From a virus, in IMG/VR virus record IMGVR_UViG_3300024327_000005, positions 1 through 64,000 of that record: DNA of 64,000 nt, one strand, 5' to 3'. How positions within the stretch are numbered: the stretch's first letter is position 1; the number at the start of each line of letters is the position of its first letter. The notes beneath the pieces are model-generated. The model saw only the letters and a program-made list of their open reading frames with translations. It had not been told where the DNA came from and ran no database searches. This document shows, in pieces, positions 1-64,000 of the stretch. Both the position numbers and the translations under genes were made by a program.

Positions 1-84
1 GCAATGGATCCTGACTTCAGCCATGAAGACTGGAGTGCAAACGCCTTGGCATTCACCCCTGAGGAGGTCAACCATGTCGTGTGA
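1..84 (+). CDS. C-terminal fragment of a gene entering from the left edge
   Basis: Frame 1 is open from the first base and stops at TGA 82-84, giving 27 codons of ordinary composition (acidic, with an FTPEEV motif near the end). The stop overlaps the start region of the next gene at 74, as is common in this genome. Function cannot be judged from this fragment. Confidence 0.5.
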   Translation, partial: AMDPDFSHEDWSANALAFTPEEVNHVV

Positions 85-289
85 TAGCTGTGTAAAAAAC
101 GGAGAAATCTGTGAAGACCTCTATATGTTTTCGGGTGACTGTAGCGGAATCCACGAGATCGACGATGAAGTCTTCTGTCCTGACTGCTCACCCTGGAGTC
201 GTCAGGAAGGAAACAGCTCCCACTGGGACGACGATGAGTGGGGTGGAGACCCCGACGATGTAGCAGGCAAGGCATTTACAGGCTACTAA
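74..289 (+). CDS. small acidic Cys-rich protein, unrecognised
   Basis: A 71-residue product starting at ATG 74, chosen over the upstream ATG at 23 because a GAGGAGG ribosome site lies just before it. It has two CxxC pairs (CDSC near the N-terminus, CPDC near residue 36) plus further Cys, suggesting a small zinc-binding fold, followed by a very acidic Asp/Glu/Trp-rich tail. I do not recognise the family; small acidic phage proteins sometimes bind host proteins or mimic DNA, but that is only a possibility here. Confidence 0.6.
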   Translation: MSCDSCVKNGEICEDLYMFSGDCSGIHEIDDEVFCPDCSPWSRQEGNSSHWDDDEWGGDPDDVAGKAFTGY

Positions 290-361
290 CTTTCCAATCA
301 GACCAGCATTTAACTATGCTGCAAACCCTCTAGTAGGGGATTCTTTCAAAAGAAGAGTCTT

Positions 362-499
362 AAAAGTGTCGAAACCAGTACAATTATGTTTATGTTATCC
401 TTTCTGGAACATAGTTGTAAGAAGTTATTGAAACACTTCTGTCTCTTGTGGTGAGGCGACATGGTAGGGCGTATGCCCCTGATGACTCCGTTGTGGAGT
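362..499 (+). other. structured non-coding leader with several hairpins
   Basis: The 247 bases between the genes ending at 289 and starting at 537 hold no convincing gene but several inverted repeats: 364-369 pairs with 433-438 and encloses a strong 11-bp stem (380-390 with 408-418, one G-U pair); then GGGC/GCCC (467-470 with 475-478) and ACTCC/GGAGT (485-489 with 495-499). The structures sit just upstream of a run of early-type genes with strong AAGGAG ribosome sites. They could be a promoter-proximal leader, a regulatory RNA or an RNA-stabilising structure. Confidence 0.4.
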
Positions 500-536
500 G
501 ATTGTGAAAATAAAATTCTCAATTCAAGGAGACGAA

Positions 537-662
537 ATGTCTACTAGAACAGTAAACCAACATATCTTTGACTTGCTTGTAAGTCTCGGCTTAGCGAAAG
601 CAGTGTGTCGAGACCTAGCAATCATAGACAACCAAATAATCAAAAGGAGACGACATGTCTAG
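537..662 (+). CDS. 41-residue protein related to the N-terminus of its neighbour
   Basis: Starts at ATG 537 after a strong AAGGAGACGA site and stops at TAG 660-662, overlapping the next start (655). The first residues (MSTRTVNQHIFDLL) resemble those of the downstream protein (MSSIPQVHQQVYDLL), and both genes have nearly identical ribosome sites, so this looks like a partial tandem duplication. Function unknown. Confidence 0.55.
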   Translation: MSTRTVNQHIFDLLVSLGLAKAVCRDLAIIDNQIIKRRRHV

Positions 663-1047
663 TATCCCACAAGTGCACCAGCAAGTGTACGACCTGCTCT
701 CAACTGAGCAAAAACAATTCTTCTATATCCACTCGTTGTGGCAAGGTGTTTCGTGCATCCGCCTAAAAAGTGGCATAATGAAGGAGTTCGCAGGGAGCGG
801 AGGCGATTGTCAAATGCAGACATTCCTCGCCTCTGCGCAACATATCGTTTCTTTAGCACATGACAAAAACATTTGGACTTGCGTTAGGTTCAGTAACAAT
901 GGCTATCAGTCGGTCTTGGTCTACTTGGGAACTCGAAATGTAGACGAGTTCATGAGACTCTCAAAGATTAGACAGATGGAAAGAGCCAACCAAGACCCAG
1001 ACGCTGGTGTTTTAGATGATAACGGGAACCCATACGGAGACCGTTAA
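655..1047 (+). CDS. hypothetical protein, 130 aa
   Basis: Starts at ATG 655 behind AAAGGAGACGAC. Soluble, mixed alpha/beta composition with a polar C-terminus (ending in an acidic DDNGNPYGDR stretch). It shares its first 15 residues with the short product at 537, suggesting duplication. No recognised domain. Confidence 0.75.
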   Translation: MSSIPQVHQQVYDLLSTEQKQFFYIHSLWQGVSCIRLKSGIMKEFAGSGGDCQMQTFLASAQHIVSLAHDKNIWTCVRFSNNGYQSVLVYLGTRNVDEFMRLSKIRQMERANQDPDAGVLDDNGNPYGDR

Positions 1048-1120
1048 ACAACAACAACAGGCAAAACATCTTCTCTAAAAGAGCAAAATAACATTCCTTA
1101 AACAAACAAAGGAAAATATT

Positions 1121-1444
1121 ATGATACTTAAAAGAGTTAAAGATGATTTTAATGCCTTGCCTGGATGGGCAAGGATAATTTTCGTGGGCGGGATGCTAGC
1201 AAGCATCATTAAGTGGTTTCCAATAATTGAACTGTTGGAACTCTTCTTACTAATCGTGGTTATACCACTTGGATTTCTTACATTCGTAGGCGTGATCTCA
1301 AAAGAGACCAGCAATACTATTGTTTCTACATGGACAATGGTCTGTAACCTATTAAGAAAAGAAATTAAAGAGGCTGGCCGACCTACAAGCAACCAAAACG
1401 GGACAGATGAAGAAGTGACAACAAGCACGGAAGTAGAGGCTTAA
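1121..1444 (+). CDS. small membrane protein, 107 aa
   Basis: Starts at ATG 1121 after AAAGGAAAATATT. Two hydrophobic segments (about residues 17-30 and 37-60) predict a membrane hairpin, followed by a polar tail rich in Thr/Glu. Early phage regions often carry such inner-membrane proteins, but this one cannot be assigned. Confidence 0.7.
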   Translation: MILKRVKDDFNALPGWARIIFVGGMLASIIKWFPIIELLELFLLIVVIPLGFLTFVGVISKETSNTIVSTWTMVCNLLRKEIKEAGRPTSNQNGTDEEVTTSTEVEA

Positions 1445-1445
1445 A

Positions 1446-1508
1446 ATGGAAGAAGCTCTATTTACTCGGATTATCATCACAATTATCTGTTTCGCAATAT
1501 TTCTATGA
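1446..1508 (+). CDS. possible 20-residue membrane peptide
   Basis: ATG 1446 to TGA 1506-1508 encodes a short, almost wholly hydrophobic peptide (charged only near the N-terminus), starting 2 bases after the previous stop. Too short for certainty; one of several single-helix micro-ORFs in the window. Confidence 0.3.
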   Translation: MEEALFTRIIITIICFAIFL

Positions 1509-1518
1509 AAGGTTTTCG

Positions 1519-1791
1519 ATGAAAACACTACTTACAATTATCATCACAATGTTGGCAAACCCAGCATTCGCAGACACACCATGTGAGAAACAAGTATCAC
1601 ATGTTGAAAGCATTCACAAGCAAATCATCTCACTCGCCAAAGAGTGCGACGAATTACCATTAAGTAAGCAACTGACCTGCTATCAAGTGCTAGCCGGGAA
1701 TCAAGAGGCACTCGCAGGCGCACTCTACCATGCAGAAATAATCTGTACAAAAATAGCAATCACAAAACTTCGAAAGGAAGTAAAAAGATGA
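1519..1791 (+). CDS. small secreted/periplasmic protein, 90 aa
   Basis: The N-terminus is a classical signal peptide (MKTLL, a hydrophobic core, AFA-D cleavage near residue 18). The mature part has four Cys, which could form disulfides in the periplasm, and a basic C-terminus. It overlaps the next gene by ATGA (1788-1791). Function unknown. Confidence 0.7.
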   Translation: MKTLLTIIITMLANPAFADTPCEKQVSHVESIHKQIISLAKECDELPLSKQLTCYQVLAGNQEALAGALYHAEIICTKIAITKLRKEVKR

Positions 1792-2183
1792 ACATAATCA
1801 ACAACATCGCAACAGGGCTAGAGGAAATCTATCTGCAAAGAGATAAGATCCCTGAGTTATGGACTCGAGTCACAACCTTCTATGCAGAGAATGTATGGAA
1901 GGACCTCATCGACCTCGGAGAGAAGGTCCACATGGTCAAGCAGACGCATTCTCCAAAGAGTGCAATCGCTTCGACTTTCCTTCCTCGAACCGTGAGAAAC
2001 TTCAAGCAGTTCGACAAAGAGATCTCGGAATTTATGGACTCTCCTGAAGAAGAGCCCGAAGCAACAGAAACAGCCGAAAAGCACTCAGCAAAGCTCTTGC
2101 ATACCAACACGAATGGAAAGCCATTCAACTGGAGCGGCGCTGGAGACTACGACAAAGACGCAGTAAACAATGTGGCTGATTGA
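1788..2183 (+). CDS. hypothetical protein, 131 aa
   Basis: Translationally coupled to the previous gene by an ATGA overlap. The N-terminal half is helical; the C-terminal 45 residues are acidic and low in hydrophobic residues (Glu/Pro/Thr-rich), probably disordered. No recognised domain. Confidence 0.7.
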   Translation: MNIINNIATGLEEIYLQRDKIPELWTRVTTFYAENVWKDLIDLGEKVHMVKQTHSPKSAIASTFLPRTVRNFKQFDKEISEFMDSPEEEPEATETAEKHSAKLLHTNTNGKPFNWSGAGDYDKDAVNNVAD

Positions 2184-2253
2184 ATTCAGCTTCACATTCT
2201 ACATAACTTTGAGCTTCTTGATGTTTGACAGACATCAAACCTTCGAACAATAA
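2170..2253 (+). CDS. 27-residue single-helix membrane peptide
   Basis: ATG 2170 to TAA 2251-2253 overlaps the end of the previous gene by 14 bases. The product is hydrophobic in its first two thirds with a polar tail, consistent with a tiny membrane peptide. Supported only by context and composition. Confidence 0.35.
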   Translation: MWLIEFSFTFYITLSFLMFDRHQTFEQ

Positions 2254-2261
2254 GGAATCAC

Positions 2262-2345
2262 ATGACTGCGATTATAATAATTCTATGCCTATTCAACTCA
2301 GTCATCCTCCTTAAATTGGCTTGGCTCCTATCAGAGCCATATTAA
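2262..2345 (+). CDS. 27-residue single-helix membrane peptide
   Basis: ATG 2262 follows a TAAGGAATCAC ribosome site and ends at TAA 2343-2345. The product is a single hydrophobic helix (Ile/Leu/Trp-rich). The ribosome site and tandem placement after a similar micro-ORF favour a real gene. Confidence 0.4.
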   Translation: MTAIIIILCLFNSVILLKLAWLLSEPY

Positions 2346-2353
2346 TCCTAAAA

Positions 2354-2437
2354 CCGCTAAGGTAACATAGCGGTATATAAATAACGAGGCGTCACTCTCA
2401 TAATGTCTAATAGGCAGAGAGAACTACACCCACGCCT
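2354..2437 (+). other. two stem-loops preceding the tRNA cluster
   Basis: CCGCTA (2354-2359) pairs with TAGCGG (2368-2373) over an 8-base loop. AGGCGT (2387-2392) pairs with ACGCCT (2432-2437) and encloses a CTCTC/GAGAG stem. No gene is visible here. These may be processing signals, a terminator for the upstream genes or a degraded tRNA. There is no U-tract after either stem. Confidence 0.35.
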
Positions 2438-2505
2438 ACAATGGATAAACATGAAGAAAGTAGAATCTTCTTTGTGCCAAGAGTGTTACTTGGGGTGATT
2501 TATAT

Positions 2506-2669
2506 GCGGAAGTAGCTCAAAGGTAGAGCGTCAACCATACCGGGATAAAAGTGGTGATCAAAAGGGCTAGAAATCCTTGCGGTCGCCACTGAAAGACCAA
2601 ACGTACGTGCTTTCTAGCGTAGGGGTAATACAAGTTGAAGGCATGCAGGTTCGAATCCTGTCTTCCGCC
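2506..2669 (+). tRNA. tRNA interrupted in the anticodon loop by a 91-nt insertion
   Basis: Acceptor stem GCGGAAG (2506-2512) pairs perfectly with CTTCCGC (2662-2668), the D-arm is 2515-2529, the anticodon stem TCAAC (2531-2535) pairs with GTTGA (2634-2638), and the T-arm is 2645-2661 with a TTCGAAT loop. The anticodon loop (2536-2633) is 98 nt instead of 7. Removing 91 nt at the ATAC direct repeats (2537-2540 and 2628-2631) gives the loop CATACAA, whose central triplet TAC would read Val codons; position 33 would then be A rather than the usual U, so identity is uncertain. The insertion can form two interleaved helices (see findings). It could be a small intron or an element that inactivated the tRNA. 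CCA is not encoded. Confidence 0.65.
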
Positions 2670-2673
2670 GCAA

Positions 2674-2745
2674 AGACTCTTAGCTCAACGGTAGAGCAGC
2701 GGACTTTTAATCCGTTGGCTCTGGGTTCGAATCCCAGAGGGTCTA
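2674..2745 (+). tRNA. tRNA-Lys(UUU)
   Basis: Complete cloverleaf: acceptor AGACTCT/AGGGTCT, D-arm GCTC/GAGC, anticodon stem 2699-2703 with 2711-2715, loop CTTTTAA giving anticodon TTT, T-arm CTGGG-TTCGAAT-CCCAG, discriminator A at 2745. No CCA encoded. It reads AAA/AAG, common in this A-rich genome. It lies 4 bases after the interrupted tRNA, so both are probably one transcript. Confidence 0.95.
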
Positions 2746-2763
2746 TTCTTTATTTCTTTAAAT

Positions 2764-2823
2764 AGGTGTATTATCTCAACTTTCTTTAAAAAAGAGTGGT
2801 TGGTGTTTACGGATAATGCACCT
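2764..2823 (+). terminator. long inverted repeat, possible terminator between tRNA genes
   Basis: AGGTGTATTATC (2764-2775) pairs with GATAATGCACCT (2812-2823) with one G-U pair, and the second arm runs into TTTTT. The 36-base loop is long for an intrinsic terminator, so it may instead be a tRNA-processing structure. Confidence 0.4.
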
Positions 2824-2837
2824 TTTTAAACATGTAA

Positions 2838-2910
2838 GGGCCTATAGCTCAGTGGTTAGAGCTCCCGACTCATAATCGGCAGGTCCCAGGTTCAAATCCT
2901 GGTGGGCCCA
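2838..2910 (+). tRNA. tRNA with anticodon CAU, probably tRNA-Ile2
   Basis: Acceptor GGGCCTA/TGGGCCC, D-arm GCTC/GAGC, anticodon loop CTCATAA giving CAT, T-arm CCAGG-TTCAAAT-CCTGG, discriminator A at 2910. The pattern (GACTCATAATCG core and TTCAAAT T-loop) resembles bacterial tRNA-Ile2, whose C34 is changed to lysidine to read AUA, more than elongator tRNA-Met. The initiator is unlikely because the first acceptor pair is matched. One anticodon-stem pair (C2864-C2880) is mismatched. Confidence 0.85.
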
Positions 2911-3005
2911 TTCACCTAAAAGACATAGAACTCAGATGATTATGAAGTAGTAGCATACTGCTTCTCATGTTTCTATTACCGCAAAATCCAAATAAAGGCA
3001 AAAAG

Positions 3006-3515
3006 ATGACAAAGAAATGGGAAACAGAACTACGAGAAAGTCTCGACAGAGAGACTAAATCTCTAAAAGAAACAATCAAAATCAATAGATACCCCACAAA
3101 CACGGGTACGTGTACCTATTTTTTAACCTGCTTCACTCAGGCCAAAAGACGCGGACTGGACGTGTCTGAAGCCGAAGCGCTCATTCAGGCTAATCCATGG
3201 ATTCAAGAAGAGAGTCTGGTCGAATGTGATTGGTTCAAGCCATTTCGTAGACTGAAGCTCGACGGGCTAACTGAATCACAAAAGTTAATGCTCATGCTCC
3301 AAGCGGACGAGCACTTGTGCGTCCTTGAATTCCTAACAAAATCCATCAATCTGCGTGAAAACTGGGTTGAAGGGCTAATTAGAGGGCTTCCAAACAGCCT
3401 CACCCTCTCGAAAGAAAGTGGTGAAAAAGTTCAGCACATGATTCAGGAGGGTCCAATTGAGGGGCCATTCCAAGAGTGGCTCCAAGCTCAAATCTCAAAC
3501 CTAACAACAACTTAA
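3006..3515 (+). CDS. hypothetical protein, 169 aa
   Basis: Start at ATG 3006, preferred over ATG 2967 because AAAGGCAAAAAG precedes it. Predicted mostly helical and soluble with no obvious motif. First gene after the tRNA cluster and head of a run of small genes. Not recognised. Confidence 0.7.
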   Translation: MTKKWETELRESLDRETKSLKETIKINRYPTNTGTCTYFLTCFTQAKRRGLDVSEAEALIQANPWIQEESLVECDWFKPFRRLKLDGLTESQKLMLMLQADEHLCVLEFLTKSINLRENWVEGLIRGLPNSLTLSKESGEKVQHMIQEGPIEGPFQEWLQAQISNLTTT

Positions 3516-3527
3516 AGGAGGTCCGAA

Positions 3528-3764
3528 ATGGACAAGGAAGCAATACGAGAAAAACTTAACAGAAGCCTGGGGTACAAGTCCCCAGAGCAGCTTCAGTCCA
3601 TGATGGGATTCATCGGAAGCATCAGCAGACAAGGAGAAGTGAAGATTGAAGACAAATGGTGGCCTGAAAAGGACTATCTTGTTGGCCTTCTCAGAGACGG
3701 AGGAAATGGAGTGCATAAAATGGCTGTACTCTTCCCCGATAAATCCTTCTACACGTTTGGATAA
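3528..3764 (+). CDS. hypothetical protein, 78 aa
   Basis: Starts at ATG 3528 behind a strong AAAGGAGGTCCG site, suggesting high translation. Helical N-terminus, then a Trp-containing basic segment (KWWPEKDY) and a beta-rich C-terminus. No recognised family. Confidence 0.7.
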   Translation: MDKEAIREKLNRSLGYKSPEQLQSMMGFIGSISRQGEVKIEDKWWPEKDYLVGLLRDGGNGVHKMAVLFPDKSFYTFG

Positions 3765-3766
3765 CC

Positions 3767-4015
3767 ATGTACCATACATTTAGACTCTTCGAGAGAAGTA
3801 AGAAAAACGGATTCTTAGAAACCAAAGGCTCTGTGATAACTATTAACATGGCGCTAGTTCAAGCAATCCAAATGAAAAACTTCTGCGTCCAAATAGACTC
3901 AGACCTTGAAACCATGACGTTACTTGAAGTTTCATTCACTAGCAAGACGATCATAGTTGAACCACAAAACTATGACGAGTTTCAGCTAATGATGGATCAA
4001 ATGTCTCAAAGATAA
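3767..4015 (+). CDS. hypothetical protein, 82 aa
   Basis: Starts two bases after the upstream stop, so probably translationally coupled. Alternating hydrophobic residues suggest a small alpha/beta fold. No motif recognised. Confidence 0.65.
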   Translation: MYHTFRLFERSKKNGFLETKGSVITINMALVQAIQMKNFCVQIDSDLETMTLLEVSFTSKTIIVEPQNYDEFQLMMDQMSQR

Positions 4016-4026
4016 AGGCAACTATC

Positions 4027-4293
4027 ATGAAGAAGTGGCTACTGTTGGCAATCGCCCCATACTTATTCTTCCTAATGTTCATTTATGGACCAGAAGAATG
4101 GCAGATTATCGCTTGGTTAATAGCTTGTTGTAATTTTGCTACAGCAGCATCTTATTATGACAAAACCTTTAAAGCAAGTGAGCGCATAGAAAACGAAACG
4201 CTAAGAGAAATCTTCCTAGCACCATACTCAATAAGCGCAATCTTCCTATACTCTATGGGAGTTATCCCACCACCAACAAAATTAACTCTATGA
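4027..4293 (+). CDS. small membrane protein, 88 aa
   Basis: Three hydrophobic stretches (about residues 3-20, 27-42 and 65-82) predict a small inner-membrane protein. Starts at ATG 4027 after AAAGGCAACTATC. Function unknown. Confidence 0.65.
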   Translation: MKKWLLLAIAPYLFFLMFIYGPEEWQIIAWLIACCNFATAASYYDKTFKASERIENETLREIFLAPYSISAIFLYSMGVIPPPTKLTL

Positions 4294-4309
4294 AGAAAGG
4301 AGATCCGAA

Positions 4310-4738
4310 ATGGACCCTAAAAAGATAGCAAAAAAAGCGATATCAAAAGCCTTCGATAACAATTGCGAGGCAATTGTACTCTATTACATACTCGCAAACA
4401 TCGGAGGAACCTTCGGGCTGATAATCCGAAGAGAAATCGAAGAGATTATGGAGATTGAGTTAAACACTGAAGATCCATTTTTCTTTTTAGACTGGCTTCC
4501 CATTAATCTTAAGAAAGAGCTTGTTGCACTGGCTCAAGAAAAGCTAGTCAAGGCGACATTCATCACAAATGATAAGCCAAAGAGCCTGTACGATAATACT
4601 CATTGGCACATTGTTGCCAACGCAACAATCAAGACCATAATTGAGTCAAAAGCTCGAAAATGGGCCACGCAAAACAAAGAATGGATGAACCAAAATGACA
4701 ATCGAAATGACAGCGTCACAACAATCCACTTCCTCTAA
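4310..4738 (+). CDS. hypothetical protein, 142 aa
   Basis: Starts after a strong AAAGGAGATCCGAA site. Helical, with a basic N-terminus (MDPKKIAKKAISKAF). The 3' end overlaps the next gene by 44 bases in another frame. No recognised domain. Confidence 0.65.
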   Translation: MDPKKIAKKAISKAFDNNCEAIVLYYILANIGGTFGLIIRREIEEIMEIELNTEDPFFFLDWLPINLKKELVALAQEKLVKATFITNDKPKSLYDNTHWHIVANATIKTIIESKARKWATQNKEWMNQNDNRNDSVTTIHFL

Positions 4739-5051
4739 GCAAACGATTATAGTATGCGAAGAATACGGTTACAAATGGTGGTTGTGGGAATTCCATGGAA
4801 GTTTTATCAATCTCCAAGAATACTGGGACAAACTAGTTGTCCCCGCAATAAAAACTCAAGGATGTCTATTGGCAATTAGAGGTCTCAAAGGGCACCTAAC
4901 GTCTATAAGACCAATCAACTCTCCTATTGACCCAGATAGCTGGGTGCTGCCATCTGGAGACATCCTCAAAATGGCCAAAACTACCCACCATTGTCACATT
5001 CACGAAAGTGATGATAGCTGGTTGGATCTAAAAGGAAGCAACAATGTTTAG
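4695..5051 (+). CDS. hypothetical protein, 118 aa
   Basis: ATG 4695 lies inside the end of the previous gene; ATG 4707 is an alternative that shortens the overlap. Aromatic-rich (YKWWLWEF) and His-rich near the C-terminus (THHCHIH), which could bind metal. Not recognised. Confidence 0.6.
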   Translation: MTIEMTASQQSTSSKQTIIVCEEYGYKWWLWEFHGSFINLQEYWDKLVVPAIKTQGCLLAIRGLKGHLTSIRPINSPIDPDSWVLPSGDILKMAKTTHHCHIHESDDSWLDLKGSNNV

Positions 5052-5311
5052 AAACTCCAAGATACAGGCTATCAAGGTGGTTCTTAACCACCTAATGAGA
5101 AACATCGATTTAGAAATGAGCCTTTTAGAGGGCGAATTGCATACTGAAAACCCACACAAAAGCGAAGCGCTACTTCATTTCGCTCCACAGACCCGCATGC
5201 AAACAACTCAATAATGAGATCATTGAACACATAATCGAAAACGAGACCCATTATTTCAAAATGTTCTCTGATGAAACATCAAGAGAATCCGGCTTCGTAA
5301 CCTTTGACTAA
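5044..5311 (+). pseudogene. frameshifted small gene (two overlapping frames)
   Basis: ATG 5044 opens a 56-codon frame that stops at 5212-5214. The next frame is open from about 5133 to TAA 5309-5311 and continues with a protein-like C-terminus (LNNEIIEHIIENE...). The second segment has no good start of its own. Together they look like one protein of about 88 residues broken by a +1 frameshift somewhere in 5133-5211. This could be a real mutation, a programmed shift or a sequencing error. Confidence 0.45.
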
Positions 5312-5320
5312 GGCACCAGA

Positions 5321-5608
5321 ATGACTGAAAATGCAAAAGAAGAACTACTTAACACATTAAAAAAGTTCAAGATACCTGTCGCAAGCATAACCAAAGCAAA
5401 AGTTGGCTTTTCAGCAAACTGGGAGGTTAACTTTTTAACCACATCAGATACCCAAGAACTCCTAGAGTATCTCGATAGAAGTTACGACTCGGGATACGGT
5501 TCCCAAGAATTGCATGGGCACATTGTAATCTCAAAGGAGCTATGGCTCTCTAGAGGGGAATATGATGGCTCAGAATGGTGGAACGTCCACCAATGTCCAG
5601 AAATCTAA
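5321..5608 (+). CDS. hypothetical protein, 95 aa
   Basis: ATG 5321 follows AAGGCACCAGA. Small alpha/beta protein with a Trp-rich C-terminus. It is followed by about 120 bases with no clear gene before 5729. Confidence 0.65.
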   Translation: MTENAKEELLNTLKKFKIPVASITKAKVGFSANWEVNFLTTSDTQELLEYLDRSYDSGYGSQELHGHIVISKELWLSRGEYDGSEWWNVHQCPEI

Positions 5609-5728
5609 AACAAAGGAAATTCGCAAAGTTCACCTTAAAGAACTAGTGGTCTACCTGAAGCATAATGCTCAAGGTACTGATGTGTTGTCATAAGGCAACG
5701 AAACCAAAAAACAGAAAGAGGTGTCGAA

Positions 5729-6028
5729 ATGACTCCAACCGAATTACTAATCATAGACCAAATGTGGGAACGCTCAATGAGTGTTATGATGCCCAGCATC
5801 TTAAATTTGGCGGGACAAGAAGACTCTAACGAAGAATTAGAAAGTTTCTTGTCTTCAGGAAAGGAAGTCTGGAAGAAAATGATGAGCGAGTATTTATCTA
5901 AATCAGATATTGAAAACCTAATCAAAGCATTCTACGCATCCTCTCAAATCGACGAGAAAAAGTTGAAACTATTCAACGCGGTTTATACGACTCGAATCAT
6001 CGAGATCGCTGAAGAATGTTTCAACTAA
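5729..6028 (+). CDS. hypothetical helical protein, 99 aa
   Basis: Starts at ATG 5729 after AGAAAGAGGTGTCGAA. Almost entirely helical by composition and acidic. Overlaps the small membrane gene at 6016. No recognised family. Confidence 0.65.
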   Translation: MTPTELLIIDQMWERSMSVMMPSILNLAGQEDSNEELESFLSSGKEVWKKMMSEYLSKSDIENLIKAFYASSQIDEKKLKLFNAVYTTRIIEIAEECFN

Positions 6029-6168
6029 TATTTACAGTGCTCATACTAGTGCTAGCAATAGTATTGGCTAGAGCATTCAAAGAAGAACTATCGTTTCACT
6101 TAACCATATTCATGGGTTGGGTGAGTGTATTCGCATTAATAAAAATCGTGCGACTGATCATAGCCTAA
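6016..6168 (+). CDS. small two-helix membrane protein, 50 aa
   Basis: ATG 6016 lies within the last codons of the previous gene, and TAA 6166-6168 directly precedes the next ribosome site. Two hydrophobic helices (residues 3-18 and 29-48) are joined by a charged loop (RAFKEE). Size and topology could suit a small inhibitor or holin-like protein, but nothing specific supports that. Confidence 0.55.
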   Translation: MFQLIFTVLILVLAIVLARAFKEELSFHLTIFMGWVSVFALIKIVRLIIA

Positions 6169-6178
6169 AGGAGGCGAA

Positions 6179-6409
6179 ATGCCAGCAACAACAAAAGCAG
6201 ACAAGTCAACCATTGACTACTTCCTTGAAAATTACTCTGGCTTTGCAGAAAGAGCAAAAGAGTTAATTGAAACCAACCAAGACCATCAATGGGTATGGGA
6301 GTACTCCTTGTTTTCAGATCCTCAAGATTACAACAAGCTGATTCTCATCGGCATTGATTATGAGCATGGCGAAACTGAAAGGATCAGCCAGTATGAAAAA
6401 GGATATTGA
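6179..6409 (+). CDS. hypothetical protein, 76 aa
   Basis: Strong AAAGGAGGCGAA site before ATG 6179. Acidic and aromatic-rich (HQWVWEYSLF). Overlaps the next gene by 17 bases. Not recognised. Confidence 0.65.
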   Translation: MPATTKADKSTIDYFLENYSGFAERAKELIETNQDHQWVWEYSLFSDPQDYNKLILIGIDYEHGETERISQYEKGY

Positions 6410-6584
6410 TGCAGCCATAGGAAGATGGCAAGCCCTACACGGCAACCGTCTCAACTGCGACCCAGAGTCTATTGTAGGTTGGTCCTACAAGCTCACAGAT
6501 GAACAAAAAGTTGCGCTTATCAAAAAGCAAATACAACTTGAATGTGCTTCAGTTGACGCACATCGAAATCTTCTCAACAGGTAA
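6393..6584 (+). CDS. hypothetical helical protein, 63 aa
   Basis: Start assigned to ATG 6393; upstream ATGs at 6354 and 6360 would overlap the previous gene further. Mostly helical with charged residues. Function unknown. Confidence 0.55.
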   Translation: MKKDIDAAIGRWQALHGNRLNCDPESIVGWSYKLTDEQKVALIKKQIQLECASVDAHRNLLNR

Positions 6585-6608
6585 CTAATGTCGAAAGGAC
6601 AAACTCAA

Positions 6609-6926
6609 ATGTCAATCATCAATCTCACTCCCCACAATCTGAACATCCACACAAGCAACGGAACAGTAGTAGAAGTACCTCCTTCTGGATCGGTTGCACG
6701 AGTTGCAACCACGTACACTGCTATTGCATCAATCGGAGATATTGACGTCTTCGATTGCGTATATGGAGAGATTACTGGATTGCCCGACCCAGCAATCAAC
6801 TCAATCTTTGTGGTCAGCGGCCAAACTAATGCCGCACTGTCTCATCGCGGAGACGTCTTCTCTCCAGGCGAGTTGGTGCGAGACGAGTCAGGTAAACCGA
6901 TTGGTTGCTTGGGCTTAAAAGCCTAA
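6609..6926 (+). CDS. conserved-type phage/bacterial protein, 105 aa
   Basis: Start at ATG 6609 chosen because GAAAGGA lies just upstream; ATG 6588 is in frame but lacks a site. The sequence has the layout of a small beta-rich protein I have seen in many phages and bacteria: an INLTPH start, a PPSG.VAR segment, YGEITGLP, VVSGQT, SPGELVRD and a GCLGL end. Its function is not known to me. Confidence 0.75.
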   Translation: MSIINLTPHNLNIHTSNGTVVEVPPSGSVARVATTYTAIASIGDIDVFDCVYGEITGLPDPAINSIFVVSGQTNAALSHRGDVFSPGELVRDESGKPIGCLGLKA

Positions 6927-6961
6927 TCCGCCAGTTGGTGTGACCACCACTTTGAGCGACC

Positions 6962-7011
6962 AGACGCACCTTCCCCCGCCAGGGGGAAATAGCCCCCGCC
7001 AGGGGGCGTCT
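6962..7011 (+). repeat. tandem GC-rich hairpins nested in an outer stem
   Basis: Two copies of CCCCCGCCAGGGGG lie 6 bases apart (hairpins 6971-6988 and 6992-7007). Flanking AGACGC (6962-6967) pairs with GCGTCT (7006-7011). This is extreme GC content for this A/T-rich genome. It follows the stop of the gene at 6926 in a 300-base stretch with at most one small gene. It may stop transcription or protect an RNA 3' end; there is no U-tract. Confidence 0.6.
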
Positions 7012-7075
7012 ATAGCTGTCTCCACTAAGTGCAAAGCACTTTAAAAAAACCTTAAATATGTGACGAGACCTAGAA

Positions 7076-7219
7076 TTGTATAACCTTATATTCAAAACTA
7101 AAACTATAAAATGTAAAACCCTACAACACTGGCATAAAACAGTAATAGGGCTAGAAAAAAAAGGCCTAATCTATAAGGAGTTCAAGAGAACCGAACTTGG
7201 ATGGTGCTTTTACTACTGA
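7076..7219 (+). CDS. possible 47-residue winged-helix fragment
   Basis: An open frame runs to TGA 7217-7219 with TTG 7076 as the only plausible start. The product (LQHWHKTVIGLEKKGLIYKE in the middle) has the helix then 'GLI' wing pattern of winged-helix proteins, like the neighbour at 8051. No strong ribosome site is seen, so it may be a remnant. The rest of 6927-7228 holds hairpins only, including CCCTA/TAGGG around 7116-7148. Confidence 0.35.
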   Translation: MYNLIFKTKTIKCKTLQHWHKTVIGLEKKGLIYKEFKRTELGWCFYY

Positions 7220-7228
7220 GGGAACCAA

Positions 7229-7441
7229 ATGCAAAAGTACTACATGCTACTCCTGCAAGAGTACACAGACGAAAAACTAACTGACAACTTCTACTTAAAG
7301 GACACCGTTTATCCCGGAACAGTAACCTACCCCACTTATGAAGAAGCAAAAAAAGAAGCAAAAAAAATTAACTACGAAACTGGTCCCAACACAAGGATCG
7401 AATGCATCGTGATACTAAACAATAAGATTGGAAAACAATAA
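7229..7441 (+). CDS. hypothetical protein, 70 aa
   Basis: ATG 7229 after GAGGGAACCAA. Composition suggests a small alpha/beta fold with one Lys-rich helix (EEAKKEAKKI). Next gene starts 2 bases after its stop. Not recognised. Confidence 0.65.
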   Translation: MQKYYMLLLQEYTDEKLTDNFYLKDTVYPGTVTYPTYEEAKKEAKKINYETGPNTRIECIVILNNKIGKQ

Positions 7442-7443
7442 AC

Positions 7444-7767
7444 ATGTCACAACAAAGATTTGAATTCATGAAAGACATGAACCCCGACTACGAAGCCTTA
7501 GGCGAGCAAATAGGGATTCTGCTAAACGAAAAGCAATCCGCCTATGGGAATGCCTTCGGAAATATGTCTCAAATTTTCAACATAATTTATCCCAACGGAA
7601 TACAGCCGCATCAATACGATAACGTACTTACAATAGTTAGGATGATGGATAAGATCTTTAGAATCGCCAACCTTCCAGAAACCGGAAAAGACTCCATGGA
7701 AGAAGACCCGTGGAAAGATATCGCTGGCTACGCAATGCTAGCGCTACAAAATATTGAAGAGCCCTAA
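7444..7767 (+). CDS. MazG-like nucleotide-associated protein
   Basis: 107-residue all-helical protein of a type common in phages: an early 'KQSAYGNAF' segment, then IVRMMDKIFRIA and a late 'DPWKDIAGYAMLAL' helix with acidic residues placed like the metal-binding helices of the MazG/all-alpha NTP pyrophosphohydrolase superfamily. Such proteins hydrolyse or bind non-canonical nucleotides. A canonical MazG also exists at 36151. The assignment rests on the helix pattern only. Confidence 0.55.
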   Translation: MSQQRFEFMKDMNPDYEALGEQIGILLNEKQSAYGNAFGNMSQIFNIIYPNGIQPHQYDNVLTIVRMMDKIFRIANLPETGKDSMEEDPWKDIAGYAMLALQNIEEP

Positions 7768-8046
7768 GTGATGAAATTCTTAGACGCCTTCATATTCTAT
7801 TTTGGTATATATGGAATCTCTTGGTCAATGATATACGCAAAGCCGCTACAACCAATAAAGCGCTTCTTCACTGGAAGAAGCAAAACATTACACGACTTAC
7901 TTGAATGTATCGTCTGCACGTCATTCTGGGTCGGACTACCCTTTACATACCTCCACTTCAATAACGAGCCATGGACAACACAAGTGCTAGTACTATTTAG
8001 TACCGTAACTTTCACTTGGCTACTTTCAAACTTACTAGAGGATTAA
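7768..8046 (+). CDS. DUF1360-like membrane protein
   Basis: 92 residues, starting at the base after the previous stop (GTGATG context). The motif LHDLLECIVCTSFWVGL, with a CxxC beside a membrane segment, is characteristic of DUF1360 proteins, small membrane proteins of unknown role found in phages and bacteria. Two membrane segments are visible (about residues 6-22 and 46-88). Confidence 0.7.
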   Translation: MMKFLDAFIFYFGIYGISWSMIYAKPLQPIKRFFTGRSKTLHDLLECIVCTSFWVGLPFTYLHFNNEPWTTQVLVLFSTVTFTWLLSNLLED

Positions 8047-8050
8047 TATA

Positions 8051-8476
8051 ATGCTAACAGCAAAACAAAGATACACCTTAAACTTAATTAACAAAATCGA
8101 CACTGCCCACTTTACTACAGAAGGAGTATATCTTGCACAAGGTAACAGTAAGCAGTTATCAAAAAAAGCGCTTACAGGACACTTAACCATGCTGCTAAAA
8201 AAAGACAAAATATATAAAGTCAGAAGAGGCAACTATGCGCTCGCAACACCAGCAGCACCCATTTTAAACTTAGATGCTTTGACATCGTCAAGCAGCCCAC
8301 TCTCATCAAGTGAATTACCATCATTCTTGGCACACGAAGACATTGAGAAGCTTCTGGAATGGAAGAGCCAAAGCATCGGTGCCACTTACAAAGAGATAGA
8401 GCGCTTACAACTAAAAGTAATTAAGCTAGAGAAACAAAAAACAACAATAAGCAATATTAAAGTAAAATTCTGCTGA
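8051..8476 (+). CDS. winged-helix protein with C-terminal coiled coil
   Basis: 141 residues. The N-terminal 70 residues have a helix-turn-helix-wing layout (LSKKALTGHLTMLLKKDKIY then KVRRGNYAL). A Ser/Pro-rich linker and a C-terminal coiled coil (EIERLQLKVIKLEKQK) follow. The downstream gene has the same architecture and a similar ending (KxQK...NIK), so they are probably tandem paralogues and DNA-binding regulators. Target unknown. Confidence 0.6.
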   Translation: MLTAKQRYTLNLINKIDTAHFTTEGVYLAQGNSKQLSKKALTGHLTMLLKKDKIYKVRRGNYALATPAAPILNLDALTSSSSPLSSSELPSFLAHEDIEKLLEWKSQSIGATYKEIERLQLKVIKLEKQKTTISNIKVKFC

Positions 8477-8489
8477 AAAGGATGCTAAA

Positions 8490-8891
8490 TTGACTATTAA
8501 TCATAAAAAAAACTTACACCGCATATCAAAAATGAAGAGTCGACTTATTGAAACTCAAAAAAAAGAATTCACAAGACGAGAGTTCATGCGAACGACAGAT
8601 ACTTCTTCCTATTATTTTAATCAAGCACTGCACGCAGGGCTAATTATAGATACTGAAGAGGTCTTTCTCAACAGGGCCGGATCGCCAATCATTTATCGGT
8701 TAGCAGATGCATTTTTAAGCTACGCAGAAACTAAACAAAGTTACTCCTTAGATAAGGAAGATCTTGATATGCTTCTTACCGCTAAGAGCACAAAAGTAGC
8801 AAAACTGAATGACTCTATCCGTACGATGGAGAATCAAGTGATCAAACTAAAAAAACAAAAAGCTCTCCTAGCAAACATTAAGTTGTCGTAA
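8490..8891 (+). CDS. paralogous winged-helix/coiled-coil protein
   Basis: 133 residues with apparent TTG start at 8490 (AAAGGATGC upstream). The N-terminal part (FTRREFMRTTDTSSYYFNQA) looks like a helix-turn-helix, followed by a GLI segment and wing. The C-terminal coiled coil ends LKKQKALLANIKLS, matching the neighbour at 8051. Likely a DNA-binding protein, possibly forming heterodimers with it. Confidence 0.6.
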   Translation: MTINHKKNLHRISKMKSRLIETQKKEFTRREFMRTTDTSSYYFNQALHAGLIIDTEEVFLNRAGSPIIYRLADAFLSYAETKQSYSLDKEDLDMLLTAKSTKVAKLNDSIRTMENQVIKLKKQKALLANIKLS

Positions 8892-8892
8892 C

Positions 8893-9066
8893 ATGGATTT
8901 TCATAACACTAGAATGGGTCAAAAATTCTTTTCACATGATGTCCCCGAGCTATTAGAGACACTGAAAAAGATAGCCGAGATCCTCGAAAACAATGAACCT
9001 CTAAAACCAAAAAAAGAGTTCGACAACAGGCTCTTGGATAAAGATCCTAATGAAGCAAAAATATAA
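8893..9066 (+). CDS. hypothetical protein, 57 aa
   Basis: ATG 8893 directly follows the previous stop; TAA 9064-9066 lies inside the next gene. Helical and charged (LLETLKKIAEILENN). Its position after the two coiled-coil proteins suggests one transcription unit. Not recognised. Confidence 0.55.
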   Translation: MDFHNTRMGQKFFSHDVPELLETLKKIAEILENNEPLKPKKEFDNRLLDKDPNEAKI

Positions 9067-9583
9067 ACAACAACAAAATTTCTTATTAAAAGATGAAATT
9101 AAATATTTAAATTCTAAACTTCATCATATTCAATGGCGAGAAAAAAGTACTACAAGCTCCACATGGGTAAGTGGCGGTTTTGAAACCATAATAAATCCGC
9201 ACCCAGAGTGGATACTTCCACTACTAGGACACATGCAGTCTTTATTCAAGATAGAGTTCAATTATGTACTGTATTCAAAGTACAGCTCACTAAATCACTC
9301 ATCTGCACCAAGCCAAAACAATGACTTTTACCTCGGAGAGTCTCCTGTGACTCCAATCTTGGGTGTTGGGAGTTCAATCCCGCTCGAAATTACAAGCAAG
9401 TACACAGACGAGACAGAACGACTGGAACTTAAAGATAACGATTTATTCTTAATAAATCCCAAGCAACAAAACAAATGGCTGATTGCCATCCCTAAGGGCA
9501 ACCTACTAGTGGAACCACACTATTCGCTTTCTTTTAGAAAGGTAATTCACTCCAGCGGAGATGAAGCATACTCCAACCTATAG
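9050..9583 (+). CDS. AlkB-like fold protein, probably degenerate
   Basis: 177 residues. The second half follows the order of AlkB-type 2-oxoglutarate/Fe(II) dioxygenases: an NYVLY strand, a SPVTPILGVGSS strand where AlkB has its 'Pxx..SLG' strand, LKDNDLFLINP, and a final SLSFRK where AlkB has its 2OG-binding Arg. The HxD iron motif is not visible (a lone NHSSAP and NND occur there) and the second His is replaced in a WLIAIPKG segment. Probably not an active dioxygenase, or not AlkB-like at all. Confidence 0.35.
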   Translation: MKQKYKQQQNFLLKDEIKYLNSKLHHIQWREKSTTSSTWVSGGFETIINPHPEWILPLLGHMQSLFKIEFNYVLYSKYSSLNHSSAPSQNNDFYLGESPVTPILGVGSSIPLEITSKYTDETERLELKDNDLFLINPKQQNKWLIAIPKGNLLVEPHYSLSFRKVIHSSGDEAYSNL

Positions 9584-9599
9584 GTAAGAAGAAAATATC

Positions 9600-9794
9600 A
9601 TGTCAAAGAAGTGCCCTGAAATTCAAATCAATTCAGTTCAAGATACCTACAAAGTAATATCAGAAGCAGACGAGGTTTTTTATTTCGAAGCCACCTCTGC
9701 TGACGAAGCTGAACTATTATACAATGAGGCATATCTCTTCCCAAAAGAGCCTCACACACACATTCACAAAATAATAAAACTAAAAGAGGCTTAA
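9600..9794 (+). CDS. hypothetical protein, 64 aa
   Basis: ATG 9600, with AAGAAGAAAATATC upstream. Acidic alpha/beta protein with a basic/His-rich end (THIHKIIKLKEA). Not recognised. Confidence 0.6.
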   Translation: MSKKCPEIQINSVQDTYKVISEADEVFYFEATSADEAELLYNEAYLFPKEPHTHIHKIIKLKEA

Positions 9795-9797
9795 TCT

Positions 9798-10097
9798 ATG
9801 AAAGATATGCTGGAAAGAACAATTAGCCCCGGCGACTTCTTTCTCATCCCTGGAGGGAATGTGCGCTACGGAGGGTTAGTATTGGAAATTGGAATAGTAT
9901 TAGCTTTAACAGAAAAAAGAATGAAAACTTTAATTACAAGATTTGATAAAATCAAACTCAAACCCACAACAAAGACCTCTACTAAAGTATTTAAAATTAG
10001 CCCTGCTGAAATTATCAAAGATCTAGATAACGTTTTAGTGCCCGCGATAATTGAATTGCAAGCTAAGTACAAAGAATACAGGCTCAGCACAATGTAG
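9798..10097 (+). CDS. hypothetical protein, 99 aa
   Basis: Starts 4 bases after the previous stop. The N-terminal GDFFLIPGGNVRYGGLVLEIG suggests a small beta-barrel, followed by a helical end. Function unknown. Confidence 0.65.
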   Translation: MKDMLERTISPGDFFLIPGGNVRYGGLVLEIGIVLALTEKRMKTLITRFDKIKLKPTTKTSTKVFKISPAEIIKDLDNVLVPAIIELQAKYKEYRLSTM

Positions 10098-10135
10098 TGT
10101 CGCTTTTGCTTGTGTAAAAAAAAGAAAGGTTATAA

Positions 10136-10399
10136 ATGACAAAAACAGAAGCAATCATCCTGGTAGTCTTCCTCACTTCAATCACTTTCATGCTCTATAA
10201 AAAGAATGAAAGCTACCACAACCAGAAAAAAGATTATTACGACTGCTACAATAAGGTCACGAAGCTAAGCCTAAGCCCCATGAATGCATATGATTATAGC
10301 ATGATAGAAAAGACTACTATGATAGATCAGTTGCAATGTAAGAAATCAAAGTATACCGATCATTATGTTAAATTAATTAAGAAAGCATATAAAAGATGA
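10136..10399 (+). CDS. small membrane-anchored protein, 87 aa
   Basis: One N-terminal hydrophobic helix (residues 5-20) followed by a polar, Tyr/Lys/Cys-containing domain. Start at ATG 10136 after AAAGAAAGG. Overlaps the next gene by ATGA (10396-10399). Confidence 0.65.
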   Translation: MTKTEAIILVVFLTSITFMLYKKNESYHNQKKDYYDCYNKVTKLSLSPMNAYDYSMIEKTTMIDQLQCKKSKYTDHYVKLIKKAYKR

Positions 10400-10677
10400 A
10401 AATCTATAATTTTAACCCTCCAAATCCATTCATGAAAAAAACTTATCAAGTTGAAAAAACATCATCATCAACCAGCACTGTTCATGTTAAAAGCGCCTTT
10501 CTCGGCGCTTGGTCATTTCCGCTAAGTGAGATAGACCACAAGACACTATGCAATAAGATAAACAGGTATTGTAACGAATCTATAATGCTTCAAGATCTAT
10601 TTTCCGAAATGTCTCCAAATCAACGAGAGAGTTTTTTAACGAAACCAACGATGCACGATGTCTTTGAAGAGGACTAA
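10396..10677 (+). CDS. hypothetical protein, 93 aa
   Basis: ATGA-coupled to the previous gene. The N-terminus repeats N and P (NFNPPNPF), followed by a Thr/Ser-rich stretch and a helical acidic end. Not recognised. Confidence 0.65.
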   Translation: MKIYNFNPPNPFMKKTYQVEKTSSSTSTVHVKSAFLGAWSFPLSEIDHKTLCNKINRYCNESIMLQDLFSEMSPNQRESFLTKPTMHDVFEED

Positions 10678-10678
10678 A

Positions 10679-11011
10679 ATGAAAATTAAGAGAATATTAT
10701 TAATATTTTCAATCGTTTTCTTTTCGCCTACACTCAGCGTTGAAGAGTTAAAAATCCACAGTAGTAGCAGTAGTTATGCCACTCCAAATAATTACGGTCT
10801 ATCTGAAGAAGATATTGCTTATATTAAAGAAACCTTCAAGAAGAAACAATACAATGATATTTCGAAATTGCCCTCCGTTACTCCTCGACCTAAAGTTACG
10901 GAATTTTTTAAAATCTTAAGAGTACAAAATAGCGATAATTGGTTCTCCGCTTATCTACTTCTGCTGAAAATAGTCCCTGACCTATTTATAGAAAATGAGT
11001 TAGGATGCTGA
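10679..11011 (+). CDS. small exported protein, 110 aa
   Basis: Start at ATG 10679, chosen because it gives a signal peptide (MKIKR, hydrophobic core, ending near TLSVEE) and lies one base after the previous stop; the in-frame ATG 10658 would put a basic extension before it. The mature part is soluble and Ser-rich near the N-terminus. Function unknown. Confidence 0.6.
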   Translation: MKIKRILLIFSIVFFSPTLSVEELKIHSSSSSYATPNNYGLSEEDIAYIKETFKKKQYNDISKLPSVTPRPKVTEFFKILRVQNSDNWFSAYLLLLKIVPDLFIENELGC

Positions 11012-11025
11012 ATTAAGGCCTGCTA

Positions 11026-12153
11026 ATGCTTAAAATAAAATCTACTATATGCTTAAACATGATAGTGAAAAATGAAACAAAAACCTTACCGAGGTTATTT
11101 GAATCATTAAAAAACATTATTGATACTTACGTAATCGTTGATACTGGAAGTACGGACGGTACGCAAGAATATATCACCAATTATATGGATGAACTGGGTG
11201 TGCCTGGCCAACTTTATGAACGGCCTTGGGTCAATTTTGGTGTCAATCGACAAATAGCATTAGACTTAGCTACAGGCACTGCAGACTATGCTTTAATCAT
11301 AGATGCAGATGAAGAACTTATCGTTAAAAATTTTGAATTCTTTAAAAATCTAAATTTAGACAAGTATAGCCTTATAAAAGAATTGTCATCAATAGAAATT
11401 CAAATCCCTGCATTAGTTAGAATTTCAAACTCCAACGAGCAAGGGTGGGTCTGGAGTGGCGTTGTCCATGAATTCTTAACTTGTCCCCCAGGTGCCTCTT
11501 CGGAAAATGTCCCTAAAGAAACCGCCTACATACATAGTCATTTGTTCGAGGGCTGTAGATCGCAAAACGTTACAGTAAGAGAGAAGTATTTAAAAGACGC
11601 AAAATTGCTTGAAGCGGAATTAATGCGAAATCCAAGCGACACAAGATCGATTTTTTATCTTGCTCAAAGCTATAGGGATGCAAATGAGCCTGACAAGGCA
11701 ATTGAAAATTATTTAAAACGAGCTGAAGCAGGAGGCTGGACCGAAGAAGTGTTCTATTCCTACTACCAATTAGGGCTGTTGACACTTCATGTAAAAAACG
11801 ATGTTAAAAAAGCAGAAGGATACTTTCTAGATGCAGCTAAGGCAAATCCACGACGCTATGCAGAAGTGGCCTACCCTCTTGTAAAGCATTACAGAGCGAT
11901 AGAGGACCACTCGAGTGCAGTATTCTGGGGCTGGTCTGCGCTACCGTCAATGAAACTCCAAGAGGAGCAACTATCTGGCAGCTGGCTGTTCTGTCAGAAA
12001 GATGTTTATGACTGGAGGCTAAAAGATGAACTATCTCTAGCCTTGTATTATTTTAATGCAAAGCCAATTTCTGAAAAGCTTATGAAAGAACTATTAACCG
12101 AAGTTCCTCCTGAACAAAAACAAAGAATCATAAACAATATTGCTTATTTTTAA
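11026..12153 (+). CDS. family 2 glycosyltransferase with TPR-like C-terminus
   Basis: 375 residues. The N-terminal GT-A domain (about 5-200) has the family 2 signatures: ICLNMIVKNE at the start, VDTGSTDGT near residue 40, a DAD metal/nucleotide-sugar motif near residue 93, and WSGVVHEF further on. The C-terminal 170 residues have repeated A..Y/A..L pairs typical of TPR helices. It transfers a sugar to an unknown acceptor: host surface glycan, virion protein or modified DNA. Phages use such enzymes for all three. Confidence 0.85.
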   Translation: MLKIKSTICLNMIVKNETKTLPRLFESLKNIIDTYVIVDTGSTDGTQEYITNYMDELGVPGQLYERPWVNFGVNRQIALDLATGTADYALIIDADEELIVKNFEFFKNLNLDKYSLIKELSSIEIQIPALVRISNSNEQGWVWSGVVHEFLTCPPGASSENVPKETAYIHSHLFEGCRSQNVTVREKYLKDAKLLEAELMRNPSDTRSIFYLAQSYRDANEPDKAIENYLKRAEAGGWTEEVFYSYYQLGLLTLHVKNDVKKAEGYFLDAAKANPRRYAEVAYPLVKHYRAIEDHSSAVFWGWSALPSMKLQEEQLSGSWLFCQKDVYDWRLKDELSLALYYFNAKPISEKLMKELLTEVPPEQKQRIINNIAYF

Positions 12154-12192
12154 GCTAAAACTTTAAAAGACCCCTAACAAAAGATTATCGCT

Positions 12193-12297
12193 ATGAATAT
12201 TTTCCCCCTCCCAATAGGCAACATAGAATCAGTAGTATCTTTAACTTTACTAATTCTATTAGCTTACTACTTCTATGTGCAAAAGGAAGACAAATGA
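12193..12297 (+). CDS. 34-residue membrane peptide
   Basis: ATG 12193 to TGA 12295-12297, overlapping the next start by ATGA. Single hydrophobic helix with polar ends (final KEDK). The coupled overlap supports a real gene. Confidence 0.5.
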   Translation: MNIFPLPIGNIESVVSLTLLILLAYYFYVQKEDK

Positions 12298-12497
12298 AAA
12301 GAAACTTTTTTGACCGATTAGGCCATTTTAAATGGTCAGTCCATAACTTGTTCGCACATCCTATCATGGAGATGCTTCATCTCGTTGGGCTGTCTTCGTT
12401 GGGGAATAAGTTGCATGACTTTACAATCCCCGAACCATCCCACACCTTAGATCATGAGCATGAAATTGATTTTGATAAAGCGCATTCTGAAAGATGA
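12294..12497 (+). CDS. conserved-type small phage protein, 67 aa
   Basis: Coupled to the previous micro-gene by ATGA. The KWSVHNLFAHPIMEMLHLVG core followed by LHDFTIPEP resembles a short family I have seen in phages; its role is unknown to me. Possible membrane association of the central helix. Confidence 0.65.
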   Translation: MKRNFFDRLGHFKWSVHNLFAHPIMEMLHLVGLSSLGNKLHDFTIPEPSHTLDHEHEIDFDKAHSER

Positions 12498-12745
12498 CTC
12501 CTGACTACGAACATGGAGATCTATTAATCCGCCGCGTTCGAAACGGCTGGCTTGTAGCTGCTGGCGATGGAGACAAAGTCGAAATATATGTATATGAAGA
12601 TGAAGAGAATCCAAATTGGATTGCTGAATCGTTATACAGCTTATTGGCCGATCAGTTCGAATGCTACATGCAGACAAAAAGATCAGCAGGAATTAAAATG
12701 TCATTTTCACATAAATCCATTGAAGAAGAAGACTCAACCATATAA
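12494..12745 (+). CDS. hypothetical protein, 83 aa
   Basis: ATGA overlap with the previous gene. The layout (RRVRNGWLVAAGD..., EIYVYEDEEN, a helix with LADQFECY) suggests a compact alpha/beta protein. Not recognised. Confidence 0.65.
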   Translation: MTPDYEHGDLLIRRVRNGWLVAAGDGDKVEIYVYEDEENPNWIAESLYSLLADQFECYMQTKRSAGIKMSFSHKSIEEEDSTI

Positions 12746-12782
12746 GTCGAACCTCCAAAAATATGAGCCATAAGGAAAAGGA

Positions 12783-13778
12783 ATGAAGTGTTTAGTTCTT
12801 GGTCTAATGATAGTAAACCTTATATGTTCTTTATCTTTTGCAAAAAATAGACTTTTAGTCTCTAACTTTCAAACGAACTCAGAGTTCGTATCTAATGAAG
12901 ATCTTCTGATACTTACTGAGAGAGTCATTGTTATTATCAGCGAGATCAAGACATACGATCTTATCACAAAAGAAAATATACTGACACTTTTACCACCAGA
13001 CCAAAACCTAGAGGAGTGTATAGGCGAGTGTGAAATTGAAACAGGTAGGCTAGTAGGTGCAAACAAAGTCATCTCTGGTTGGGTTGTTAAGTCAAAAAAA
13101 CTATACCAACTCACCATTAAGCTGCATGACACTAGGACAGGAGTCCTAGAGATAGCCAAGTTGATATCCGCTACCAACTTTAAGGGCGTGTTATCTGAAC
13201 TACAAAATAGGAGGTCTTCTCTCTTGCAGACAGACAAGGAAGCAGAGAGAGATTTAGAAGGTAGGCTCGCTTTAATAAGAAGTTCGAGACGAGAGAAAGA
13301 AGAGAGAAAGAGAAAAATATTGCAAAAGGAGGCGAAGGAGAGACTAAGACTAGAGGAAAAGAAGCGTAACCGAGTCAAACTCATGCTGAAAAAAAAGAAG
13401 AAAAGACGCCTCCCGCCCCTGATTCAGGGCTTGTCTCTTAAAAAGCTTGAATGGAAAAAAAAGAGAGGGAGAGAGAAAAAGACTCGTGAAGAGGTCCCAG
13501 AGGGGGCATATATCCCACCGAAACTTAAACGTAAAGTTACGCCTATGTATACTGTAAAGGCCCTCGCCTTAGATATAGAGGGGCACCTCTCTCTCATGAT
13601 ATCAATAGATACAAAGGGGAGAGTATATGCCGCTAAAATTACCAGACCACTTGGTTACGGTCTCGATCAAGTCGGGTTAAAGACAGTTAAACTATGGCGG
13701 TACGCGCCTGCGATGCTCAACGGGAAGCCTGTCAAGAGTGAGAGGAGGGTCGCCATGAACTTTGTGATTAATAACTAA
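12783..13778 (+). CDS. exported TonB-C-terminal-domain protein
   Basis: 331 residues in three parts. A signal peptide (residues 1-20) leads into a domain (about 21-150) resembling the nucleotide-free 'outer-membrane lipoprotein/CsgG-like' N-halves seen in deltaproteobacterial proteins, with a CIGEC motif near residue 80 and GANKVISGWV. A very basic coiled-coil/linker follows (about 150-245). The last 80 residues match a TonB C-terminal domain: a SIDTKGRVYAAKI-like strand, then VGLKTVKLWRYAPAMLNGKPV. In cells such domains contact outer-membrane partners in the periplasm. A phage copy is unusual and is probably host-derived. Confidence 0.7.
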   Translation: MKCLVLGLMIVNLICSLSFAKNRLLVSNFQTNSEFVSNEDLLILTERVIVIISEIKTYDLITKENILTLLPPDQNLEECIGECEIETGRLVGANKVISGWVVKSKKLYQLTIKLHDTRTGVLEIAKLISATNFKGVLSELQNRRSSLLQTDKEAERDLEGRLALIRSSRREKEERKRKILQKEAKERLRLEEKKRNRVKLMLKKKKKRRLPPLIQGLSLKKLEWKKKRGREKKTREEVPEGAYIPPKLKRKVTPMYTVKALALDIEGHLSLMISIDTKGRVYAAKITRPLGYGLDQVGLKTVKLWRYAPAMLNGKPVKSERRVAMNFVINN

Positions 13779-13780
13779 TC

Positions 13781-13915
13781 ATGACCTCGACTAAACCTCT
13801 GCGCATCCAAACCTTAACGCGCCACAAAGACATAAAAATAGAACAAGATGTCACGTCAACAAGAATCATTGTTCTCATTAATAGATATAGCACCCCCCTC
13901 GAAGACACAAATTGA
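13781..13915 (+). CDS. possible small protein, 44 aa
   Basis: ATG 13781 to TGA 13913-13915, starting two bases after the previous stop. An alternative overlapping frame from ATG 13848 gives a 38-residue product ending at about 13964 with an equally ordinary composition. Only one is likely to be real and I cannot choose with confidence. Confidence 0.35.
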   Translation: MTSTKPLRIQTLTRHKDIKIEQDVTSTRIIVLINRYSTPLEDTN

Positions 13916-13926
13916 AGGACACAAAA

Positions 13927-14241
13927 ATGTGCAAAGTAGTAAACCTATACAAAGAGCCCTATGACGTATACATAGGGCGTGCAGGAAAAGGTAAGAGCGG
14001 TTACTTTGGGAATCCAATACTCAGAGGTAAGCGCTGTCTTTATTGCGGTATGATTCATAATGAATCTGGTACAACATTAGACTGCTACAGAGACTACCTG
14101 AATGAAAGAATAAAAGAAGACGCCGAATTTAAGGCAAATGTAAAAGCACTAAAAGGGAAAACTTTGGGATGCTTTTGTAAACCAAAGCCATGCCACGGAG
14201 ATATTCTGGCAGAAACATGTTTAGATCTATGGAAAATTTAA
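13927..14241 (+). CDS. DUF4326 protein
   Basis: Start at ATG 13927, with GAAGGACACAAAA upstream; the TTG at 13912 is an in-frame alternative. The 104-residue product has the DUF4326 signatures: VVNLYKEPYDVYIGR, a GYFGNP segment, YRDYLNERI, and a Cys-rich end (LGCFCKPKPCHGDILA). These proteins are common in phages and are of unknown function; the Cys/His pattern suggests metal binding. An extra CxxC (LYCGMIH) is present. Confidence 0.85.
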   Translation: MCKVVNLYKEPYDVYIGRAGKGKSGYFGNPILRGKRCLYCGMIHNESGTTLDCYRDYLNERIKEDAEFKANVKALKGKTLGCFCKPKPCHGDILAETCLDLWKI

Positions 14242-14507
14242 AACAAGAATGGTGGTATTTTGAACTCGATGAAGACGACAATTTACGCCTAGCAGACAAG
14301 AATAAATTTAAGCATCGCCCAAGCGATGCAAACCCTGATCAAGGGAACCCCTATACCCCCTGGTATGAACTTGAAGACCATTACAATGATGAACACATTC
14401 ATATAAAAGCAGTTAACTACCCAAGGGCTTTGAAAAAAGCCATTCAAATCAAAGAAAACAATAAAAATACAAACCCCCAGACTACTCGTCTTAATATTTT
14501 ACGGTAA
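14229..14507 (+). CDS. hypothetical protein, 92 aa
   Basis: Start assigned to ATG 14229, giving a 13-base overlap with the previous gene; ATG 14190 would lie deep inside it. Acidic and aromatic N-terminus (WWYFELDED), polar throughout. Not recognised. Confidence 0.6.
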   Translation: MENLKQEWWYFELDEDDNLRLADKNKFKHRPSDANPDQGNPYTPWYELEDHYNDEHIHIKAVNYPRALKKAIQIKENNKNTNPQTTRLNILR

Positions 14508-14536
14508 TAATACCTATGATTTTGGTTTTTTAACTT

Positions 14537-14785
14537 ATGTTATATATCCTCTTCCTGACCTGGCTGATGACTTCAGCAGTAATTTCCTTCGGAACGGCAA
14601 TTACACTATTTTTCAAATGGAAAAAGGATGACAACAATGCGTTTAAGATCAAATACTTGATAGTTTTGATTTGCCTTACAACTGCATGTATTTTTTTGTT
14701 ACTCCCGATTTACTTAATAGAGAATAAGCTTGACGTCAGAATTAATAAGGCATATCAAGCAGTTAAAAAGAATTTCCGTTCCTGA
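14537..14785 (+). CDS. small membrane protein, 82 aa
   Basis: Two strong hydrophobic segments (about residues 2-28 and 40-62) with a positively charged loop between. C-terminal basic helix. Function unknown. Confidence 0.65.
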   Translation: MLYILFLTWLMTSAVISFGTAITLFFKWKKDDNNAFKIKYLIVLICLTTACIFLLLPIYLIENKLDVRINKAYQAVKKNFRS

Positions 14786-14898
14786 ATGAGCCGCTGCTTG
14801 GGAGGCAATATGGCTTCAACAAAATTAATACAAGGAGAAGCGCTAAGTAGATTTTAAAATCTTTTAACACTACACTCTTATTGAAGAGGGAGTGAATT

Positions 14899-15753
14899 AT
14901 GCTTAGCTTACTACAAGACGACATGGAGAGAAAAACCATAGCTATAGTGCTTACAGACATTATCGGTAGCACTAAGTTCATTCAAAGAAACGGCAATTTA
15001 AACTCCACTAAGTGGTTTAAGGCACACGATAAACTATGCATAAGTTTAATCACAAGATTTAACGGAGTACTTTCTGACTCTTCAGATGGGTTTTTAATGT
15101 ATTTCAATACAGTGCAAGACGCAGTTGCATTTTCGATTCACTATAAAAAGAAATTGATTCAACATAAATTTCCCTTCAAAAGTCGAATCGGAATTCATTG
15201 GGACGAGATGTTTATTATCAAAACCCCAGAAGCCTTAATTGCTGCTAATCATAAAAGAATATCATTAGATGGAATCGGAAAGAATGTTGCTGCTAGAGCA
15301 ATGAGTCTTTGCAATTCAAAACAAATCATCCTCACACACAAGGCTTACCTTGCGTATAAGGGACGGCTAACAAAACATCAATACATACCCAGTACCTATC
15401 TCGTTGTTTGCGCTGGCCTGTACAAATTTAAAGGCGTTGCAAATCCAGAGCAGCTATGGGTTGTAGGAAGCAATGAGGCCGAGTTGCAGCCTCCCCGCAG
15501 CAATGACAAAGCAAAGAAGATCGCTGGCCCAAAACGAATTCGCACCTCTCTCAAGCACAAACAATCTAAAGAAGTTTTTATGTGGCTTTTTTGGCGACTG
15601 GGATTGATAATTTCATTATATTTAATGTATCTATTGTGGCCACTACTATCTTCAGCTCAAAAGAAAAATTCTCTAAATATAGATTTCTTCATCCTCAGAC
15701 CATTTGAGTATCTTCAATCATTCTTCGATTTTATACAGGGACTAATCCCATGA
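14899..15753 (+). CDS. class III nucleotide cyclase with C-terminal membrane helix
   Basis: 284 residues. The N-terminal catalytic homology domain (about 10-190) shows the class III adenylyl/guanylyl cyclase order: LTDIIGSTKF with metal-binding Asp20, SSDGFLMYF with the second Asp (Asp63), SRIGIHWDE, and a late GVANPEQLWVV strand like those of bacterial CYC domains. A basic linker is followed by a membrane helix near residues 232-255. It could make cAMP or cGMP, or a pyrimidine cyclic nucleotide as in Pycsar relatives. The downstream membrane protein overlaps by ATGA, suggesting a pair. Confidence 0.75.
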   Translation: MLSLLQDDMERKTIAIVLTDIIGSTKFIQRNGNLNSTKWFKAHDKLCISLITRFNGVLSDSSDGFLMYFNTVQDAVAFSIHYKKKLIQHKFPFKSRIGIHWDEMFIIKTPEALIAANHKRISLDGIGKNVAARAMSLCNSKQIILTHKAYLAYKGRLTKHQYIPSTYLVVCAGLYKFKGVANPEQLWVVGSNEAELQPPRSNDKAKKIAGPKRIRTSLKHKQSKEVFMWLFWRLGLIISLYLMYLLWPLLSSAQKKNSLNIDFFILRPFEYLQSFFDFIQGLIP

Positions 15754-16229
15754 CTATAAAAAAATTCAAACAAGACATACTCTCTGACAAGGCTAAGCGC
15801 GGTTGGTGGTTTAGTGTTGTATTTATGATTATTGTAGTAGGATTAATACTATTTTTAACATATGTTAAAATCGTAGATGAAAACAGGGACGTTCTAGTTG
15901 GAATACTAGGCATGATCACTGGCTCTATATCAAGCATGATGGCTATCGCCTCAGGCAGAGACCCTAGTGAAGTTGAAGAGCTAAAAGATAAACTATCAGC
16001 GTCAGATGCTGATAGAGCTGCGCTAATTGGAAGACTTCGTGACTGCCAAATACAATTGCAATTGAAAACTGACCAGATCTTTGAGCTTCAAAACGCAGTA
16101 ATAAATAAACTTTCTGTTTTTCACGAAACCCCACCAATAACAACTAAGAATGAAAATGAAGTAATCTTAAATCCTCATATCGAGGCATGGTTGCCGGTGG
16201 ATAGAAACAAAGATTTGAAAAAATCTTAA
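15750..16229 (+). CDS. membrane protein with coiled coil, cyclase partner candidate
   Basis: 159 residues, ATGA-coupled to the cyclase. Two hydrophobic segments (about 20-42 and 50-68) are followed by a predicted coiled coil (SEVEELKDKLSASDADRAA onward) and a polar tail. Coupling and shared membrane location suggest that it works with the cyclase, as an effector or anchor. No known family recognised. Confidence 0.6.
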   Translation: MTIKKFKQDILSDKAKRGWWFSVVFMIIVVGLILFLTYVKIVDENRDVLVGILGMITGSISSMMAIASGRDPSEVEELKDKLSASDADRAALIGRLRDCQIQLQLKTDQIFELQNAVINKLSVFHETPPITTKNENEVILNPHIEAWLPVDRNKDLKKS

Positions 16230-16281
16230 AATACTTCTCCTAGTTTTATAAAAAACCTAACTCTTACAAAGGACACTTCTC

Positions 16282-16497
16282 ATGTTTAAAAAACTATTAA
16301 TTATCTGTCTCGCTATTTCATTTCTTGCTTGCGACGATGAATCAAGCGACAACAAAGACTCTTCAGTGGCAGGCACAGATAGTTCGCCCACTGCAGGCGC
16401 TGGAACTTCTGACGCAGGACTCCCAATGCAATATTATGACTTTGACACAATGGAAATCGAACCAGATCAAGATGCTGGTCCAGATATGGATGACTAA
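16282..16497 (+). CDS. small lipoprotein with Asp/Ala/Gly-rich tail
   Basis: 71 residues. Signal peptide with a lipobox-like FLAC; Cys17 would be lipidated, followed by DDE, which would favour inner-membrane retention by the E. coli rule. The mature part is disordered, rich in Asp, Ser, Ala, Gly, with DAG repeats. This style is common in Myxococcota/Bradymonadales lipoproteins. Phage lipoproteins often block superinfection, but this is not shown here. Confidence 0.65.
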   Translation: MFKKLLIICLAISFLACDDESSDNKDSSVAGTDSSPTAGAGTSDAGLPMQYYDFDTMEIEPDQDAGPDMDD

Positions 16498-16500
16498 CTA

Positions 16501-16797
16501 ATGCCTAAATGTCTCGTTATACACTATACGGACAAAGAAACAAATAAGCTGATGTGGGCCTGTCCAAAGGGGCTGACTAGCACAAAGCATGTAGCGACAG
16601 CAACAAAATGCTGGCGCTACAACTGCCCAGGTATAAGGGAGCTGCCCGCTAGTTCTAAATGCGCTCATGAAGGTTGCGATAACCTGGCTAGCGATATTGA
16701 AAGAGCCAAGTACTGCAGCAAGCAATGCAAAAGCAAAGAGTCTAGTCGACGTTATCGAATGAAAAAGAAAAATGAACAAGAATCAACTGATCAGTAA
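16501..16797 (+). CDS. Cys-rich zinc-binding protein, 98 aa
   Basis: Several Cys pairs: a C-terminal module CAHEGCDNLA..KYCSKQC, typical of small zinc fingers, and earlier single Cys. The end is very basic (SRRYRMKKKN), fitting nucleic-acid binding. Overlaps the next gene by 26 bases. Confidence 0.65.
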   Translation: MPKCLVIHYTDKETNKLMWACPKGLTSTKHVATATKCWRYNCPGIRELPASSKCAHEGCDNLASDIERAKYCSKQCKSKESSRRYRMKKKNEQESTDQ

Positions 16798-16954
16798 GGC
16801 TAGATATAAAAATCGACTAACGGTTTGCTTAGAATGCCCCTTCTATCAAGAGAAGTATAATCGTTGTTTAAAATGCGGATGCTTCCTTATATTAAAAGCT
16901 GCACTAAGATCGACTGAATGTCCCCTAAACAAATGGGAAAAAAAGGAAAAATAA
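16772..16954 (+). CDS. Cys-rich small protein, 60 aa
   Basis: Contains CLECPFY, CLKCGC and a CPLNKW ending, a six-to-seven-Cys arrangement seen in small phage/bacterial zinc proteins of unknown role. The start overlaps the previous gene. Basic throughout. Confidence 0.6.
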   Translation: MNKNQLISKARYKNRLTVCLECPFYQEKYNRCLKCGCFLILKAALRSTECPLNKWEKKEK

Positions 16955-16956
16955 AT

Positions 16957-17250
16957 ATGGTCTATCTTGAACCTAGAGAAACTTTTGACGCTTTTATTAT
17001 TGGAGAAGCCACAGGCTTTAATCTAGATGAAAACTGTTTGATTTATTCAAAAACGAAAATCATAAACCATCTAGCTTCGGAGCTACTTGCTGGGCAAGAT
17101 CCGAAAAAGAACAATCGATTCGAAGAATTGACTTTCGAAATGGCTACTGAATATTTCGAGTATAATATAATCGGGGCATACATGGGCCCTAATACTCCCA
17201 TCTTTTTAGAAAGCCTGAATGGCAGCTTTGAGGAAGACTATGTTCAGTAA
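16957..17250 (+). CDS. hypothetical protein, 97 aa
   Basis: Start at ATG 16957, two bases after the previous stop; the ATG at 16918 would overlap it. Acidic alpha/beta product with no recognised motif. Overlaps the next gene by 11 bases. Confidence 0.6.
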   Translation: MVYLEPRETFDAFIIGEATGFNLDENCLIYSKTKIINHLASELLAGQDPKKNNRFEELTFEMATEYFEYNIIGAYMGPNTPIFLESLNGSFEEDYVQ

Positions 17251-17620
17251 GTTTTTTAATAAATATCTTTCAAAAAAAAAGCATAAAGCAATAATAAAAG
17301 ATCTAGAATCCATAGGAGATAACAAAACCACCAAGGAGTTTTTAAACTGGCTGGTTCACGATCACGGAAAAGTCCACTTTAGACTTAAACCTGAAGAGAT
17401 GAAGCATTTAATAACAAACTATCTTATAGATTGGGAGAAGAATGAGTTTGATGATTCATTCTTAATTTGGGATTCCAAAACGCAGTACCTCGAATTAAAT
17501 TATTTCATTGAGGCAATCAAAGGTGATCACGGGTTTAAGATAGCTCAAAACGCATTTGATTACCTGTATGACACCTACCCCCCTTTGACAGAATATTTTA
17601 AAATTCAGGAGCAAAACTAA
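17240..17620 (+). CDS. hypothetical protein, 126 aa
   Basis: Start at ATG 17240 (GAGGAAG upstream). Basic N-terminal helix (FFNKYLSKKKHK), then a helical domain. Stop TAA overlaps the next ATG (TAATG). Not recognised. Confidence 0.6.
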   Translation: MFSKFFNKYLSKKKHKAIIKDLESIGDNKTTKEFLNWLVHDHGKVHFRLKPEEMKHLITNYLIDWEKNEFDDSFLIWDSKTQYLELNYFIEAIKGDHGFKIAQNAFDYLYDTYPPLTEYFKIQEQN

Positions 17621-17880
17621 TGTGGTGCTTAGAAATAATCAAACATATTAATAAGAAAAAGCTACAACCGCTACCTATTGAGCTAATAAAAGAGCAAATA
17701 ACTCAATTAAACTTTAACTTGCATTCTTATAAAGTTTTACAAGACCCAATCTTACATAGTAACATTCAGTACAATTATATTGTACCTGCAACTAAAAAAG
17801 GTATAAGTTTTATAAACCAAATGCTCACAGATTTAGAAGATGCTCTATTTATTGAAGAGCTAAATGTGTACTTAGTCTAA
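17620..17880 (+). CDS. hypothetical protein, 86 aa
   Basis: TAATG-coupled to the previous gene. Mixed alpha/beta composition with no motif. Followed by a 90-base gap with one micro-ORF. Confidence 0.6.
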   Translation: MWCLEIIKHINKKKLQPLPIELIKEQITQLNFNLHSYKVLQDPILHSNIQYNYIVPATKKGISFINQMLTDLEDALFIEELNVYLV

Positions 17881-17891
17881 TCGGAGACAAC

Positions 17892-17954
17892 ATGTATTGC
17901 TATTATGATTTTTTTAACCAAATCTGCATCTGTATCGAGTATTTGTACGTTTGA
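17892..17954 (+). CDS. possible 20-residue aromatic micro-peptide
   Basis: ATG 17892 preceded by CGGAGACAAC; stop TGA 17952-17954. The product is rich in Tyr, Phe, Cys and Ile. The ribosome site is good, but the length makes the call uncertain. Confidence 0.3.
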   Translation: MYCYYDFFNQICICIEYLYV

Positions 17955-17972
17955 TAAAAAAGGAAGTAACCA

Positions 17973-18233
17973 ATGAACGATAAGCTGCCTCTTAAATCTA
18001 AAAAATTCTTAGCTTACCTAATCGCTGATCTTGGCTGGAAGTTCATCTTGATGTACTTCATGTATAAGCACCAATCTAAAATTGACACATATGTATTTGG
18101 AATAATGCTTAGCTTAATAATTGTAAGCGGTTTTATTCAAGTAGGCTATATTCTGGGCCAAGCAGCTTTGGATCGCTATGTCCAAATCTCAAATAACTTA
18201 ACCAACAACAACATAGAAAAAGAAGACAAGTGA
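17973..18233 (+). CDS. small membrane protein, 86 aa
   Basis: Two hydrophobic segments (about residues 12-30 and 42-62) with a basic N-terminus and a charged tail. Good ribosome site (AAAAGGAAGTAACC). Overlaps the next gene by GTGA. Close to a lytic transglycosylase, so it may belong to a lysis or injection group, but this is a guess. Confidence 0.65.
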   Translation: MNDKLPLKSKKFLAYLIADLGWKFILMYFMYKHQSKIDTYVFGIMLSLIIVSGFIQVGYILGQAALDRYVQISNNLTNNNIEKEDK

Positions 18234-18460
18234 CTACGTACAACTTAAGCGAAGCAGCTAAAAAGAATTTAATTACCTTCCTCAATGAACTCAATGAACT
18301 TTTGCGTAACCATGATTTAAACATTCAGTTTATGGATGGCGCGCTCTTCTCAAAGGCTTCTGGCTATATTGGACAGCTGGAAGACAATAGAGATCAGGTC
18401 GTAATTAATGACGGGCTGGACGATTCTTTCAGCTCTTCTAAAATCATACCGAAAGGCTAA
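18230..18460 (+). CDS. hypothetical protein, 76 aa
   Basis: GTG start at 18230 overlapping the previous stop (GTGA). N-terminal helix, then polar segment with acidic stretch. Not recognised. Confidence 0.6.
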   Translation: MTTYNLSEAAKKNLITFLNELNELLRNHDLNIQFMDGALFSKASGYIGQLEDNRDQVVINDGLDDSFSSSKIIPKG

Positions 18461-18465
18461 GCTAC

Positions 18466-18948
18466 ATGCTGAACCCGTTTTACCTTTGCATGGTCTTCTC
18501 CATGCTCTCAGGAACTCCCCATTTCGCGTTGTCCGAAGACGCAAAAATCCTTGCGTGTGACAATGCTCAAAACATACTTACAGCTTCACAAGAAGAAGAG
18601 ATAGACCCGTTCATACTAGCAAGCCTTATCTACCATGAAAGCAGGTTTGTGCCCAAATCTAAATCCTCCGCTGGAGCTTGCGGATTAACACAAGTAATGG
18701 CGAAATATGTTTCGCCTACATGCAAGCAGTTGATGGATAACGAGCAACTATCGATACAAACTGGTGCTAACTTGCTTAAAAATTGGTTGCTTAAAAATAA
18801 CAACTCCTACTACATCAGCTTACAATGCTATGCTAGTGGATATAAATGCAAGCATAAGCCTTATGCAAAAAAGATAATTGCAAGAGCTAAAAAGCTTAAA
18901 ACCCTATATGATAAAACAAAAAGGAGAATAGAAAATGCCCTCCATTAA
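18466..18948 (+). CDS. exported lytic transglycosylase (SLT family)
   Basis: 160 residues. Signal peptide (1-22), then an SLT/lysozyme-like domain: DPFILASLIYHESRF holds the catalytic Glu within the ES motif, SAGACGLTQVM follows (family 'GxMQ' region), and a late LQCYASGY holds the final helix. It cleaves the glycan backbone of peptidoglycan in the periplasm. Its export signal and distance from the endolysin suggest a separate role such as entry or host-envelope remodelling. Overlaps the next gene by 14 bases. Confidence 0.85.
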   Translation: MLNPFYLCMVFSMLSGTPHFALSEDAKILACDNAQNILTASQEEEIDPFILASLIYHESRFVPKSKSSAGACGLTQVMAKYVSPTCKQLMDNEQLSIQTGANLLKNWLLKNNNSYYISLQCYASGYKCKHKPYAKKIIARAKKLKTLYDKTKRRIENALH

Positions 18949-19657
18949 AGGCGCACTAGTTGTAACTAATAAGGACTGGAAATATGTTTACAACAGTATA
19001 TTAAACTTCGTTAATGAAGAGGTAGATAACGCTTACAACAAAGCTGTAGCTTTCTACAACCATGTCAAAGAAGAAAAGCATACAAAGAGCTTTGCAGTTG
19101 AAAACTTCAATGACTTGATCGCAAACCAAACTCCCTCAACGTACCAAAAGATGCTAATTAAATCAGCGCTATTTAGCGGAACTAATGATTACATTTACGC
19201 ACCTAAGAAAAATAACTTTAAGAAATTTACAAATCGAACCTCTTACATCGATACAGGTAGTATCGTGATCGAAATCAATAAAAAATCTTGCAGTGTTTAC
19301 TTAACTACAGGAGTGTTTGTAGACTTTGATAAATATATTATTGAAAACACCTTCCTGAGTGAATTCATAAATATGGTCAACACCATTCCCTGGCCTACAA
19401 GAAATGGCCCAAGCAAAGCTACTAGAGGTTGCAGACTCCTAACCTTCGAAGAGAACCAAGCGACAATCTTTTATAAATCTGGACCACGCCCGCCAGAACT
19501 CTCAACAGAGCTGGTCGTAAAAGACATCACAGTAAGCGAACCAAACCATCTTGCATCTAAAATGATCAAGGCAATTAAGTATGTCTCTTCAGAAACCTCT
19601 ATCGAGACGGCGCAACCAATACCGACTTCAGTAAACAACAATTTTGATGATTGTTGA
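18935..19657 (+). CDS. hypothetical protein, 240 aa
   Basis: Starts inside the end of the transglycosylase after AAAAGGAGAATAGAAA. Central beta-rich part (SIVIEINKKSCSVYLTTGVFV), Pro/Thr-rich C-terminus ending in acidic DDC. No recognised domain. Confidence 0.7.
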   Translation: MPSIKGALVVTNKDWKYVYNSILNFVNEEVDNAYNKAVAFYNHVKEEKHTKSFAVENFNDLIANQTPSTYQKMLIKSALFSGTNDYIYAPKKNNFKKFTNRTSYIDTGSIVIEINKKSCSVYLTTGVFVDFDKYIIENTFLSEFINMVNTIPWPTRNGPSKATRGCRLLTFEENQATIFYKSGPRPPELSTELVVKDITVSEPNHLASKMIKAIKYVSSETSIETAQPIPTSVNNNFDDC

Positions 19658-19671
19658 AAAGGCATTAAGCA

Positions 19672-20031
19672 ATGAATCTAGAATCTGATTATATCACACA
19701 ATTGACAGATAATTACTTTCCCACACGTGAGTTTACTGGTTGGGGCGAAAGAACGCAAAATCTAACCTCTATAACTTTTTTGGCAGAAATATTCAACCAA
19801 TATATCGACGCCGCGCAGAGGTCAAGTAATTTTAAAAATTCGAAAGCAATGGAAGAAGATAAAGAGCTTTTATTAGCTCTTTCGCACAACTTGCTGTTCT
19901 TATTGAATTTCATGAAAAACAATAATATTACTTACAAAGACTTATTTGACAATTACATAAAGCACAATAAAACCACAACACACAGTCATCCTGAATGGCC
20001 AATCTCAGCACAAAATCATTCAATTAATTGA
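19672..20031 (+). CDS. hypothetical helical protein, 119 aa
   Basis: AAAAGGCATTAAGCA precedes ATG 19672. Predicted helical, with a polar, His-containing tail. Upstream of thyX by 10 bases and probably co-transcribed. Not recognised. Confidence 0.65.
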   Translation: MNLESDYITQLTDNYFPTREFTGWGERTQNLTSITFLAEIFNQYIDAAQRSSNFKNSKAMEEDKELLLALSHNLLFLLNFMKNNNITYKDLFDNYIKHNKTTTHSHPEWPISAQNHSIN

Positions 20032-20041
20032 AGGCTTTCCG

Positions 20042-20773
20042 ATGGATCAGGAACGAAAAATAATTCAGCTATACCAAGACGTCACAAGCGTTCCTGGATA
20101 TGTAGAACTACTAGACTATATGGGCGATGATGGATTGACTTGTGTCAATGCAGCAAGAGTATCTTTCGATCAAAAAAGCGAAACTCTTTCCAAAAGGGAT
20201 CATAACTTACTAGAGTATCTTTTAAAGAATCGACACACTTCAGTCTTCGAACACAATGTGTTAACTTTTTCATTTAAAGTGCCGCTTTTTGTAGCGCGCC
20301 AGCACATGAGACATCGCACTTGGAGCTTCAATGAAGTAAGTAGGCGCTATACCAATAGTAACTTAGACTTTTACTTACCTGAATTCTTCAGAGAACAATC
20401 AGAATCAAACAGGCAGGGGTCCTTGCTGACATCTACTCACGACCCAGTCTTAGATACGATTCATGGCACATTCATGGATCATCATCACAAAGCAAGTGAA
20501 GCAGTAAAACTCCATGTCAAAGACTCTCTGAAACTTTACGACAAAATGCTTAAAGGTGGTATCTGTAAAGAGCAAGCGAGAATCGTTCTCCCCCAAAACC
20601 TATATACACGTTATTGGGGAACTGTAAATTTGAATAATTTTATCAAATTCATAGCGTTGCGAGATCACGAACATGCTCAAAAAGAGATTCAAGAGATGGC
20701 CAAAGCCTGCAAGTCGCTAGTTAAACAAGTTTGGCCAAACATAATAGAACTATATGAAAAAAATAAGGAATAA
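20042..20773 (+). CDS. thyX: flavin-dependent thymidylate synthase ThyX
   Basis: 243 residues, the usual ThyX length. The signature RHRxxSxNExSRRY is intact (Arg90, His91, Arg92, Ser95, Asn97, Glu98, Ser100, Arg101, Arg102, Tyr103). A later QARIVLPQNLYT segment matches the substrate-binding region. ThyX makes dTMP from dUMP with FAD, NADPH and methylene-tetrahydrofolate. It works with the dCMP deaminase (38393) and NrdJ (33727) in dTTP supply. Confidence 0.95.
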   Translation: MDQERKIIQLYQDVTSVPGYVELLDYMGDDGLTCVNAARVSFDQKSETLSKRDHNLLEYLLKNRHTSVFEHNVLTFSFKVPLFVARQHMRHRTWSFNEVSRRYTNSNLDFYLPEFFREQSESNRQGSLLTSTHDPVLDTIHGTFMDHHHKASEAVKLHVKDSLKLYDKMLKGGICKEQARIVLPQNLYTRYWGTVNLNNFIKFIALRDHEHAQKEIQEMAKACKSLVKQVWPNIIELYEKNKE

Positions 20774-20775
20774 TT

Positions 20776-21117
20776 ATGCATAAAAATATCAACCATTGGG
20801 TTGGTGAAGGTAAGATAGTGACTCCGCTAGAACTGAGAACCACCTCAAATGACTACAAAGTAACGAACTTTCTTTTAAGAATCACAACCTCTTATAAGGT
20901 CGAGAATACAAACGCTCAAGACGCCAAGTATAAGGAATCCAACACTTACGTTCCCGTAGTGGCTTGGGGTGACAAAGCTCAGATAGTAACAAGCAAGTAC
21001 AACGAAAAAGATATCATCCGTGTTGTAGGTAGATTAAAAAATTCGTCCAAAAATACTTGCAAGTCTGGATGGGAAATAGTGTTAGAGGATATATCAATGA
21101 TCCAAGCGGCCACTTGA
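20776..21117 (+). CDS. single-stranded DNA-binding protein (OB fold)
   Basis: 113 residues, starting two bases after thyX. It follows the SSB order: N-terminal VGEGKIVTPLELRTTSN, a central FLLRITTSYKV strand, YVPVVAWGDKAQIV and IIRVVGRLKNSS, then WEIVLEDISMI. It would coat ssDNA during replication. The acidic C-terminal tip of bacterial SSBs is missing. Confidence 0.85.
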   Translation: MHKNINHWVGEGKIVTPLELRTTSNDYKVTNFLLRITTSYKVENTNAQDAKYKESNTYVPVVAWGDKAQIVTSKYNEKDIIRVVGRLKNSSKNTCKSGWEIVLEDISMIQAAT

Positions 21118-22011
21118 GCATTTAATGGCATCGTTAAGAATGCTCTGCATGTCTAACGAAGCACAATCAATTTTATTTTTAGTTAAATTGAAATGATTGA
21201 TAAACGAAGCACAATTGCACTTACTACAATCTTCGCAGTAGCCCTTCTTGTCACAAACATTAAGCTCCATCCCAGTAGCACTTGCTACTGCTTCCCACAA
21301 GGCCGCTAAGGCCTTCAATTGAGCCGGATAGAAGTCTAGGTGCTTACCTAGGGGTTTGCCATGAACTTCCGACTCAACAATAGGCCTGGACCCAAAGCCA
21401 CGCTTTTCATACCAAGATTGATACTTCGTGTAATAAGCGTTGGAAATCTCTACGCCAATTCCGTTTATATTCCAAAGCTTACTACCTGCTTGCCAGGCAG
21501 GATGCTGAATATCTAGCATCTGATAGATAGTTCCATCATTATCTATCAAGAAGTGCATCGACAGTCCGCGCTTATTGATTATTCGAGCACAAGCTTCACT
21601 TGAAAGTGTAGCATCCCAATGATTTACAAATTGAATTGGTTCCCGACTTGGTTTTTCAGACCAATCGTAGTAGCAGCCCTCCTTGGCTTTTAAGCCGCCT
21701 CTCTCATCCCACAATATCACTTTACCCCAATTTATTGGAAAGGATTCTCCATTATAAACAATGCTTTTCTCCCCCTTCCTTTTGTTGCGTTTTGCAGGTA
21801 TAAAATCTTCACTGTACAGCCTGTGAGTCTCCAACCTTCGGTATGTAATTGGACCCACAATACCATCAGAGCCCAAAGAAAAGTCATTTTGAAAATCTAA
21901 AATCATTTTGATCAGATGTTCATCGAAGTCATCATGATCGAACCATCCTGGAGTCCAACCATACTTCTTAGAAGATGCTATATTCTTCTTAATTACTTTT
22001 TTCACATTCAT
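21094..22011 (-). CDS. N-acetylmuramoyl-L-alanine amidase (endolysin)
   Basis: 305 residues on the opposite strand, overlapping ssb at its 3' end. N-terminal peptidoglycan-binding repeat (about 22-62, with LDFQN-type helix and DGIVGPITYRRL). The amidase_2 domain (about 85-260) starts with a zinc-site-like VNHWDAT and later has MHFLIDNDGTIYQM and GIGVEISNAY. A Cys-rich stretch (CDKKGYCEDCSKCNC) follows. It cuts the glycan-peptide bond of peptidoglycan and probably acts in lysis. No signal peptide, so it needs a holin or similar. A GAGCATT/AATGCTC stem at 21116-21145 sits at the convergent ends. Confidence 0.9.
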   Translation of the reverse strand: MNVKKVIKKNIASSKKYGWTPGWFDHDDFDEHLIKMILDFQNDFSLGSDGIVGPITYRRLETHRLYSEDFIPAKRNKRKGEKSIVYNGESFPINWGKVILWDERGGLKAKEGCYYDWSEKPSREPIQFVNHWDATLSSEACARIINKRGLSMHFLIDNDGTIYQMLDIQHPAWQAGSKLWNINGIGVEISNAYYTKYQSWYEKRGFGSRPIVESEVHGKPLGKHLDFYPAQLKALAALWEAVASATGMELNVCDKKGYCEDCSKCNCASFINHFNLTKNKIDCASLDMQSILNDAIKCSSGRLDH

Positions 22012-22062
22012 CTTTAACTACCTTCAAAAAATATTTACGCATAGCGTACAAAAAGGCCTACC

Positions 22063-22146
22063 ATGTTAACCGTAGCAAGTAAACTGATTGAAACTATTAA
22101 AATAATCTTTAACACAATAACTGTACTAATGCTAATTTGGACCTAA
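22063..22146 (+). CDS. possible 27-residue membrane peptide
   Basis: ATG 22063 to TAA 22144-22146 in the gap between the amidase start and the next + gene, with AAAAAGG upstream. Hydrophobic second half. Its position opposite the endolysin's promoter region hints at a lysis accessory, but evidence is thin. Confidence 0.35.
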   Translation: MLTVASKLIETIKIIFNTITVLMLIWT

Positions 22147-22148
22147 AA

Positions 22149-22406
22149 GTGACCACTATAATTTTCCCAGGAATCATAACAGCGATTCTAACCTCTCTTG
22201 GCTTTGTATTTTGCAGTTATATTTTTTATAAGCTGCTCTTATATGTCGAGTGGAAAATATTTAAAACAACAAAACCACAGTCGCCGCTTCATTACAAAAT
22301 GTTCCTTTTGGAACAGGAGAATGAGAAGCTACAAAAAAAAATCAACGAACTGGAAGATGAAAATTCCAGAATTATCAATTCCCTAATAAAGCATCTACAA
22401 GGATAA
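22149..22406 (+). CDS. membrane-anchored coiled-coil protein, 85 aa
   Basis: Start set at GTG 22149 (TTG 22137 is an in-frame alternative). One N-terminal hydrophobic segment (about 2-32) then a long coiled coil (LLEQENEKLQKKINELEDEN). This shape suits an inner-membrane spanin or a holin-like accessory next to the endolysin, but no direct family match is seen. Confidence 0.55.
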   Translation: MTTIIFPGIITAILTSLGFVFCSYIFYKLLLYVEWKIFKTTKPQSPLHYKMFLLEQENEKLQKKINELEDENSRIINSLIKHLQG

Positions 22407-22410
22407 ACCT

Positions 22411-22734
22411 ATGCAAAACTATACCGTCCGATACAATCTCCGTCTAAATGAAGATATAAACTTAAAAGTTTCTGCAAGCTCTCAGCAAGCTGCAGAAATC
22501 ATGGCTTACGATACAATCTTAGAAATGATTTCCTCAAGCATTCTCGGTAATGACCTTGAAATCTCAATTGAACATATCTCGTCAGTTTTAGAACGACCCC
22601 CCGTTGCAACCTCTGGATACGTACCATTAGTTCAGCAGCACAGAAACGAAAGCTCTGAAAGTATGACTCCTAACAACGGATACACTTCAATAGCGTCTTT
22701 GCAAAACGCCCCAGCTTACACCCGATTAACTTAA
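22411..22734 (+). CDS. hypothetical protein with GYVP motif, 107 aa
   Basis: Starts four bases after the previous stop. Alpha/beta N-terminal 65 residues, then a polar tail. It contains TSGYVPLV near residue 70, echoing the TGYVPAY at the end of the E2-like protein (26793). Last gene before the intergenic inverted repeat at 22741. Not recognised. Confidence 0.65.
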   Translation: MQNYTVRYNLRLNEDINLKVSASSQQAAEIMAYDTILEMISSSILGNDLEISIEHISSVLERPPVATSGYVPLVQQHRNESSESMTPNNGYTSIASLQNAPAYTRLT

Positions 22735-22740
22735 AATACT

Positions 22741-22811
22741 TTTACAGACTTTAAAGTATTACCAAAACTGTAACAAAAAAGTAAAAGTGTCAAAATGTAA
22801 AAGTCTGTAAA
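22741..22811 (+). promoter_or_regulatory. inverted repeat upstream of the ubiquitin-like operon
   Basis: TTTACAGACTTT (22741-22752) is repeated in exact inverted orientation at 22800-22811 as AAAGTCTGTAAA, 47 bases apart, in the 102-base gap before the operon. The interval is A/T-rich and holds GTAACAAAAAAGTAAAAG. This may be an operator pair, a promoter region or a terminator of the preceding genes. Confidence 0.5.
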
Positions 22812-22836
22812 CACCTCTAGAAAAGAGCAATGGACT

Positions 22837-23658
22837 TTGTTAAAGACTTTTAACTTAAATGATTCAAAACTGAATTATCACCAAAAAATAATAAAAAAAA
22901 TACAAACTGACTTGTCAGCATTACCAGAAAGATTCTGGAAAACAAACCCTATTATCAGCGGAAGCTATGCGGTCCACCTTCTGTTCAAACCGGCAACTTT
23001 ATATGACGATATCGACGTTTATTTCGAAACCGAAAAGGACTTCTTGGACTGCACTAAAGTTCTGAAAGGGCTTATTGAAAGCAACCCATTACCAAATGGG
23101 GGACAGATTTATCCCGCAAAGAACTCCACTACTTATCTTTATGATTTTGCAAAAATACAATTGATAAATAAAGCGTTCATGCCTCCGCAGAATCTGATTT
23201 ATGATCACGATTTAAAAAACGTCTCAATCGCAATACAAGGTACTGATATTTATCTTGACGATGAAATCTTTAGTCTTTTTTGGAATGATAAGATTTCTAT
23301 AAGATCGACACAAATAACAGACGATATGTCCGACAAAGATAAGATGATTAAAATTGCAAATCTTTATTATCGTGTTAAAAAGTATGCGCTAAAGTATGAT
23401 TTAATTCCCGACTATGAATCGAGAATTATCTTAACCGAGCTGCTTGACTTCCTAGAAGCGATGCCAGAAAACATTAAAGAAACTACCTATGTAGACAGTA
23501 GCATCTACTACGGCTCATATACTGCATCTCAAAAGAATAAATCTTCGATATCTGTAACAATTCATCGAATGAGAGTAGATTTAGCTCATATGAACCAAAT
23601 CGAAAACTCATCTTTAGATGAGCACGAATCCTCAGTTAATAGCTGGTTGGAGTTCTAA
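22837..23658 (+). CDS. nucleotidyltransferase-fold protein
   Basis: 273 residues, apparent TTG start at 22837. Near residue 39 it has the SGSYAVHLL helix-1 motif and DDIDVYFE strand (Asp48/Asp50-like pair) of nucleotidyltransferase-fold proteins such as AbiEii-type toxins and other phage NTases. A helical C-terminal half follows. It probably transfers a nucleotide or phosphate to an unknown acceptor. First gene of the putative ubiquitin-like operon; whether it is functionally linked is unproven. Confidence 0.7.
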   Translation: MLKTFNLNDSKLNYHQKIIKKIQTDLSALPERFWKTNPIISGSYAVHLLFKPATLYDDIDVYFETEKDFLDCTKVLKGLIESNPLPNGGQIYPAKNSTTYLYDFAKIQLINKAFMPPQNLIYDHDLKNVSIAIQGTDIYLDDEIFSLFWNDKISIRSTQITDDMSDKDKMIKIANLYYRVKKYALKYDLIPDYESRIILTELLDFLEAMPENIKETTYVDSSIYYGSYTASQKNKSSISVTIHRMRVDLAHMNQIENSSLDEHESSVNSWLEF

Positions 23659-23689
23659 CTCACAGCCAGCTGCACTAGAAGGCAAAAGA

Positions 23690-23896
23690 ATGAAAACAAT
23701 ATGCTTAAACTTGCAAGATTGCGGTTATAGCGAAGTTATACCTGCTTCCCGGTTTAACGAAATCAACCTCAATGAACCCTTCACTACCTGTCCTCTCTGC
23801 GGGTATTACGCAGTGACTACATCTCAAAATGTAATTTCAGATATAGACTTAAATATATATAAAAAGATATACAAACAATTAAGGAAAGATGAATGA
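23690..23896 (+). CDS. small zinc-ribbon-like protein, 68 aa
   Basis: ATG 23690 chosen over 23618, which would overlap the previous gene. Two Cys pairs (C-x5-C early and CPLC later) fit a zinc ribbon of rubredoxin/treble-clef size. The last codons overlap the next gene by ATGA. In an operon with E1/E2-like proteins a RING-like ligase is tempting, but the Cys count is too low for RING. Confidence 0.6.
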   Translation: MKTICLNLQDCGYSEVIPASRFNEINLNEPFTTCPLCGYYAVTTSQNVISDIDLNIYKKIYKQLRKDE

Positions 23897-26793
23897 TCTT
23901 TATTAACCTCCTCGCTAATATAGCCCCATCGAATTTAAATAGACAGCCCTACATAGACGCTCTCACTAAGCTTATAGTGATGGAGGATCCAGAGTCTCCA
24001 AATACGACTTACTATTCTGGTAATTTATCCGAAGCAATCAGGAATACAGAAGGCGTTGGTAATTTCGTTGAATCCTTAAACCCAACTCTATTTAAGGATG
24101 AAGATTCAACGTTTCCGCTAATAGACGTAATTCACATGCGGAATAGCGTTATAAATCTAAATAGCATTTTAAGATCTTCGTATCCAAACACATCTTTTTG
24201 GAATCGATATCTCAACGGTAATGTCGCGCAATTAAGTGCCCAACATCCAACGCTGCTTGCAAATGCATTATGCTTGAATCAGAACTTCAGAAATATTACC
24301 GGGTACAATCGAAGAGAACCTAATCTTTATTTTTCTAAAATCTACGAGGCATTCAAATGCACTAGAGGTTTAAACGAAAAGATATCAATCAACAACGAAG
24401 CTCATGCGTCGTTGTTAAATGATCAAAAAAATCTATGCGCTGTTAGCAGATTCAAACCTCACATATTGCAAATCGACAACAATCAACACACTGTAAAGGA
24501 TCAGCATCAAGTTTTTCGGTACCTAAGAGACTTCATTCTAATCACGCTAGCGCTGAAAGAAAAGCCAGAAGAGAGTACGGACGAAGTGTTGAAGCAGTTG
24601 GAGTCTGTAATTCCTGACGAAAGTCTTTTTGCATATACTCAAACAAGACGCACAGATAACGATACCAGTTTCAATAACTTGAATTTCAATAGAATCACCA
24701 CTACGCTGTTAGCTCAGTCGCCAGAAGAACTAACTCGACAGGTAAATTCTATAGACAGCTTAACTTTCAACACTTATATCAAGCAAAACCGCCTGGGCCT
24801 TTTCGATGGGAAAGAAGTTTTCTCTTTTTTCTCAAAAGCGTTTTTTCAAAAATTCTTACATATTTCAAACAAGAAATCAGTACATGAAGACGCTTCTGAA
24901 TCAGAGATACTTCAAAACATTGTTTGTTTCGATACGATTCCGCCAATAGACCTCCAATTAGCGCCGTCTAAAGGTAACCATAATAACTGGAGCTATGGTG
25001 ACGGCTTGTCTTCTGAACCAGCCCATTCTCGTGCAATGATCCTTCCAAGTCAAGATTCTAATGCAGATTTCATCCCAATTGGCCTTGGTACTGGAGTTAC
25101 ATTCATGCATGGAGCGCAAGACATTTACTCAATAAAACTACAAGAACACATTGAGTCTTTACCCCAATCAAGAGTCGTTGGGTTGATTTCTAATGGGTTC
25201 ACAAAAAGAACCCAAAAAGAAAAGTTTGAATTCATATCACTTACAAAGAAACAGTCAACGATTCGAAAAGGGTTTTTCATACCCACATTATTTCCAATCG
25301 AATACAGAGATGAGAACTTTGAAATACAAAAAGGATATTCGTTCTCCTTAGTTTGTTTAAGTTCTACATATGACGAAATGTGTAATAAGTCAAGAAGCAG
25401 AGAGGAGTTGCTTAATATGCTGAGTAACTACCAGACAACTGACGGTATGTATTTTATCGACAAGGCTCAGCACATAGCCTTACAGAAAGAGATCATGAAG
25501 GGGTTAATAGAGTACTCAAACTCTCTAATCCCATCTTTCAAGGATTTAAGTCCACAAAGCCTCAACTCGCTTAAGGCTACCTTAAAAGCGAAGAAGGAAA
25601 AAGCAGAAACCTTTTTATCTACTATTGATATTGATTTTTTCGATCACTTATCTTCTGAACCAAATGTAAATCCTCTTATAAAAAAGAAATACAACAAAGT
25701 ATCCACAGGCTACAATCGCTTATCTAAAATAAATACTGAAAAAGAAAATTCCTCAGTATTAGCTAGTGCTAACGTTGAGTCCCAGCTGGGTGCAATTGAC
25801 ACAAAAATGGCACAAATCGAAATCTTTAAGCAAGAGATCGCTAAATCCGAAATTGAAATTACGAAACACTTAGCGAACCTAAAGGAAAGTTTTAACTCTC
25901 GAGTAGAGATATCCAGCACACTAATGCTGAACCGAGAACTATACGAATCAGTTAAAATTCGTTATGAATCTGCATGTCAAAAAGCTAAGGACGATAAAGA
26001 TTACATTAGTAATGGGTTCTTTAAAAACTTATCAATCAGTAACCAGATCACCATTTTTGAACTAATTCTGACAGACGAGACTGACTCAGATAATCAAATA
26101 AAATATGATCAAGATTTTTTCAATGCTAATGGAAATGCGAATTTCCAATCTTTTGATAAAAATGTGCATAAGATCCAAAGTGTAAAATTTTTAATTAATT
26201 CTCCTTCGATAATTAGCGTAGATAATGGCGCAAAAAGTAGTATTTGCGGCGGACCCTACGTCGTCTCTGTTTTTAGAGGTGCGTTACAAATCGCTTTGGC
26301 CTATCCAAGCTCAATACATGGAGTTTCAAATGGTGACATCCTTGTACATCCTCATTCATCGCAAATTAGAAAGAATAATTTTGTAACTCAAACCCAAGAG
26401 TATCAATGGATGTCTGCCTGTCTCGGTGAAGCATCCTCTCTGATCTATAGCGCTTTCGAAAGTAACAATTTGAAAACAATTTTGCTGGCAGCATTAACTT
26501 GGGTTAAAAGCGCCAACAGTACCGATGTCTGGGGCAAAAGATATAAATTTTTCCCAAAAGCAACTGAAATAAACTTCGAAACTAATCCACCTACAAGTCC
26601 TGCTGTCGACGAAGAGGTCATTAACGAAGATGAAATTCACGACTTTCTGGAAGAAATGATTTCTGAAGATTCAACTGAAGCTGAATCAGAGATTGAAATA
26701 GTACCCTCCGAAGAGCCAGAAGCTCAAGGATTTTCACCTGATCAATTTGCTCAACCTGTAACTGGCTATGTACCAGCCTATAATCGATCTTGA
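23893..26793 (+). CDS. 966-residue protein with E2-like C-terminal domain
   Basis: ATGA-coupled to the zinc-ribbon gene. Residues 1-560 match nothing I recognise. About 560-720 is coiled-coil/helical (KAKKEKAETFL, then Lys/Glu-rich helices). Residues about 790-890 have an E2-like layout: GGPYVVSVFRGALQIAL (E2 sheet), HPH at 819-821 (the E2 HPN equivalent), then SACLGE with Cys843 as candidate catalytic Cys and a helix after it. The tail (about 905-966) is acidic and ends TGYVPAYNRS. E2 enzymes carry activated ubiquitin-like proteins as thioesters. The next two genes encode a JAMM peptidase and an E1-like enzyme, which supports the call. Activity is inferred. Confidence 0.6.
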   Translation: MIFINLLANIAPSNLNRQPYIDALTKLIVMEDPESPNTTYYSGNLSEAIRNTEGVGNFVESLNPTLFKDEDSTFPLIDVIHMRNSVINLNSILRSSYPNTSFWNRYLNGNVAQLSAQHPTLLANALCLNQNFRNITGYNRREPNLYFSKIYEAFKCTRGLNEKISINNEAHASLLNDQKNLCAVSRFKPHILQIDNNQHTVKDQHQVFRYLRDFILITLALKEKPEESTDEVLKQLESVIPDESLFAYTQTRRTDNDTSFNNLNFNRITTTLLAQSPEELTRQVNSIDSLTFNTYIKQNRLGLFDGKEVFSFFSKAFFQKFLHISNKKSVHEDASESEILQNIVCFDTIPPIDLQLAPSKGNHNNWSYGDGLSSEPAHSRAMILPSQDSNADFIPIGLGTGVTFMHGAQDIYSIKLQEHIESLPQSRVVGLISNGFTKRTQKEKFEFISLTKKQSTIRKGFFIPTLFPIEYRDENFEIQKGYSFSLVCLSSTYDEMCNKSRSREELLNMLSNYQTTDGMYFIDKAQHIALQKEIMKGLIEYSNSLIPSFKDLSPQSLNSLKATLKAKKEKAETFLSTIDIDFFDHLSSEPNVNPLIKKKYNKVSTGYNRLSKINTEKENSSVLASANVESQLGAIDTKMAQIEIFKQEIAKSEIEITKHLANLKESFNSRVEISSTLMLNRELYESVKIRYESACQKAKDDKDYISNGFFKNLSISNQITIFELILTDETDSDNQIKYDQDFFNANGNANFQSFDKNVHKIQSVKFLINSPSIISVDNGAKSSICGGPYVVSVFRGALQIALAYPSSIHGVSNGDILVHPHSSQIRKNNFVTQTQEYQWMSACLGEASSLIYSAFESNNLKTILLAALTWVKSANSTDVWGKRYKFFPKATEINFETNPPTSPAVDEEVINEDEIHDFLEEMISEDSTEAESEIEIVPSEEPEAQGFSPDQFAQPVTGYVPAYNRS

Positions 26794-26817
26794 TACATTA
26801 AAAAAAAGAAAAAATAG

Positions 26818-27936
26818 ATGCAATCCATAACTACATATAAAGTTTTAAATAACTTGCCTTACATTAATATAACCTATAAGGGGCTTTTAGCAATTAAAGA
26901 AATTGTAAAAATTGCGCCCCAAGAAGCTCAATGGTTCCATACTGTTGAACCCTTTGCTTACAAGCAATCCCCACATGAAATTCAACTACTTTTGTCTGAT
27001 AAGATTTACATTCCAAGTCAAAACACTTCAGCAGTACAAGTAGACACTACATCTGCAATGATGATGGATTTTTATAAAGACCTACAAAAAGACTATCAAG
27101 ACCAGAATGTTGTGAACCAAAAACTTACAGCAATGACGTGCTGGTGTCACAGCCATCACAACATGTCTCCAAATCCCAGCCATCAAGACGATTTACAATT
27201 CAACTCCTTTATCTCTCTCGCAAAAGATCAGGAGCAGAAATCTTGGCAAATTATGCTAATTTTTAACAAGAAAGATCAATTCTATTCAAGAGTTTATGAC
27301 CCCCACACGGCTACAGTCCACGAGGGTGTGCCTGTTAATATAATCAATGATTACAATTTCAATTACATACATCAGGCTGCTAAAGATAAGTTCAAAAAGC
27401 CTAAGTTAGCCCCCAAAAATTTGTGGTCTTTCAATCAAGGTAGTTTTGGTGCCAAATCTTCAGCCCCAAAGACGGCAGCATCCCTAGACTTGAAGCCCAC
27501 AGGTGGGCAATCTGTCAATTGGGAAATTGCCATCGAAATACTGGCAGAAGCTTTCGATTGGTATAGCTTCGAAAGCTTATCGACGAGCCAACACAATAAA
27601 AAGATTGACTTTACTGAGCTTAGAACTAGCGACTTCTTTGCTACATTAGCAAAATATCTAGATGACAAAGAAATTATATTGTTTTCATATTTAGTTTCTA
27701 AGCGGGCATCTGACATATTGCCTATATTTACAGAAAAAGCATTTGAAAAGAAATTTGCACTAGCTGACTATGATGATTTCGAAGCCGCAATTATAGAAGA
27801 ATATACTTCTTGCATTGAAAATGAAACTTTTACTCTAAGTGAGATAAGTGAAGCGCTGCAAGATACATTAAAATTAACTGAAATTTCTACAAAAAAAGAT
27901 TGCAAGGAGTTCCTTAAAGAAAATGGTCACATCTAA
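26818..27936 (+). CDS. JAMM/JAB-domain metallopeptidase
   Basis: 372 residues. The N-terminal domain (about 1-185) has the full JAMM zinc motif: Glu36, then His111-x-His113, Ser121 and Asp124 (HxH-x7-S-xx-D). Such enzymes remove or mature ubiquitin-like tags at a C-terminal Gly. The second half (about 200-372) is helical and unassigned. The gene ends 14 bases inside the E1-like gene. It would process the ubiquitin-like proteins at 28921-30346 or remove them from targets. Confidence 0.85.
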   Translation: MQSITTYKVLNNLPYINITYKGLLAIKEIVKIAPQEAQWFHTVEPFAYKQSPHEIQLLLSDKIYIPSQNTSAVQVDTTSAMMMDFYKDLQKDYQDQNVVNQKLTAMTCWCHSHHNMSPNPSHQDDLQFNSFISLAKDQEQKSWQIMLIFNKKDQFYSRVYDPHTATVHEGVPVNIINDYNFNYIHQAAKDKFKKPKLAPKNLWSFNQGSFGAKSSAPKTAASLDLKPTGGQSVNWEIAIEILAEAFDWYSFESLSTSQHNKKIDFTELRTSDFFATLAKYLDDKEIILFSYLVSKRASDILPIFTEKAFEKKFALADYDDFEAAIIEEYTSCIENETFTLSEISEALQDTLKLTEISTKKDCKEFLKENGHI

Positions 27937-28645
27937 CGTAAGTTTTTTAAGACATGGTGCCTTTTTTGGTCCTGAAGATTCTCAAGAGCGAATACTGAAC
28001 ATTATTGGCGTTGGCGCAACAGGAAGTTGGGTTGGATATCTAGCTGCAAAAATGGGCTGGCAGCACTTCCGAGTATGGGACGCAGACACGGTAGAGAGCC
28101 ACAATCTGCCCAACCAGATATATGATATCTCTCAGGTTGGGATGCCAAAGGTTGAGGCATTCAAGCAAAAACTGCTTGAATTCAACCCAACTGTACAAGT
28201 CAAGACCTATAATGAGTTTTATACTTCTGAAAAGTACAGAAACGAATTGGAAGATTATGTGTTTATTGGTGTCGACACTCTGTTCGCACGCAAAGATATA
28301 ATGGAGGGAGCTAAATCACATTTACTGATAGAGGGAATCTTCGAAAGTCGAATGGGGTTTCAGCACGCTGAAATAAACTATCTAGATCCAGCCTACCCTT
28401 CTCAAGTGGACGAGTACCTGTCTCTCTTGAAAACCGATGATGAAGTTGAAGAAAGCGCGTGTAATGCACGTATAATCACAACTTTAACTTGTATAATCGC
28501 CTCAAACATAGTACATACTATTTGCGCTCTTGCAGCGCAAGAAAGACACGGGGAGTGTTATGCTCCTCCAAAAAAACAAATGTTTTCTCTTCCTTCTAAC
28601 ATAAATACCCCCTTATCAATCCATACACCAAGGATAGCTAAATGA
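27923..28645 (+). CDS. ThiF/E1-like adenylating enzyme
   Basis: 240 residues. A Rossmann nucleotide loop GVGATGS (29-35), then RVWDADTVESHNLPNQ (Asp53, Asp55 and Asn/Gln of the ATP site) and a GMPKVEAFK segment with the catalytic Lys-like residue match the ThiF/MoeB/E1 family. Cys candidates for a thioester lie at Cys180 and later (TLTCII, ICALAA, GECY). E1-like enzymes adenylate the C-terminal Gly of a ubiquitin-like protein. Overlaps the next gene by ATGA. Confidence 0.9.
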   Translation: MVTSNVSFLRHGAFFGPEDSQERILNIIGVGATGSWVGYLAAKMGWQHFRVWDADTVESHNLPNQIYDISQVGMPKVEAFKQKLLEFNPTVQVKTYNEFYTSEKYRNELEDYVFIGVDTLFARKDIMEGAKSHLLIEGIFESRMGFQHAEINYLDPAYPSQVDEYLSLLKTDDEVEESACNARIITTLTCIIASNIVHTICALAAQERHGECYAPPKKQMFSLPSNINTPLSIHTPRIAK

Positions 28646-28830
28646 CAGTTAAAGATCAACTTCAAGAAGTTCTAACTCTAATTACAGCAGCAGTTCAAGA
28701 TGCTGAAAAATTTGACTCTGGTAACGATACCGCTGGAAAGCGGTTACGTATGGCTGCACAAGAAGCCAAAACAAAACTTCAACAACTTCGAGTAAACATC
28801 CAAGAAGAGAGAAACTCAAGAAAACAATAA
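28642..28830 (+). CDS. small histone-H1-like protein, 62 aa
   Basis: Helical, with DAEKFDSGNDTAGKRLR followed by an Ala/Lys helix and a basic end. This resembles bacterial Hc1/histone-H1-like proteins (a 'GN..AG.R.R' core), which bind DNA. ATGA-coupled to the E1-like gene; a terminator follows. Similarity is by eye only. Confidence 0.5.
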   Translation: MTVKDQLQEVLTLITAAVQDAEKFDSGNDTAGKRLRMAAQEAKTKLQQLRVNIQEERNSRKQ

Positions 28831-28876
28831 ATAACACTCGTGGTATCGAGTTAAAATACTAAACATATTAATTTAA

Positions 28877-28900
28877 AAGGAAGCCTGGCTTCCTTTTTTT
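28877..28900 (+). terminator. intrinsic terminator between E1 operon and ubiquitin-like genes
   Basis: An 8-bp stem AAGGAAGC/GCTTCCTT around a 3-base loop (28877-28895) is followed by TTTTTTT. It separates the enzyme genes from the ubiquitin-like genes starting at 28921, so the substrates may be expressed separately or at a different level through readthrough. Confidence 0.8.
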
Positions 28901-28920
28901 GTATTACTTAAGGAAAATAA

Positions 28921-29139
28921 ATGAACAACATCACACTAATAATCATCCCCGGCCCTGGCGCTCGCTCTGTCCAAATCGATCAAAACATTACTGTTGCTAG
29001 CTTGGTCTGCTCAGAAAACCTACACGGTAGAGATATTATTATTAACGGCGCCGGAGTTCCGGCGGCACAATTCGAAACCACAACAATTCCTAACGATGCA
29101 GAAGTCTTCGCAACTGGATCGGTGAAGGGCAACCGTTAG
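28921..29139 (+). CDS. ubiquitin-like protein 1, 72 aa
   Basis: Short beta-grasp-like protein with alternating strands: NITLIIIPGPGARSVQI, a helix-like SLVCSENLHG, DIIINGAGV, then FATGSVKGNR and the stop. It is paralogous to the proteins at 29525 and 30032 (shared LHGRDIIxxGxGVP and the end ATGSVKGN). The Gly before Asn-Arg could be the exposed processing site for the JAMM enzyme. TAG overlaps GTG 29139 of the next gene (TAGTG). Confidence 0.75.
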   Translation: MNNITLIIIPGPGARSVQIDQNITVASLVCSENLHGRDIIINGAGVPAAQFETTTIPNDAEVFATGSVKGNR

Positions 29140-29444
29140 TGGGTGCATGCACCTTTTTTGATGAAGCATTTGGAGATTCAGCTGAAGAAGCCTTTCAAGC
29201 AGCAAAATCAGATGCAAATTGGATGCATGGCCACGCCGGTTATACCGGAACTATTGCTGAAAAAAACGACTTCTCTATGGCTTCAAACGAACTCTTAGCA
29301 GAAGTCGCAGCTTACAAGCTCGCCAGATCTCTCATCGCTACTGACTATTGCGACAAGTGGGGGCTTGCTGGATGCATCCAAATCACTAATTCACCTAACA
29401 ATTCACTTAACAAATATTTATTCTTTGGCTGGGCTTCTGAATAA
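29139..29444 (+). CDS. partner domain of ubiquitin-like protein 1, 101 aa
   Basis: GTG start at 29139 shares a base with the previous stop, with a TGAAGGG site 8 bases upstream inside the ubiquitin-like gene. The product has the motif HGHAGYTGTIAEK and ends LNKYLFFGWASE. A related sequence follows ubiquitin-like protein 2 in the same -1 register, so the pair is a duplicated cassette. Function unknown; it may be a conjugation target or a carrier. Confidence 0.65.
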   Translation: MGACTFFDEAFGDSAEEAFQAAKSDANWMHGHAGYTGTIAEKNDFSMASNELLAEVAAYKLARSLIATDYCDKWGLAGCIQITNSPNNSLNKYLFFGWASE

Positions 29445-29524
29445 GTATCCAGCCAAACACATCTAGAACTAACCAACACACAAGGAGTGAAAACTCCTTT
29501 TCAACATATAAGAAGAAAAAAATT

Positions 29525-29767
29525 ATGTCTAACGCTACATTAATCATTATACCTGGACCTGGCGCTCGTTCTATTCAGTTGGATTCCAACATGACGATTG
29601 CTCAACTTGTTTGTAGAGAAAATCTACACGGTCGTGACATCATCATTAACGGCACTGGAGTTCCAGTGGCACAATTCGAAACACAAATCATTCCTAATGG
29701 TGCAGAAGTTTTTGCAACCGGCTCTGTAAAGGGCAACTCTTTAAATTTTACCATGCGTCTTCTTTAG
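29525..29767 (+). CDS. ubiquitin-like protein 2, 80 aa
   Basis: Close paralogue of protein 1 (same IIPGPGARS, LHGRDIIINGTGVP, FATGSVKGN). The frame continues nine residues past KGN (SLNFTMRLL) before TAG. A slippery TTTAAAT (29740-29746) lies in that extra stretch, and the -1 frame then continues into a partner domain, so two products are possible: 80 residues, or a fusion of about 170. Confidence 0.75.
   Translation: MSNATLIIIPGPGARSIQLDSNMTIAQLVCRENLHGRDIIINGTGVPVAQFETQIIPNGAEVFATGSVKGNSLNFTMRLL
29740..29746 (+). promoter_or_regulatory. candidate -1 ribosomal frameshift site TTTAAAT
   Basis: Canonical X_XXY_YYZ heptamer aligned to the zero frame of ubiquitin-like protein 2 (codons TTA at 29741-29743 and AAT at 29744-29746). 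A second heptamer-like AAAGGGC sits at 29728-29734, also in register. A 7-bp stem with a bulge (29774-29792) follows, though farther away than usual. Shifting -1 leads into a reading frame that has no start codon. Confidence 0.5.
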
Positions 29768-30039
29768 GGGCTGGAGCTAAGCAAGCTTACTCAAATCTGA
29801 TTGAATCAGAAAGTGCTTGGAAGGAACACTCAAGTATTCCTTCCGCATTCCTAGAGACTAAAAGGTACAAGATCGTCATAACGACCCCTTTTAGCACTGA
29901 AGAAGACGCCTTGGATTTCATTTCAACCAACTCTCCTTTTAAAATGCGTTCTAAGACTGCTGGATGCGTAATCCTTGGAGTTGAAGACGGACTAACTAAC
30001 TACTTATTTTTTACACAAACACAGGATAAAAATGACTAA
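29740..30039 (+). CDS. partner domain 2, reached only by -1 frameshift
   Basis: The frame is open from 29698 to TAA 30037-30039 but has no ATG, GTG or TTG before the conserved region. Decoded from the slippery site it gives about 98 residues (FYHASSLGAGAKQAYSN onward) related to the partner at 29139: similar helix with AF/AY, a W, then a LTNYLFF ending. Its stop overlaps the start of ubiquitin-like protein 3 (30032). If not frameshifted it would be an untranslated remnant. Confidence 0.5.
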   Translation, partial: FKFYHASSLGAGAKQAYSNLIESESAWKEHSSIPSAFLETKRYKIVITTPFSTEEDALDFISTNSPFKMRSKTAGCVILGVEDGLTNYLFFTQTQDKND

Positions 30040-30346
30040 CATCACATTAATAATCATACCTGGCTCTGGCGCTCGCCAAGTCTCAGTACAACCTGGTTCT
30101 ACTATTGCAGACCTTGTTTCAAATGAAAATCTTCACGGTCGAGATATCATCGTTGACGGCGCTGGTGTTCCAGCGACGCTCTGGGCAAGCACTCAGGTAA
30201 CCTCAAATGCAGAAATTTTCGCAACGGGCTCCGTAAAAGGCAATGCCAAAGGCGGAGGTCGACCTGCTAATGCTCCATCAGGAACTGGCCGCCCTTCTGG
30301 GGGTGGCCGAGGCAACAATCCTCCATCCTCTGGCTCTAAAAAATAA
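30032..30346 (+). CDS. ubiquitin-like protein 3 with Gly/Pro-rich tail, 104 aa
   Basis: Third paralogue (IIPGSGARQ, LHGRDIIVDGAGVP, FATGSVKGN). Here the frame continues in phase into a 30-residue tail rich in Gly, Pro, Arg and Ser (KGGGRPANAPSGTGRPSGGG) with no partner domain. The tail could be removed by the JAMM enzyme to expose the Gly of KG, or serve as a flexible linker. The next 170 bases hold no gene. Confidence 0.75.
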   Translation: MTNITLIIIPGSGARQVSVQPGSTIADLVSNENLHGRDIIVDGAGVPATLWASTQVTSNAEIFATGSVKGNAKGGGRPANAPSGTGRPSGGGRGNNPPSSGSKK

Positions 30347-30517
30347 GCTATTCCGGCACACCTTAAAGGCTGTCAAGCTTAATTGAAAAAAGCCACTTTA
30401 ACCAACTCCAATACATCAAGAAGTAAACTTCAACACTTTTGATCAGCAACCTTGCTACCTCAACTGATTGTTTTTACCATTATCGTAACTCATTTTGACA
30501 TTCATAAGGGGTACACG

Positions 30518-31405
30518 ATGAAATCGAACAAGTCAGTCTTAAAGGAAGTTTTAATTCCTGATGAAATTTTTATCGACTTTTACAGAGACGGCATTATAGC
30601 GCAGTCAATGGCCAATCTGCTCAAACTTAATCCTGGCGAATACTGTTTTGTTTTGGACTCAGACAATAATAAGGCTGTTGCGATCAATATAGACAACAAT
30701 CTCATACTTATGGATTCGTTTAAAAATAAAACAATAAACGGCTTTTCTCCAAAAGACTTGCTGCAGACTATTTATTTCAATTTACTTGAGCAAGAGTCTA
30801 TGATTGTAGTTGCTGCATTAGGTCCCGCTGGCACCGGAAAGACTACAGTTGCCTTAACAAAAGCAATTGCAGATTACTTTTCTGATAGGAAAAAGATATA
30901 CTTATGCAAACCTACTCATCTGGTTAAAACTCACGAGAATCAAGTTTTTGGACCAGTACCAGGAGACATGCAGGAGAAGTATACGCCTTATCTAGGAAGT
31001 TTTGAAATTATACTAAACAAGATGTTAGGCAGCGACGGTGGCGACTACTTAAAAAGCATGATAGAAAAGAAACACATCGAATTTATGCCCGTAGAATTCA
31101 CTCGGGGATGTACCTTCGAAAACTGCACGTTCATCTTAGATGAGGCGCAGAATTTATCTTGGCATGAACTAAAAACAGTGCTATCAAGAATAGGCGAAAA
31201 AAGCAAAATAATACTTTGCGGAGACCCTAACCAAATTGATGCAAACTTTAAATATATTCATAGCGGACTTTACACGCTTCTAAATTCACCTTCCTTTAAA
31301 AGCTCTACTTTTACTTCAAAGATAGAGCTTAAAAAACAATACAGAGGTCGGATACCCGACCTCATCTATAACATAGATAAAGAATTAATTAAGGACAACC
31401 AATGA
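30518..31405 (+). CDS. PhoH-family ATPase
   Basis: Start at ATG 30518, with AAGGGG upstream; the in-frame TTG at 30452 lacks a site. 295 residues with Walker A GPAGTGKT, a CKPTH segment, Walker B with DEAQN, and GDPNQID typical of PhoH/phage PhoH-like helicase-related ATPases. An N-terminal 80 residues are specific to this protein. PhoH-like proteins are common in phages; their role (RNA/DNA metabolism) is not settled. Overlaps the next gene by ATGA. Confidence 0.9.
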   Translation: MKSNKSVLKEVLIPDEIFIDFYRDGIIAQSMANLLKLNPGEYCFVLDSDNNKAVAINIDNNLILMDSFKNKTINGFSPKDLLQTIYFNLLEQESMIVVAALGPAGTGKTTVALTKAIADYFSDRKKIYLCKPTHLVKTHENQVFGPVPGDMQEKYTPYLGSFEIILNKMLGSDGGDYLKSMIEKKHIEFMPVEFTRGCTFENCTFILDEAQNLSWHELKTVLSRIGEKSKIILCGDPNQIDANFKYIHSGLYTLLNSPSFKSSTFTSKIELKKQYRGRIPDLIYNIDKELIKDNQ

Positions 31406-31839
31406 CATACCCTTCAAGTTTTAACATTTATAAAAAAGCAGCCGCTGCCCAGTTCACTGTCTTACCCCCAAGGAGGGACGACAACGGACGAATTAATAAA
31501 AATGGCGCTGTACTCCTGGAGATGGCTCCATCATCCGGAGAGAAAACTTATGATTGGAAAAACAATAAAGTAACTTTCGCATTTGGCATCAACGATTTAT
31601 GCTTATTTTTCGACGACCCAAACGCGCCTAAATGGGGATCATTCTTCCATGTAAACGATTCCACCAATAAGAAGTTAACATTCAGCCATGGAGAAGGCAA
31701 ATATGCTGGTACGTATATGATGTCACTCATGATGGGTGAAAATCGCGTGAGCGTAAGTTTGACTGGCGGCGAATTTAATGTTCTCGGCCGACTATTCTCA
31801 GCAGCAATTCCGATCATTCTCGGTTGGAACAATGTTTGA
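31402..31839 (+). CDS. candidate ssDNA-binding protein (Whirly-like)
   Basis: 145 residues, ATGA-coupled to phoH. Pattern: NIYKKAAAAQFTVLPPRR, then KNGAVLLEMAP, WKNNKVTFAFG, LTFSHGEGKYAGTYMMSL and VSVSLTGGEFNVLGRL. The order of strands, the 'K.GAVLLE.AP' motif and the 'G.Y.L' helix resemble Whirly/mitochondrial-RNA-editing-like ssDNA-binding proteins used by phages. The call is by pattern. Confidence 0.45.
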   Translation: MTYPSSFNIYKKAAAAQFTVLPPRRDDNGRINKNGAVLLEMAPSSGEKTYDWKNNKVTFAFGINDLCLFFDDPNAPKWGSFFHVNDSTNKKLTFSHGEGKYAGTYMMSLMMGENRVSVSLTGGEFNVLGRLFSAAIPIILGWNNV

Positions 31840-32107
31840 GATTAAGAATGAAAAAGAACAGTTCAATATAACTCCAGATAAACTGTTCGATTTGATACTA
31901 AAGCAATGTTTCGTTGATTCAGAAAATGATTTTCTAATCGACGTAGACACTTATGCAGAAGAAATTGCAAAAACCATAAAGAAGGATTTGCTTTCTGCAA
32001 ACCTAAACCAACTGTTCTCAATATACTTTATGGCAGGTTACCACTATAAAGTATTTTTAAATAATAATGAAGTAACAATTAATAGAAACACTAAGGAAAA
32101 AATATAA
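31832..32107 (+). CDS. hypothetical protein, 91 aa
   Basis: ATG 31832 overlaps the stop of the previous gene (ATGTTTGA); the upstream in-frame ATG 31778 would be deep inside it. Helical, acidic. Not recognised; lies between recombination-like genes. Confidence 0.6.
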   Translation: MFEIKNEKEQFNITPDKLFDLILKQCFVDSENDFLIDVDTYAEEIAKTIKKDLLSANLNQLFSIYFMAGYHYKVFLNNNEVTINRNTKEKI

Positions 32108-32521
32108 ATGTTTTCATACTCCATTTCAGTCAGACGCATCAACAACCCAAACAGTAAGCTTAAAGCTTTCGCTACCGTGACCATCGACGACCTTCTTGAC
32201 CTTGAAGGCTTTAAGGTCATAGACGGCGCAAAAGGGCTTTTTGTAAGCGTCCCCTCACACAAAGGCAATGTTGTCGAAGACGGAATCTCTGTCGAGAAAT
32301 ACTTTGATGACGTCCGCTTTAAAGGCGAAGAGGGTATAGCTTTTGCAGAAGAGCTCAAGTCTTCTATCATCAGCGAATATTCAAGCTCTAGCTCGCAAAC
32401 AGTAAAGAAACCAAACCGAGCAGCTGCAGCCACAGCAAACGTAAAGGCAAGTGCTAAAAACAACGAAACCAATAGCGATTCCACACCACCAAGAGATCGT
32501 AAGCCTCTCTGGGGTTATTGA
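32108..32521 (+). CDS. SpoVG-like protein
   Basis: 137 residues. The first 70 match SpoVG order: SISVRRINNPNSKLKAFATV, a DDLLDLEGFKVIDGAKGLFVSVPSHKG core. SpoVG proteins bind DNA/RNA and are found in several phages. The rest is a low-complexity Ser/Ala/Asn-rich linker ending in PLWGY. Its terminal aromatic tip resembles SSB-like docking tails, but that is a guess. Confidence 0.75.
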   Translation: MFSYSISVRRINNPNSKLKAFATVTIDDLLDLEGFKVIDGAKGLFVSVPSHKGNVVEDGISVEKYFDDVRFKGEEGIAFAEELKSSIISEYSSSSSQTVKKPNRAAAATANVKASAKNNETNSDSTPPRDRKPLWGY

Positions 32522-32522
32522 T

Positions 32523-33071
32523 ATGGCGGATGATGCTTTAGAGATTAAAAAAACAGACGCAACTGACATATTAGAAGCTTTAAGTGAAGGGGCTGCACTG
32601 TATACTGAAGTCACCGAAGCCTTTATTAAAGAGTTTGTCTTTTATGAAAAAACTCTTTATGAGTGGGCAACTGAGCTGATGATTCCCATACCTGACAATC
32701 GTGGGTTAGATATCGTTACCTTCAGGAACTTATTGTTAAAGCTCGCCAATAACCTTCAGATTGCCTCAAACTACTACTCTGTTGCATCCTCCATGTCAGA
32801 AACTATAGGTGGAGGCAACACTATGAGAAAAGCAGATATAGTTAGTCTTATCGTAAATAACTACGCTAAAAAAGGTGCCAAACGTCCTGCTGCTTCAGTA
32901 ATTGAGAAGATGGCAGATTCATATTTAACAAATACTGTTTCAGCAGAACGAGCAGCAAAAATTGTAAAAAACTTCTGGAAGCAACGAGTCGATACTATGC
33001 TCGATCTAAGAAAAGTTTTCGAACAAATAGGACTCTCTCTCTCTGTAGAAATGAAGTTCACAGCCAATTAA
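32523..33071 (+). CDS. candidate recombination mediator (UvsY-like), helical
   Basis: Start at ATG 32523 (two bases after the previous stop). 182 residues, all helical. The late segment FWKQRVDTMLDLRKVFEQIG followed by LSLSVEMK resembles the C-terminal helices of phage UvsY-like mediators, which load RecA/UvsX on SSB-coated DNA. It sits in a block with SpoVG-like and ssDNA-binding-like genes. Tentative. Confidence 0.35.
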   Translation: MADDALEIKKTDATDILEALSEGAALYTEVTEAFIKEFVFYEKTLYEWATELMIPIPDNRGLDIVTFRNLLLKLANNLQIASNYYSVASSMSETIGGGNTMRKADIVSLIVNNYAKKGAKRPAASVIEKMADSYLTNTVSAERAAKIVKNFWKQRVDTMLDLRKVFEQIGLSLSVEMKFTAN

Positions 33072-33080
33072 GGAGTTACC

Positions 33081-33431
33081 ATGGGTTTAGATAATTACTG
33101 GTCGCTCAAGAATAGCGACAAAGAGCATCCAAAGTTTTCCCCTGAATTAAATCTTTGCTCTGGGATCTTTTCAAGCGACGGTGCTAAATCATTCAGGGGC
33201 AAAGTTTATTCACCCTTCTTCGAGGAAGAGTTTGGTGTCACTTTATATCAAGAGGAAATATCGCCCAAAGACATAAGAGAGATCTCGGAAAAACTCAAGA
33301 CCTTCATAGAAGAAAATGCAGCTCATGACCGTCGTTTAAGTAGACACCTGGAGAACCAAGAAGTTAATGATTTATTACGTATGTTTGAAGCGTATGCAGA
33401 GCTTAATGCTACGCTGATAGGTTGGTGGTAA
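33081..33431 (+). CDS. conserved-type phage protein, 116 aa
   Basis: Starts MGLDNYWSLKN, with LNLCSGIFSS and SFRGKVYSPFFEE, features of a small protein family seen across phages whose role is unknown to me. Acidic helix near the middle and a WW end. ATG 33081 has AAGGAG upstream. Confidence 0.7.
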   Translation: MGLDNYWSLKNSDKEHPKFSPELNLCSGIFSSDGAKSFRGKVYSPFFEEEFGVTLYQEEISPKDIREISEKLKTFIEENAAHDRRLSRHLENQEVNDLLRMFEAYAELNATLIGWW

Positions 33432-33435
33432 AGAT

Positions 33436-33678
33436 ATGGAAAGCGGAATAGCCTTAGGCCTTATAAGTTATGTGTCATTTGTATTCTCCTTCTTCCATTT
33501 TCCCACTCGCTTAAAGACGTTCTTATTAAGCAACCCCTTCCTTACGGATTGTCTATCAGTTAGTATCTCATTCGTCTTACTCACTGGAGTTTCAAAATCA
33601 ATAGTAGCTGTTATCGCTGCAATGCTCTGTGGGCTGCTAGTTAATATCACCTTAATGATACATAGCAACTGGTTTTAA
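33436..33678 (+). CDS. small membrane protein, 80 aa
   Basis: Three hydrophobic helices fill the 80 residues. Start ATG 33436 after AAAGAT. Function unknown. Confidence 0.6.
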   Translation: MESGIALGLISYVSFVFSFFHFPTRLKTFLLSNPFLTDCLSVSISFVLLTGVSKSIVAVIAAMLCGLLVNITLMIHSNWF

Positions 33679-33726
33679 TCGACTTAAACTAACGTCTCAA
33701 ACTATTCACCTAAAAAAAGAAGTAAA

Positions 33727-36141
33727 ATGACACTCGCCAACACAACTACAACCGCACTTGCGTATTTTAATAACGATGAATTAGCAGCTCAAGTCTGGAC
33801 AAACAAGTACGCACTAAGAACAAAGGCAGGAGAACTCAAAGAGTTCTCCCCTGACGATATGCATCGACGGCTAGCAAGCGAATTCGCTAGAATCGAAACA
33901 GCCTATAACAATATATCTAAAATTCCGAAAACAAACCCCCTAACAGAAGCTAAAATATATGCACAGCTAAAAGGATTTAAGAAAATTGTCCCGCAAGGGT
34001 CCCCAATGATGGGCATCGGGAACCATCACATAAATACTTCGTTAAGTAACTGTGTTGTAGTTGAATCTCCAGAAGACAATATCTCTTCAATCATGAATAG
34101 TGGTAGAAGTTTAGCAAACTTATTTAAACGCAGATGTGGAGTTGGATTAGACTTAAGCTCTCTGCGCCCAGAAGGTACAAGAGTCTCTAATTCAGCCGGA
34201 ACTACCACAGGTGCATGGTCTTTCGCTGACTACTATAGTCATGTTTGCCGAATGATAGGCCAGAACGGCCGTAGAGGAGCGCTAATGTTATCTCTTGACA
34301 TTAGGCATCCAGACATCGAAAAGTTCGCTCTAATGAAGAATGACTTAACGAAAGTTACAGGCGCTAACATTAGTATTAAAGTCACTGATGACTTCATGAA
34401 TGCCGTAAAGGAAAAAGAGTCATTCACCTTAAGGTTCCCTGTTGACTCTGAAACTCCAATCTATGAAAAAGAGATTTCAGCTGTAGCACTTTGGGAAAAG
34501 ATAATCATCTCAGCCAAAACCACAGCAGAGCCAGGGCTGTTGATGTGGGACAACATCACTAAATATCTTCCAGCAAACGAGTATCTAGACTTTAAAACAA
34601 TAAGTACAAATCCATGTGCCGAGATTCCCTTATCTGCTTACGATTCGTGTAGACTGATATCAATCAATCTTAAAAATTTTGTTACAGACGCATTTTCGCC
34701 TAATGCAAAGTTCGACTATGACGAATTCACCGAAACAGTTAGGTGCGCAATGCGCATGTCAGACAACTTGGTGGAATTAGAATTAGAAAAGCTACAAGGC
34801 TTAATCGACATCTCAGATGCAGAAGACGAAAAGCGATTATGGAAAAAGCTATATTCTGCTTGCAAGAATGGACGCAGGACTGGACTCGGAACTCACGGAC
34901 TGGCAGATGCACTTGCAAACTTGAACCTCACTTATGGCAGCCCAAGTTCTCTTAAAGCTATAAATAAAATCTATGGCTTATTGAAAATCGAAGCATACAA
35001 AGAGAGTGTTCAGCTAGCGAAAGAAAGAGGCAGCTTCCCTGTATTCCGCTGGGAGGTTGAGAAAGACAACCTCTATATAAAGTCATTGCCACAAGAGCTT
35101 CAAGCTGAAATAAAAAAGTATGGACGCAGAAATATCAGCATCTTAACAAACGCTCCAACAGGTAGTGTTTCTTTACTCTCTCAAACCTCTTCTGGGCTTG
35201 AGCCGGTATTCAGGAACTCCTATATTAGGCGAAGGAAACTCGAAGCGAATGCAAGCGAATCAGTGGATTTTATCGATCCACTTGGTGATAAGTGGCATGA
35301 CTTTGAAGTCTTTCATCATAATGCGCAAGAATGGAAAGCTTTACATCCGAACCAGCAACTTCCGGACTTGTTTATTGAATCCCAAGATATTAGCTGGCGA
35401 GCTAGACTTAGCGTTCAGGCTGAAATTCAACAACATATTGACCATGCTATAAGCTCAACTATAAACCTGCCTGCAGATACTAGTGAAGTTACAGTTAGCA
35501 ATATATATATGACCGCATGGGAGAAGCAGCTGAAAGGCGTCACTGTTTACGTCGACGGAAGCAGGAGTGGAGTCTTAATTACCAAAAGTAAGGAAGACAA
35601 CTTTCCGCAACACTCTGCGCCAAAAAGACCAGAGAACCTTGATTGCGATATTCACCTTACAAAGATTCAGGACGAACCATGGCTCATCCTCGTAGGGCTC
35701 TTGGGTGGAAAGCCCTATGAGATATTTGGAGGCAATGCAAGTTTCTTGGATTTACCTAAGAAGTACAAGCAAGGTAAGATAAAAAAACGAATATTTAAAT
35801 CGCAAAATGCAAAGTACGACTTGTATCTTGAAGATGCGGAATTGGTTTTTAAAGATATCGTTTCTGTATTTAATAATCCGAACAACCTTGCTTTTGCAAG
35901 AATGGTATCTTTAGGACTAAGGCATGGCGCAGAAGTAAAATTTATGGTAGAGCAATTGCAGAAAGATAAGACTAGCAGTATGTTTAGTTTTTCTAAGTGT
36001 ATATCTCGGATACTAAAGCAATACATTCAAGATGGAGCAATACCAAGTGACAAGATTTGCAAAAGCTGTAATAATGACTCACTAATCTACCAAGATGGTT
36101 GTGTCGCCTGCACTAATTGTGGTGCGGGACGATGCGAATAA
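33727..36141 (+). CDS. nrdJ: class II ribonucleotide reductase (adenosylcobalamin-dependent)
   Basis: 804 residues. Motifs seen in order: an N-terminal MMGIGN region, LSNCVVVES (redox Cys), FKRRCGVGLDLSSLRP, GRRGALM, NPCAEIPLSAYDSCRLISINL with active-site Cys/Glu, an APTGSVSLLSQTSSGLEPVF loop, and a C-terminal CKSC..CVACTNCG zinc ribbon typical of class II enzymes. Converts ribonucleotides to deoxyribonucleotides using vitamin B12, with no oxygen or NrdB partner needed; none is seen nearby. Its use implies cobalamin supply in the host. Confidence 0.95.
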   Translation: MTLANTTTTALAYFNNDELAAQVWTNKYALRTKAGELKEFSPDDMHRRLASEFARIETAYNNISKIPKTNPLTEAKIYAQLKGFKKIVPQGSPMMGIGNHHINTSLSNCVVVESPEDNISSIMNSGRSLANLFKRRCGVGLDLSSLRPEGTRVSNSAGTTTGAWSFADYYSHVCRMIGQNGRRGALMLSLDIRHPDIEKFALMKNDLTKVTGANISIKVTDDFMNAVKEKESFTLRFPVDSETPIYEKEISAVALWEKIIISAKTTAEPGLLMWDNITKYLPANEYLDFKTISTNPCAEIPLSAYDSCRLISINLKNFVTDAFSPNAKFDYDEFTETVRCAMRMSDNLVELELEKLQGLIDISDAEDEKRLWKKLYSACKNGRRTGLGTHGLADALANLNLTYGSPSSLKAINKIYGLLKIEAYKESVQLAKERGSFPVFRWEVEKDNLYIKSLPQELQAEIKKYGRRNISILTNAPTGSVSLLSQTSSGLEPVFRNSYIRRRKLEANASESVDFIDPLGDKWHDFEVFHHNAQEWKALHPNQQLPDLFIESQDISWRARLSVQAEIQQHIDHAISSTINLPADTSEVTVSNIYMTAWEKQLKGVTVYVDGSRSGVLITKSKEDNFPQHSAPKRPENLDCDIHLTKIQDEPWLILVGLLGGKPYEIFGGNASFLDLPKKYKQGKIKKRIFKSQNAKYDLYLEDAELVFKDIVSVFNNPNNLAFARMVSLGLRHGAEVKFMVEQLQKDKTSSMFSFSKCISRILKQYIQDGAIPSDKICKSCNNDSLIYQDGCVACTNCGAGRCE

Positions 36142-36150
36142 AGGTGCAAT

Positions 36151-36507
36151 ATGAATAATATCAACGACTACGTAAAATCTTCGTATAACAATGCGAAAGA
36201 TCATGGCTGGCACGATCAACCGAGAACAATAGGTGATCTAATCTGCCTGATGCACTCAGAGCTTTCCGAAGCTCTTGAGGAACATCGGAAAGGCAAAACA
36301 CCTCAAGAAATCTACTATGTATCAAAAAACCCTATCCTGTTGGGCGCTCCTGAAAAGCCAGAAGGAATCCCCATAGAATTAGCTGACTGCATAATCAGAA
36401 TATTTGATTTTTGCGGTCTTCACGGCATAGATCTTGAAGAAGCACTTTCCCTAAAGATGAAATACAATGAAACTAGACCCTACAGGCACGGTAACAAGGT
36501 AGTCTAG
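36151..36507 (+). CDS. mazG: MazG-type NTP pyrophosphohydrolase
   Basis: 118 residues. ELSEALEEHR gives the ExxE metal site and IELADCIIRIFD the ExxD site; both are typical of MazG. Such enzymes cleave dNTPs or alarmones to monophosphates. Placed just after nrdJ, fitting nucleotide-pool control. Followed 2 bases later by another gene. Confidence 0.9.
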   Translation: MNNINDYVKSSYNNAKDHGWHDQPRTIGDLICLMHSELSEALEEHRKGKTPQEIYYVSKNPILLGAPEKPEGIPIELADCIIRIFDFCGLHGIDLEEALSLKMKYNETRPYRHGNKVV

Positions 36508-36508
36508 T

Positions 36509-37090
36509 ATGATTGAGTTTGAGGAATTGAGCCAGGATGAAGATTATAAACGTATAATCCAGGCAGTTGTCATTAGTGCGATTTCTGACTATACGAAACT
36601 TTCGCATCCAAAAAATAGAAACAAGCGCTACCTTGAACAAAGCTATCGCAATTCTATCAATATGTTTTTTGACGATGATTACCGTTTCGAAGCATTTACC
36701 TCAGTCCTCACAGAGAAGCCCCTTGCTACAAAAGATCTAATCTCTATATTAATCTCGAACCAAAGGGTTTCAATGAGTAAAGCTCGTCAATATGCAATAG
36801 AAGAATCAGTACGCTATTGGTGGGAAAAGAATTTCCACGATATTAGTGTCCCAGCTTCAATTAATATCTTTGGTATTGTTTATTCCGTACATGCGGCCTC
36901 CACAGAACATATAGATTTTGATAAAAACAAATTGTATCTACCTATAAAGAAAATAGGCTCTGACAGGATTTTCTTTAAGCTCTGTTTAAAGGTCATCCTG
37001 AAGGAGTCCGAAATAGACCTTTCAGATGAATCATTTGAAAGACTGCACAAGGTGTTTTATTTATTCTTAAAAATAAACAACGCATTTTAA
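36509..37090 (+). CDS. hypothetical protein, 193 aa
   Basis: Start two bases after mazG. Helical N-terminal half with SKARQYAIEESVRYWW, then beta-rich middle and a helical end. No recognised domain. Part of a nucleotide/recombination cluster. Confidence 0.65.
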   Translation: MIEFEELSQDEDYKRIIQAVVISAISDYTKLSHPKNRNKRYLEQSYRNSINMFFDDDYRFEAFTSVLTEKPLATKDLISILISNQRVSMSKARQYAIEESVRYWWEKNFHDISVPASINIFGIVYSVHAASTEHIDFDKNKLYLPIKKIGSDRIFFKLCLKVILKESEIDLSDESFERLHKVFYLFLKINNAF

Positions 37091-37100
37091 GGTTTAAAAC

Positions 37101-37763
37101 ATGAATAACATCCTTCTCTTCCTATTAGTCCTGTTCTTCACCATCATCTTAAAGAAGAACCATTCTATAAAAGCAGCCAACAGAGAGATTCACGATCTTT
37201 TGAACAAGAGTGTCCTTCTAACAATTCATCTTGAGCGAATTGAAGAGCAAAAACAAAATATGCACAACCTTAATTGTAAGGTTTCCAAATTGGAACTCTT
37301 GAATAAATCAAGTGATTTTGAAATATCAGAACTAAAAACAGCTTCTAATGCTATGAAAATAGCACACAAACTAGAAATCAAAGAAAAAACAGAGGCAGCG
37401 AGAAAAGATGCTGTAAAGAAATCACGAGCAGTCATCAGAGGTCAAGCCACCGAGCATTTAGCCCCGTACATACTGAAAGATACAAATCCTAAAGATTATA
37501 GATTCATGGGAAACCCCATAGACTATATTTGCTTTGAAGGACTTTCAGATTTGTTGGACGGGGTTTCCAATGAAATTAAGTCAATACACTTCATCGATAT
37601 AAAAACAGGGAAATCTTCCCTAAGCAAAAGCCAACGACGAATACGAGATGCCATTAAAGAATCTCGTGTTCAATTCTCAGAAATAAACTTAGACAAAGAA
37701 TTAGAAAAACAAAATGATCAAACTAAAAAAGGATCTGAAATTAACGACATTACAGAAAGTTAA
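37101..37763 (+). CDS. Holliday-junction-resolvase-related endonuclease
   Basis: 220 residues. N-terminal membrane helix (about 3-16), coiled-coil linker, then a nuclease domain (about 115-200): SRAVIRGQATEHLAPYI, RFMGNPIDYICFEGL and FIDIKTGKSSLSKSQRRIRDAI, with PxDY...D-x-K pattern of the PD-(D/E)XK family PF10107-type resolvases. Membrane anchoring is usual for this family. It may resolve recombination intermediates. Overlaps the next gene by 50 bases. Confidence 0.8.
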   Translation: MNNILLFLLVLFFTIILKKNHSIKAANREIHDLLNKSVLLTIHLERIEEQKQNMHNLNCKVSKLELLNKSSDFEISELKTASNAMKIAHKLEIKEKTEAARKDAVKKSRAVIRGQATEHLAPYILKDTNPKDYRFMGNPIDYICFEGLSDLLDGVSNEIKSIHFIDIKTGKSSLSKSQRRIRDAIKESRVQFSEINLDKELEKQNDQTKKGSEINDITES

Positions 37764-38037
37764 AATTAAAGACGATGACTGGAATAGACCTGGAGGTGGA
37801 TACTTAAATCCAGGTTCTGTAGTTATCGTAACAAGCGGACCGACAAGAATTTCTGACGTACCTTTTAAAGTCCTTTCAGGTTCTGGTGAAGTTACTCATC
37901 GAAACCCTACGGGAGAAACCGTAAGACATATCACACCAGGACCAGGCAGGTTCTTCTTTTCTCAAGGCCATGAAACAAAATCACCCTACGACTTCGGAAC
38001 TTTAAATACAGCATTGTTCGAGGTTTGTAATGACTGA
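37714..38037 (+). CDS. hypothetical protein, 107 aa
   Basis: Starts inside the resolvase gene. Basic N-terminus, then Gly/Pro-rich beta-type sequence (GGGYLNPGSVVIVTSGP, HITPGPGRFFFSQG). Could be a small binding fold. Not recognised. Confidence 0.6.
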   Translation: MIKLKKDLKLTTLQKVKIKDDDWNRPGGGYLNPGSVVIVTSGPTRISDVPFKVLSGSGEVTHRNPTGETVRHITPGPGRFFFSQGHETKSPYDFGTLNTALFEVCND

Positions 38038-38305
38038 AGAACTTTCTGTATACGTCTTCTGGGAATTCGATATTGAAACAGATGCTGATACACAAAGATG
38101 TTTAAAAATTACCTCTGAACTCCTTCAAGAAGCGCTAGAGGATAAAGAAAAAGGTATACATCTAAATGATCGCCTTTGTGAATTCTACGACGTCCCTAAC
38201 AGATTCACCTATCTAGAAGATGAATCTGAAGATTCTTACGATCCCATAACGAACCACCTCTCTGACACCTATGGGTGGCTGGTCAAGGATCTCTTGATCC
38301 TATAG
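38030..38305 (+). CDS. acidic hypothetical protein, 91 aa
   Basis: ATG 38030 overlaps the previous stop by 8 bases. Very acidic with helix (ELLQEALEDKEK). Not recognised; such proteins may bind other proteins or mimic DNA. Confidence 0.6.
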   Translation: MTEELSVYVFWEFDIETDADTQRCLKITSELLQEALEDKEKGIHLNDRLCEFYDVPNRFTYLEDESEDSYDPITNHLSDTYGWLVKDLLIL

Positions 38306-38392
38306 AGACTTTTTTTGAACACAAAAGGTAATGCTATATGTTACTTTCTGTGTTTAATTACCAATAATAAAGAAAATGAAATTCATCAAATT

Positions 38393-38830
38393 ATGAGAAA
38401 ACCTTGGGATGAGTATTTCATGGACATAGCATTTATGGTCGCTACGAGGAGTACCTGTACTCGAAAGAAAGTTGGCGCTGTAATTGTAAATCCAGAATTC
38501 AAAGCCATTCTATCGACAGGATACAATGGCTCCTTACCTTCAGCGCCTCATTGTAAAGATGTGGGTTGTCATGTTGTCAGTAATCACTGCACAAGAACAA
38601 TCCACGCTGAAACAAACGCTATAAATCAAGCAGCAAAAATGGGCGCATATTTAAAAGGAGCGACCATATACTGCACGTGCAAACCCTGCTGGAATTGCTT
38701 CAAGAATCTAGTTCAAGCAGGAATAAAAACAATTCACTTTCAAGAAGACTATGAAGACGCTAATCAAAAGCTATATAGGGAATATTTAAATGAAAACCCA
38801 ACAATATTGTTTAAACGTCTAGAAAATTAG
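38393..38830 (+). CDS. dCMP deaminase
   Basis: Start assigned to ATG 38393 (MRKPWDEYF); an upstream TTG at 38315 gives an odd Cys-rich extension. 145 residues with HAETNAI (zinc His and catalytic Glu) and CKPCWNC (zinc Cys pair), plus the family GYNGSLPSAPHC segment. Converts dCMP to dUMP, the ThyX substrate. Lies between nucleotide genes and recA. Confidence 0.9.
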   Translation: MRKPWDEYFMDIAFMVATRSTCTRKKVGAVIVNPEFKAILSTGYNGSLPSAPHCKDVGCHVVSNHCTRTIHAETNAINQAAKMGAYLKGATIYCTCKPCWNCFKNLVQAGIKTIHFQEDYEDANQKLYREYLNENPTILFKRLEN

Positions 38831-38848
38831 ATATAAAAGGATTAATTA

Positions 38849-39886
38849 ATGGCAAATAAAAAAATTACAGGGATCCCCGAAATTGATATGATTGCAGCTT
38901 CTATTGCCAAGAAATTTGGCAAAGAAGACATTATGAGTTTAGGACCTAAATATGAAAAAGTTACACCAATCTCTACAGGCTCAATATCTTTGGATGCTTG
39001 TCTTGGCGTTGGAGGCTTACCTAATGATCGTGTCGTCGAAATATATGGTCCGCCCAGTGCCGGAAAAACCTCTCTCTGCCTACAAGTACTTAAACAGTTT
39101 ACAGAAAAATATGGATATGACAGACCTCCTGTCTATGTTGATCTTGAACGCACTACTGGTTTGGATCTTGTCACTTCTATGGGGCTCGAACCAAAAAAAA
39201 TGATTTTTTGTTATCCTGACACCGCCGAAGAAGCACTTCAGCTCTGTCAAGACCTTGGTAAGACAGGTAAAGTCGGCATAATAGTTTTTGATAGTATTGA
39301 CGCTGCTCAAAGCGAAAAAGACACAAAAAGATTAATGAATGAAACGGGAGTAGGCGACTTACCTCGCTTACTTTCAAAAGCTTTGCGTTCTATATCCAAG
39401 ATAAGCGTTGATAACGAATGTCTATACTTGTTTATTAATCAAGTTAGAATGAAAATTGGCGTTATGTATGGGAACCCAGAAACAACTTCAGGTGGCAACG
39501 CCATACCTTTTTACTGCTCGGTTCGACTTCGAGTAAGCAGTAAGCCCTCTAAAGATCAAGATGGCGCCATAACAATGAAGGTTAAAGTTGTCAAAAACAA
39601 AGTTGCTCCCGCTTTAAATAAAACTGCTGAGTTTGACTTTATATGTGGAAAAGGCACAGATCCTTATTTAGACATAATTGGTTATGCTAAAGACGTAGGG
39701 TTGATGAGGTTTGCAGGCTCATCCGTCAAGTGGATAAACCCTGCAACAAAAGAAGAAGAGTCTCTTTGTACTGGTGGTAAGCTGGGGGCGAAAAGTCATT
39801 TTATTGACAACCCAGAGGACTACCAACTGCTATATCATCATATCCTCAGTTCAGATAGAGAAGACGAGAATGAAGATGACGCATGA
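38849..39886 (+). CDS. recA: RecA recombinase
   Basis: 345 residues, close to bacterial RecA length. Walker A GPPSAGKT (67-74), VDLER strand where RecA has its catalytic Glu, a Walker B IIVFDS, LFINQVRMKIG, and the L2/TTSGGNAIPFY DNA-binding loop. The C-terminus is acidic (DREDENEDDA). It is bacterial-type RecA rather than T4 UvsX. It forms filaments on ssDNA for recombination and repair; the next gene overlaps by 17 bases. Confidence 0.95.
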   Translation: MANKKITGIPEIDMIAASIAKKFGKEDIMSLGPKYEKVTPISTGSISLDACLGVGGLPNDRVVEIYGPPSAGKTSLCLQVLKQFTEKYGYDRPPVYVDLERTTGLDLVTSMGLEPKKMIFCYPDTAEEALQLCQDLGKTGKVGIIVFDSIDAAQSEKDTKRLMNETGVGDLPRLLSKALRSISKISVDNECLYLFINQVRMKIGVMYGNPETTSGGNAIPFYCSVRLRVSSKPSKDQDGAITMKVKVVKNKVAPALNKTAEFDFICGKGTDPYLDIIGYAKDVGLMRFAGSSVKWINPATKEEESLCTGGKLGAKSHFIDNPEDYQLLYHHILSSDREDENEDDA

Positions 39887-41204
39887 CTGCTCCAGGCATA
39901 CAGCTAAAAATAGTCAGGATATAACCTCCAACCACACTGAGTCAAAGTATGTACATCTACATGTGCACACAGAATACTCTTTGCTTGATGGCATAAATAA
40001 GGTCTCTAGGCTCCCATCTTTTGTTAAAACTATGAATCAGCCAGCAGTTGCAATGACAGATCATGGTAACATTTCTGGGTGTTATAGGTTTTACAAAGAG
40101 TGCAACAAAGTAAATGTTAAGCCCATAATAGGCATGGAAGCTTACTATTCCATTAACGACAGAACTCTTCGAGAGCCAGACGAAATGGGAAAGAGCTATT
40201 ACCACTTAATCCTTTTGGCTCAAAATAATATTGGCTTACACAACTTAATAAAGCTGTCCTCTAAAGCCTATACCACTGGCTTCTATAGGAAGCCTAGGAT
40301 TGATGATAAACTTCTTGCAGACCACTCGGAAGGTCTAATCGCTACCACTACTTGCTTGGGTAGTCGCGCCTCTCAGCTGATACTAAATAACGAAATTACT
40401 GCAGCCGAAAAATTAATTCATCATCATCGAGCCATATTCAAAGATAGATTCATCGTTGAATTACAATTGCACCGAGAAGAAGAACAGCAGGCTGTAAATA
40501 AAGTCTTGCAGCAAATCGCTTTAAAAAACAACTTCCCGATGATAGTCACAAACGATTGTCATTACGCTTATGAGCATGATAAAATGCATCATGAAGCAGC
40601 ATTATGCTTGCAGACTAAGACAACGTTGTCGAATCCAAAGAGGTTTTCATTTGGTGAAATAAAAGTTCATATGGCAGATCATGACTGGATGTGGAACGAA
40701 TCTTCAAATCAAGGAATGCCATACGACGTTATTTCGAACACTGTCGAACTTGCGAATATGATAGATTCAGACACTTATTTTATGGACAGGATGAACAGGT
40801 ACCCGAAGTTTAAAGACCTTCCCGAAGGTTATACTAGCATTGACTTTTTAGCTCTAGAAAGCCAGCATGGACTATTCAATAGGTTTGGTCAGATGCCGAC
40901 TTTGGAATATCAAAACAGATTGACTCATGAACTTAATGTAATCAAAAAGATGGGATTCTCTGACTACCTGTTGATTGTAGCTCAGTTTATGGATGGAGCG
41001 CGAACAAGAGGTGTCCTTCATGGGCCTGGTCGTGGCTCTGCTGCAGGGTCCCTAATCGCTTATGCACTAGGCATCACTGAAGTTGATCCAATCAAATACG
41101 GTTTAATCTTTGAAAGATTTTTAAATGAAGGTCGAGGAGCTACCCCTCTGATCTTCAACAAGCAAATGGCCATCAAAGCAGATGGCATAACTATACCTTT
41201 TTAA
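39870..41204 (+). CDS. dnaE: DNA polymerase III alpha, piece 1 (PHP and start of palm)
   Basis: 444 residues with ATG 39870 (ATG 39876 possible), overlapping recA. The PHP domain starts VHLHVHTEYSLLDG and continues MTDHGNISG, IGMEAY and TNDCHY. The palm begins at GFSDYLLIVAQF and reaches GPGRGSAAGSLIAYALGI and FERFLNEGRG. In normal DnaE the catalytic PDIDID motif follows at once; here the frame ends after a 21-residue tail unrelated to DnaE. The rest is encoded at 41965 and 51309. Confidence 0.9.
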   Translation: MKMTHDCSRHTAKNSQDITSNHTESKYVHLHVHTEYSLLDGINKVSRLPSFVKTMNQPAVAMTDHGNISGCYRFYKECNKVNVKPIIGMEAYYSINDRTLREPDEMGKSYYHLILLAQNNIGLHNLIKLSSKAYTTGFYRKPRIDDKLLADHSEGLIATTTCLGSRASQLILNNEITAAEKLIHHHRAIFKDRFIVELQLHREEEQQAVNKVLQQIALKNNFPMIVTNDCHYAYEHDKMHHEAALCLQTKTTLSNPKRFSFGEIKVHMADHDWMWNESSNQGMPYDVISNTVELANMIDSDTYFMDRMNRYPKFKDLPEGYTSIDFLALESQHGLFNRFGQMPTLEYQNRLTHELNVIKKMGFSDYLLIVAQFMDGARTRGVLHGPGRGSAAGSLIAYALGITEVDPIKYGLIFERFLNEGRGATPLIFNKQMAIKADGITIPF

Positions 41205-41223
41205 CACACGATAAGAGAATACT

Positions 41224-41415
41224 ATGGATAAAACTTACGCAACAACCCTTTACGCGATCCAAGATAACCACGGGCATCTAATCAATATTAAGAATCGCTC
41301 TCTTTACACGACTAGAGTCGACGCCAGAACAGCTAGACGCTCATTGAATCGTAACGATGTGCGAATAGTAAGGTGTGAATTTATGAACCACACCGAATGG
41401 ACTCCAGCCAGATGA
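41224..41415 (+). CDS. hypothetical protein, 63 aa, in first dnaE gap
   Basis: Basic small protein with Arg-rich helix (ARTARRSLNRNDVR). Starts 20 bases after piece 1 of dnaE and overlaps the next gene by ATGA. Not recognised. Confidence 0.6.
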   Translation: MDKTYATTLYAIQDNHGHLINIKNRSLYTTRVDARTARRSLNRNDVRIVRCEFMNHTEWTPAR

Positions 41416-41672
41416 AACCAGAGGTAACGACTACAGCTGAAGCTGTAGAATTTTTAATTAAGCATCATTCAGACTTACATGATGAGCATCGCTTTGAAAA
41501 GATTTCAGACTGTGCTGATTCAATAATGAAAAGTGAAAGACCCAATACGGCTTTCCGCCACGATGATGGAAGTTGGGTTAATAATGATTATTGCGATTAT
41601 TATATTAATTTAATTGCAGCGATAACCGTACAATGGAATTCCGAAAAAAATGAAAATAGACCAAATACCTAA
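41412..41672 (+). CDS. hypothetical protein, 86 aa, in first dnaE gap
   Basis: Start at ATG 41412 (ATGA overlap); ATG 41397 in frame would overlap more. His/Asp-rich (KHHSDLHDEH). Overlaps the next gene by 23 bases. Confidence 0.6.
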   Translation: MKPEVTTTAEAVEFLIKHHSDLHDEHRFEKISDCADSIMKSERPNTAFRHDDGSWVNNDYCDYYINLIAAITVQWNSEKNENRPNT

Positions 41673-41895
41673 ATTTTGGCGCAACAATGCGCCTGCAAAA
41701 TCATTCACAGACAATTACTGGACTGACGGGTACGATTTGTACTCCTATCAACTCAAGATAGGAGAAACGCTCCCTGACGGAACCAAAATTCTTTACGATT
41801 ACACTAAAGCTGCTGGAAGGTTTATTTCTGCTACAACTAGCCGCCATGTAAACTTAGCGGCTTTCTACGCTAACGAAAAAGAAGCCCCAATGTAA
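41650..41895 (+). CDS. hypothetical protein, 81 aa, in first dnaE gap
   Basis: Starts inside the previous gene. Aromatic-rich (DNYWTDGYDLYSY). Ends at a 9-bp hairpin (41891-41919). Not recognised. Confidence 0.6.
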   Translation: MKIDQIPKFWRNNAPAKSFTDNYWTDGYDLYSYQLKIGETLPDGTKILYDYTKAAGRFISATTSRHVNLAAFYANEKEAPM

Positions 41896-41919
41896 GGGTA
41901 GTTAACAACCACCCTTACA
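41891..41919 (+). terminator. 9-bp hairpin before dnaE piece 2
   Basis: TGTAAGGGT (41891-41899) pairs with ACCCTTACA (41911-41919) over an 11-base loop; no U-tract. It overlaps the last codons of the gene ending at 41895 and may act as terminator or RNA-stability element between dnaE parts. Confidence 0.4.
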
Positions 41920-41964
41920 TCTACGAACACTTGGCAGAATCCAACGCTTAAACATAGGAACCTC

Positions 41965-43587
41965 ATGGATCAAAAAAGAAAAGAAATATTACAGTACATT
42001 GATAAATGTATTATAGATGAAAGAATTAATCAAGTAGACCCTGATTTCCTAGAGTTTGAAATTAAAATGTCTTCTTTAAAAGATTTACAAATGATTTCAG
42101 ACTGCTTGTATTCAGTTGCGAACCTTCAAGATAAAGATCTTCACTTACCAATTTTCGCTAACAACCCCTATAATAGTATCTTACTTTATATAACTAGGTT
42201 GACAGATGAATTTGATTTTTTAAAAGCCAGGTCAAATACTATAGACGGATCTCCTCCTGATATTGATATTGACCATGATGCTTTAGATCGAGAAATTGCA
42301 ATCGAGTGGTGTGCTGATTATTGGGGTCAAGATAAAGTAGCGAATATAATAACGCACGGAACCTTTAAGCCAAAAAGTCTTGCTCGCTCTTATTATCGAA
42401 TCACTGAAAAAGAGTCTGAAGATTTAAGCGAGCTGTTAAAGAAGATTCCTCCACCTAAGTTTGGTAAGGAAGCTACATTAGAAGAGGTTCTTGAATTGAA
42501 CCCTGAAGTTAAAGACGATGAGAGATATGGAGACTTCTTGGAATTCGCTGACAGGATAGAGGGCATGGTATCTAATTTTGGTATCCATGCCGCTGGAATT
42601 ATCATTAGTGATAACGACATAGATGATATAGTCCCGCTATGGAAGAATAAAAAAGCTGAAAGAATAACTCAATTCGACAAAGACGAATGTGAAGAGTTAG
42701 GTCTGATTAAATTCGACTTCTTGGGAATAGATACTCTTTCTATAATTAAAGAGTGTGTGAGCCTTGTTGAAGAAAACCATGATGTTAAATTAAATCCATA
42801 CGCTATTGAAGATTTTGACGAAGCCACATATGCCACATTAGACAAAGGCTTACTCACAGGAGTCTTTCAGATGGAAACTTCTGGCGTGGCTAAAAAGCTC
42901 ATTGTAAAAATTAAACCAAGATCTATAGAAGATTTATCTGCTATTTCTGCTTTGAACAGACCAGGTCCGCTACAAGCGGGACTCGACAAAGAATACATAA
43001 TCAACAAATATAATAACGCTCCACCATCAAGTCTTCCAGAAAACATAGCTAACATTTTAAAAAGTTCATACTGGACTCTTGTCTATCAGGAGCAAGTTAT
43101 GGAAATCTGTTCTAGTATCGCTGGGTTCACTCCCAAAGAAGCCGATGACATTAGGAGAGCTATGGGCAAGAAGAAAGTAGAAGTACTCAACGAGTATCAA
43201 AAGAAATTTGTAACTGGGTGTATTTCTGTAGGTGGCTTATCAGAATCCTATAGTCAAGACCTATGGGAAAACCTTGTGGGATTCGCAGACTACTGCCTGC
43301 ATGGAAGCACAAAGATCAAGGCTCAAGGTGGAGCCTTAAGTATTGAAAGTATTGTTAAAAACAAAATTCCTGCGACTATCGTTTCTGCTGATACTAATTC
43401 TGAAAGATTTTATTTACAAAGAGTTGCTCAATGGTATGAAAAAGGCAAAAAGAAATGTTATAAGTACGTAACAGATACTGGAGCTGAGATTTCTTGCACT
43501 CCAGAACATAAATTTTTAACTATTAATAACGAAATGGTTGAAATTGAATCCATATATGAACGAAACTTAATATTAAAAACACAATAA
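41965..43587 (+). CDS. dnaE: DNA polymerase III alpha, piece 2, with N-terminal split-intein half
   Basis: 540 residues. About 95 extra N-terminal residues precede GSPPDIDIDHDALD (catalytic Asp pair), then THGTFKPKSLARSY, the palm/fingers with GIHAAGIII, FDFLGIDTL, and ALNRPGP. The DnaE part ends at GFADY443. Cys444 starts an intein: CLHGSTKIK, block B CTPEHKFLT near residue 510, VAQWYEKG, and frame end at residue 540 (97-residue Int-N). It matches cyanobacterial DnaE Int-N in layout. Partner Int-C is at 51309. Cys444 would be the splicing nucleophile. Confidence 0.92.
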   Translation: MDQKRKEILQYIDKCIIDERINQVDPDFLEFEIKMSSLKDLQMISDCLYSVANLQDKDLHLPIFANNPYNSILLYITRLTDEFDFLKARSNTIDGSPPDIDIDHDALDREIAIEWCADYWGQDKVANIITHGTFKPKSLARSYYRITEKESEDLSELLKKIPPPKFGKEATLEEVLELNPEVKDDERYGDFLEFADRIEGMVSNFGIHAAGIIISDNDIDDIVPLWKNKKAERITQFDKDECEELGLIKFDFLGIDTLSIIKECVSLVEENHDVKLNPYAIEDFDEATYATLDKGLLTGVFQMETSGVAKKLIVKIKPRSIEDLSAISALNRPGPLQAGLDKEYIINKYNNAPPSSLPENIANILKSSYWTLVYQEQVMEICSSIAGFTPKEADDIRRAMGKKKVEVLNEYQKKFVTGCISVGGLSESYSQDLWENLVGFADYCLHGSTKIKAQGGALSIESIVKNKIPATIVSADTNSERFYLQRVAQWYEKGKKKCYKYVTDTGAEISCTPEHKFLTINNEMVEIESIYERNLILKTQ

Positions 43588-43598
43588 GAGGTTTTCTT

Positions 43599-43967
43599 AT
43601 GGCTACACACTCTACAAATATCTCTAACGGGACCCATATTATAGGGAGTACAGTTCAAATTGACACTTTAAATGTCAATAAAACGAGCACCCATGAAGAG
43701 ATAATGAACTCTCTTCCTTCTTATCATACAATCATCGCATCAGGGACTGCTAACCCTGAAGAAATTTCATTAGTTGCTCCTGTGAGCGTTGATCATGTAG
43801 ACAATTCTATGTTTTTTGTTGACGGACAAGCACTATCAAGAATGCCTGACCCGACCAACCTGGGACCAGGCTATCATTTAACTGCAGACGGAATGACTTT
43901 GACCATAAGCGGTTTCACTAATTTAAGTACTAGTGAGATCCATGGATTGTATACAGATCAACCATAA
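43599..43967 (+). CDS. fibre-module protein, 122 aa
   Basis: Beta-rich and Thr/Ser/Asn-rich, starting just after the Int-N gene. It shares a DGMTL segment with the next protein. Probably a virion adhesin component or chaperone, by position. Confidence 0.55.
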   Translation: MATHSTNISNGTHIIGSTVQIDTLNVNKTSTHEEIMNSLPSYHTIIASGTANPEEISLVAPVSVDHVDNSMFFVDGQALSRMPDPTNLGPGYHLTADGMTLTISGFTNLSTSEIHGLYTDQP

Positions 43968-44011
43968 TGTTAATATGATCCAAAATACACTATCTAAATA
44001 GGAGAGAGAAA

Positions 44012-44416
44012 ATGGCCGTTGTATATCCAGGATTAGTAAATATAGACGCTTCTACAATTACGGTAACCACCGTGAATGTTTATGACGACAATCAAAGAAC
44101 CCATACATACGATTTAAGTGATCAGTTTCCAGACTGGAATCCCGAACCAGATGGTAACAGCCTAACAGGCGACGCCCTCATCGCTGCGCAGCAACCTCTG
44201 AGTACAATAACCCTGCCTGCATCAGCAAGAGTCAATACTATAATGATTATATTAGACGGAATGACTTTATCTCCCCAATTGAATCCAAATGGCGCTGGCG
44301 ACTATAAAATTGCTACTAGTAAAATAATCGATTTACTCTGGGACGACGCAGAGCTTCCGAGACGACATAGTAGTACGGACACTCCTGTACTTTTAGCTCG
44401 CTATACACTAGCTTAA
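44012..44416 (+). CDS. fibre-module protein, 134 aa
   Basis: Starts after a GGAGAGAGAAA site. Beta-rich with [20 protein letters not shown] near the middle. Likely virion-associated, given the fibre genes that follow. Not recognised. Confidence 0.55.
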
Positions 44417-44429
44417 TAAGGATTCCATA

Positions 44430-47138
44430 ATGGCTACAAGAAGAACTGACTTACGCAAAGGGGCAATTGACAGCTCTGTCATAACCCAGATTACAAATAC
44501 CGTCATAGCACAAGTATCAGGATCAATTGGTGCAACTGGACCTGCTGGTGCAACTGGACCTCAGGGGACCCAAGGTCAAGCTGGGGCACAAGGCTCACAA
44601 GGACCAACAGGCAATGTAGGTCCTGTGGGCCCCACAGGTGACAGTGGAATTCAAGGCTCACAAGGATCGACGGGCAACGATGGCTCTGTTGGGCCTCAAG
44701 GCCTCACTGGCGTTCAAGGACCTACAGGCGATGCCGGTGCACAAGGAATCCAAGGCCCCCTGGGGCCTCAAGGTGCCACTGGAGACGATGGCGCTACAGG
44801 GCTTCAAGGTATTCAGGGAATAACAGGCAACGACGGTGCTACAGGTCCTCAGGGCGTTCAAGGCGATACAGGGCCTCAAGGTGCTGCTGGAAATGATGGA
44901 GCTCAAGGTAATCCAGGTTCCACTGGAGCTACTGGCCCACAGGGCGCCACTGGCGCTGACGGAATCGACGGAGCAACAGGGCCTCAAGGCGACACTGGCG
45001 CAACTGGTCCTACTGGCGCTACGGGTCCACAAGGAGCAACAGGAACTAACGGTTCTAACGGAATCGACGGAGCTCAAGGCCCCACAGGGGCTCAAGGCGT
45101 TGACGGTCCACAAGGGATTCAAGGACCCGTTGGTGCCGATGGTGCAACTGGTGCTGACGGAGCAGTTGGACCCCAAGGGGCGACTGGCAACGATGGTGCT
45201 CAAGGCGTTGCTGGCCCAACAGGCGTTGCTGGCCCAACAGGCGCTGACGGAACCGACGGAGCAAATGGAGTGCAAGGCTCAACGGGTGATACTGGTGCAA
45301 CAGGACCGGCAGGCGCAACTGGGTCAACTGGCCCCAGAGGCGACGCATTCGCTATAGACCAAACAGGAGTCTTAATCGAGAGTGCTATTAGTAGTATTCA
45401 GGCTACCTCTTCAATCACTGCACAAAATCCATACTTCTTTGTTATCACTACTGACAGCAGATCTGATAGTAGTACGCCGAGTCCTTTAGCTGGCGATATG
45501 TCTGGACATCTTGTTGTCTATGATGGGAGTGTTTGGTCTGATTTCGGTCAGTTTACAGGTACAAAAGGTGATACTGGCGATACGGGGACTCAAGGTCCCC
45601 AGGGAGCTCAGGGAGTTGTCGGTGCCACTGGAGCAGCAGGGAGCACAGGCCCTCAAGGTGACGTGGGTTCTACTGGTCCTGCAGGAGCAACTGGACCTCA
45701 AGGAATTCAAGGCGATACAGGTCCTCAAGGTGTTCAAGGTACCGCTGGGATCACAGGCCCTCAAGGAGCTACAGGATCTGCTGGGGCTGCTGGTAGTACC
45801 GGTCCTCAAGGGGACGCGGGTTCTACTGGACCAACAGGTGCAACAGGCCCACAAGGTGTGCAGGGTGATACAGGACCAACCGGACCGCAAGGCGACACTG
45901 GAGCTGCTGGACCAACAGGCACTCAAGGCGTCCAGGGTCCCACTGGAGACACGGGCTCAACAGGATCTACTGGGGCCACAGGACTGCAAGGTGATACTGG
46001 GACGACCGGAAGTACCGGATCTCAAGGCCCCACCGGGGCAACAGGCCCTGTAGGAGCAACTGGATCTCAAGGAATTCAAGGGCCTCAAGGCGATGCTGGA
46101 GCTACAGGGTCCGTTGGGGCAACAGGCCCTATAGGAAACACTGGCGTCCAAGGTCCCGCTGGAGACACGGGAACCCAGGGAGTAACAGGGCCTCAAGGCG
46201 ACACCGGCGCTACAGGAGCGGCTGGAGCTACAGGACCGACCGGCGCTACAGGAGCGGCTGGTGCCGGTGCAAACAATGCAACTATTGCGACCACTCTTTC
46301 TACCCACAGTGGCTTTATAGCAAGCGTTGGGGATGACCTAGCAGCAGACACCAGCTTCCAAGCGAGCGTCAAAGGTGATACAGGGGCAACTGGACTCCAA
46401 GGGAGTATTGGGGCTACAGGACCGCAAGGAGACCAGGGCCTCACTGGAGTAACAGGAGCTACTGGTCCTGTTGTGATTGCAACAGCAAGCATTCTTGGTG
46501 GTGTTAAGATTAATGGGAATAACCTTTCTATTAATGCTTCTGGAGTCCTATCTTCTGAAGACACAGCGTTACATTCACAAGTTGATCAAATAGAAACAAC
46601 TATAGGCTTAGCTACTGGAGGCACGTTAGGTTCTTGGGCCAATCATGCTAACTACAGTGTAGCAGCAACTGTTAAAGCAGCTATTGAAGGGGTTGATGAG
46701 CAAGTTAGGTTGCAAACAATTAACATAACTTCTCTTAACTCATTAGGAAATCTTCACGAAACTGCTATTGGGATTAGTTCTACAGGTAACTATGAAAGTA
46801 GAAGTGGCACAAACTATATAGATAGCGCAACAGATGTTGTTGGAGAAGCTACTCTACTTGATGCGCAGGTTAAAACCAATGCAGATAATATTGATCTTTT
46901 AGAAATTAGAGGCGGCGGATTGCTTATGGAAACGACGACCGCGGGAATATATCTTCCAGATACAATAATGCTATCAAGTCATGCAGGGCCATTTAGGATT
47001 GATTTCGCACAAGCAATAGCGAATAGTGGTGCTGCCGATTTGACATTCTATGGAACCAAAGCAAAAACACACGAAGATCGACATTTTACAATAGACACCA
47101 CAACTGGCGACATTACCTTTACAGGTACTACACTTTAA
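44430..47138 (+). CDS. collagen-like tail fibre protein
   Basis: 902 residues. After a 30-residue helical N-terminus, Gly-x-y repeats (GATGP, GPQG, GDTG types) fill about residues 31-305, 379-613 and 647-680, separated by globular segments. The C-terminal 220 residues are beta-rich and contain no Gly repeat, suitable for a trimeric tip. Collagen triple helices occur in phage fibres. Probably a receptor-binding or decorative fibre. Confidence 0.85.
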
Positions 47139-47170
47139 ATTAAAAACTTTATATTGCAGGAGAGATTACC

Positions 47171-50100
47171 ATGGCAAAAATAAAACCTGAAACATCCGGA
47201 GATCATGACCTCGGAGACAGCTCCTTTAAGTGGGGCGCCGTGCACACGGTGCACGTCGAAACAGAAACCTTGACTACCTCTGGGAATCTTGTTGTAGGCG
47301 GTACGCTAACCGTAACCGGATCAAACATTGTTGCTGAAGTGACAACTATAGCAGCAGAAGATCCGCTTATAAGTCTTGCAAAAGACAATACTGGCGATGT
47401 ATTCGATATCGGATTCTATGGAAAAGCTGTTAATGGTTCTTCTGAAACCGATTATCATGGTTTTGTTAGAGCTGCATCTGATGGTAAATTCAAAATCTTT
47501 AAAAATGCGTCTGCCGAACCTACTACAACTGTAGGCTCCCATGAAGTAGCCACGCTTGTGGCTGATCTTGAAGTTCCTAACGGAAGCTCTCTAAAAGTTC
47601 CTCAAGCCAATGGGACTCCAATAGATTACATTACTGCTGTAACTTTAGGTACTGCTCAGGCTAATAAAGTTCTTACTGTAGACAATAGTAAAAATCTCAC
47701 TGGAATTAATAATATCACTGCTTCTGGTACGATCCAAGCTGGTAATGTTTTGATTTCAGGAAGCGCAATTAGCACTTCTGGAGGTGCAGCTCCTTCTTTT
47801 GAAGAAGTTGCTATCACTGGTGGCTCTATTGATGGTACAACTATTGGTGGTACAACTGCAGCTGCTGTTACTGCGACTACTTTAAGTGCAAGTAGTGCTA
47901 CTGTTAGCGGTACAACAACTTTGCAAGGAGCAGTTACGCTAGGCAATGCTGCTGCAGACGATATTACCGTAACAGGTAGTCTTGCATCTAGTGTAGTTCC
48001 AAAAGTAGATGGAACTCATGATCTGGGTACTAATGCACTAAGAATGCGCCATGTCTATTCAGACAACATTACAGCAACTACTATCAATGCATTTGCTGCT
48101 GGTGGGGCTGTAAATTTCAATAATCAAGATATGACTAATGTAAAAATTACTAGTGGTAGTATTTCTGGTTCCGACGTTACTGTTGGCGTAGGTAAGACTC
48201 TCAACGTTTCAGCTGGCACTATTACTTTTGCTGCAGGCCAAGTCTCTAATACTGATTTAGCTACGATTAATACTGCTGGTAAAGTTTCACTTGGTGCTTT
48301 AGATATTGATGGTGCGGATGAAATGGACGCTGCTATCGCTGATGCCGACCTGCTCATTATTGATGATGGTGGCAACGGTATAGAAAAATCTATGTTAGCA
48401 TCTCGCATCCCCACTTATGTTATTTCAAAACTAAGCGGTGGAACTGGCGTTGCCCATCTTAATGGTACGTTTAGTATCGGTCAAGCAGTTGCGACTACTG
48501 ATGATGTTACTTTTAGTACTGTCACTGCAACTACTTTTTCTGGTGTAGTAACTAGCATCTCTAATCATACAACTCAAAATCTCACAGAGCATTCTGACAA
48601 CAAGTATTACACTGATGAAAGAGTAGACGATAGAGTTAGTGAGTTACTAAGCGACGGCCAAGCAATTGGTCTTAGTTATGCTGACAATGGAGCTGGAGCT
48701 TTAACAATTGCAGTCGATACTGCTACTGCTTCAACTTTAGGTGTAGCTTCTTTTTCAGGTGACAACTTCCTTGTTTCAAGTGGTGCTGTAACTATCAAGG
48801 ATGGCGGTATTGCAAATGCTGAGTTAGCTCAAAGCGCCATGAGTATTGCAGGTCAATCAGTTTCACTTGGCGCTAGTATTACTGCAGCATCTATAGCTGC
48901 TGCTATCGGTGGCGAAGCTATGGAATTAACAGCTGTTACCGATCTTGATAGTCCTCAAAGTAACTTGACAATCTTTAACACTAATAATGCTAGTCGTACA
49001 CTTACGATAGGTGCTGTAAATGGTACTATTGCGATTCCAGGTGATCTTGATCTTACAGGAGATATGAAAGACGATCTCAATCTTGTAGCAACAAAGAAGT
49101 ATCAGATTGCTGGTACTGATGTTTTGTCTGCCACTACTCTCGGAAGCGGTGTTGTCGCTTCTAGCCTTACTTCAGTAGGTGCTCTTGCCTCAGGTAGTAT
49201 TGCTTCTGGTTTTGGAACCATCTCTACTGCAAGTAATATCTCTACTACTCAAGTTATTAATTTAGCTACAGACGCAGATATAGACGGCTATTCCGCAGAC
49301 AGTGCAACCGGCAGACTTACTTTAGGCACGAGTAACGATCTAAGCCTTTATCATGGTGGAACTAATTCTTATATTGTCAATAAAGTTGGCGAACTTCGGC
49401 TTGACGCTCCTTTTTCTAGTGAGATTTCACTCTCTATAGCTGGTGCTGAAGAGGCGCATATCGATGCTGACGGTATCGATCTTGCTAGTGGTAATGACTA
49501 CAGAATTAATAATGCGTCTGTACTTTCAGCTACTACTCTCGGTTCAGGTGTAGTTGCTTCAAGCTTGACTACTGTGGGTGCTTTGGATTCAGGTAGTATT
49601 ACTAATGGATTCACGTCCATTGATGTTGGTTCAGGTGCAATCACAACAACTGGAACTCTTACTGGGGGAATCCTGGCGGTTGATGATATTCAGATTAACG
49701 GATCTAATATTGGGCACACCGATGATATTGACCTGCTTACTGTTGCAAGTGGAACCCTTACTGTTGCAGGGCGTGTAGATTTAACTACACTCGCTATTGG
49801 TAGTACTGATATTACTGCTGACGCAACTGAACTGAATTATGTTGATGGAGTTACAAGTAACATCCAAACACAGCTTGATGCTAAAGCTCCAGCGGCCAAT
49901 CCAATCTTCTCAGGCACCATTACTTTTGGTAACGCAGTGATTAGCGAAGCAGAGCTAGAAATTCTCGACGGTGCGTTAATTTCCACTACCGAACTAAATC
50001 ATCTTAACAATGCTTCTGGCTCTATCCAGACACAGCTTGATGCTAAACAAGGCCTAAACACTCAACTTACTACGCTTTCAACCAGCCTGACAGCAGCTGT

Positions 50101-50761
50101 TGCCACAGAGCTTGTTGCGTTAGCCGATGGGGAGATTGAAGTTCTTGATGGCGCAACTCCTGGTTCAGCAGTTGCAAGTAAAGCTCTTGTGGTCAATGGT
50201 TCTAAAAACATTGGCACTCTCGGTACTGTTACTCTTGGTACTCTTACTGATGGTACTGCTACTTTGACTGGCGGTGCACTAACCAGCTTAACAAAGCTTA
50301 CTGTAGACAATTTGCAATTAAACGCCAATGATCTTAAATCTACCTCTGGTGATTTAAATCTAAACTCTGCAAGTGGTGACGTTAAAATAGCAGCTGGAGT
50401 TGATCTTACATTATTGTCTGGGGGTAATATTACTGCTGATGGCAATGTTAGCATTAACGGTCTTTTGGAAACTGATGGAGTTAGACGAAAAACTTTAATC
50501 AAAACCGATTCTTATACTATTGTTGGTGACGACCATACTATTCTATTCAACGTAGAGTCGGATAGTACTTGCACTTTGGCTACTTCTAACGATTCCGACA
50601 TGGTTTCTAAAGAGTATGTAATCAAAAATGTGGGCTCAAATACTATAACTTTTGCTTCCACCAGTCAGATTGATGGAAGCCCTGCTTCCAACACTACGCT
50701 TACTGCAGGACAAAAAATAAAAGTTATAGGTACAGCAGCATTTGGTTGGCAGTCAATTTAA
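47171..50761 (+). CDS. large repeat-rich tail fibre protein
   Basis: 1196 residues, Thr/Ser/Gly/Val-rich. The N-terminus (GDHDLGDSSFKWGAVHTVHV) and the NLTGINNITASGTIQAG style are typical of phage tail-fibre proteins of the cyanophage type. Internal repeats: SATTLGSGVVASSLT occurs twice (about nt 49130 and 49530), and TELN..IQTQLDAK twice. The last 90 residues (DSYTIVGDDHTILFN onward) form a distinct tip domain. Likely receptor recognition. Confidence 0.85.
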   Translation: MAKIKPETSGDHDLGDSSFKWGAVHTVHVETETLTTSGNLVVGGTLTVTGSNIVAEVTTIAAEDPLISLAKDNTGDVFDIGFYGKAVNGSSETDYHGFVRAASDGKFKIFKNASAEPTTTVGSHEVATLVADLEVPNGSSLKVPQANGTPIDYITAVTLGTAQANKVLTVDNSKNLTGINNITASGTIQAGNVLISGSAISTSGGAAPSFEEVAITGGSIDGTTIGGTTAAAVTATTLSASSATVSGTTTLQGAVTLGNAAADDITVTGSLASSVVPKVDGTHDLGTNALRMRHVYSDNITATTINAFAAGGAVNFNNQDMTNVKITSGSISGSDVTVGVGKTLNVSAGTITFAAGQVSNTDLATINTAGKVSLGALDIDGADEMDAAIADADLLIIDDGGNGIEKSMLASRIPTYVISKLSGGTGVAHLNGTFSIGQAVATTDDVTFSTVTATTFSGVVTSISNHTTQNLTEHSDNKYYTDERVDDRVSELLSDGQAIGLSYADNGAGALTIAVDTATASTLGVASFSGDNFLVSSGAVTIKDGGIANAELAQSAMSIAGQSVSLGASITAASIAAAIGGEAMELTAVTDLDSPQSNLTIFNTNNASRTLTIGAVNGTIAIPGDLDLTGDMKDDLNLVATKKYQIAGTDVLSATTLGSGVVASSLTSVGALASGSIASGFGTISTASNISTTQVINLATDADIDGYSADSATGRLTLGTSNDLSLYHGGTNSYIVNKVGELRLDAPFSSEISLSIAGAEEAHIDADGIDLASGNDYRINNASVLSATTLGSGVVASSLTTVGALDSGSITNGFTSIDVGSGAITTTGTLTGGILAVDDIQINGSNIGHTDDIDLLTVASGTLTVAGRVDLTTLAIGSTDITADATELNYVDGVTSNIQTQLDAKAPAANPIFSGTITFGNAVISEAELEILDGALISTTELNHLNNASGSIQTQLDAKQGLNTQLTTLSTSLTAAVATELVALADGEIEVLDGATPGSAVASKALVVNGSKNIGTLGTVTLGTLTDGTATLTGGALTSLTKLTVDNLQLNANDLKSTSGDLNLNSASGDVKIAAGVDLTLLSGGNITADGNVSINGLLETDGVRRKTLIKTDSYTIVGDDHTILFNVESDSTCTLATSNDSDMVSKEYVIKNVGSNTITFASTSQIDGSPASNTTLTAGQKIKVIGTAAFGWQSI

Positions 50762-50808
50762 TTAAAGTAATCAACACACAGTAATATAAAGTAATCTTTT
50801 AGTTTTGA

Positions 50809-50843
50809 GGGGTAGTTCGCATTGGCGGGCTACCCCTTTTTTT
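50809..50843 (+). terminator. intrinsic terminator after the fibre module
   Basis: GGGGTAG (50809-50815) pairs with CTACCCC (50830-50836), followed by a TTTTTTT run. It ends the fibre transcript before the genes leading to dnaE piece 3. Confidence 0.85.
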
Positions 50844-50863
50844 ATATATAAAGGAAAAGAAAA

Positions 50864-51100
50864 ATGTTCGACTCGTTTCAAGAAGCACTAGAAGGTGCTC
50901 TACAGTGGACGAAATGGCACGGCCTAACCATCAAGTCTATAAAGACTTATAGAATAGAGCCACACGAATTCTACTCAACAGAATTCACTACAACAACTAA
51001 CAAAAGTTATGTCTGTACTTGGGAGAGCTCTCAAGTAACATTCATTGAAATACCCAACGAAACCTCAAGGAACCTAAATGCGTATAGTCGCAACCTATGA
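50864..51100 (+). CDS. hypothetical protein, 78 aa
   Basis: Strong AAAGGAAAAGAAAA site. Amphipathic helix at the start (FQEALEGALQWTKW), then beta strands rich in Thr/Ser. Overlaps the next gene by 23 bases. Not recognised. Confidence 0.6.
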   Translation: MFDSFQEALEGALQWTKWHGLTIKSIKTYRIEPHEFYSTEFTTTTNKSYVCTWESSQVTFIEIPNETSRNLNAYSRNL

Positions 51101-51305
51101 AAACCCAAAATTCTGTAATCTTGCAGATATTGACAACTATAAAAACAAATTCAATTTCGATGGATTTGAAACCACAACTATTTATGCTTCTAGCTTAGTA
51201 GACCTAAAGCGACAAGTGAACTTAACAAGACTTCAAAGAGCCTCTCAAAGAGGCTCTAGCAGGCCCTTAAAGTTAAGTGATTTAACCATTAGAATAAAGG
51301 ATTAA
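51078..51305 (+). CDS. hypothetical protein, 75 aa
   Basis: Starts inside the previous gene. Basic second half (LTRLQRASQRGSSRPLKL). Four bases before the split-intein C gene. Not recognised. Confidence 0.55.
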   Translation: MRIVATYENPKFCNLADIDNYKNKFNFDGFETTTIYASSLVDLKRQVNLTRLQRASQRGSSRPLKLSDLTIRIKD

Positions 51306-51308
51306 CTT

Positions 51309-52571
51309 ATGAAAATAATTTCAAAGGAGTACCTTGGAGAAGAAGAAGTTTATGATATTGGTGTAGCTTCTTTGGAAGGCAATCATAACTTTGTTCTCGA
51401 GAATGGAATTATAGCTTCTAATTGCTTTAATAAAGCACATAGCGTTAGCTACTCCATACTCACTTATGTAAGCGCGTATATGAAGACGCATTACCCTGTG
51501 GAGTTTTTTACTGCGTTGATGTCCACAAGAAGTAAAACTTTACAGCCTAAATCCTGGGCAATTAAAGCTCCTGAATACATTCAAGAAGCTAAAAAGTTTG
51601 GTGTGCATGTGTATCCGCCATTTGTTAATCAAAGCGGATACGAATTCACAATCAGTGATGGCGAGATATACTTTGGGCTCAATGCAATCAGAGACGTCGG
51701 CAAGACTGCTGCTCGTATGATTATTAAAGCTCGACAAAAAACACCCTTTAAATCTGTTAAAGATTTTATTTCAAGAATTAACCTTCAAAAAGTAAATACA
51801 AAAACGTTCGATGCTCTTGTTAAGGCTGGTGCCTTCGATAAGCTAGGTTACGATAGAGCAGGACTTCTAGAGAAGTGCCCTTTAATTTACGCATACGTAA
51901 GAGATCTTGAAGACTACAAGCAGCGCCAGTTAGACGTTGTGGAGCGAGACAATTACAACAACCAAGTTGTTCCGCTTATAGAGCGTAGAAACTTTCTTAG
52001 AAAAGAACTTAAGAAAATACAGAACAGAATTGATAAAGATAAAGTAAAAGAGAATGACATAGACAATTTTCATCTCATGTCTGAGGAACTAGAACCATTA
52101 GAAGCTGAGAACTTAAAGAAAAAAGTCTCTCTAAAGCCGAAAGAGAAGCCTGAGTTCCCCGAACTTCTTAAGTCAGATTCTATTGAGCTAGGTATGGAAG
52201 AGATATTAAATCAAGCAAATTACATTGGTTGTTACATTGGTGGACACCCACTAGATTTGATATCAATTAAAAAAGACGACCTGGATTCATTAGAGGAAGG
52301 TGACTACGCTAACGTCGCTGGTGTCATCCTTTCTATGAAAGAGATTACAACAAGAAAAAACAAACAGATGGCTTTCGTTGAAATTAATGATAAAACTAGT
52401 TCAGCTGAAATTGTTATTTTTCCACAGCTATGGAAAAAAGTTTCAAGTCTAGGCTTAAAAGAAACTACAATCGTTACCTGCAAGGTAAAGGTTGAGCAAG
52501 TTGAGCCAGATATAAAGCTTATTTTAAATTCAATTAATATTTATAAGGACTTTTATGAGATGGACTCCTGA
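51309..52571 (+). CDS. dnaE: DNA polymerase III alpha, piece 3, with C-terminal split-intein half
   Basis: 420 residues. Residues 1-38 are an Int-C: EYLGEEEVYDIGVASL, HNFVLENGIIASN38, then Cys39-Phe-Asn-Lys, the same +1 site as in cyanobacterial DnaE (CFNK). The rest is DnaE: CFNKAHSVSYSILTY, HhH-type VNTKTFDALVKAGAFD, and an OB fold near residue 340 (ANVAGVILSMKEI, MAFVEINDKTSSAEIVIFP). Splicing with the product at 41965 would restore the polymerase. Lacks obvious epsilon/tau-binding extensions. Confidence 0.92.
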   Translation: MKIISKEYLGEEEVYDIGVASLEGNHNFVLENGIIASNCFNKAHSVSYSILTYVSAYMKTHYPVEFFTALMSTRSKTLQPKSWAIKAPEYIQEAKKFGVHVYPPFVNQSGYEFTISDGEIYFGLNAIRDVGKTAARMIIKARQKTPFKSVKDFISRINLQKVNTKTFDALVKAGAFDKLGYDRAGLLEKCPLIYAYVRDLEDYKQRQLDVVERDNYNNQVVPLIERRNFLRKELKKIQNRIDKDKVKENDIDNFHLMSEELEPLEAENLKKKVSLKPKEKPEFPELLKSDSIELGMEEILNQANYIGCYIGGHPLDLISIKKDDLDSLEEGDYANVAGVILSMKEITTRKNKQMAFVEINDKTSSAEIVIFPQLWKKVSSLGLKETTIVTCKVKVEQVEPDIKLILNSINIYKDFYEMDS

Positions 52572-53619
52572 AGAAGAATACCTATTGCAACTATTTACTG
52601 GTGAAAAAACCTTTAAAGAAATTGCTGAATTAATCTGCCTAAAACATGAGCAAGGAACTCCTGGCTTTCCAGTGAAGCGAACCTTCGACGCAGTAAGAAC
52701 TAAAATTTCTCGAAAAGATAATTCAAAAGTATCTCAAACTTACGACAATGCATGGAAGAATATTATTGACACCGCTAAGGAGTTCAGGTCTAAAAGCTCT
52801 AAGTTAGAGCTAGGGCTTAGCACTTCAAAAGCCAGAAAAATAATATCTTTCAGTGATCTGCACATACCATTCTTCCTCTGGGAAGATATGAAAGCAGCAC
52901 TTGATAAGCATAAAGACGCTGATATTGTAGTTCTGAATGGGGACATCCTTGATGCCTACATGTTCAGCACCTTCAGTAAGACTAAAAGTATTGCTGCAAT
53001 AAAAGAATACATTGCTGCATTCGACTTAGTACACTATCTGTCGAATAACTTTCCCACGGTGGTTATGGTCTCTGGGAACCATGATTATAGAACTACTAGA
53101 GCGATAAAACAAAGTGGACTATCAAGCGATGTTATGAAAGTCTACCGTCCAGACCTTTTGTCACGCATTGCTGCAGGAGAAAAATTAAACACTTTTGGTG
53201 AATTAGAAACTATCGTAGATTTCAAGAACGTTCATTATCAAAAATACGACTCGTGGTACGTCCGAATTGGAAAAACTATCTTCTGTCATCCAAGTGGATT
53301 CGGAAGCAAATACCCAGGCGCAACCGTAGTTAAACTTCACGATCACTTTTCACAACGTATGGATTCTAGCGATTTTGATTCTATCGTTGTGGGTCACACA
53401 CATAAGGTGTACAAGGGTGTTATCTCTGGAAAGCTCCTTATCGAACAAGGCGCAATGGCGCATAAACTCCCCTATCAATTCAGAGCAGATCTAAGATTTA
53501 AAAATGCAATGAATGGCTACGCCATCGTTTATCAAGATTCAGATGGCAACACAAACTTTAACGACTCCACTCCTATTTATTTAGGATCACATTTACCCAC
53601 AAAAAAAGGCGTAATCTAA
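52555..53619 (+). CDS. metallophosphoesterase with N-terminal Myb/SANT-like segment
   Basis: 354 residues, overlapping dnaE piece 3 by 17 bases. Residues 1-55 (RWTPEEEYLLQLF, then KRTFDAVRTKISR) look like a Myb/SANT-type DNA-binding motif. The rest has calcineurin-like motifs: FSDLHIPF, GDILDAY, VSGNHDY, a C-terminal VVGHTHKVYKG. Such enzymes cleave phosphoesters (nuclease, phosphatase). The fusion suggests a DNA-targeted activity, perhaps a repair or replication nuclease. Confidence 0.8.
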   Translation: MRWTPEEEYLLQLFTGEKTFKEIAELICLKHEQGTPGFPVKRTFDAVRTKISRKDNSKVSQTYDNAWKNIIDTAKEFRSKSSKLELGLSTSKARKIISFSDLHIPFFLWEDMKAALDKHKDADIVVLNGDILDAYMFSTFSKTKSIAAIKEYIAAFDLVHYLSNNFPTVVMVSGNHDYRTTRAIKQSGLSSDVMKVYRPDLLSRIAAGEKLNTFGELETIVDFKNVHYQKYDSWYVRIGKTIFCHPSGFGSKYPGATVVKLHDHFSQRMDSSDFDSIVVGHTHKVYKGVISGKLLIEQGAMAHKLPYQFRADLRFKNAMNGYAIVYQDSDGNTNFNDSTPIYLGSHLPTKKGVI

Positions 53620-53621
53620 AC

Positions 53622-53933
53622 ATGTCAAACGACGAACTAGACCCTAACGTTCAAGAACAACCAGTACCCTTCGGATTCTTAATCCCTCTCTCTCAAGCTC
53701 TTGAAGCTAGAATCGACTATAACTTCAATTCCATGATTCAATTATCTCTACTCGTGGAGTATCTCTATCAGGAACTTGAAGGCAAAGACATTGAAATTGA
53801 AATGGGAGATAAATTTCAAGCTTTCCAAGATGAACGAGTAAAGGAAATAAAAACTCAGTTCGAACTTCAAAAGACTGAAGCCGAGGCCGAAGCTGAGATA
53901 GCTGAATCAAAAATAAACTTAAAGGATAATTAA
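53622..53933 (+). CDS. hypothetical acidic coiled-coil protein, 103 aa
   Basis: Starts two bases after the previous stop. Acidic helical C-terminal half (EIKTQFELQKTEAEAEAEIA). Ends at the base before the next start. Not recognised. Confidence 0.65.
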   Translation: MSNDELDPNVQEQPVPFGFLIPLSQALEARIDYNFNSMIQLSLLVEYLYQELEGKDIEIEMGDKFQAFQDERVKEIKTQFELQKTEAEAEAEIAESKINLKDN

Positions 53934-54983
53934 ATGACTTGGTCCTTTATCAAGCATGTCTCTCAGTACTTAGAACGCCCTAAGTTAGGGGAGCAAAAAG
54001 CTCCCACCTTGTGGCCTAGCTCCGCAACAGCAGTAGTAGACGGGGCTCCCGTAGGGAAATGCCGAAGGCAGGCTTTCTTTAGATTCGCTAAAGATAATTA
54101 TTATTTTGATAAGAAATACGATCACCTAAAGCCTCTCGTTGACCTTGTTAACGAATATAAGACGCCTACAGACAAATACATGCGTTGGATTTGGATCCAA
54201 GGTGAATTGTATGAAGAGTATTGTATCAATATGGCGAAAGAGTCAGGGATCTATATTGGCTCTCAAGTTAGTATATATGTCCCTGGCTATAATATTTCCG
54301 GCAAGATCGACCTAATTGTAGTTGATCCAGAAACAACCAATCTTCACATTGTTGAAGTTAAATCGGTTTACGGATTTAATGCTAATAGTGTTCTTGGCAC
54401 TGATTCTCAACATAAGAAGGGTCTTATTGGCACCCCCAGAGAATCACATTTAATGCAATTAGGAATCTATCAATGGTGGTACGGCAACAGTAATGAGGAA
54501 TTTGGTGCTGCGTTACTTACATATGGTGCTCGTGACACTGGTCGTTTCGCTGAATACATGATTACTGTTGAAAAAGGCGACGACGACCTTGATTATATTT
54601 TCTACCAAGGTCACACTCCAATCACTACCAAGAAGGTTAATTCTAACATCACAATTCAAAGCATCTTAGAAAACTACAAGCTGCTTTCTGATTGTCTTGA
54701 AAGTGAAAAGGGCGAAATACCCGCAGCTGATTATGAGCTGCTCTTCACTCAAGAGAAGATAGCTCAACTGCATGAACAAGGGCTGCTTAGCAAAACCGAT
54801 GCGACTCAATACGAGAAGCGAAAGAAGCAGCTGGAGGAAGGCAAAAACCGAGTCGTTAAGCCCGTTCAAAAAGGCGACTGGCAGTGCCGCTTCTGTGATT
54901 ATAAGTATATCTGCCACGAAGAAGACGGCACTCAAAAAGAGTTCTCGCTACAAGATTTACAAGGCGAGAACGGCGAATCGTAA
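53934..54983 (+). CDS. Cas4/RecB-like Fe-S exonuclease
   Basis: 349 residues. PD-(D/E)XK motifs: GKIDLIVVDPE (Asp), HIVEVKSV (E-x-K), and HLMQLGIYQWWY helix. Cys residues in GKCRRQ near the N-terminus and CRFCDYKYIC near the end (CxxC..C) match the Fe-S cluster of Cas4/AddB-like nucleases. It would trim DNA ends in recombination or replication. Followed by a 160-base gap before the primase. Confidence 0.85.
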   Translation: MTWSFIKHVSQYLERPKLGEQKAPTLWPSSATAVVDGAPVGKCRRQAFFRFAKDNYYFDKKYDHLKPLVDLVNEYKTPTDKYMRWIWIQGELYEEYCINMAKESGIYIGSQVSIYVPGYNISGKIDLIVVDPETTNLHIVEVKSVYGFNANSVLGTDSQHKKGLIGTPRESHLMQLGIYQWWYGNSNEEFGAALLTYGARDTGRFAEYMITVEKGDDDLDYIFYQGHTPITTKKVNSNITIQSILENYKLLSDCLESEKGEIPAADYELLFTQEKIAQLHEQGLLSKTDATQYEKRKKQLEEGKNRVVKPVQKGDWQCRFCDYKYICHEEDGTQKEFSLQDLQGENGES

Positions 54984-55143
54984 CGGGGGTCCGCAATCAT
55001 AACAAAGAGTTATGTGTTGTGAGCTTCCTTATTGAACAAATTAGTATTAGAAAAATGTAAATTTTACAGCTATACCTCAAAACGCTTTTAGAAAAGCTAT
55101 ACCCAGCTACGCAATAAGTAGCCTCCTCTTGAAAAGGAAATAA

Positions 55144-57639
55144 ATGTATATTACTGACACAGATGAAGTTATCGCACTATTAAGGTCGAAGCTTCCTGAG
55201 TACTTATTAAAAAAAATGTCTGCAGATACTGATTTAAATAAAAAGTTCCATTGCTTTGCTCACAATGATACGGGCAGGCCCAATATGAGCCTGAACCCTA
55301 GGACTAACAATGAAACTGTAAAATGTTTTTCATGTGAATTCTCTGGTGATATATTCACCTGTGCAGAACACTTCGATCAGCTACCTTTAAGTGGCCCTGA
55401 ATGGATCACCCTGACGATCCCCACACTTTGCGATACCCTAGACATACCTTATTCTCCTGGCGTCCTCTCAGAGGAAGATAGAGAACGTATTAAGTTATTC
55501 AAGCTAGCTCAAGAAATCTCTGATGTATTAGCAGGGCTTAACCCAAAAAATAACGAGTACATGGTCGAGCGCAATTGGATTCAAAGTCTTATGCCTGCAG
55601 GAAGCATAGATAAAGATCATCTAGTATCGCTTCTTGTTGCAAAGGGGTGGGACTCCAGTTACATCTCGAGCACCAATCTAATTAGTACTCGATGGGTCGA
55701 CTACTTCGCTGAAAGCAAAATAACCTTTGCGATAAAGGATCACTGCAAAAGAACTGTTGGGTTTATTTGCAGGAACCAGAACTTCGAAGAAGACAACATC
55801 CCAAAATACACAAACAGTCCTGAGTCAGCCATTTACAAGAAGACTAAGGCTTTAATGGGCATCGACGTAGCTTATCGTGACGCCAAGAAGTATGGTCTTT
55901 ACGTTGTCGAAGGTCCTGGAGAGCTCATGCAGCTCTACAGACTTGGAATTAAAAATGCTGTTTCAGTTTGCGGCACAGCGTTTACAGAGACACACTTGCT
56001 CTATTTAAAACAAATCGGAATAAGAAAACTTTTCTTAAATTTCGACTGGGATCAAGCTGGACATGCAGCTACACAAAGAGTGTTAGAGAATATATTAAAG
56101 ACCACATCTGGTGTCAGTACATATATTGTTATGCCTCCTCAAAATTCTGAGGTTAACGATACGGATGAATTTTTAAAAGATTCCGATTCTCCAGAAGACT
56201 ATCTCAACTTAAAGAAGATGTCTGCATTTGAGTGGCAACTGAACTCCTTCTCTACAGATCATACTCCTGATGTGATTTGTCAGAAGATGGTACCCATTAT
56301 CGCTACGGAAGAAACTGAAGTAAAAAGGGAGCTACTTATTAAAGAATTAGCTTCCTTCACTACAGTTTCAACATCCGCTATTCTTGCAGATGTGAATGCA
56401 ATACGTACAAATAAGTTCTCCCAGAAATTAGAGAAAAGTAAAACTGCAGCAGAAGCATATATGCGGGCAGTAGAACAGGACCCTAATAATATTAGGGCCC
56501 ACATGGCTACGCATGAACAAATGCTTGAACTGATTGAAAAGGAGTTCAAAACAGACTCAATTGGAATCAATTATCAAATAAATCGATTTGACGCAATCCA
56601 GGAATTAAGAGCTAATGCTTCTACTGATGCTTCTACAGCTGGATTCAAAATGAATTATTTTGACATTTTTGCCGATAGTATGAATGGCGGTATGTCTTGG
56701 TCTTCAGGAGCGCTAATGTATGTTGGTGGCAGGGCTAACTCAGGCAAGACAGCTACATGCTTGATGATTGGTACTGATGTTGCACTTTCAGACGACAACA
56801 CTACTGTGATAATTCACAGCACTGACGATAGCTATGAGCAAATAGAGCCCCGGATCAAAACAAACATTTATAGAATGCTATATCCAGATGGACCCGCACT
56901 TACTATTGGGATGGTTGTTCAACCAAAATTTACGTTAAAAGACTATCCTCCTGAATTTACGCATGCATTCAACAAAGCAAATGAATCTTTCAGAGCTTTA
57001 ATTGAATCAGAGCGCCTAGTTATAATCGACAGCGAAGATGGAGCGACCTTAAGTACTCTGGAGAGGAACCTTCGCTACTATCGCAATCGTCACCCTGATC
57101 GCAAGATACTCATGATTTGTGATAACACACACAACTATATGGACTTCATGAATTTGGAGCAGTCCAGTAGGATGACATCCATTTCTAATCAACAGAAGAA
57201 TCTAACTATCAAATATCACGCTTGTATGATAGCTACAGCAGAATACAGAAAGAATATGCCGATGGATCATTCTAAGCTTAAGCTGCCTGTTGATGATGAT
57301 TTGGCAGACGCTAGAGCTTTGATGTACAGACCAAATGCTATCTTTCATGTATACAATGACATGCACGATAGAAAAGAGCATTGTGAGATCTTCTGGAAAG
57401 ATGACGAAGGTAATATGTATCCAAGACTTTTACTTCATTTCACGAAGAATAAAATCTCTGGATTTAAAGACAAGTTGATCCTTGATTTGGATCCGAAAAC
57501 AGTCTCTCTTTCTGTATGCGACACTAAAGATTCACTCTTAGAAGCTGAAAACTTCCGGGACCTGAAAGGTTCAGGGTATGTAACTAGTAATGGTAAAAAA
57601 GTTCTAGTTGTAAATGCAGAGGAATATTCGGATGCATAA
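55144..57639 (+). CDS. primase-helicase
   Basis: 831 residues. N-terminal CHC2-type zinc region (HCFAHNDTG with CFSCEF), TOPRIM (VVEGPGE near 255 and NFDWDQAGH near 300), and a DnaB/gp4-type ATPase with Walker A GGRANSGKTA near 530, and a LMICDNTHNY Walker B. It makes primers and unwinds DNA at the fork, partnering DnaE, SSB and RecA encoded here. Last codons overlap the next start. Confidence 0.92.
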   Translation: MYITDTDEVIALLRSKLPEYLLKKMSADTDLNKKFHCFAHNDTGRPNMSLNPRTNNETVKCFSCEFSGDIFTCAEHFDQLPLSGPEWITLTIPTLCDTLDIPYSPGVLSEEDRERIKLFKLAQEISDVLAGLNPKNNEYMVERNWIQSLMPAGSIDKDHLVSLLVAKGWDSSYISSTNLISTRWVDYFAESKITFAIKDHCKRTVGFICRNQNFEEDNIPKYTNSPESAIYKKTKALMGIDVAYRDAKKYGLYVVEGPGELMQLYRLGIKNAVSVCGTAFTETHLLYLKQIGIRKLFLNFDWDQAGHAATQRVLENILKTTSGVSTYIVMPPQNSEVNDTDEFLKDSDSPEDYLNLKKMSAFEWQLNSFSTDHTPDVICQKMVPIIATEETEVKRELLIKELASFTTVSTSAILADVNAIRTNKFSQKLEKSKTAAEAYMRAVEQDPNNIRAHMATHEQMLELIEKEFKTDSIGINYQINRFDAIQELRANASTDASTAGFKMNYFDIFADSMNGGMSWSSGALMYVGGRANSGKTATCLMIGTDVALSDDNTTVIIHSTDDSYEQIEPRIKTNIYRMLYPDGPALTIGMVVQPKFTLKDYPPEFTHAFNKANESFRALIESERLVIIDSEDGATLSTLERNLRYYRNRHPDRKILMICDNTHNYMDFMNLEQSSRMTSISNQQKNLTIKYHACMIATAEYRKNMPMDHSKLKLPVDDDLADARALMYRPNAIFHVYNDMHDRKEHCEIFWKDDEGNMYPRLLLHFTKNKISGFKDKLILDLDPKTVSLSVCDTKDSLLEAENFRDLKGSGYVTSNGKKVLVVNAEEYSDA

Positions 57640-57949
57640 TTATCTCTCGAAATCACTGCTTGACGATAATGACCTCAAGATTGACGAGTGTGTAATCTTG
57701 GGTAGTAAATCGTTCCACATGAAGCTTCAGCCCGAAGAGGGGACCATCGGTCTCTATGTTGTTTCTGGTTGCGCAACCGTATATGAATTTGATATTAATT
57801 TAGTTATAATAGATACTTCGATTGTAGCGCCTGGGCAACTTTTAAGGCTGAATGCAGCAAAAACAAAAACAATTCTCATCGAATCGCTTGGCTCTTTTGA
57901 TGAAGATGTGAAATTCTTAAAAATTGAAAGGAAACTTCATGCCAGATAA
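57632..57949 (+). CDS. small cupin-like hypothetical protein, 105 aa
   Basis: Start ATG 57632, overlapping the primase stop. Beta-rich core with GLYVVSGCATVYEFD and APGQLLRLNA resembles a small cupin or jelly-roll fold, but no metal-binding His is seen. Tentative. Confidence 0.5.
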   Translation: MHNYLSKSLLDDNDLKIDECVILGSKSFHMKLQPEEGTIGLYVVSGCATVYEFDINLVIIDTSIVAPGQLLRLNAAKTKTILIESLGSFDEDVKFLKIERKLHAR

Positions 57950-58232
57950 TAAGACTATGGGAATCTACGTCCACTCAAATAAAACGTTCTATTACCTTGA
58001 AGGCGGAAGCAACTATATAGGAAACTCTTTAGACCGTGTTCGAAAAGCGCTTATACAAAGGGACTTGATCGTCCCCGAATTCAACACGAATTATGCTAGA
58101 TCACCTTACGACATTGTGTCTTATAGTGACGCACACAAAAACGACTATTTGCTCCAGCCAATATTCTTATCTCAGCATATTAAACAGCTGTATGATAAAA
58201 ACAAAGAAACCCTGAAAGGTAAATTCAAATGA
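57939..58232 (+). CDS. hypothetical protein, 97 aa
   Basis: ATG 57939 (AAAGGAAACTTC upstream) overlaps the previous gene by 11 bases. Alpha/beta composition. Overlaps the next gene by ATGA. Not recognised. Confidence 0.6.
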   Translation: MPDNKTMGIYVHSNKTFYYLEGGSNYIGNSLDRVRKALIQRDLIVPEFNTNYARSPYDIVSYSDAHKNDYLLQPIFLSQHIKQLYDKNKETLKGKFK

Positions 58233-58555
58233 ACTTAACTGCAATTCAAGATAGTCTTAAGGACTTACGTATTGTTCTAGGTCTCGTCTCTGCACTGTTT
58301 GGGCTTGGTTCAATCTGCGGATACCAGCTTTCCCCAAAGCCAATAGCCAAGTCAATAATGTGCAAGAATGAAGACAATCAAATTAAGATCCTAAATAAAC
58401 AATTAGCTGATCTCCGGACCGAGAGGTTGGACGACGTTACTCGAGTACAAAGCGAATGTATGACAACTCAAGATAAAATCTGTGCGGATAAAATCATGAA
58501 GTACAGAACAGCTTGTCTCTCGCTAAAGTGTGAAGTCTGCAAGGCATCAAGATGA
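58229..58555 (+). CDS. membrane-anchored coiled-coil protein, 108 aa
   Basis: One N-terminal membrane segment (about 17-32) followed by a coiled coil (LNKQLADLRTERLDD) and a Cys-rich end (CLSLKCEVCKASR). Next gene is an exported coiled-coil protein overlapping by ATGA; such pairs resemble spanins (inner and outer membrane partners), but the second lacks a lipobox. Confidence 0.5.
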   Translation: MNLTAIQDSLKDLRIVLGLVSALFGLGSICGYQLSPKPIAKSIMCKNEDNQIKILNKQLADLRTERLDDVTRVQSECMTTQDKICADKIMKYRTACLSLKCEVCKASR

Positions 58556-59007
58556 AAAAAATATTTATAGCTTTTTTAATAAGTTCACTTGTGGTGCAGA
58601 GCGCTTCTGCGCAAGAGTTGAGTCCCCTCGACTTTAAGCTGAAACTAGGACAGCACGAATTTTTATTCCCTTATCTATTTGCTCAAGATAAATCCCCTAC
58701 TGAGGGGTATTTACTTTCTGTCGCAGACATAGCCTTGCTTAAGATTGAATTAGATTCTTTTGATGAGATTTTAAATGAGAACTTAAATCTCTTAAAAAAA
58801 GAATGCAAAGCCAGCGTAATTAGATGCCAGGAAGACTCAAACGAAAGATGGGACAAAGTTAATATTGAAAACGAAACCTTAAAGGAAAAGCTCAAGCTAA
58901 AGACTCAGCTTTACAAAGATCAAAAGAATAAAACACTTATTTATTCTTTCTCTTCGGCGCTAGTTGCTGGACTTGCTTCTTTCGTAATCATTAAGGCTTT
59001 TTATTAA
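58552..59007 (+). CDS. exported coiled-coil membrane protein, 151 aa
   Basis: Signal peptide (MKKIFIAFLISS.., cleavage near SASA-Q), coiled coil in the middle with ENLNLLKKECKAS, and a C-terminal membrane helix (about 128-148). Possible spanin-type partner of the preceding protein. Confidence 0.5.
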   Translation: MKKIFIAFLISSLVVQSASAQELSPLDFKLKLGQHEFLFPYLFAQDKSPTEGYLLSVADIALLKIELDSFDEILNENLNLLKKECKASVIRCQEDSNERWDKVNIENETLKEKLKLKTQLYKDQKNKTLIYSFSSALVAGLASFVIIKAFY

Positions 59008-59029
59008 GACTATCTATACAGAACCCCAG

Positions 59030-59758
59030 GTGAAGACTTATCTAAGTTGCTCTGCTCTTTTTCATCTTGGTGGATCCGTATATAGTTACGACCCTTCTCA
59101 AGAAGTTCTCTATAAAACTTTAAAAGATTTTTATTTAAAGATATTAAAGTTTGAAGTGAATGACTTTGATAAAGACTTAATAAAAATAATTAAAAAGAAT
59201 TTAAAAGAATTCTGTCCAGACATAACATCACTTGATGACTTACAATACCTTATGAATTGGACGTTATCAGCTGTTAATGAGTTCTTTCAAATCTTTCCTT
59301 TAAAGAAGTATACACCTCTTATAGTTAGTCACGAGCCAATAGTAGCGCATGGCTCCCTGTTAGTATCGTTAACTTTTGATCTGCTTTTAGTACAAAACAA
59401 TAAGTTATCCTTTATTCATGCAGTATGCTTTTATCCAAAGCTAGATTCTCATAATAAGAATTGCGATTTTTTTAATTCAGTTAAGATTGATTTTTTGAAA
59501 AGAGTTTATACTAAAAAGGGCTGCGCTAAACCTTCAGTCAGCTTACATAATCTTTCCATTAAATCTGCATCATTTCGCAATAAAAACACGAAGAACTACC
59601 CTTATACAAAAGAAACAGTCACAAAGATTACAAAGACAAATAGCGCTCAAGCAAAGAGCTCTTTAACTTACTTTGACCAAAACAAAGAAATAAAAATAAT
59701 TAAACCTTTTTGCGACGCATACAGCTGTCCCAAACGGAAGGAGTGCCAAGATGCCTGA
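59030..59758 (+). CDS. possible degenerate PD-(D/E)XK protein with Cys-rich end
   Basis: GTG start at 59030 with CCCCAGG upstream. 242 residues. The segment PLIVSHEPIVAHGSLLVSLT followed by LSFIHAVCFYPK resembles the D..ExK core of RecB/Cas4 nucleases without the acidic residues, and the end (CDAYSCPKRKEC) matches a Cas4-type Fe-S motif. May be an inactive paralogue of 53934. Tentative. Confidence 0.35.
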   Translation: MKTYLSCSALFHLGGSVYSYDPSQEVLYKTLKDFYLKILKFEVNDFDKDLIKIIKKNLKEFCPDITSLDDLQYLMNWTLSAVNEFFQIFPLKKYTPLIVSHEPIVAHGSLLVSLTFDLLLVQNNKLSFIHAVCFYPKLDSHNKNCDFFNSVKIDFLKRVYTKKGCAKPSVSLHNLSIKSASFRNKNTKNYPYTKETVTKITKTNSAQAKSSLTYFDQNKEIKIIKPFCDAYSCPKRKECQDA

Positions 59759-60053
59759 ATACGGTGATTTTAAAATAGCCTCAAGGGCAAGAATAAACTT
59801 GCCAGTAAATTTATTTGGCGGAGGCCCCTGGGTTCACATGGCAACAGCTACACGTTCATTGTCTGAATACGTTGCTGTTTTACATGAGCCCACAGGAAAG
59901 ATATACCTAGAGCAAATAACTGCTACAGGAAGGTTTATTCATATTGAAGATAATGCTCTCTGGATAGACTTATTAAACTTTCTTGTAAGCGAAGGCGTTT
60001 TGGGGTTTGATAAGGACCAGGAGATAATCATAGGAAACGAATTTGACAGCTAG
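59751..60053 (+). CDS. hypothetical protein, 100 aa
   Basis: ATG 59751 overlaps the previous stop. Beta-rich N-terminus (FKIASRARINLPVNLFGG), then helix. Overlaps the next gene. Not recognised. Confidence 0.6.
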   Translation: MPEYGDFKIASRARINLPVNLFGGGPWVHMATATRSLSEYVAVLHEPTGKIYLEQITATGRFIHIEDNALWIDLLNFLVSEGVLGFDKDQEIIIGNEFDS

Positions 60054-60468
60054 AACCTCCTGGAAGAATCAATTCTATCATTATGAATCTGCATCAAAAT
60101 TTCATAATTCAATTAGACAAATATTTATTACGGATATGTTTTTTAAACAGCTACAATGCTTTCAGGAAGTCCCTGTTAAAGATCTTGTGCCAGACTACAC
60201 CTCACCTTATGATGCTGTAGACTGGTACATTGATGAGTATAATATCATAATAGAATTACACGGGATACAGCACTACAAGATCCAATCCTTCGGATCAAAA
60301 GACTCTTACTGGAACCAAAAGAAAAACTTTCACAATATAAAATATCGTGATAACAGGAAGAAGACAGCGCTTCTAAACGCAGGATATTCTTTTCTAGAAC
60401 TATCTTATAAGGAATGTGCTAAAGTTACTCCTGAGTATTTGAAACATAAAATTTTTTATGAAAGTTAG
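60043..60468 (+). CDS. PD-(D/E)XK-type endonuclease (DUF559/Vsr-like)
   Basis: TTG start at 60043, overlapping the previous gene by 11 bases. 141 residues. AVDWYIDEYNIIIELHGIQHYK holds the Asp and ELhGxQH core, then YRDNRKKTALLNAGYSFLELSY holds the helix-strand end of the DUF559/Vsr/very-short-patch nuclease fold. Many phages carry such recombination endonucleases. Target unknown. Confidence 0.7.
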   Translation: MTARTSWKNQFYHYESASKFHNSIRQIFITDMFFKQLQCFQEVPVKDLVPDYTSPYDAVDWYIDEYNIIIELHGIQHYKIQSFGSKDSYWNQKKNFHNIKYRDNRKKTALLNAGYSFLELSYKECAKVTPEYLKHKIFYES

Positions 60469-60471
60469 TTT

Positions 60472-61104
60472 ATGAACGAATTACAACAGAAACTTCTTGC
60501 TGAGTTATTGGTTGATGACAATTTTGAATCCTGGAATTGTTTCGAGCCCAAGTATTTTGGTGCAGACAGTAGGACGTTGCCTTTCTTTAGTAATGTAGAT
60601 AAGCATACAGCGCTGCTGCTTATAAGCCAGCTAAGGCATCTCGAAGAGATGGAGCCCGAAAAGCCAATAACGATTATGCTTAATACACAAGGAGGTTCTC
60701 TTACAGACGGGCTAGCTATACATGACACAATTGTGCAGCTAGCTTGCCCTGTAATAGTTCATGCTTTAGGACTGTGTGCATCCGCCGGACTTCTGATCTT
60801 AAGCGCAGCAGACTATAGGGTTGCGTCGCCGAATACCACTTTTTATTATCATCAACCCGTAGTAGAAGACTTTATGATTAACAGCATGCAAAACATGAAC
60901 GAGTTAAACGACTATTACAGTAACTGCAAAGAAGTTACAGATGATATAATGAAGGCTAGAGCCAAGATAAAAAAGTCAACTTGGACAAAAAACTTTGAAG
61001 GAAAAACAAATTATTATTTTGATTCAGAGACGGCTTTATCATTCAACTTGATTGATAGCGTCACTGAAAGCAACAAACTCGATTACGAGATAGAAAAGAG
61101 TTAA
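60472..61104 (+). CDS. ClpP-like serine protease
   Basis: 210 residues. ClpP/S14 layout: TIMLNTQGGSLTDGLAIHDTI, GLCASAGLLIL with nucleophile Ser104, and YYHQPV with His127. Sits among nuclease genes with no capsid gene visible in the window; could be a prohead-type or regulatory protease. ClpP needs an AAA partner for protein unfolding, but none is seen here. Confidence 0.85.
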   Translation: MNELQQKLLAELLVDDNFESWNCFEPKYFGADSRTLPFFSNVDKHTALLLISQLRHLEEMEPEKPITIMLNTQGGSLTDGLAIHDTIVQLACPVIVHALGLCASAGLLILSAADYRVASPNTTFYYHQPVVEDFMINSMQNMNELNDYYSNCKEVTDDIMKARAKIKKSTWTKNFEGKTNYYFDSETALSFNLIDSVTESNKLDYEIEKS

Positions 61105-61108
61105 GCCT

Positions 61109-61456
61109 ATGGCTTCTAGAGGAAGAGGTGCCAGAATTAAAGGTGCTACATTTGAGCGACAGCTAGCTAAATATTTTACTGACAATACAAGATTTGAAGC
61201 AAAGCGTGGCATCGGCCAAAGCCGGATGGGAGGCTCTGAGGTCAGCGATGTTGACATGCCAATCATCCACGTCGAAGCAAAGAGGCACAAGCGCTGCCAT
61301 ATAAAATCAGCTCTGAAGCAGGCTATCGCAGATGCAAATATTAATGGAAAGATCCCTGTCGCCATAACGAAAGACGACAGAGAAGAGATATTGTGCACTA
61401 TGCTTATTGATGATTGGATACGGTTCTTCAATGCTTTTGTAGAGACTACTGAGTGA
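61109..61456 (+). CDS. PD-(D/E)XK endonuclease / resolvase-like
   Basis: 115 residues. KGATFERQLAKYF, VSDVDMPIIHVEAKRHKR and ALKQAIADA give the E..D..ExK order seen in phage Holliday-junction resolvase-like nucleases. Stop overlaps the next GTG start. Likely acts in recombination or packaging intermediates. Confidence 0.75.
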   Translation: MASRGRGARIKGATFERQLAKYFTDNTRFEAKRGIGQSRMGGSEVSDVDMPIIHVEAKRHKRCHIKSALKQAIADANINGKIPVAITKDDREEILCTMLIDDWIRFFNAFVETTE

Positions 61457-62130
61457 AAAACTCACTGTACATAACTGGCAACTTTTCATCTTTTGTTGAG
61501 AGTTATATTGATGCTAAAAACAACAAAGCATCAAATGCCATAATGTACTGTCTAAGCTCCCTAGGAGACTGCTTCTCAACCTGGGAGCAAGAGTTCAACT
61601 CAAACGATTATCATAAAAACATAAATCTAGTTACGTTATATAAATTAATTGCCGCAGACAACAAGCCTGTAGCAACACTAGACTGGAAGATCAACACATA
61701 TAAAAGCTATTTAAACTTTTATAGTTTATCATTTAAAGATCATTTAATTGAATGCTTCTTAAAGCATATAGAAAAAGAAACGGTTGTATACTCAAATTAT
61801 AATAAAGAATATAAATTATTATACTTTCTCGCTAGAGAGATTAAATACAGCCTTTTTAAAATCATCAGACAGGCCTGTCAATTAAGTAAGCGCGACTACA
61901 CAACAAACAAAACATACACACTAACTAAACCTTCCTTCTACAAAGAGTCCTCTATAAATCTAGATTTATACTTTCTTTTTTTAAAAAATAGATTATTATA
62001 TTCAATAATTCTATCCATTATTTATGAGAACATTTCCTGGAAGGAAATCAAACAAAAATACGAGCTTTCAAACGCTCAGTTCAAAAAAATTAAAAACGAG
62101 GCACATCAATGGATAAGCAAAACGCTATAA
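61453..62130 (+). CDS. helical protein with sigma-region-4-like end, 225 aa
   Basis: GTG start overlaps the previous stop (GTGA). All helical. The last 45 residues (YENISWKEIKQKYELSNAQF and a basic helix) resemble a helix-turn-helix of sigma factor region 4. If true it could be a phage late sigma factor, but no region-2 motif is seen. Confidence 0.35.
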   Translation: MKNSLYITGNFSSFVESYIDAKNNKASNAIMYCLSSLGDCFSTWEQEFNSNDYHKNINLVTLYKLIAADNKPVATLDWKINTYKSYLNFYSLSFKDHLIECFLKHIEKETVVYSNYNKEYKLLYFLAREIKYSLFKIIRQACQLSKRDYTTNKTYTLTKPSFYKESSINLDLYFLFLKNRLLYSIILSIIYENISWKEIKQKYELSNAQFKKIKNEAHQWISKTL

Positions 62131-62603
62131 AACAACTAGGTAACAATCCTTCTGTTGCTCACCAGCAAGCGTTGGTTCAAAAATTAACTGGTTCAAAAAT
62201 TACCAAGCAACTCAAAATGATAATCCCAGGCGGAGCAAACCTAACTGAAGATATATCAAAAGATCAATTGTCCTCTGCTGTTTTCACTTGGTTGAGAAGA
62301 TGTAGACATTTCAAGGATGTGACAATCTCTTTTCCTTCAGACTTAAACGAACTCTCTACTGAAGTGGCAGTCGTCGTTGATTTCAACCAGAACAGCAAGC
62401 TGCCCGAATGGGAGGTTCAAGGCAAGAAGTGGCTTTCTGAAAGAATTTCAGATGTACTTGCAATGGACAATGTCGTAGGTGTTAAAGTAGATAAGGCAGG
62501 GGTTCATGCGATACTTGACGCAGATCAATCCTTTTCTGCATCATCGTCCAACTGGGAACCACACTTAATCTTTACACCGAACAAACCTTCTGGAGGGTTT
62601 TAA
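62109..62603 (+). CDS. hypothetical protein, 164 aa
   Basis: Starts inside the previous gene. Contains VEVAVVVDF-like beta strands and a WEVQGKKWLSERISDVLA helix. Probably an alpha/beta protein; not recognised. Confidence 0.65.
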   Translation: MDKQNAIKQLGNNPSVAHQQALVQKLTGSKITKQLKMIIPGGANLTEDISKDQLSSAVFTWLRRCRHFKDVTISFPSDLNELSTEVAVVVDFNQNSKLPEWEVQGKKWLSERISDVLAMDNVVGVKVDKAGVHAILDADQSFSASSSNWEPHLIFTPNKPSGGF

Positions 62604-62604
62604 T

Positions 62605-62898
62605 ATGAGTCTATTTAAAGAGCGCGCGAACAACAATAAATTAGTGATTGCTTTGCGTAATGAAATTATTAATTATAAAAATCAAATAAAAGAACTGTCC
62701 GCTTCAGCTTCTTCAAATCTTAGTGAAAATCTAAGTTCTGAGCTGAACGCCTTGAAGAGCGAGCACTCCCAATGCATGGATATGCTTACCGAGCTTGAAG
62801 ATCAACTTGTTAAGAATAAAGCTGAAATGAAAAAACTCAAATCAGAGAATACCCGGCTAAAGAAAAAAGCAGGATCTTCTGAGAATCAGGAGCAATAA
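62605..62898 (+). CDS. coiled-coil protein, 97 aa
   Basis: Helical throughout with heptad Leu (LTELEDQLVKNKAEMKKLKS); the end is basic. Starts 2 bases after the previous stop. Function unknown. Confidence 0.65.
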   Translation: MSLFKERANNNKLVIALRNEIINYKNQIKELSASASSNLSENLSSELNALKSEHSQCMDMLTELEDQLVKNKAEMKKLKSENTRLKKKAGSSENQEQ

Positions 62899-62900
62899 CG

Positions 62901-62975
62901 ATGGCGTGTCAAAAATGCAAAGAAAAAGCCAAAAAGGCCTTAGAGAAACCACTTAAAGAAGCTAATCGACACTAG
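62901..62975 (+). CDS. 24-residue Lys-rich peptide with CxxC
   Basis: ATG 62901 to TAG 62973-62975, with a GGAGCAATAACG site. Product starts MACQKCKEK and is very basic. It overlaps the end of the - strand gene at 62962. Very short, so uncertain. Confidence 0.35.
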   Translation: MACQKCKEKAKKALEKPLKEANRH

Positions 62976-63189
62976 GTAAATCCTCTAGTATCGAAACTCT
63001 TTTTTCCAATGAACTTACAGTCTCATTGAGCACTGCAATTTCAGTAGTAAGCACAGTGATGATTTGTTGAACCTGATTAGTTGACGCCAAATTATTTTGA
63101 GCGGTGAATATATCTCTGATTCGCTCTTCAAGATTGGTTATTCTTCTTAATGTTCGCTGATCAAACTCAACATTAATATCAATAGCCAT
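62962..63189 (-). CDS. coiled-coil protein, 75 aa
   Basis: Start assigned to the ATG ending at 63189 (GGAGGACAGTA upstream), giving MAIDINVEFDQ. Leu/Ile heptads through the rest (ITVLTTEIAVLNETVSSLEK). Located directly downstream of the holin-like gene on the - strand. Function unknown; may be a fibre or lysis accessory. Confidence 0.6.
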   Translation of the reverse strand: MAIDINVEFDQRTLRRITNLEERIRDIFTAQNNLASTNQVQQIITVLTTEIAVLNETVSSLEKRVSILEDLPSVD

Positions 63190-63530
63190 TACTGTCCTCC
63201 GTTCTGGAAGAAGGCGGCTATTAAACTTACAACTCCCCCACCCGCCGCTCCCCAAGTCAATTTTTCAGCTACACTAACCTTCACTTGAGTTAACTCGTCT
63301 TTATGCTTCGCTTCGCTTTTCTTTAAGTCGCGAACTTCAGACTCAAGCTTCTCAAGCTTTGTCTTCATCGACACCTGCTCTAACTCACTACGATTAATCT
63401 TTTCTATTAATGTGTCAAGTCGATCTATCACTTTGGATATTTCCCGTTCGAAGTTCTTCTCAAGCTCGTTTAACCTAAACGCTATTATCTCAACATTAGG
63501 GAGATTCTCTTGTTCTTTTAAAATAGCCAT
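63189..63530 (-). CDS. XhlA/holin-like coiled coil with C-terminal membrane helix
   Basis: 113 residues. Long N-terminal coiled coil (LNELEKNFEREISKVIDRLD), Lys/Glu linker, then a hydrophobic C-terminus (AAGGGVVSLIAAFFQ). This matches hemolysin-XhlA-type phage proteins thought to act with holins. On the - strand like the structural gene upstream. Confidence 0.6.
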   Translation of the reverse strand: MAILKEQENLPNVEIIAFRLNELEKNFEREISKVIDRLDTLIEKINRSELEQVSMKTKLEKLESEVRDLKKSEAKHKDELTQVKVSVAEKLTWGAAGGGVVSLIAAFFQNGGQ

Positions 63531-63583
63531 GTGATAAAGTCCTCTGTGAGTGTTTGTTTTATTGTATCAGTTACCAACATCAC

Positions 63584-64000
63584 TTATCCATAGTATGGCG
63601 CTACAATAACAGTAAAGCTTCTAAACGCCCCAAAGGAATCATAGCTACTTGGCGTGTCGGTCTCTATGAGCAATTCAGTTTTTACCGCCCACGTCCCTGT
63701 ATGGTCGTTGCTCTGTAAAGAAAAGGAAGAATTACTTACTACAGGGACGTTAATGGACTGAAAAACAACGCTAGATGATTTAGTGTATTTGTACTCAGTT
63801 CCGCCTGGCGCTACTATGGTAATTTTATAATCATAACCCATTGCAATATTTGATTCTTTGAAAAAATTAAACTCCAGAAGAAAATCGTCGGGGTAATCTA
63901 GATAGATTCCTGAACTTGGGTTTATGGAAAAATACCCTATTGTTTCCGTTGAGCTCGTAATTGCATCTCCAGATGGCTTGTCGGAGTAGTAATTATCTTT
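63584..64000 (-). CDS. structural-type protein, 3' part of a gene running off the right edge
   Basis: The - strand frame is open from 64000 through 63841 to the stop at 63584. The short ORF starting at the ATG ending at 63841 is therefore only the end of a longer gene whose start is outside the window. The visible 138 residues are beta-rich (Thr/Ser/Tyr), resembling tail or capsid-decoration proteins. Confidence 0.65.
   Translation of the reverse strand, partial: KDNYYSDKPSGDAITSSTETIGYFSINPSSGIYLDYPDDFLLEFNFFKESNIAMGYDYKITIVAPGGTEYKYTKSSSVVFQSINVPVVSNSSFSLQSNDHTGTWAVKTELLIETDTPSSYDSFGAFRSFTVIVAPYYG

Follow-up and report, generated by a model that had tools for sequence, protein, structure and literature searches.

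A candidate phage-core ubiquitin-like conjugation cassette with a very large E2-like protein

A gene cassette at 22.8-30.3 kb of a 65.6 kb viral contig, from a virus of bacteria, probably encodes a ubiquitin-like conjugation system that belongs to the phage core and provides trimming, activation and conjugation. This reading is drawn from genes, motifs and structural models. The window, i.e. the whole stretch of DNA analysed, comprises 64,000 of the 65,561 bases of the IMG/VR virus record. The original prediction had assumed that the phage carries a conjugation set of its own. In agreement with this, an E1, an E2-like protein, a JAMM peptidase and ubiquitin-like proteins (Ubls) were all found, and the block recurs in 13 relatives.

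Gene content and neighbourhood

All ORFs named in the original prediction were found again on the + strand, and the cassette is composed as follows:

22837-23658, + strand: putative pol-beta-type nucleotidyltransferase-like (NTase-like) protein with an SGS...DxD pattern
23690-23896, + strand: small Zn-ribbon-like protein (C5, C11, CPLC) with a weak Zn_ribbon_9 match
23893-26793, + strand: E2-like protein, 966 aa, with a variable N-terminal part of ~700 aa and a C-terminal UBC-like domain (ORF, homologue alignment and profile chain)
25984-26580, + strand: E2/UBC-like domain of this protein, residues 698-896, with HPH 819-821 at 26347-26355 and the candidate catalytic Cys843 at 26419-26421
26818-27936, + strand: JAMM/JAB metallopeptidase with a C-terminal extension
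27923-28645, + strand: single-domain ThiF-type E1, 240 aa, with the candidate thioester Cys180
28642-28830, + strand: Hc1-like helical protein, 62 aa (PF07432, E 8.6e-12)
28875-28897, + strand: terminator-like hairpin of the Rho-independent type at the boundary between enzyme and Ubl genes (10-bp stem, 3-nt loop, T run; consensus match only)
28921-29139, + strand: Ubl1, 72 aa, ending SVKG-NR (AF2 beta-grasp, pLDDT 93)
29139-29444, + strand: GYT family protein ('GYTGTIAEK...YLFFGWASE') in the Ubl1-Ubl2 interval, with homologues in relatives
29525-29767, + strand: Ubl2, 80 aa, ending SVKG-NSLNFTMRLL (ORF and alignment)
29740-29749, + strand: overlapping slippery heptamers T_TTA_AAT and A_AAT_TTT in the Ubl2 frame (Ubl2 gene end T_TTA_AAT_TTT)
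29743-30039, + strand: start-less ORF X, 98 aa, in the -1 frame relative to Ubl2, open without a stop; distant GYT relative
30032-30346, + strand: Ubl3, 104 aa, with the Gly/Arg/Ser-rich tail PSGTGRPSGGGRGNNPP

The predicted coupling of genes is seen at three joints: the Zn-ribbon and E2-like genes overlap by ATGA at 23893-23896, the JAMM and E1 genes by 14 bases, and the E1 and Hc1-like genes again by ATGA. The terminator expected between enzymes and substrates corresponds to the hairpin ahead of Ubl1. Ubl3 is followed by a PhoH gene (30452), and the cassette adjoins PhoH, ThyX and ribonucleotide reductase genes; DNA polymerase and UvsX are encoded elsewhere in the window.

Several elements had not been part of the original prediction: the NTase-like gene, the Zn-ribbon, the Hc1-like protein, the small proteins amid the Ubls and the start-less ORF at 29743-30039. 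In the NTase-like protein, S-G, D58-x-D60, Q108 and D125 are invariant in nine homologues. Pfam, PDB and PADLOC yielded no match for it and NCBIfam and PHROGs did not recognise it either, so that its identity as an NTase is putative.

Conservation of the block in relatives

When IMG/VR was scanned with E1 and Ubl profiles, and bacterial genomes as well, 13 diverged loci were obtained, whose E1 proteins are 42-74% identical to that of the window. One of them, L048, is a contig that is deposited under a gammaproteobacterial MAG. E2, JAMM, E1 and Ubl are present in all 13 loci, where the order E2-JAMM-E1-Ubl-PhoH is kept, and the genes 3' of PhoH retain their order, too. An NTase-like gene lies 5' of E2 in 12 loci, an Hc1-like gene between E1 and Ubl in eight, and a Zn-ribbon homologue was detected by blastp in seven. 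Conservation in 13 related loci indicates that the cassette is more than a chance assembly, and a block so constant next to replication and nucleotide genes suggests a core module, not a sporadic accessory. Judged by its place in the genomes of related phages and by their frequent tandem Ubls, the cassette seems to belong to the core equipment of these phages and not to be a stray set of genes.

This constancy also bears on a counter-defence role, in which phage Ubls and JAMM would be decoys and deconjugases directed against host defences of the ubiquitin-like kind, e.g. Bil or Bub, with E1 and E2 serving the same end. Bil acts on phages (PMC11354881 and its references), and multiplied Ubls plus a JAMM peptidase could saturate or reverse host tagging. 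However, a decoy needs no E1 and E2 of its own with conserved active sites, PADLOC revealed no similarity to Bil proteins, and the module is syntenic and constant in the phage group, whereas counter-defence genes usually show a patchy pattern. We consider counter-defence improbable and prefer a conjugation system that works for the phage itself.

Three nearly lysine-free ubiquitin-like proteins

Three paralogous small proteins ending near KGN had been predicted, and Ubl1, Ubl2 and Ubl3 are indeed 63-80% identical in pairwise comparison and have FATGSVKGN in common. The beta-grasp fold proposed for them is corroborated by an AF2 model built on 28 Ubls (pLDDT 93), for which Foldseek against the PDB placed ThiS (3cwi), a MoaD-type protein (6jbz), ThiS-ThiF (1zud) and ubiquitin on top with probability 1.00. 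G70 is invariant in 28 of 28 sequences. No other variation occurs in the C-terminal E[VI]FATGSVKG, which ends in a single Gly instead of GG, a point against the conjugation reading; next come N and a variable tail. One Ubl per genome carries a conserved PSxTGRPSGGGRGNN tail in the window (Ubl3) and in four relatives (L003, L006, L013, L014). Searches of Pfam, NCBIfam, PHROGs and PADLOC with single window Ubls gave only sub-threshold hints, and the Ubl was not found in any bacterial genome at the sensitivity used.

In six relatives, Ubls are arranged head-to-tail: two units in L002, L006 and L013, three in L009 and L011 and four in L012. The joints consist of the invariant FATGSVKG and N, followed by two to four residues, and the period is mostly 213 bp. 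In L012, the fourth Ubl continues in frame into a GYT-matching domain (98%), which results in a (Ubl)4-GYT fusion.

The 28 Ubl cores, final KG excluded, contain one lysine in about 1,900 residues, compared to a lysine content of about 7% in the long ORFs of the phage. Among variable columns, Lys occurs in 0 of 29 in the Ubl alignment vs 31-49% in those of E1, E2 and JAMM. A modifier attached to lysines would gain from being free of them, so this scarcity fits a modifier; since the 28 sequences are related and do not represent independent observations, it is supportive only.

E1 and JAMM peptidase

The E1 matches ThiF in Pfam with 80 bits. The predicted GVGATGS loop and Asp53/Asp55 are present and, like K76, D118 and C180, show no or almost no variation among nine homologues, which also have N61, Q65 and the loop G-x-GATGS in common. 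We take C180 to correspond in position to Cys184 of ThiF, and the arginine of the MoeB/ThiF 'RQ' motif is replaced by Asn64 in this family, which counts against the conjugation reading. With only 240 aa and one adenylation domain, the E1 has no room for a rhodanese or ubiquitin-fold domain.

The JAMM residues pointed out originally (Glu36, His111, His113, Ser121 and Asp124) recur without exception in nine homologues, with HSH at 111-113, and their spacing fits HxH-x7-S-x2-D. Pfam Prok-JAB is matched by seven of nine family members (best E 1.3e-5), whereas the window protein alone stays sub-threshold with 17.3 of 25 bits; in PADLOC, only generic JAB models are matched.

A ThiF-type E1, Ubls whose nearest Foldseek matches are ThiS and MoaD, and a location among nucleotide-metabolism genes would also suit a sulfur-carrier system. 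In such a system, ThiS/MoaD/Urm1-like Ubls would receive a thiocarboxylate made by the E1 and serve the thiolation of a nucleotide, tRNA or cofactor. The profile scores argue against this: The E1 reaches about 65.7 bits with the NCBIfam ThiF/MoeB equivalogs, below the ThiF cut-offs of 159-275, and the Ubl 13.6 bits with ThiS, compared to a cut-off of 37.45 bits. Membership in ThiF/ThiS or MoeB/MoaD was rejected on these values. In addition, a JAMM peptidase and an E2-like protein whose HPH/Cys is conserved lie beside E1 and Ubl in 13/13 relatives, no cofactor-synthesis gene occurs among the neighbouring genes examined, and tandem Ubls, Ubl-domain fusions and the absence of lysine suit a modifier better. 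The original prediction had named a mere cofactor-synthesis enzyme as the case that would speak against it, and missed cut-offs together with the E2 and JAMM neighbours led us to discard this case. A sulfur carrier appears quite unlikely, and protein conjugation is the reading that is pursued below.

A very large E2-like protein

The 966-aa protein is probably homologous to E2 enzymes, a relationship that runs via intermediate profiles and has the failure of the fold search as its main caveat. HPH (819-821) and Cys843, already noticed in the original prediction, are invariant in nine E2-like homologues, as are CLGE and AN..D.WG. The alignment contains no invariant His on the C-terminal side of the Cys; the invariant HPH lies upstream of it.

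The connection to E2 is made in two steps. Using hhalign, the window E2 domain was linked to compact phage E2s with 97% and E 1.4e-10, whereas E1, JAMM and PhoH controls yielded E 0.15 or worse against the same profile. The compact E2s originate from the loci L028-L037, have HPHVxGxNGxACLG or similar motifs and occupy the same place in a Ubl/E2-JAMM-E1 set. In turn, 113 columns of their profile match eukaryotic UBC (91.5%, E 8.4e-7); in this alignment, HPH falls on HPN and Cys on Cys. The UBC profile comprised five UBC sequences, which were confirmed by PDB matches. When the E2 of a Xanthomonas phage was included with the compact E2s, the score against UBC was 44.5, compared to 17.4 for the best of 60 column-shuffled profiles.

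Direct comparisons gave a different picture. With an AF2 model of this domain from the window protein (pLDDT 82), Foldseek found no E2 in the PDB, where the best E-value was 0.66. In BFVD, the model retrieved one close phage homologue (E 2.6e-15) and several further unnamed proteins with probabilities up to 0.98. The direct profile comparison between window E2 and eukaryotic UBC was not significant and aligned LKTILLAALTWVKSANSTDV with a 20-letter UBC stretch. The spacing between HPH and Cys, 22 residues and variable, may explain the failure of the PDB fold search. The E2 fold predicted for this protein has its support only in the two-step profile chain to UBC and was not recovered by the direct PDB fold search.

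The same two direct results would be in line with an unrelated cysteine protein, in which case the Ubl would be used by E1 and JAMM only. Against this speak the strong match to the compact phage proteins and the match of those to UBC, in which the active-site residues are aligned. The chance that the protein is not an E2 therefore seems small to us.

Database searches with the window protein alone (Pfam, NCBIfam, PHROGs, PADLOC) did not recognise the E2, and when PDB sequences were searched, the profiles of E2, Ubl, NTase and JAMM returned nothing relevant. Prok-E2_D and Prok-E2_B profiles from bacterial genomes showed no convincing link to the phage E2s. For the N-terminal region of the E2-like protein no match was obtained, the N-termini of distant phage E2s included.

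Small proteins between the Ubls and a possible frameshift

GYT homologues are also encoded in Gordonia, Rhodococcus and Caulobacter phages. ORF X is related to GYT with 93% in hhalign, a link that rests on the rows of six relatives in the X alignment. In these (L002, L003, L006, L009, L013, L014), X has its own ATG start codon. In the window, the X frame contains no ATG, GTG or TTG back to the previous stop. The same AAATTTTAC[C/T]ATG junction is found in L011, likewise without ATG, GTG or TTG start for the X N-terminus. In-frame heptamers of the slippery type occur at 0.5% of codons, which corresponds to a chance of ~4% in the nine-codon overlap. The RNA 3' of the slippery site folds better than shuffled sequences (z -2.95), but its hairpin is located at an atypical distance. 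A Ubl2-X fusion through -1 frameshifting is plausible on these sequence features; the start-less X may also stem from a sequencing indel or from start decay.

Proposed mechanism

The JAMM peptidase is predicted to cut Ubl precursors after FATGSVKG and thereby to remove the short tails. In the relatives, it would split the tandem poly-Ubls and probably also release fused small domains. The E1 would adenylate the exposed C-terminal Gly and subsequently hold the Ubl as a thioester, most likely on Cys180. From there, the Ubl would be handed over to Cys843 of the large E2-like protein, whose N-terminal part of ~700 residues probably selects the target. Finally, the Ubl would be joined to a host or phage protein, probably at a lysine, and JAMM may take it off again. 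Single tags are expected rather than chains, because the Ubl is nearly lysine-free. Within the cassette, the Hc1-like and GYT/X proteins are candidate targets, but a host protein could equally well be the target. The location beside PhoH, ThyX and ribonucleotide reductase genes suggests that the cassette probably serves reprogramming in the phase of replication. Sulfur transfer, or thioester signalling that does without stable conjugation, may be an alternative to this scheme. A wider proposal is a viral polyubiquitin-like system, in which lysine-free tandem precursors and Ubl-X frameshift fusions (window and L011) would be cut by JAMM and conjugated by E1 and the giant E2 for host reprogramming. 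This proposal is tentative, and we would rather bet against it.

Novelty and meaning

Bacterial ubiquitin-like conjugation is known mainly as anti-phage defence. In phages that themselves maintain the complete set of E1, E2, JAMM and Ubl as one conserved module, protein tagging would be a tool of the virus in its bacterial host. They would also offer a simple system for studying the origin of E1-E2-deubiquitinase cascades, and a testable function could be given to ORFs of crAss and other phages labelled 'thiamine biosynthesis protein' or 'hypothetical'. The novelty lies in a cassette that is constantly present in a phage lineage, in a giant E2 that stands alone, in as many as five Ubl units per genome that are nearly free of lysine, and in a possible fusion by frameshifting. 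The components and their grouping, tandem Ubls included, are already known from bacteria (PMC1779556). Our literature search found no description of phage-encoded Ubl systems, though an earlier one may exist, and a 2021 jumbo-phage survey does not mention them (PMC7824862).

Comparison with known systems

The search for E1/E2/JAB sets in phage genomes suggested by the original prediction was productive: Several phages have comparable sets, so being phage-encoded is not unique to this contig. In the cultured crAss001, gp76-gp79 comprise an E1, a JAMM, a protein with HSH...C and a possible Ubl, and the human-gut phage MT835544 has a possible Ubl, an E2-like protein, JAMM and E1, in that order. 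In Xanthomonas phage PhiXhv-12, an E1 occurs together with a possible Ubl and an HPH...CLG protein of 892 aa; a JAMM was not seen nearby. The E2-like proteins of crAss001 and MT835544 are assigned by motif only and did not match the window E2 profile. Existing labels in these phages read hypothetical, metalloprotease, 'thiamine biosynthesis protein', or are missing. As in the window, the E2-like gene is directly followed by JAMM and E1 in crAss001, MT835544, the IMG/VR loci L028-L037 and the MAG contigs L049 and L052. L028-L037 and the MAG loci combine a Ubl with a conserved C-terminal Gly (KGN or GG) with a compact E2 with HPH/PH...C. In these other phage and MAG sets, the Ubl is mostly located upstream, whereas the window Ubls lie downstream of E1, are multiplied, almost lysine-free and interleaved with small proteins.

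The bacterial E1/E2/JAB/Ubl operon types described by Iyer et al. (2006; rows 6a-6e, PMC1779556) are built from these four components, too, with 1-3 tandem Ubls plus a Zn-finger protein in type 6e and a pol-beta nucleotidyltransferase in type 6b. In contrast to them, the window E1 is not fused to JAB or E2, the E2 stands alone, is very large and has an upstream HPH, and the context is that of phage replication genes. Bil likewise combines Ubl, E2, JAMM and E1, with two Ubl domains in BilA. Its E1, BilD, is pseudodimeric and contains a Cys domain, and the motif in BilB is CEHH (PMC11354881). By contrast, the window E1 has 240 aa and one ThiF domain instead of two lobes, and the window E2 has HPH...C instead of CEHH (Cys, then Glu, His, His). 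For membership in Bil, to which the original prediction had pointed as a known system, we see no support. PRTRC membership was rejected, too, with 23.5 bits for TIGR03736 (cut-off 144.75) and no match to PF14460 (Prok-E2_D).

Type II CBASS with Cap2/Cap3 resembles the cassette in having E1, E2, JAB and a nucleotidyltransferase-like gene nearby. There, E2 and E1 are fused in Cap2, and conjugation acts on the cGAS-like enzyme itself (PMC10449767). Membership was rejected, as E1 and E2 are separate genes in the window, Ubls are encoded separately and the NTase-like protein matches no PADLOC family. A lambda-type tail module (TAPI/TAPK) was dismissed, since the neighbours are replication and nucleotide genes and not a tail operon with JAB-NlpC.

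Eukaryotic polyubiquitin and ubiquitin-fusion genes resemble the arrangement in the relatives: Head-to-tail modifiers are cut after the C-terminal Gly, a cut that is predicted here, and the last unit of a ubiquitin fusion can carry another protein, as in L012. The two share no sequence similarity, and the units described here differ from eukaryotic polyubiquitin by a single Gly, a KG-N junction, their near freedom from lysine and their viral origin.

Similar gene sets in other phages and on bacterial MAG contigs

The cultured crAss phage crAss001 probably encodes a cassette for a small ubiquitin-like protein (Ubl), E2, JAMM and E1 in gp79-gp76 (L018, 2250-6660), annotated as 'thiamine biosynthesis protein' and 'metalloprotease'. 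In Xanthomonas phage PhiXhv-12 (L019, 2736-6612), an 892-aa E2-like protein with HPH...CLG adjoins E1. A GG-ended protein beside it might be a Ubl, and no JAMM was seen among the nearby genes of this locus. The gene set Ubl(GG)-E2-JAMM-E1 is present on three Proteobacterial and Myxococcales MAG contigs (L049, L052, L055), followed in L052 and L055 by apparent recombination-type genes, judged by eye only.

Small ORFs and Ubl genes in and beside the cassette

Immediately 5' of the cassette lies a small ORF (22411-22734), for which blastp against 13 related loci found no homologue. Its C-terminus, YTSIASLQNAPAYTRLT, is similar to those of equally placed ORFs in the related phage loci L002, L003 and L014. 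One Ubl per genome carries the strongly conserved tail PSxTGRPSGGGRGNN in the window (30242-30343), L003, L006, L013 and L014.

In the interval 29739-30039, the start-less ORF X is located in the -1 frame relative to Ubl2, downstream of the slippery T_TTA_AAT_TTT. L011 (10656-10800) shares this junction, and a programmed frameshift appears possible in both genomes.

The GYTGTIAEK family (29139-29444 in the window) also has members in Gordonia, Rhodococcus and Caulobacter phages, in the latter within terminal repeats. In L012 (9989-11140), a single 383-aa ORF strings together four Ubls and closes with a domain of the GYTGTIAEK type at its C-terminus, an arrangement that recalls ubiquitin-fusion genes.
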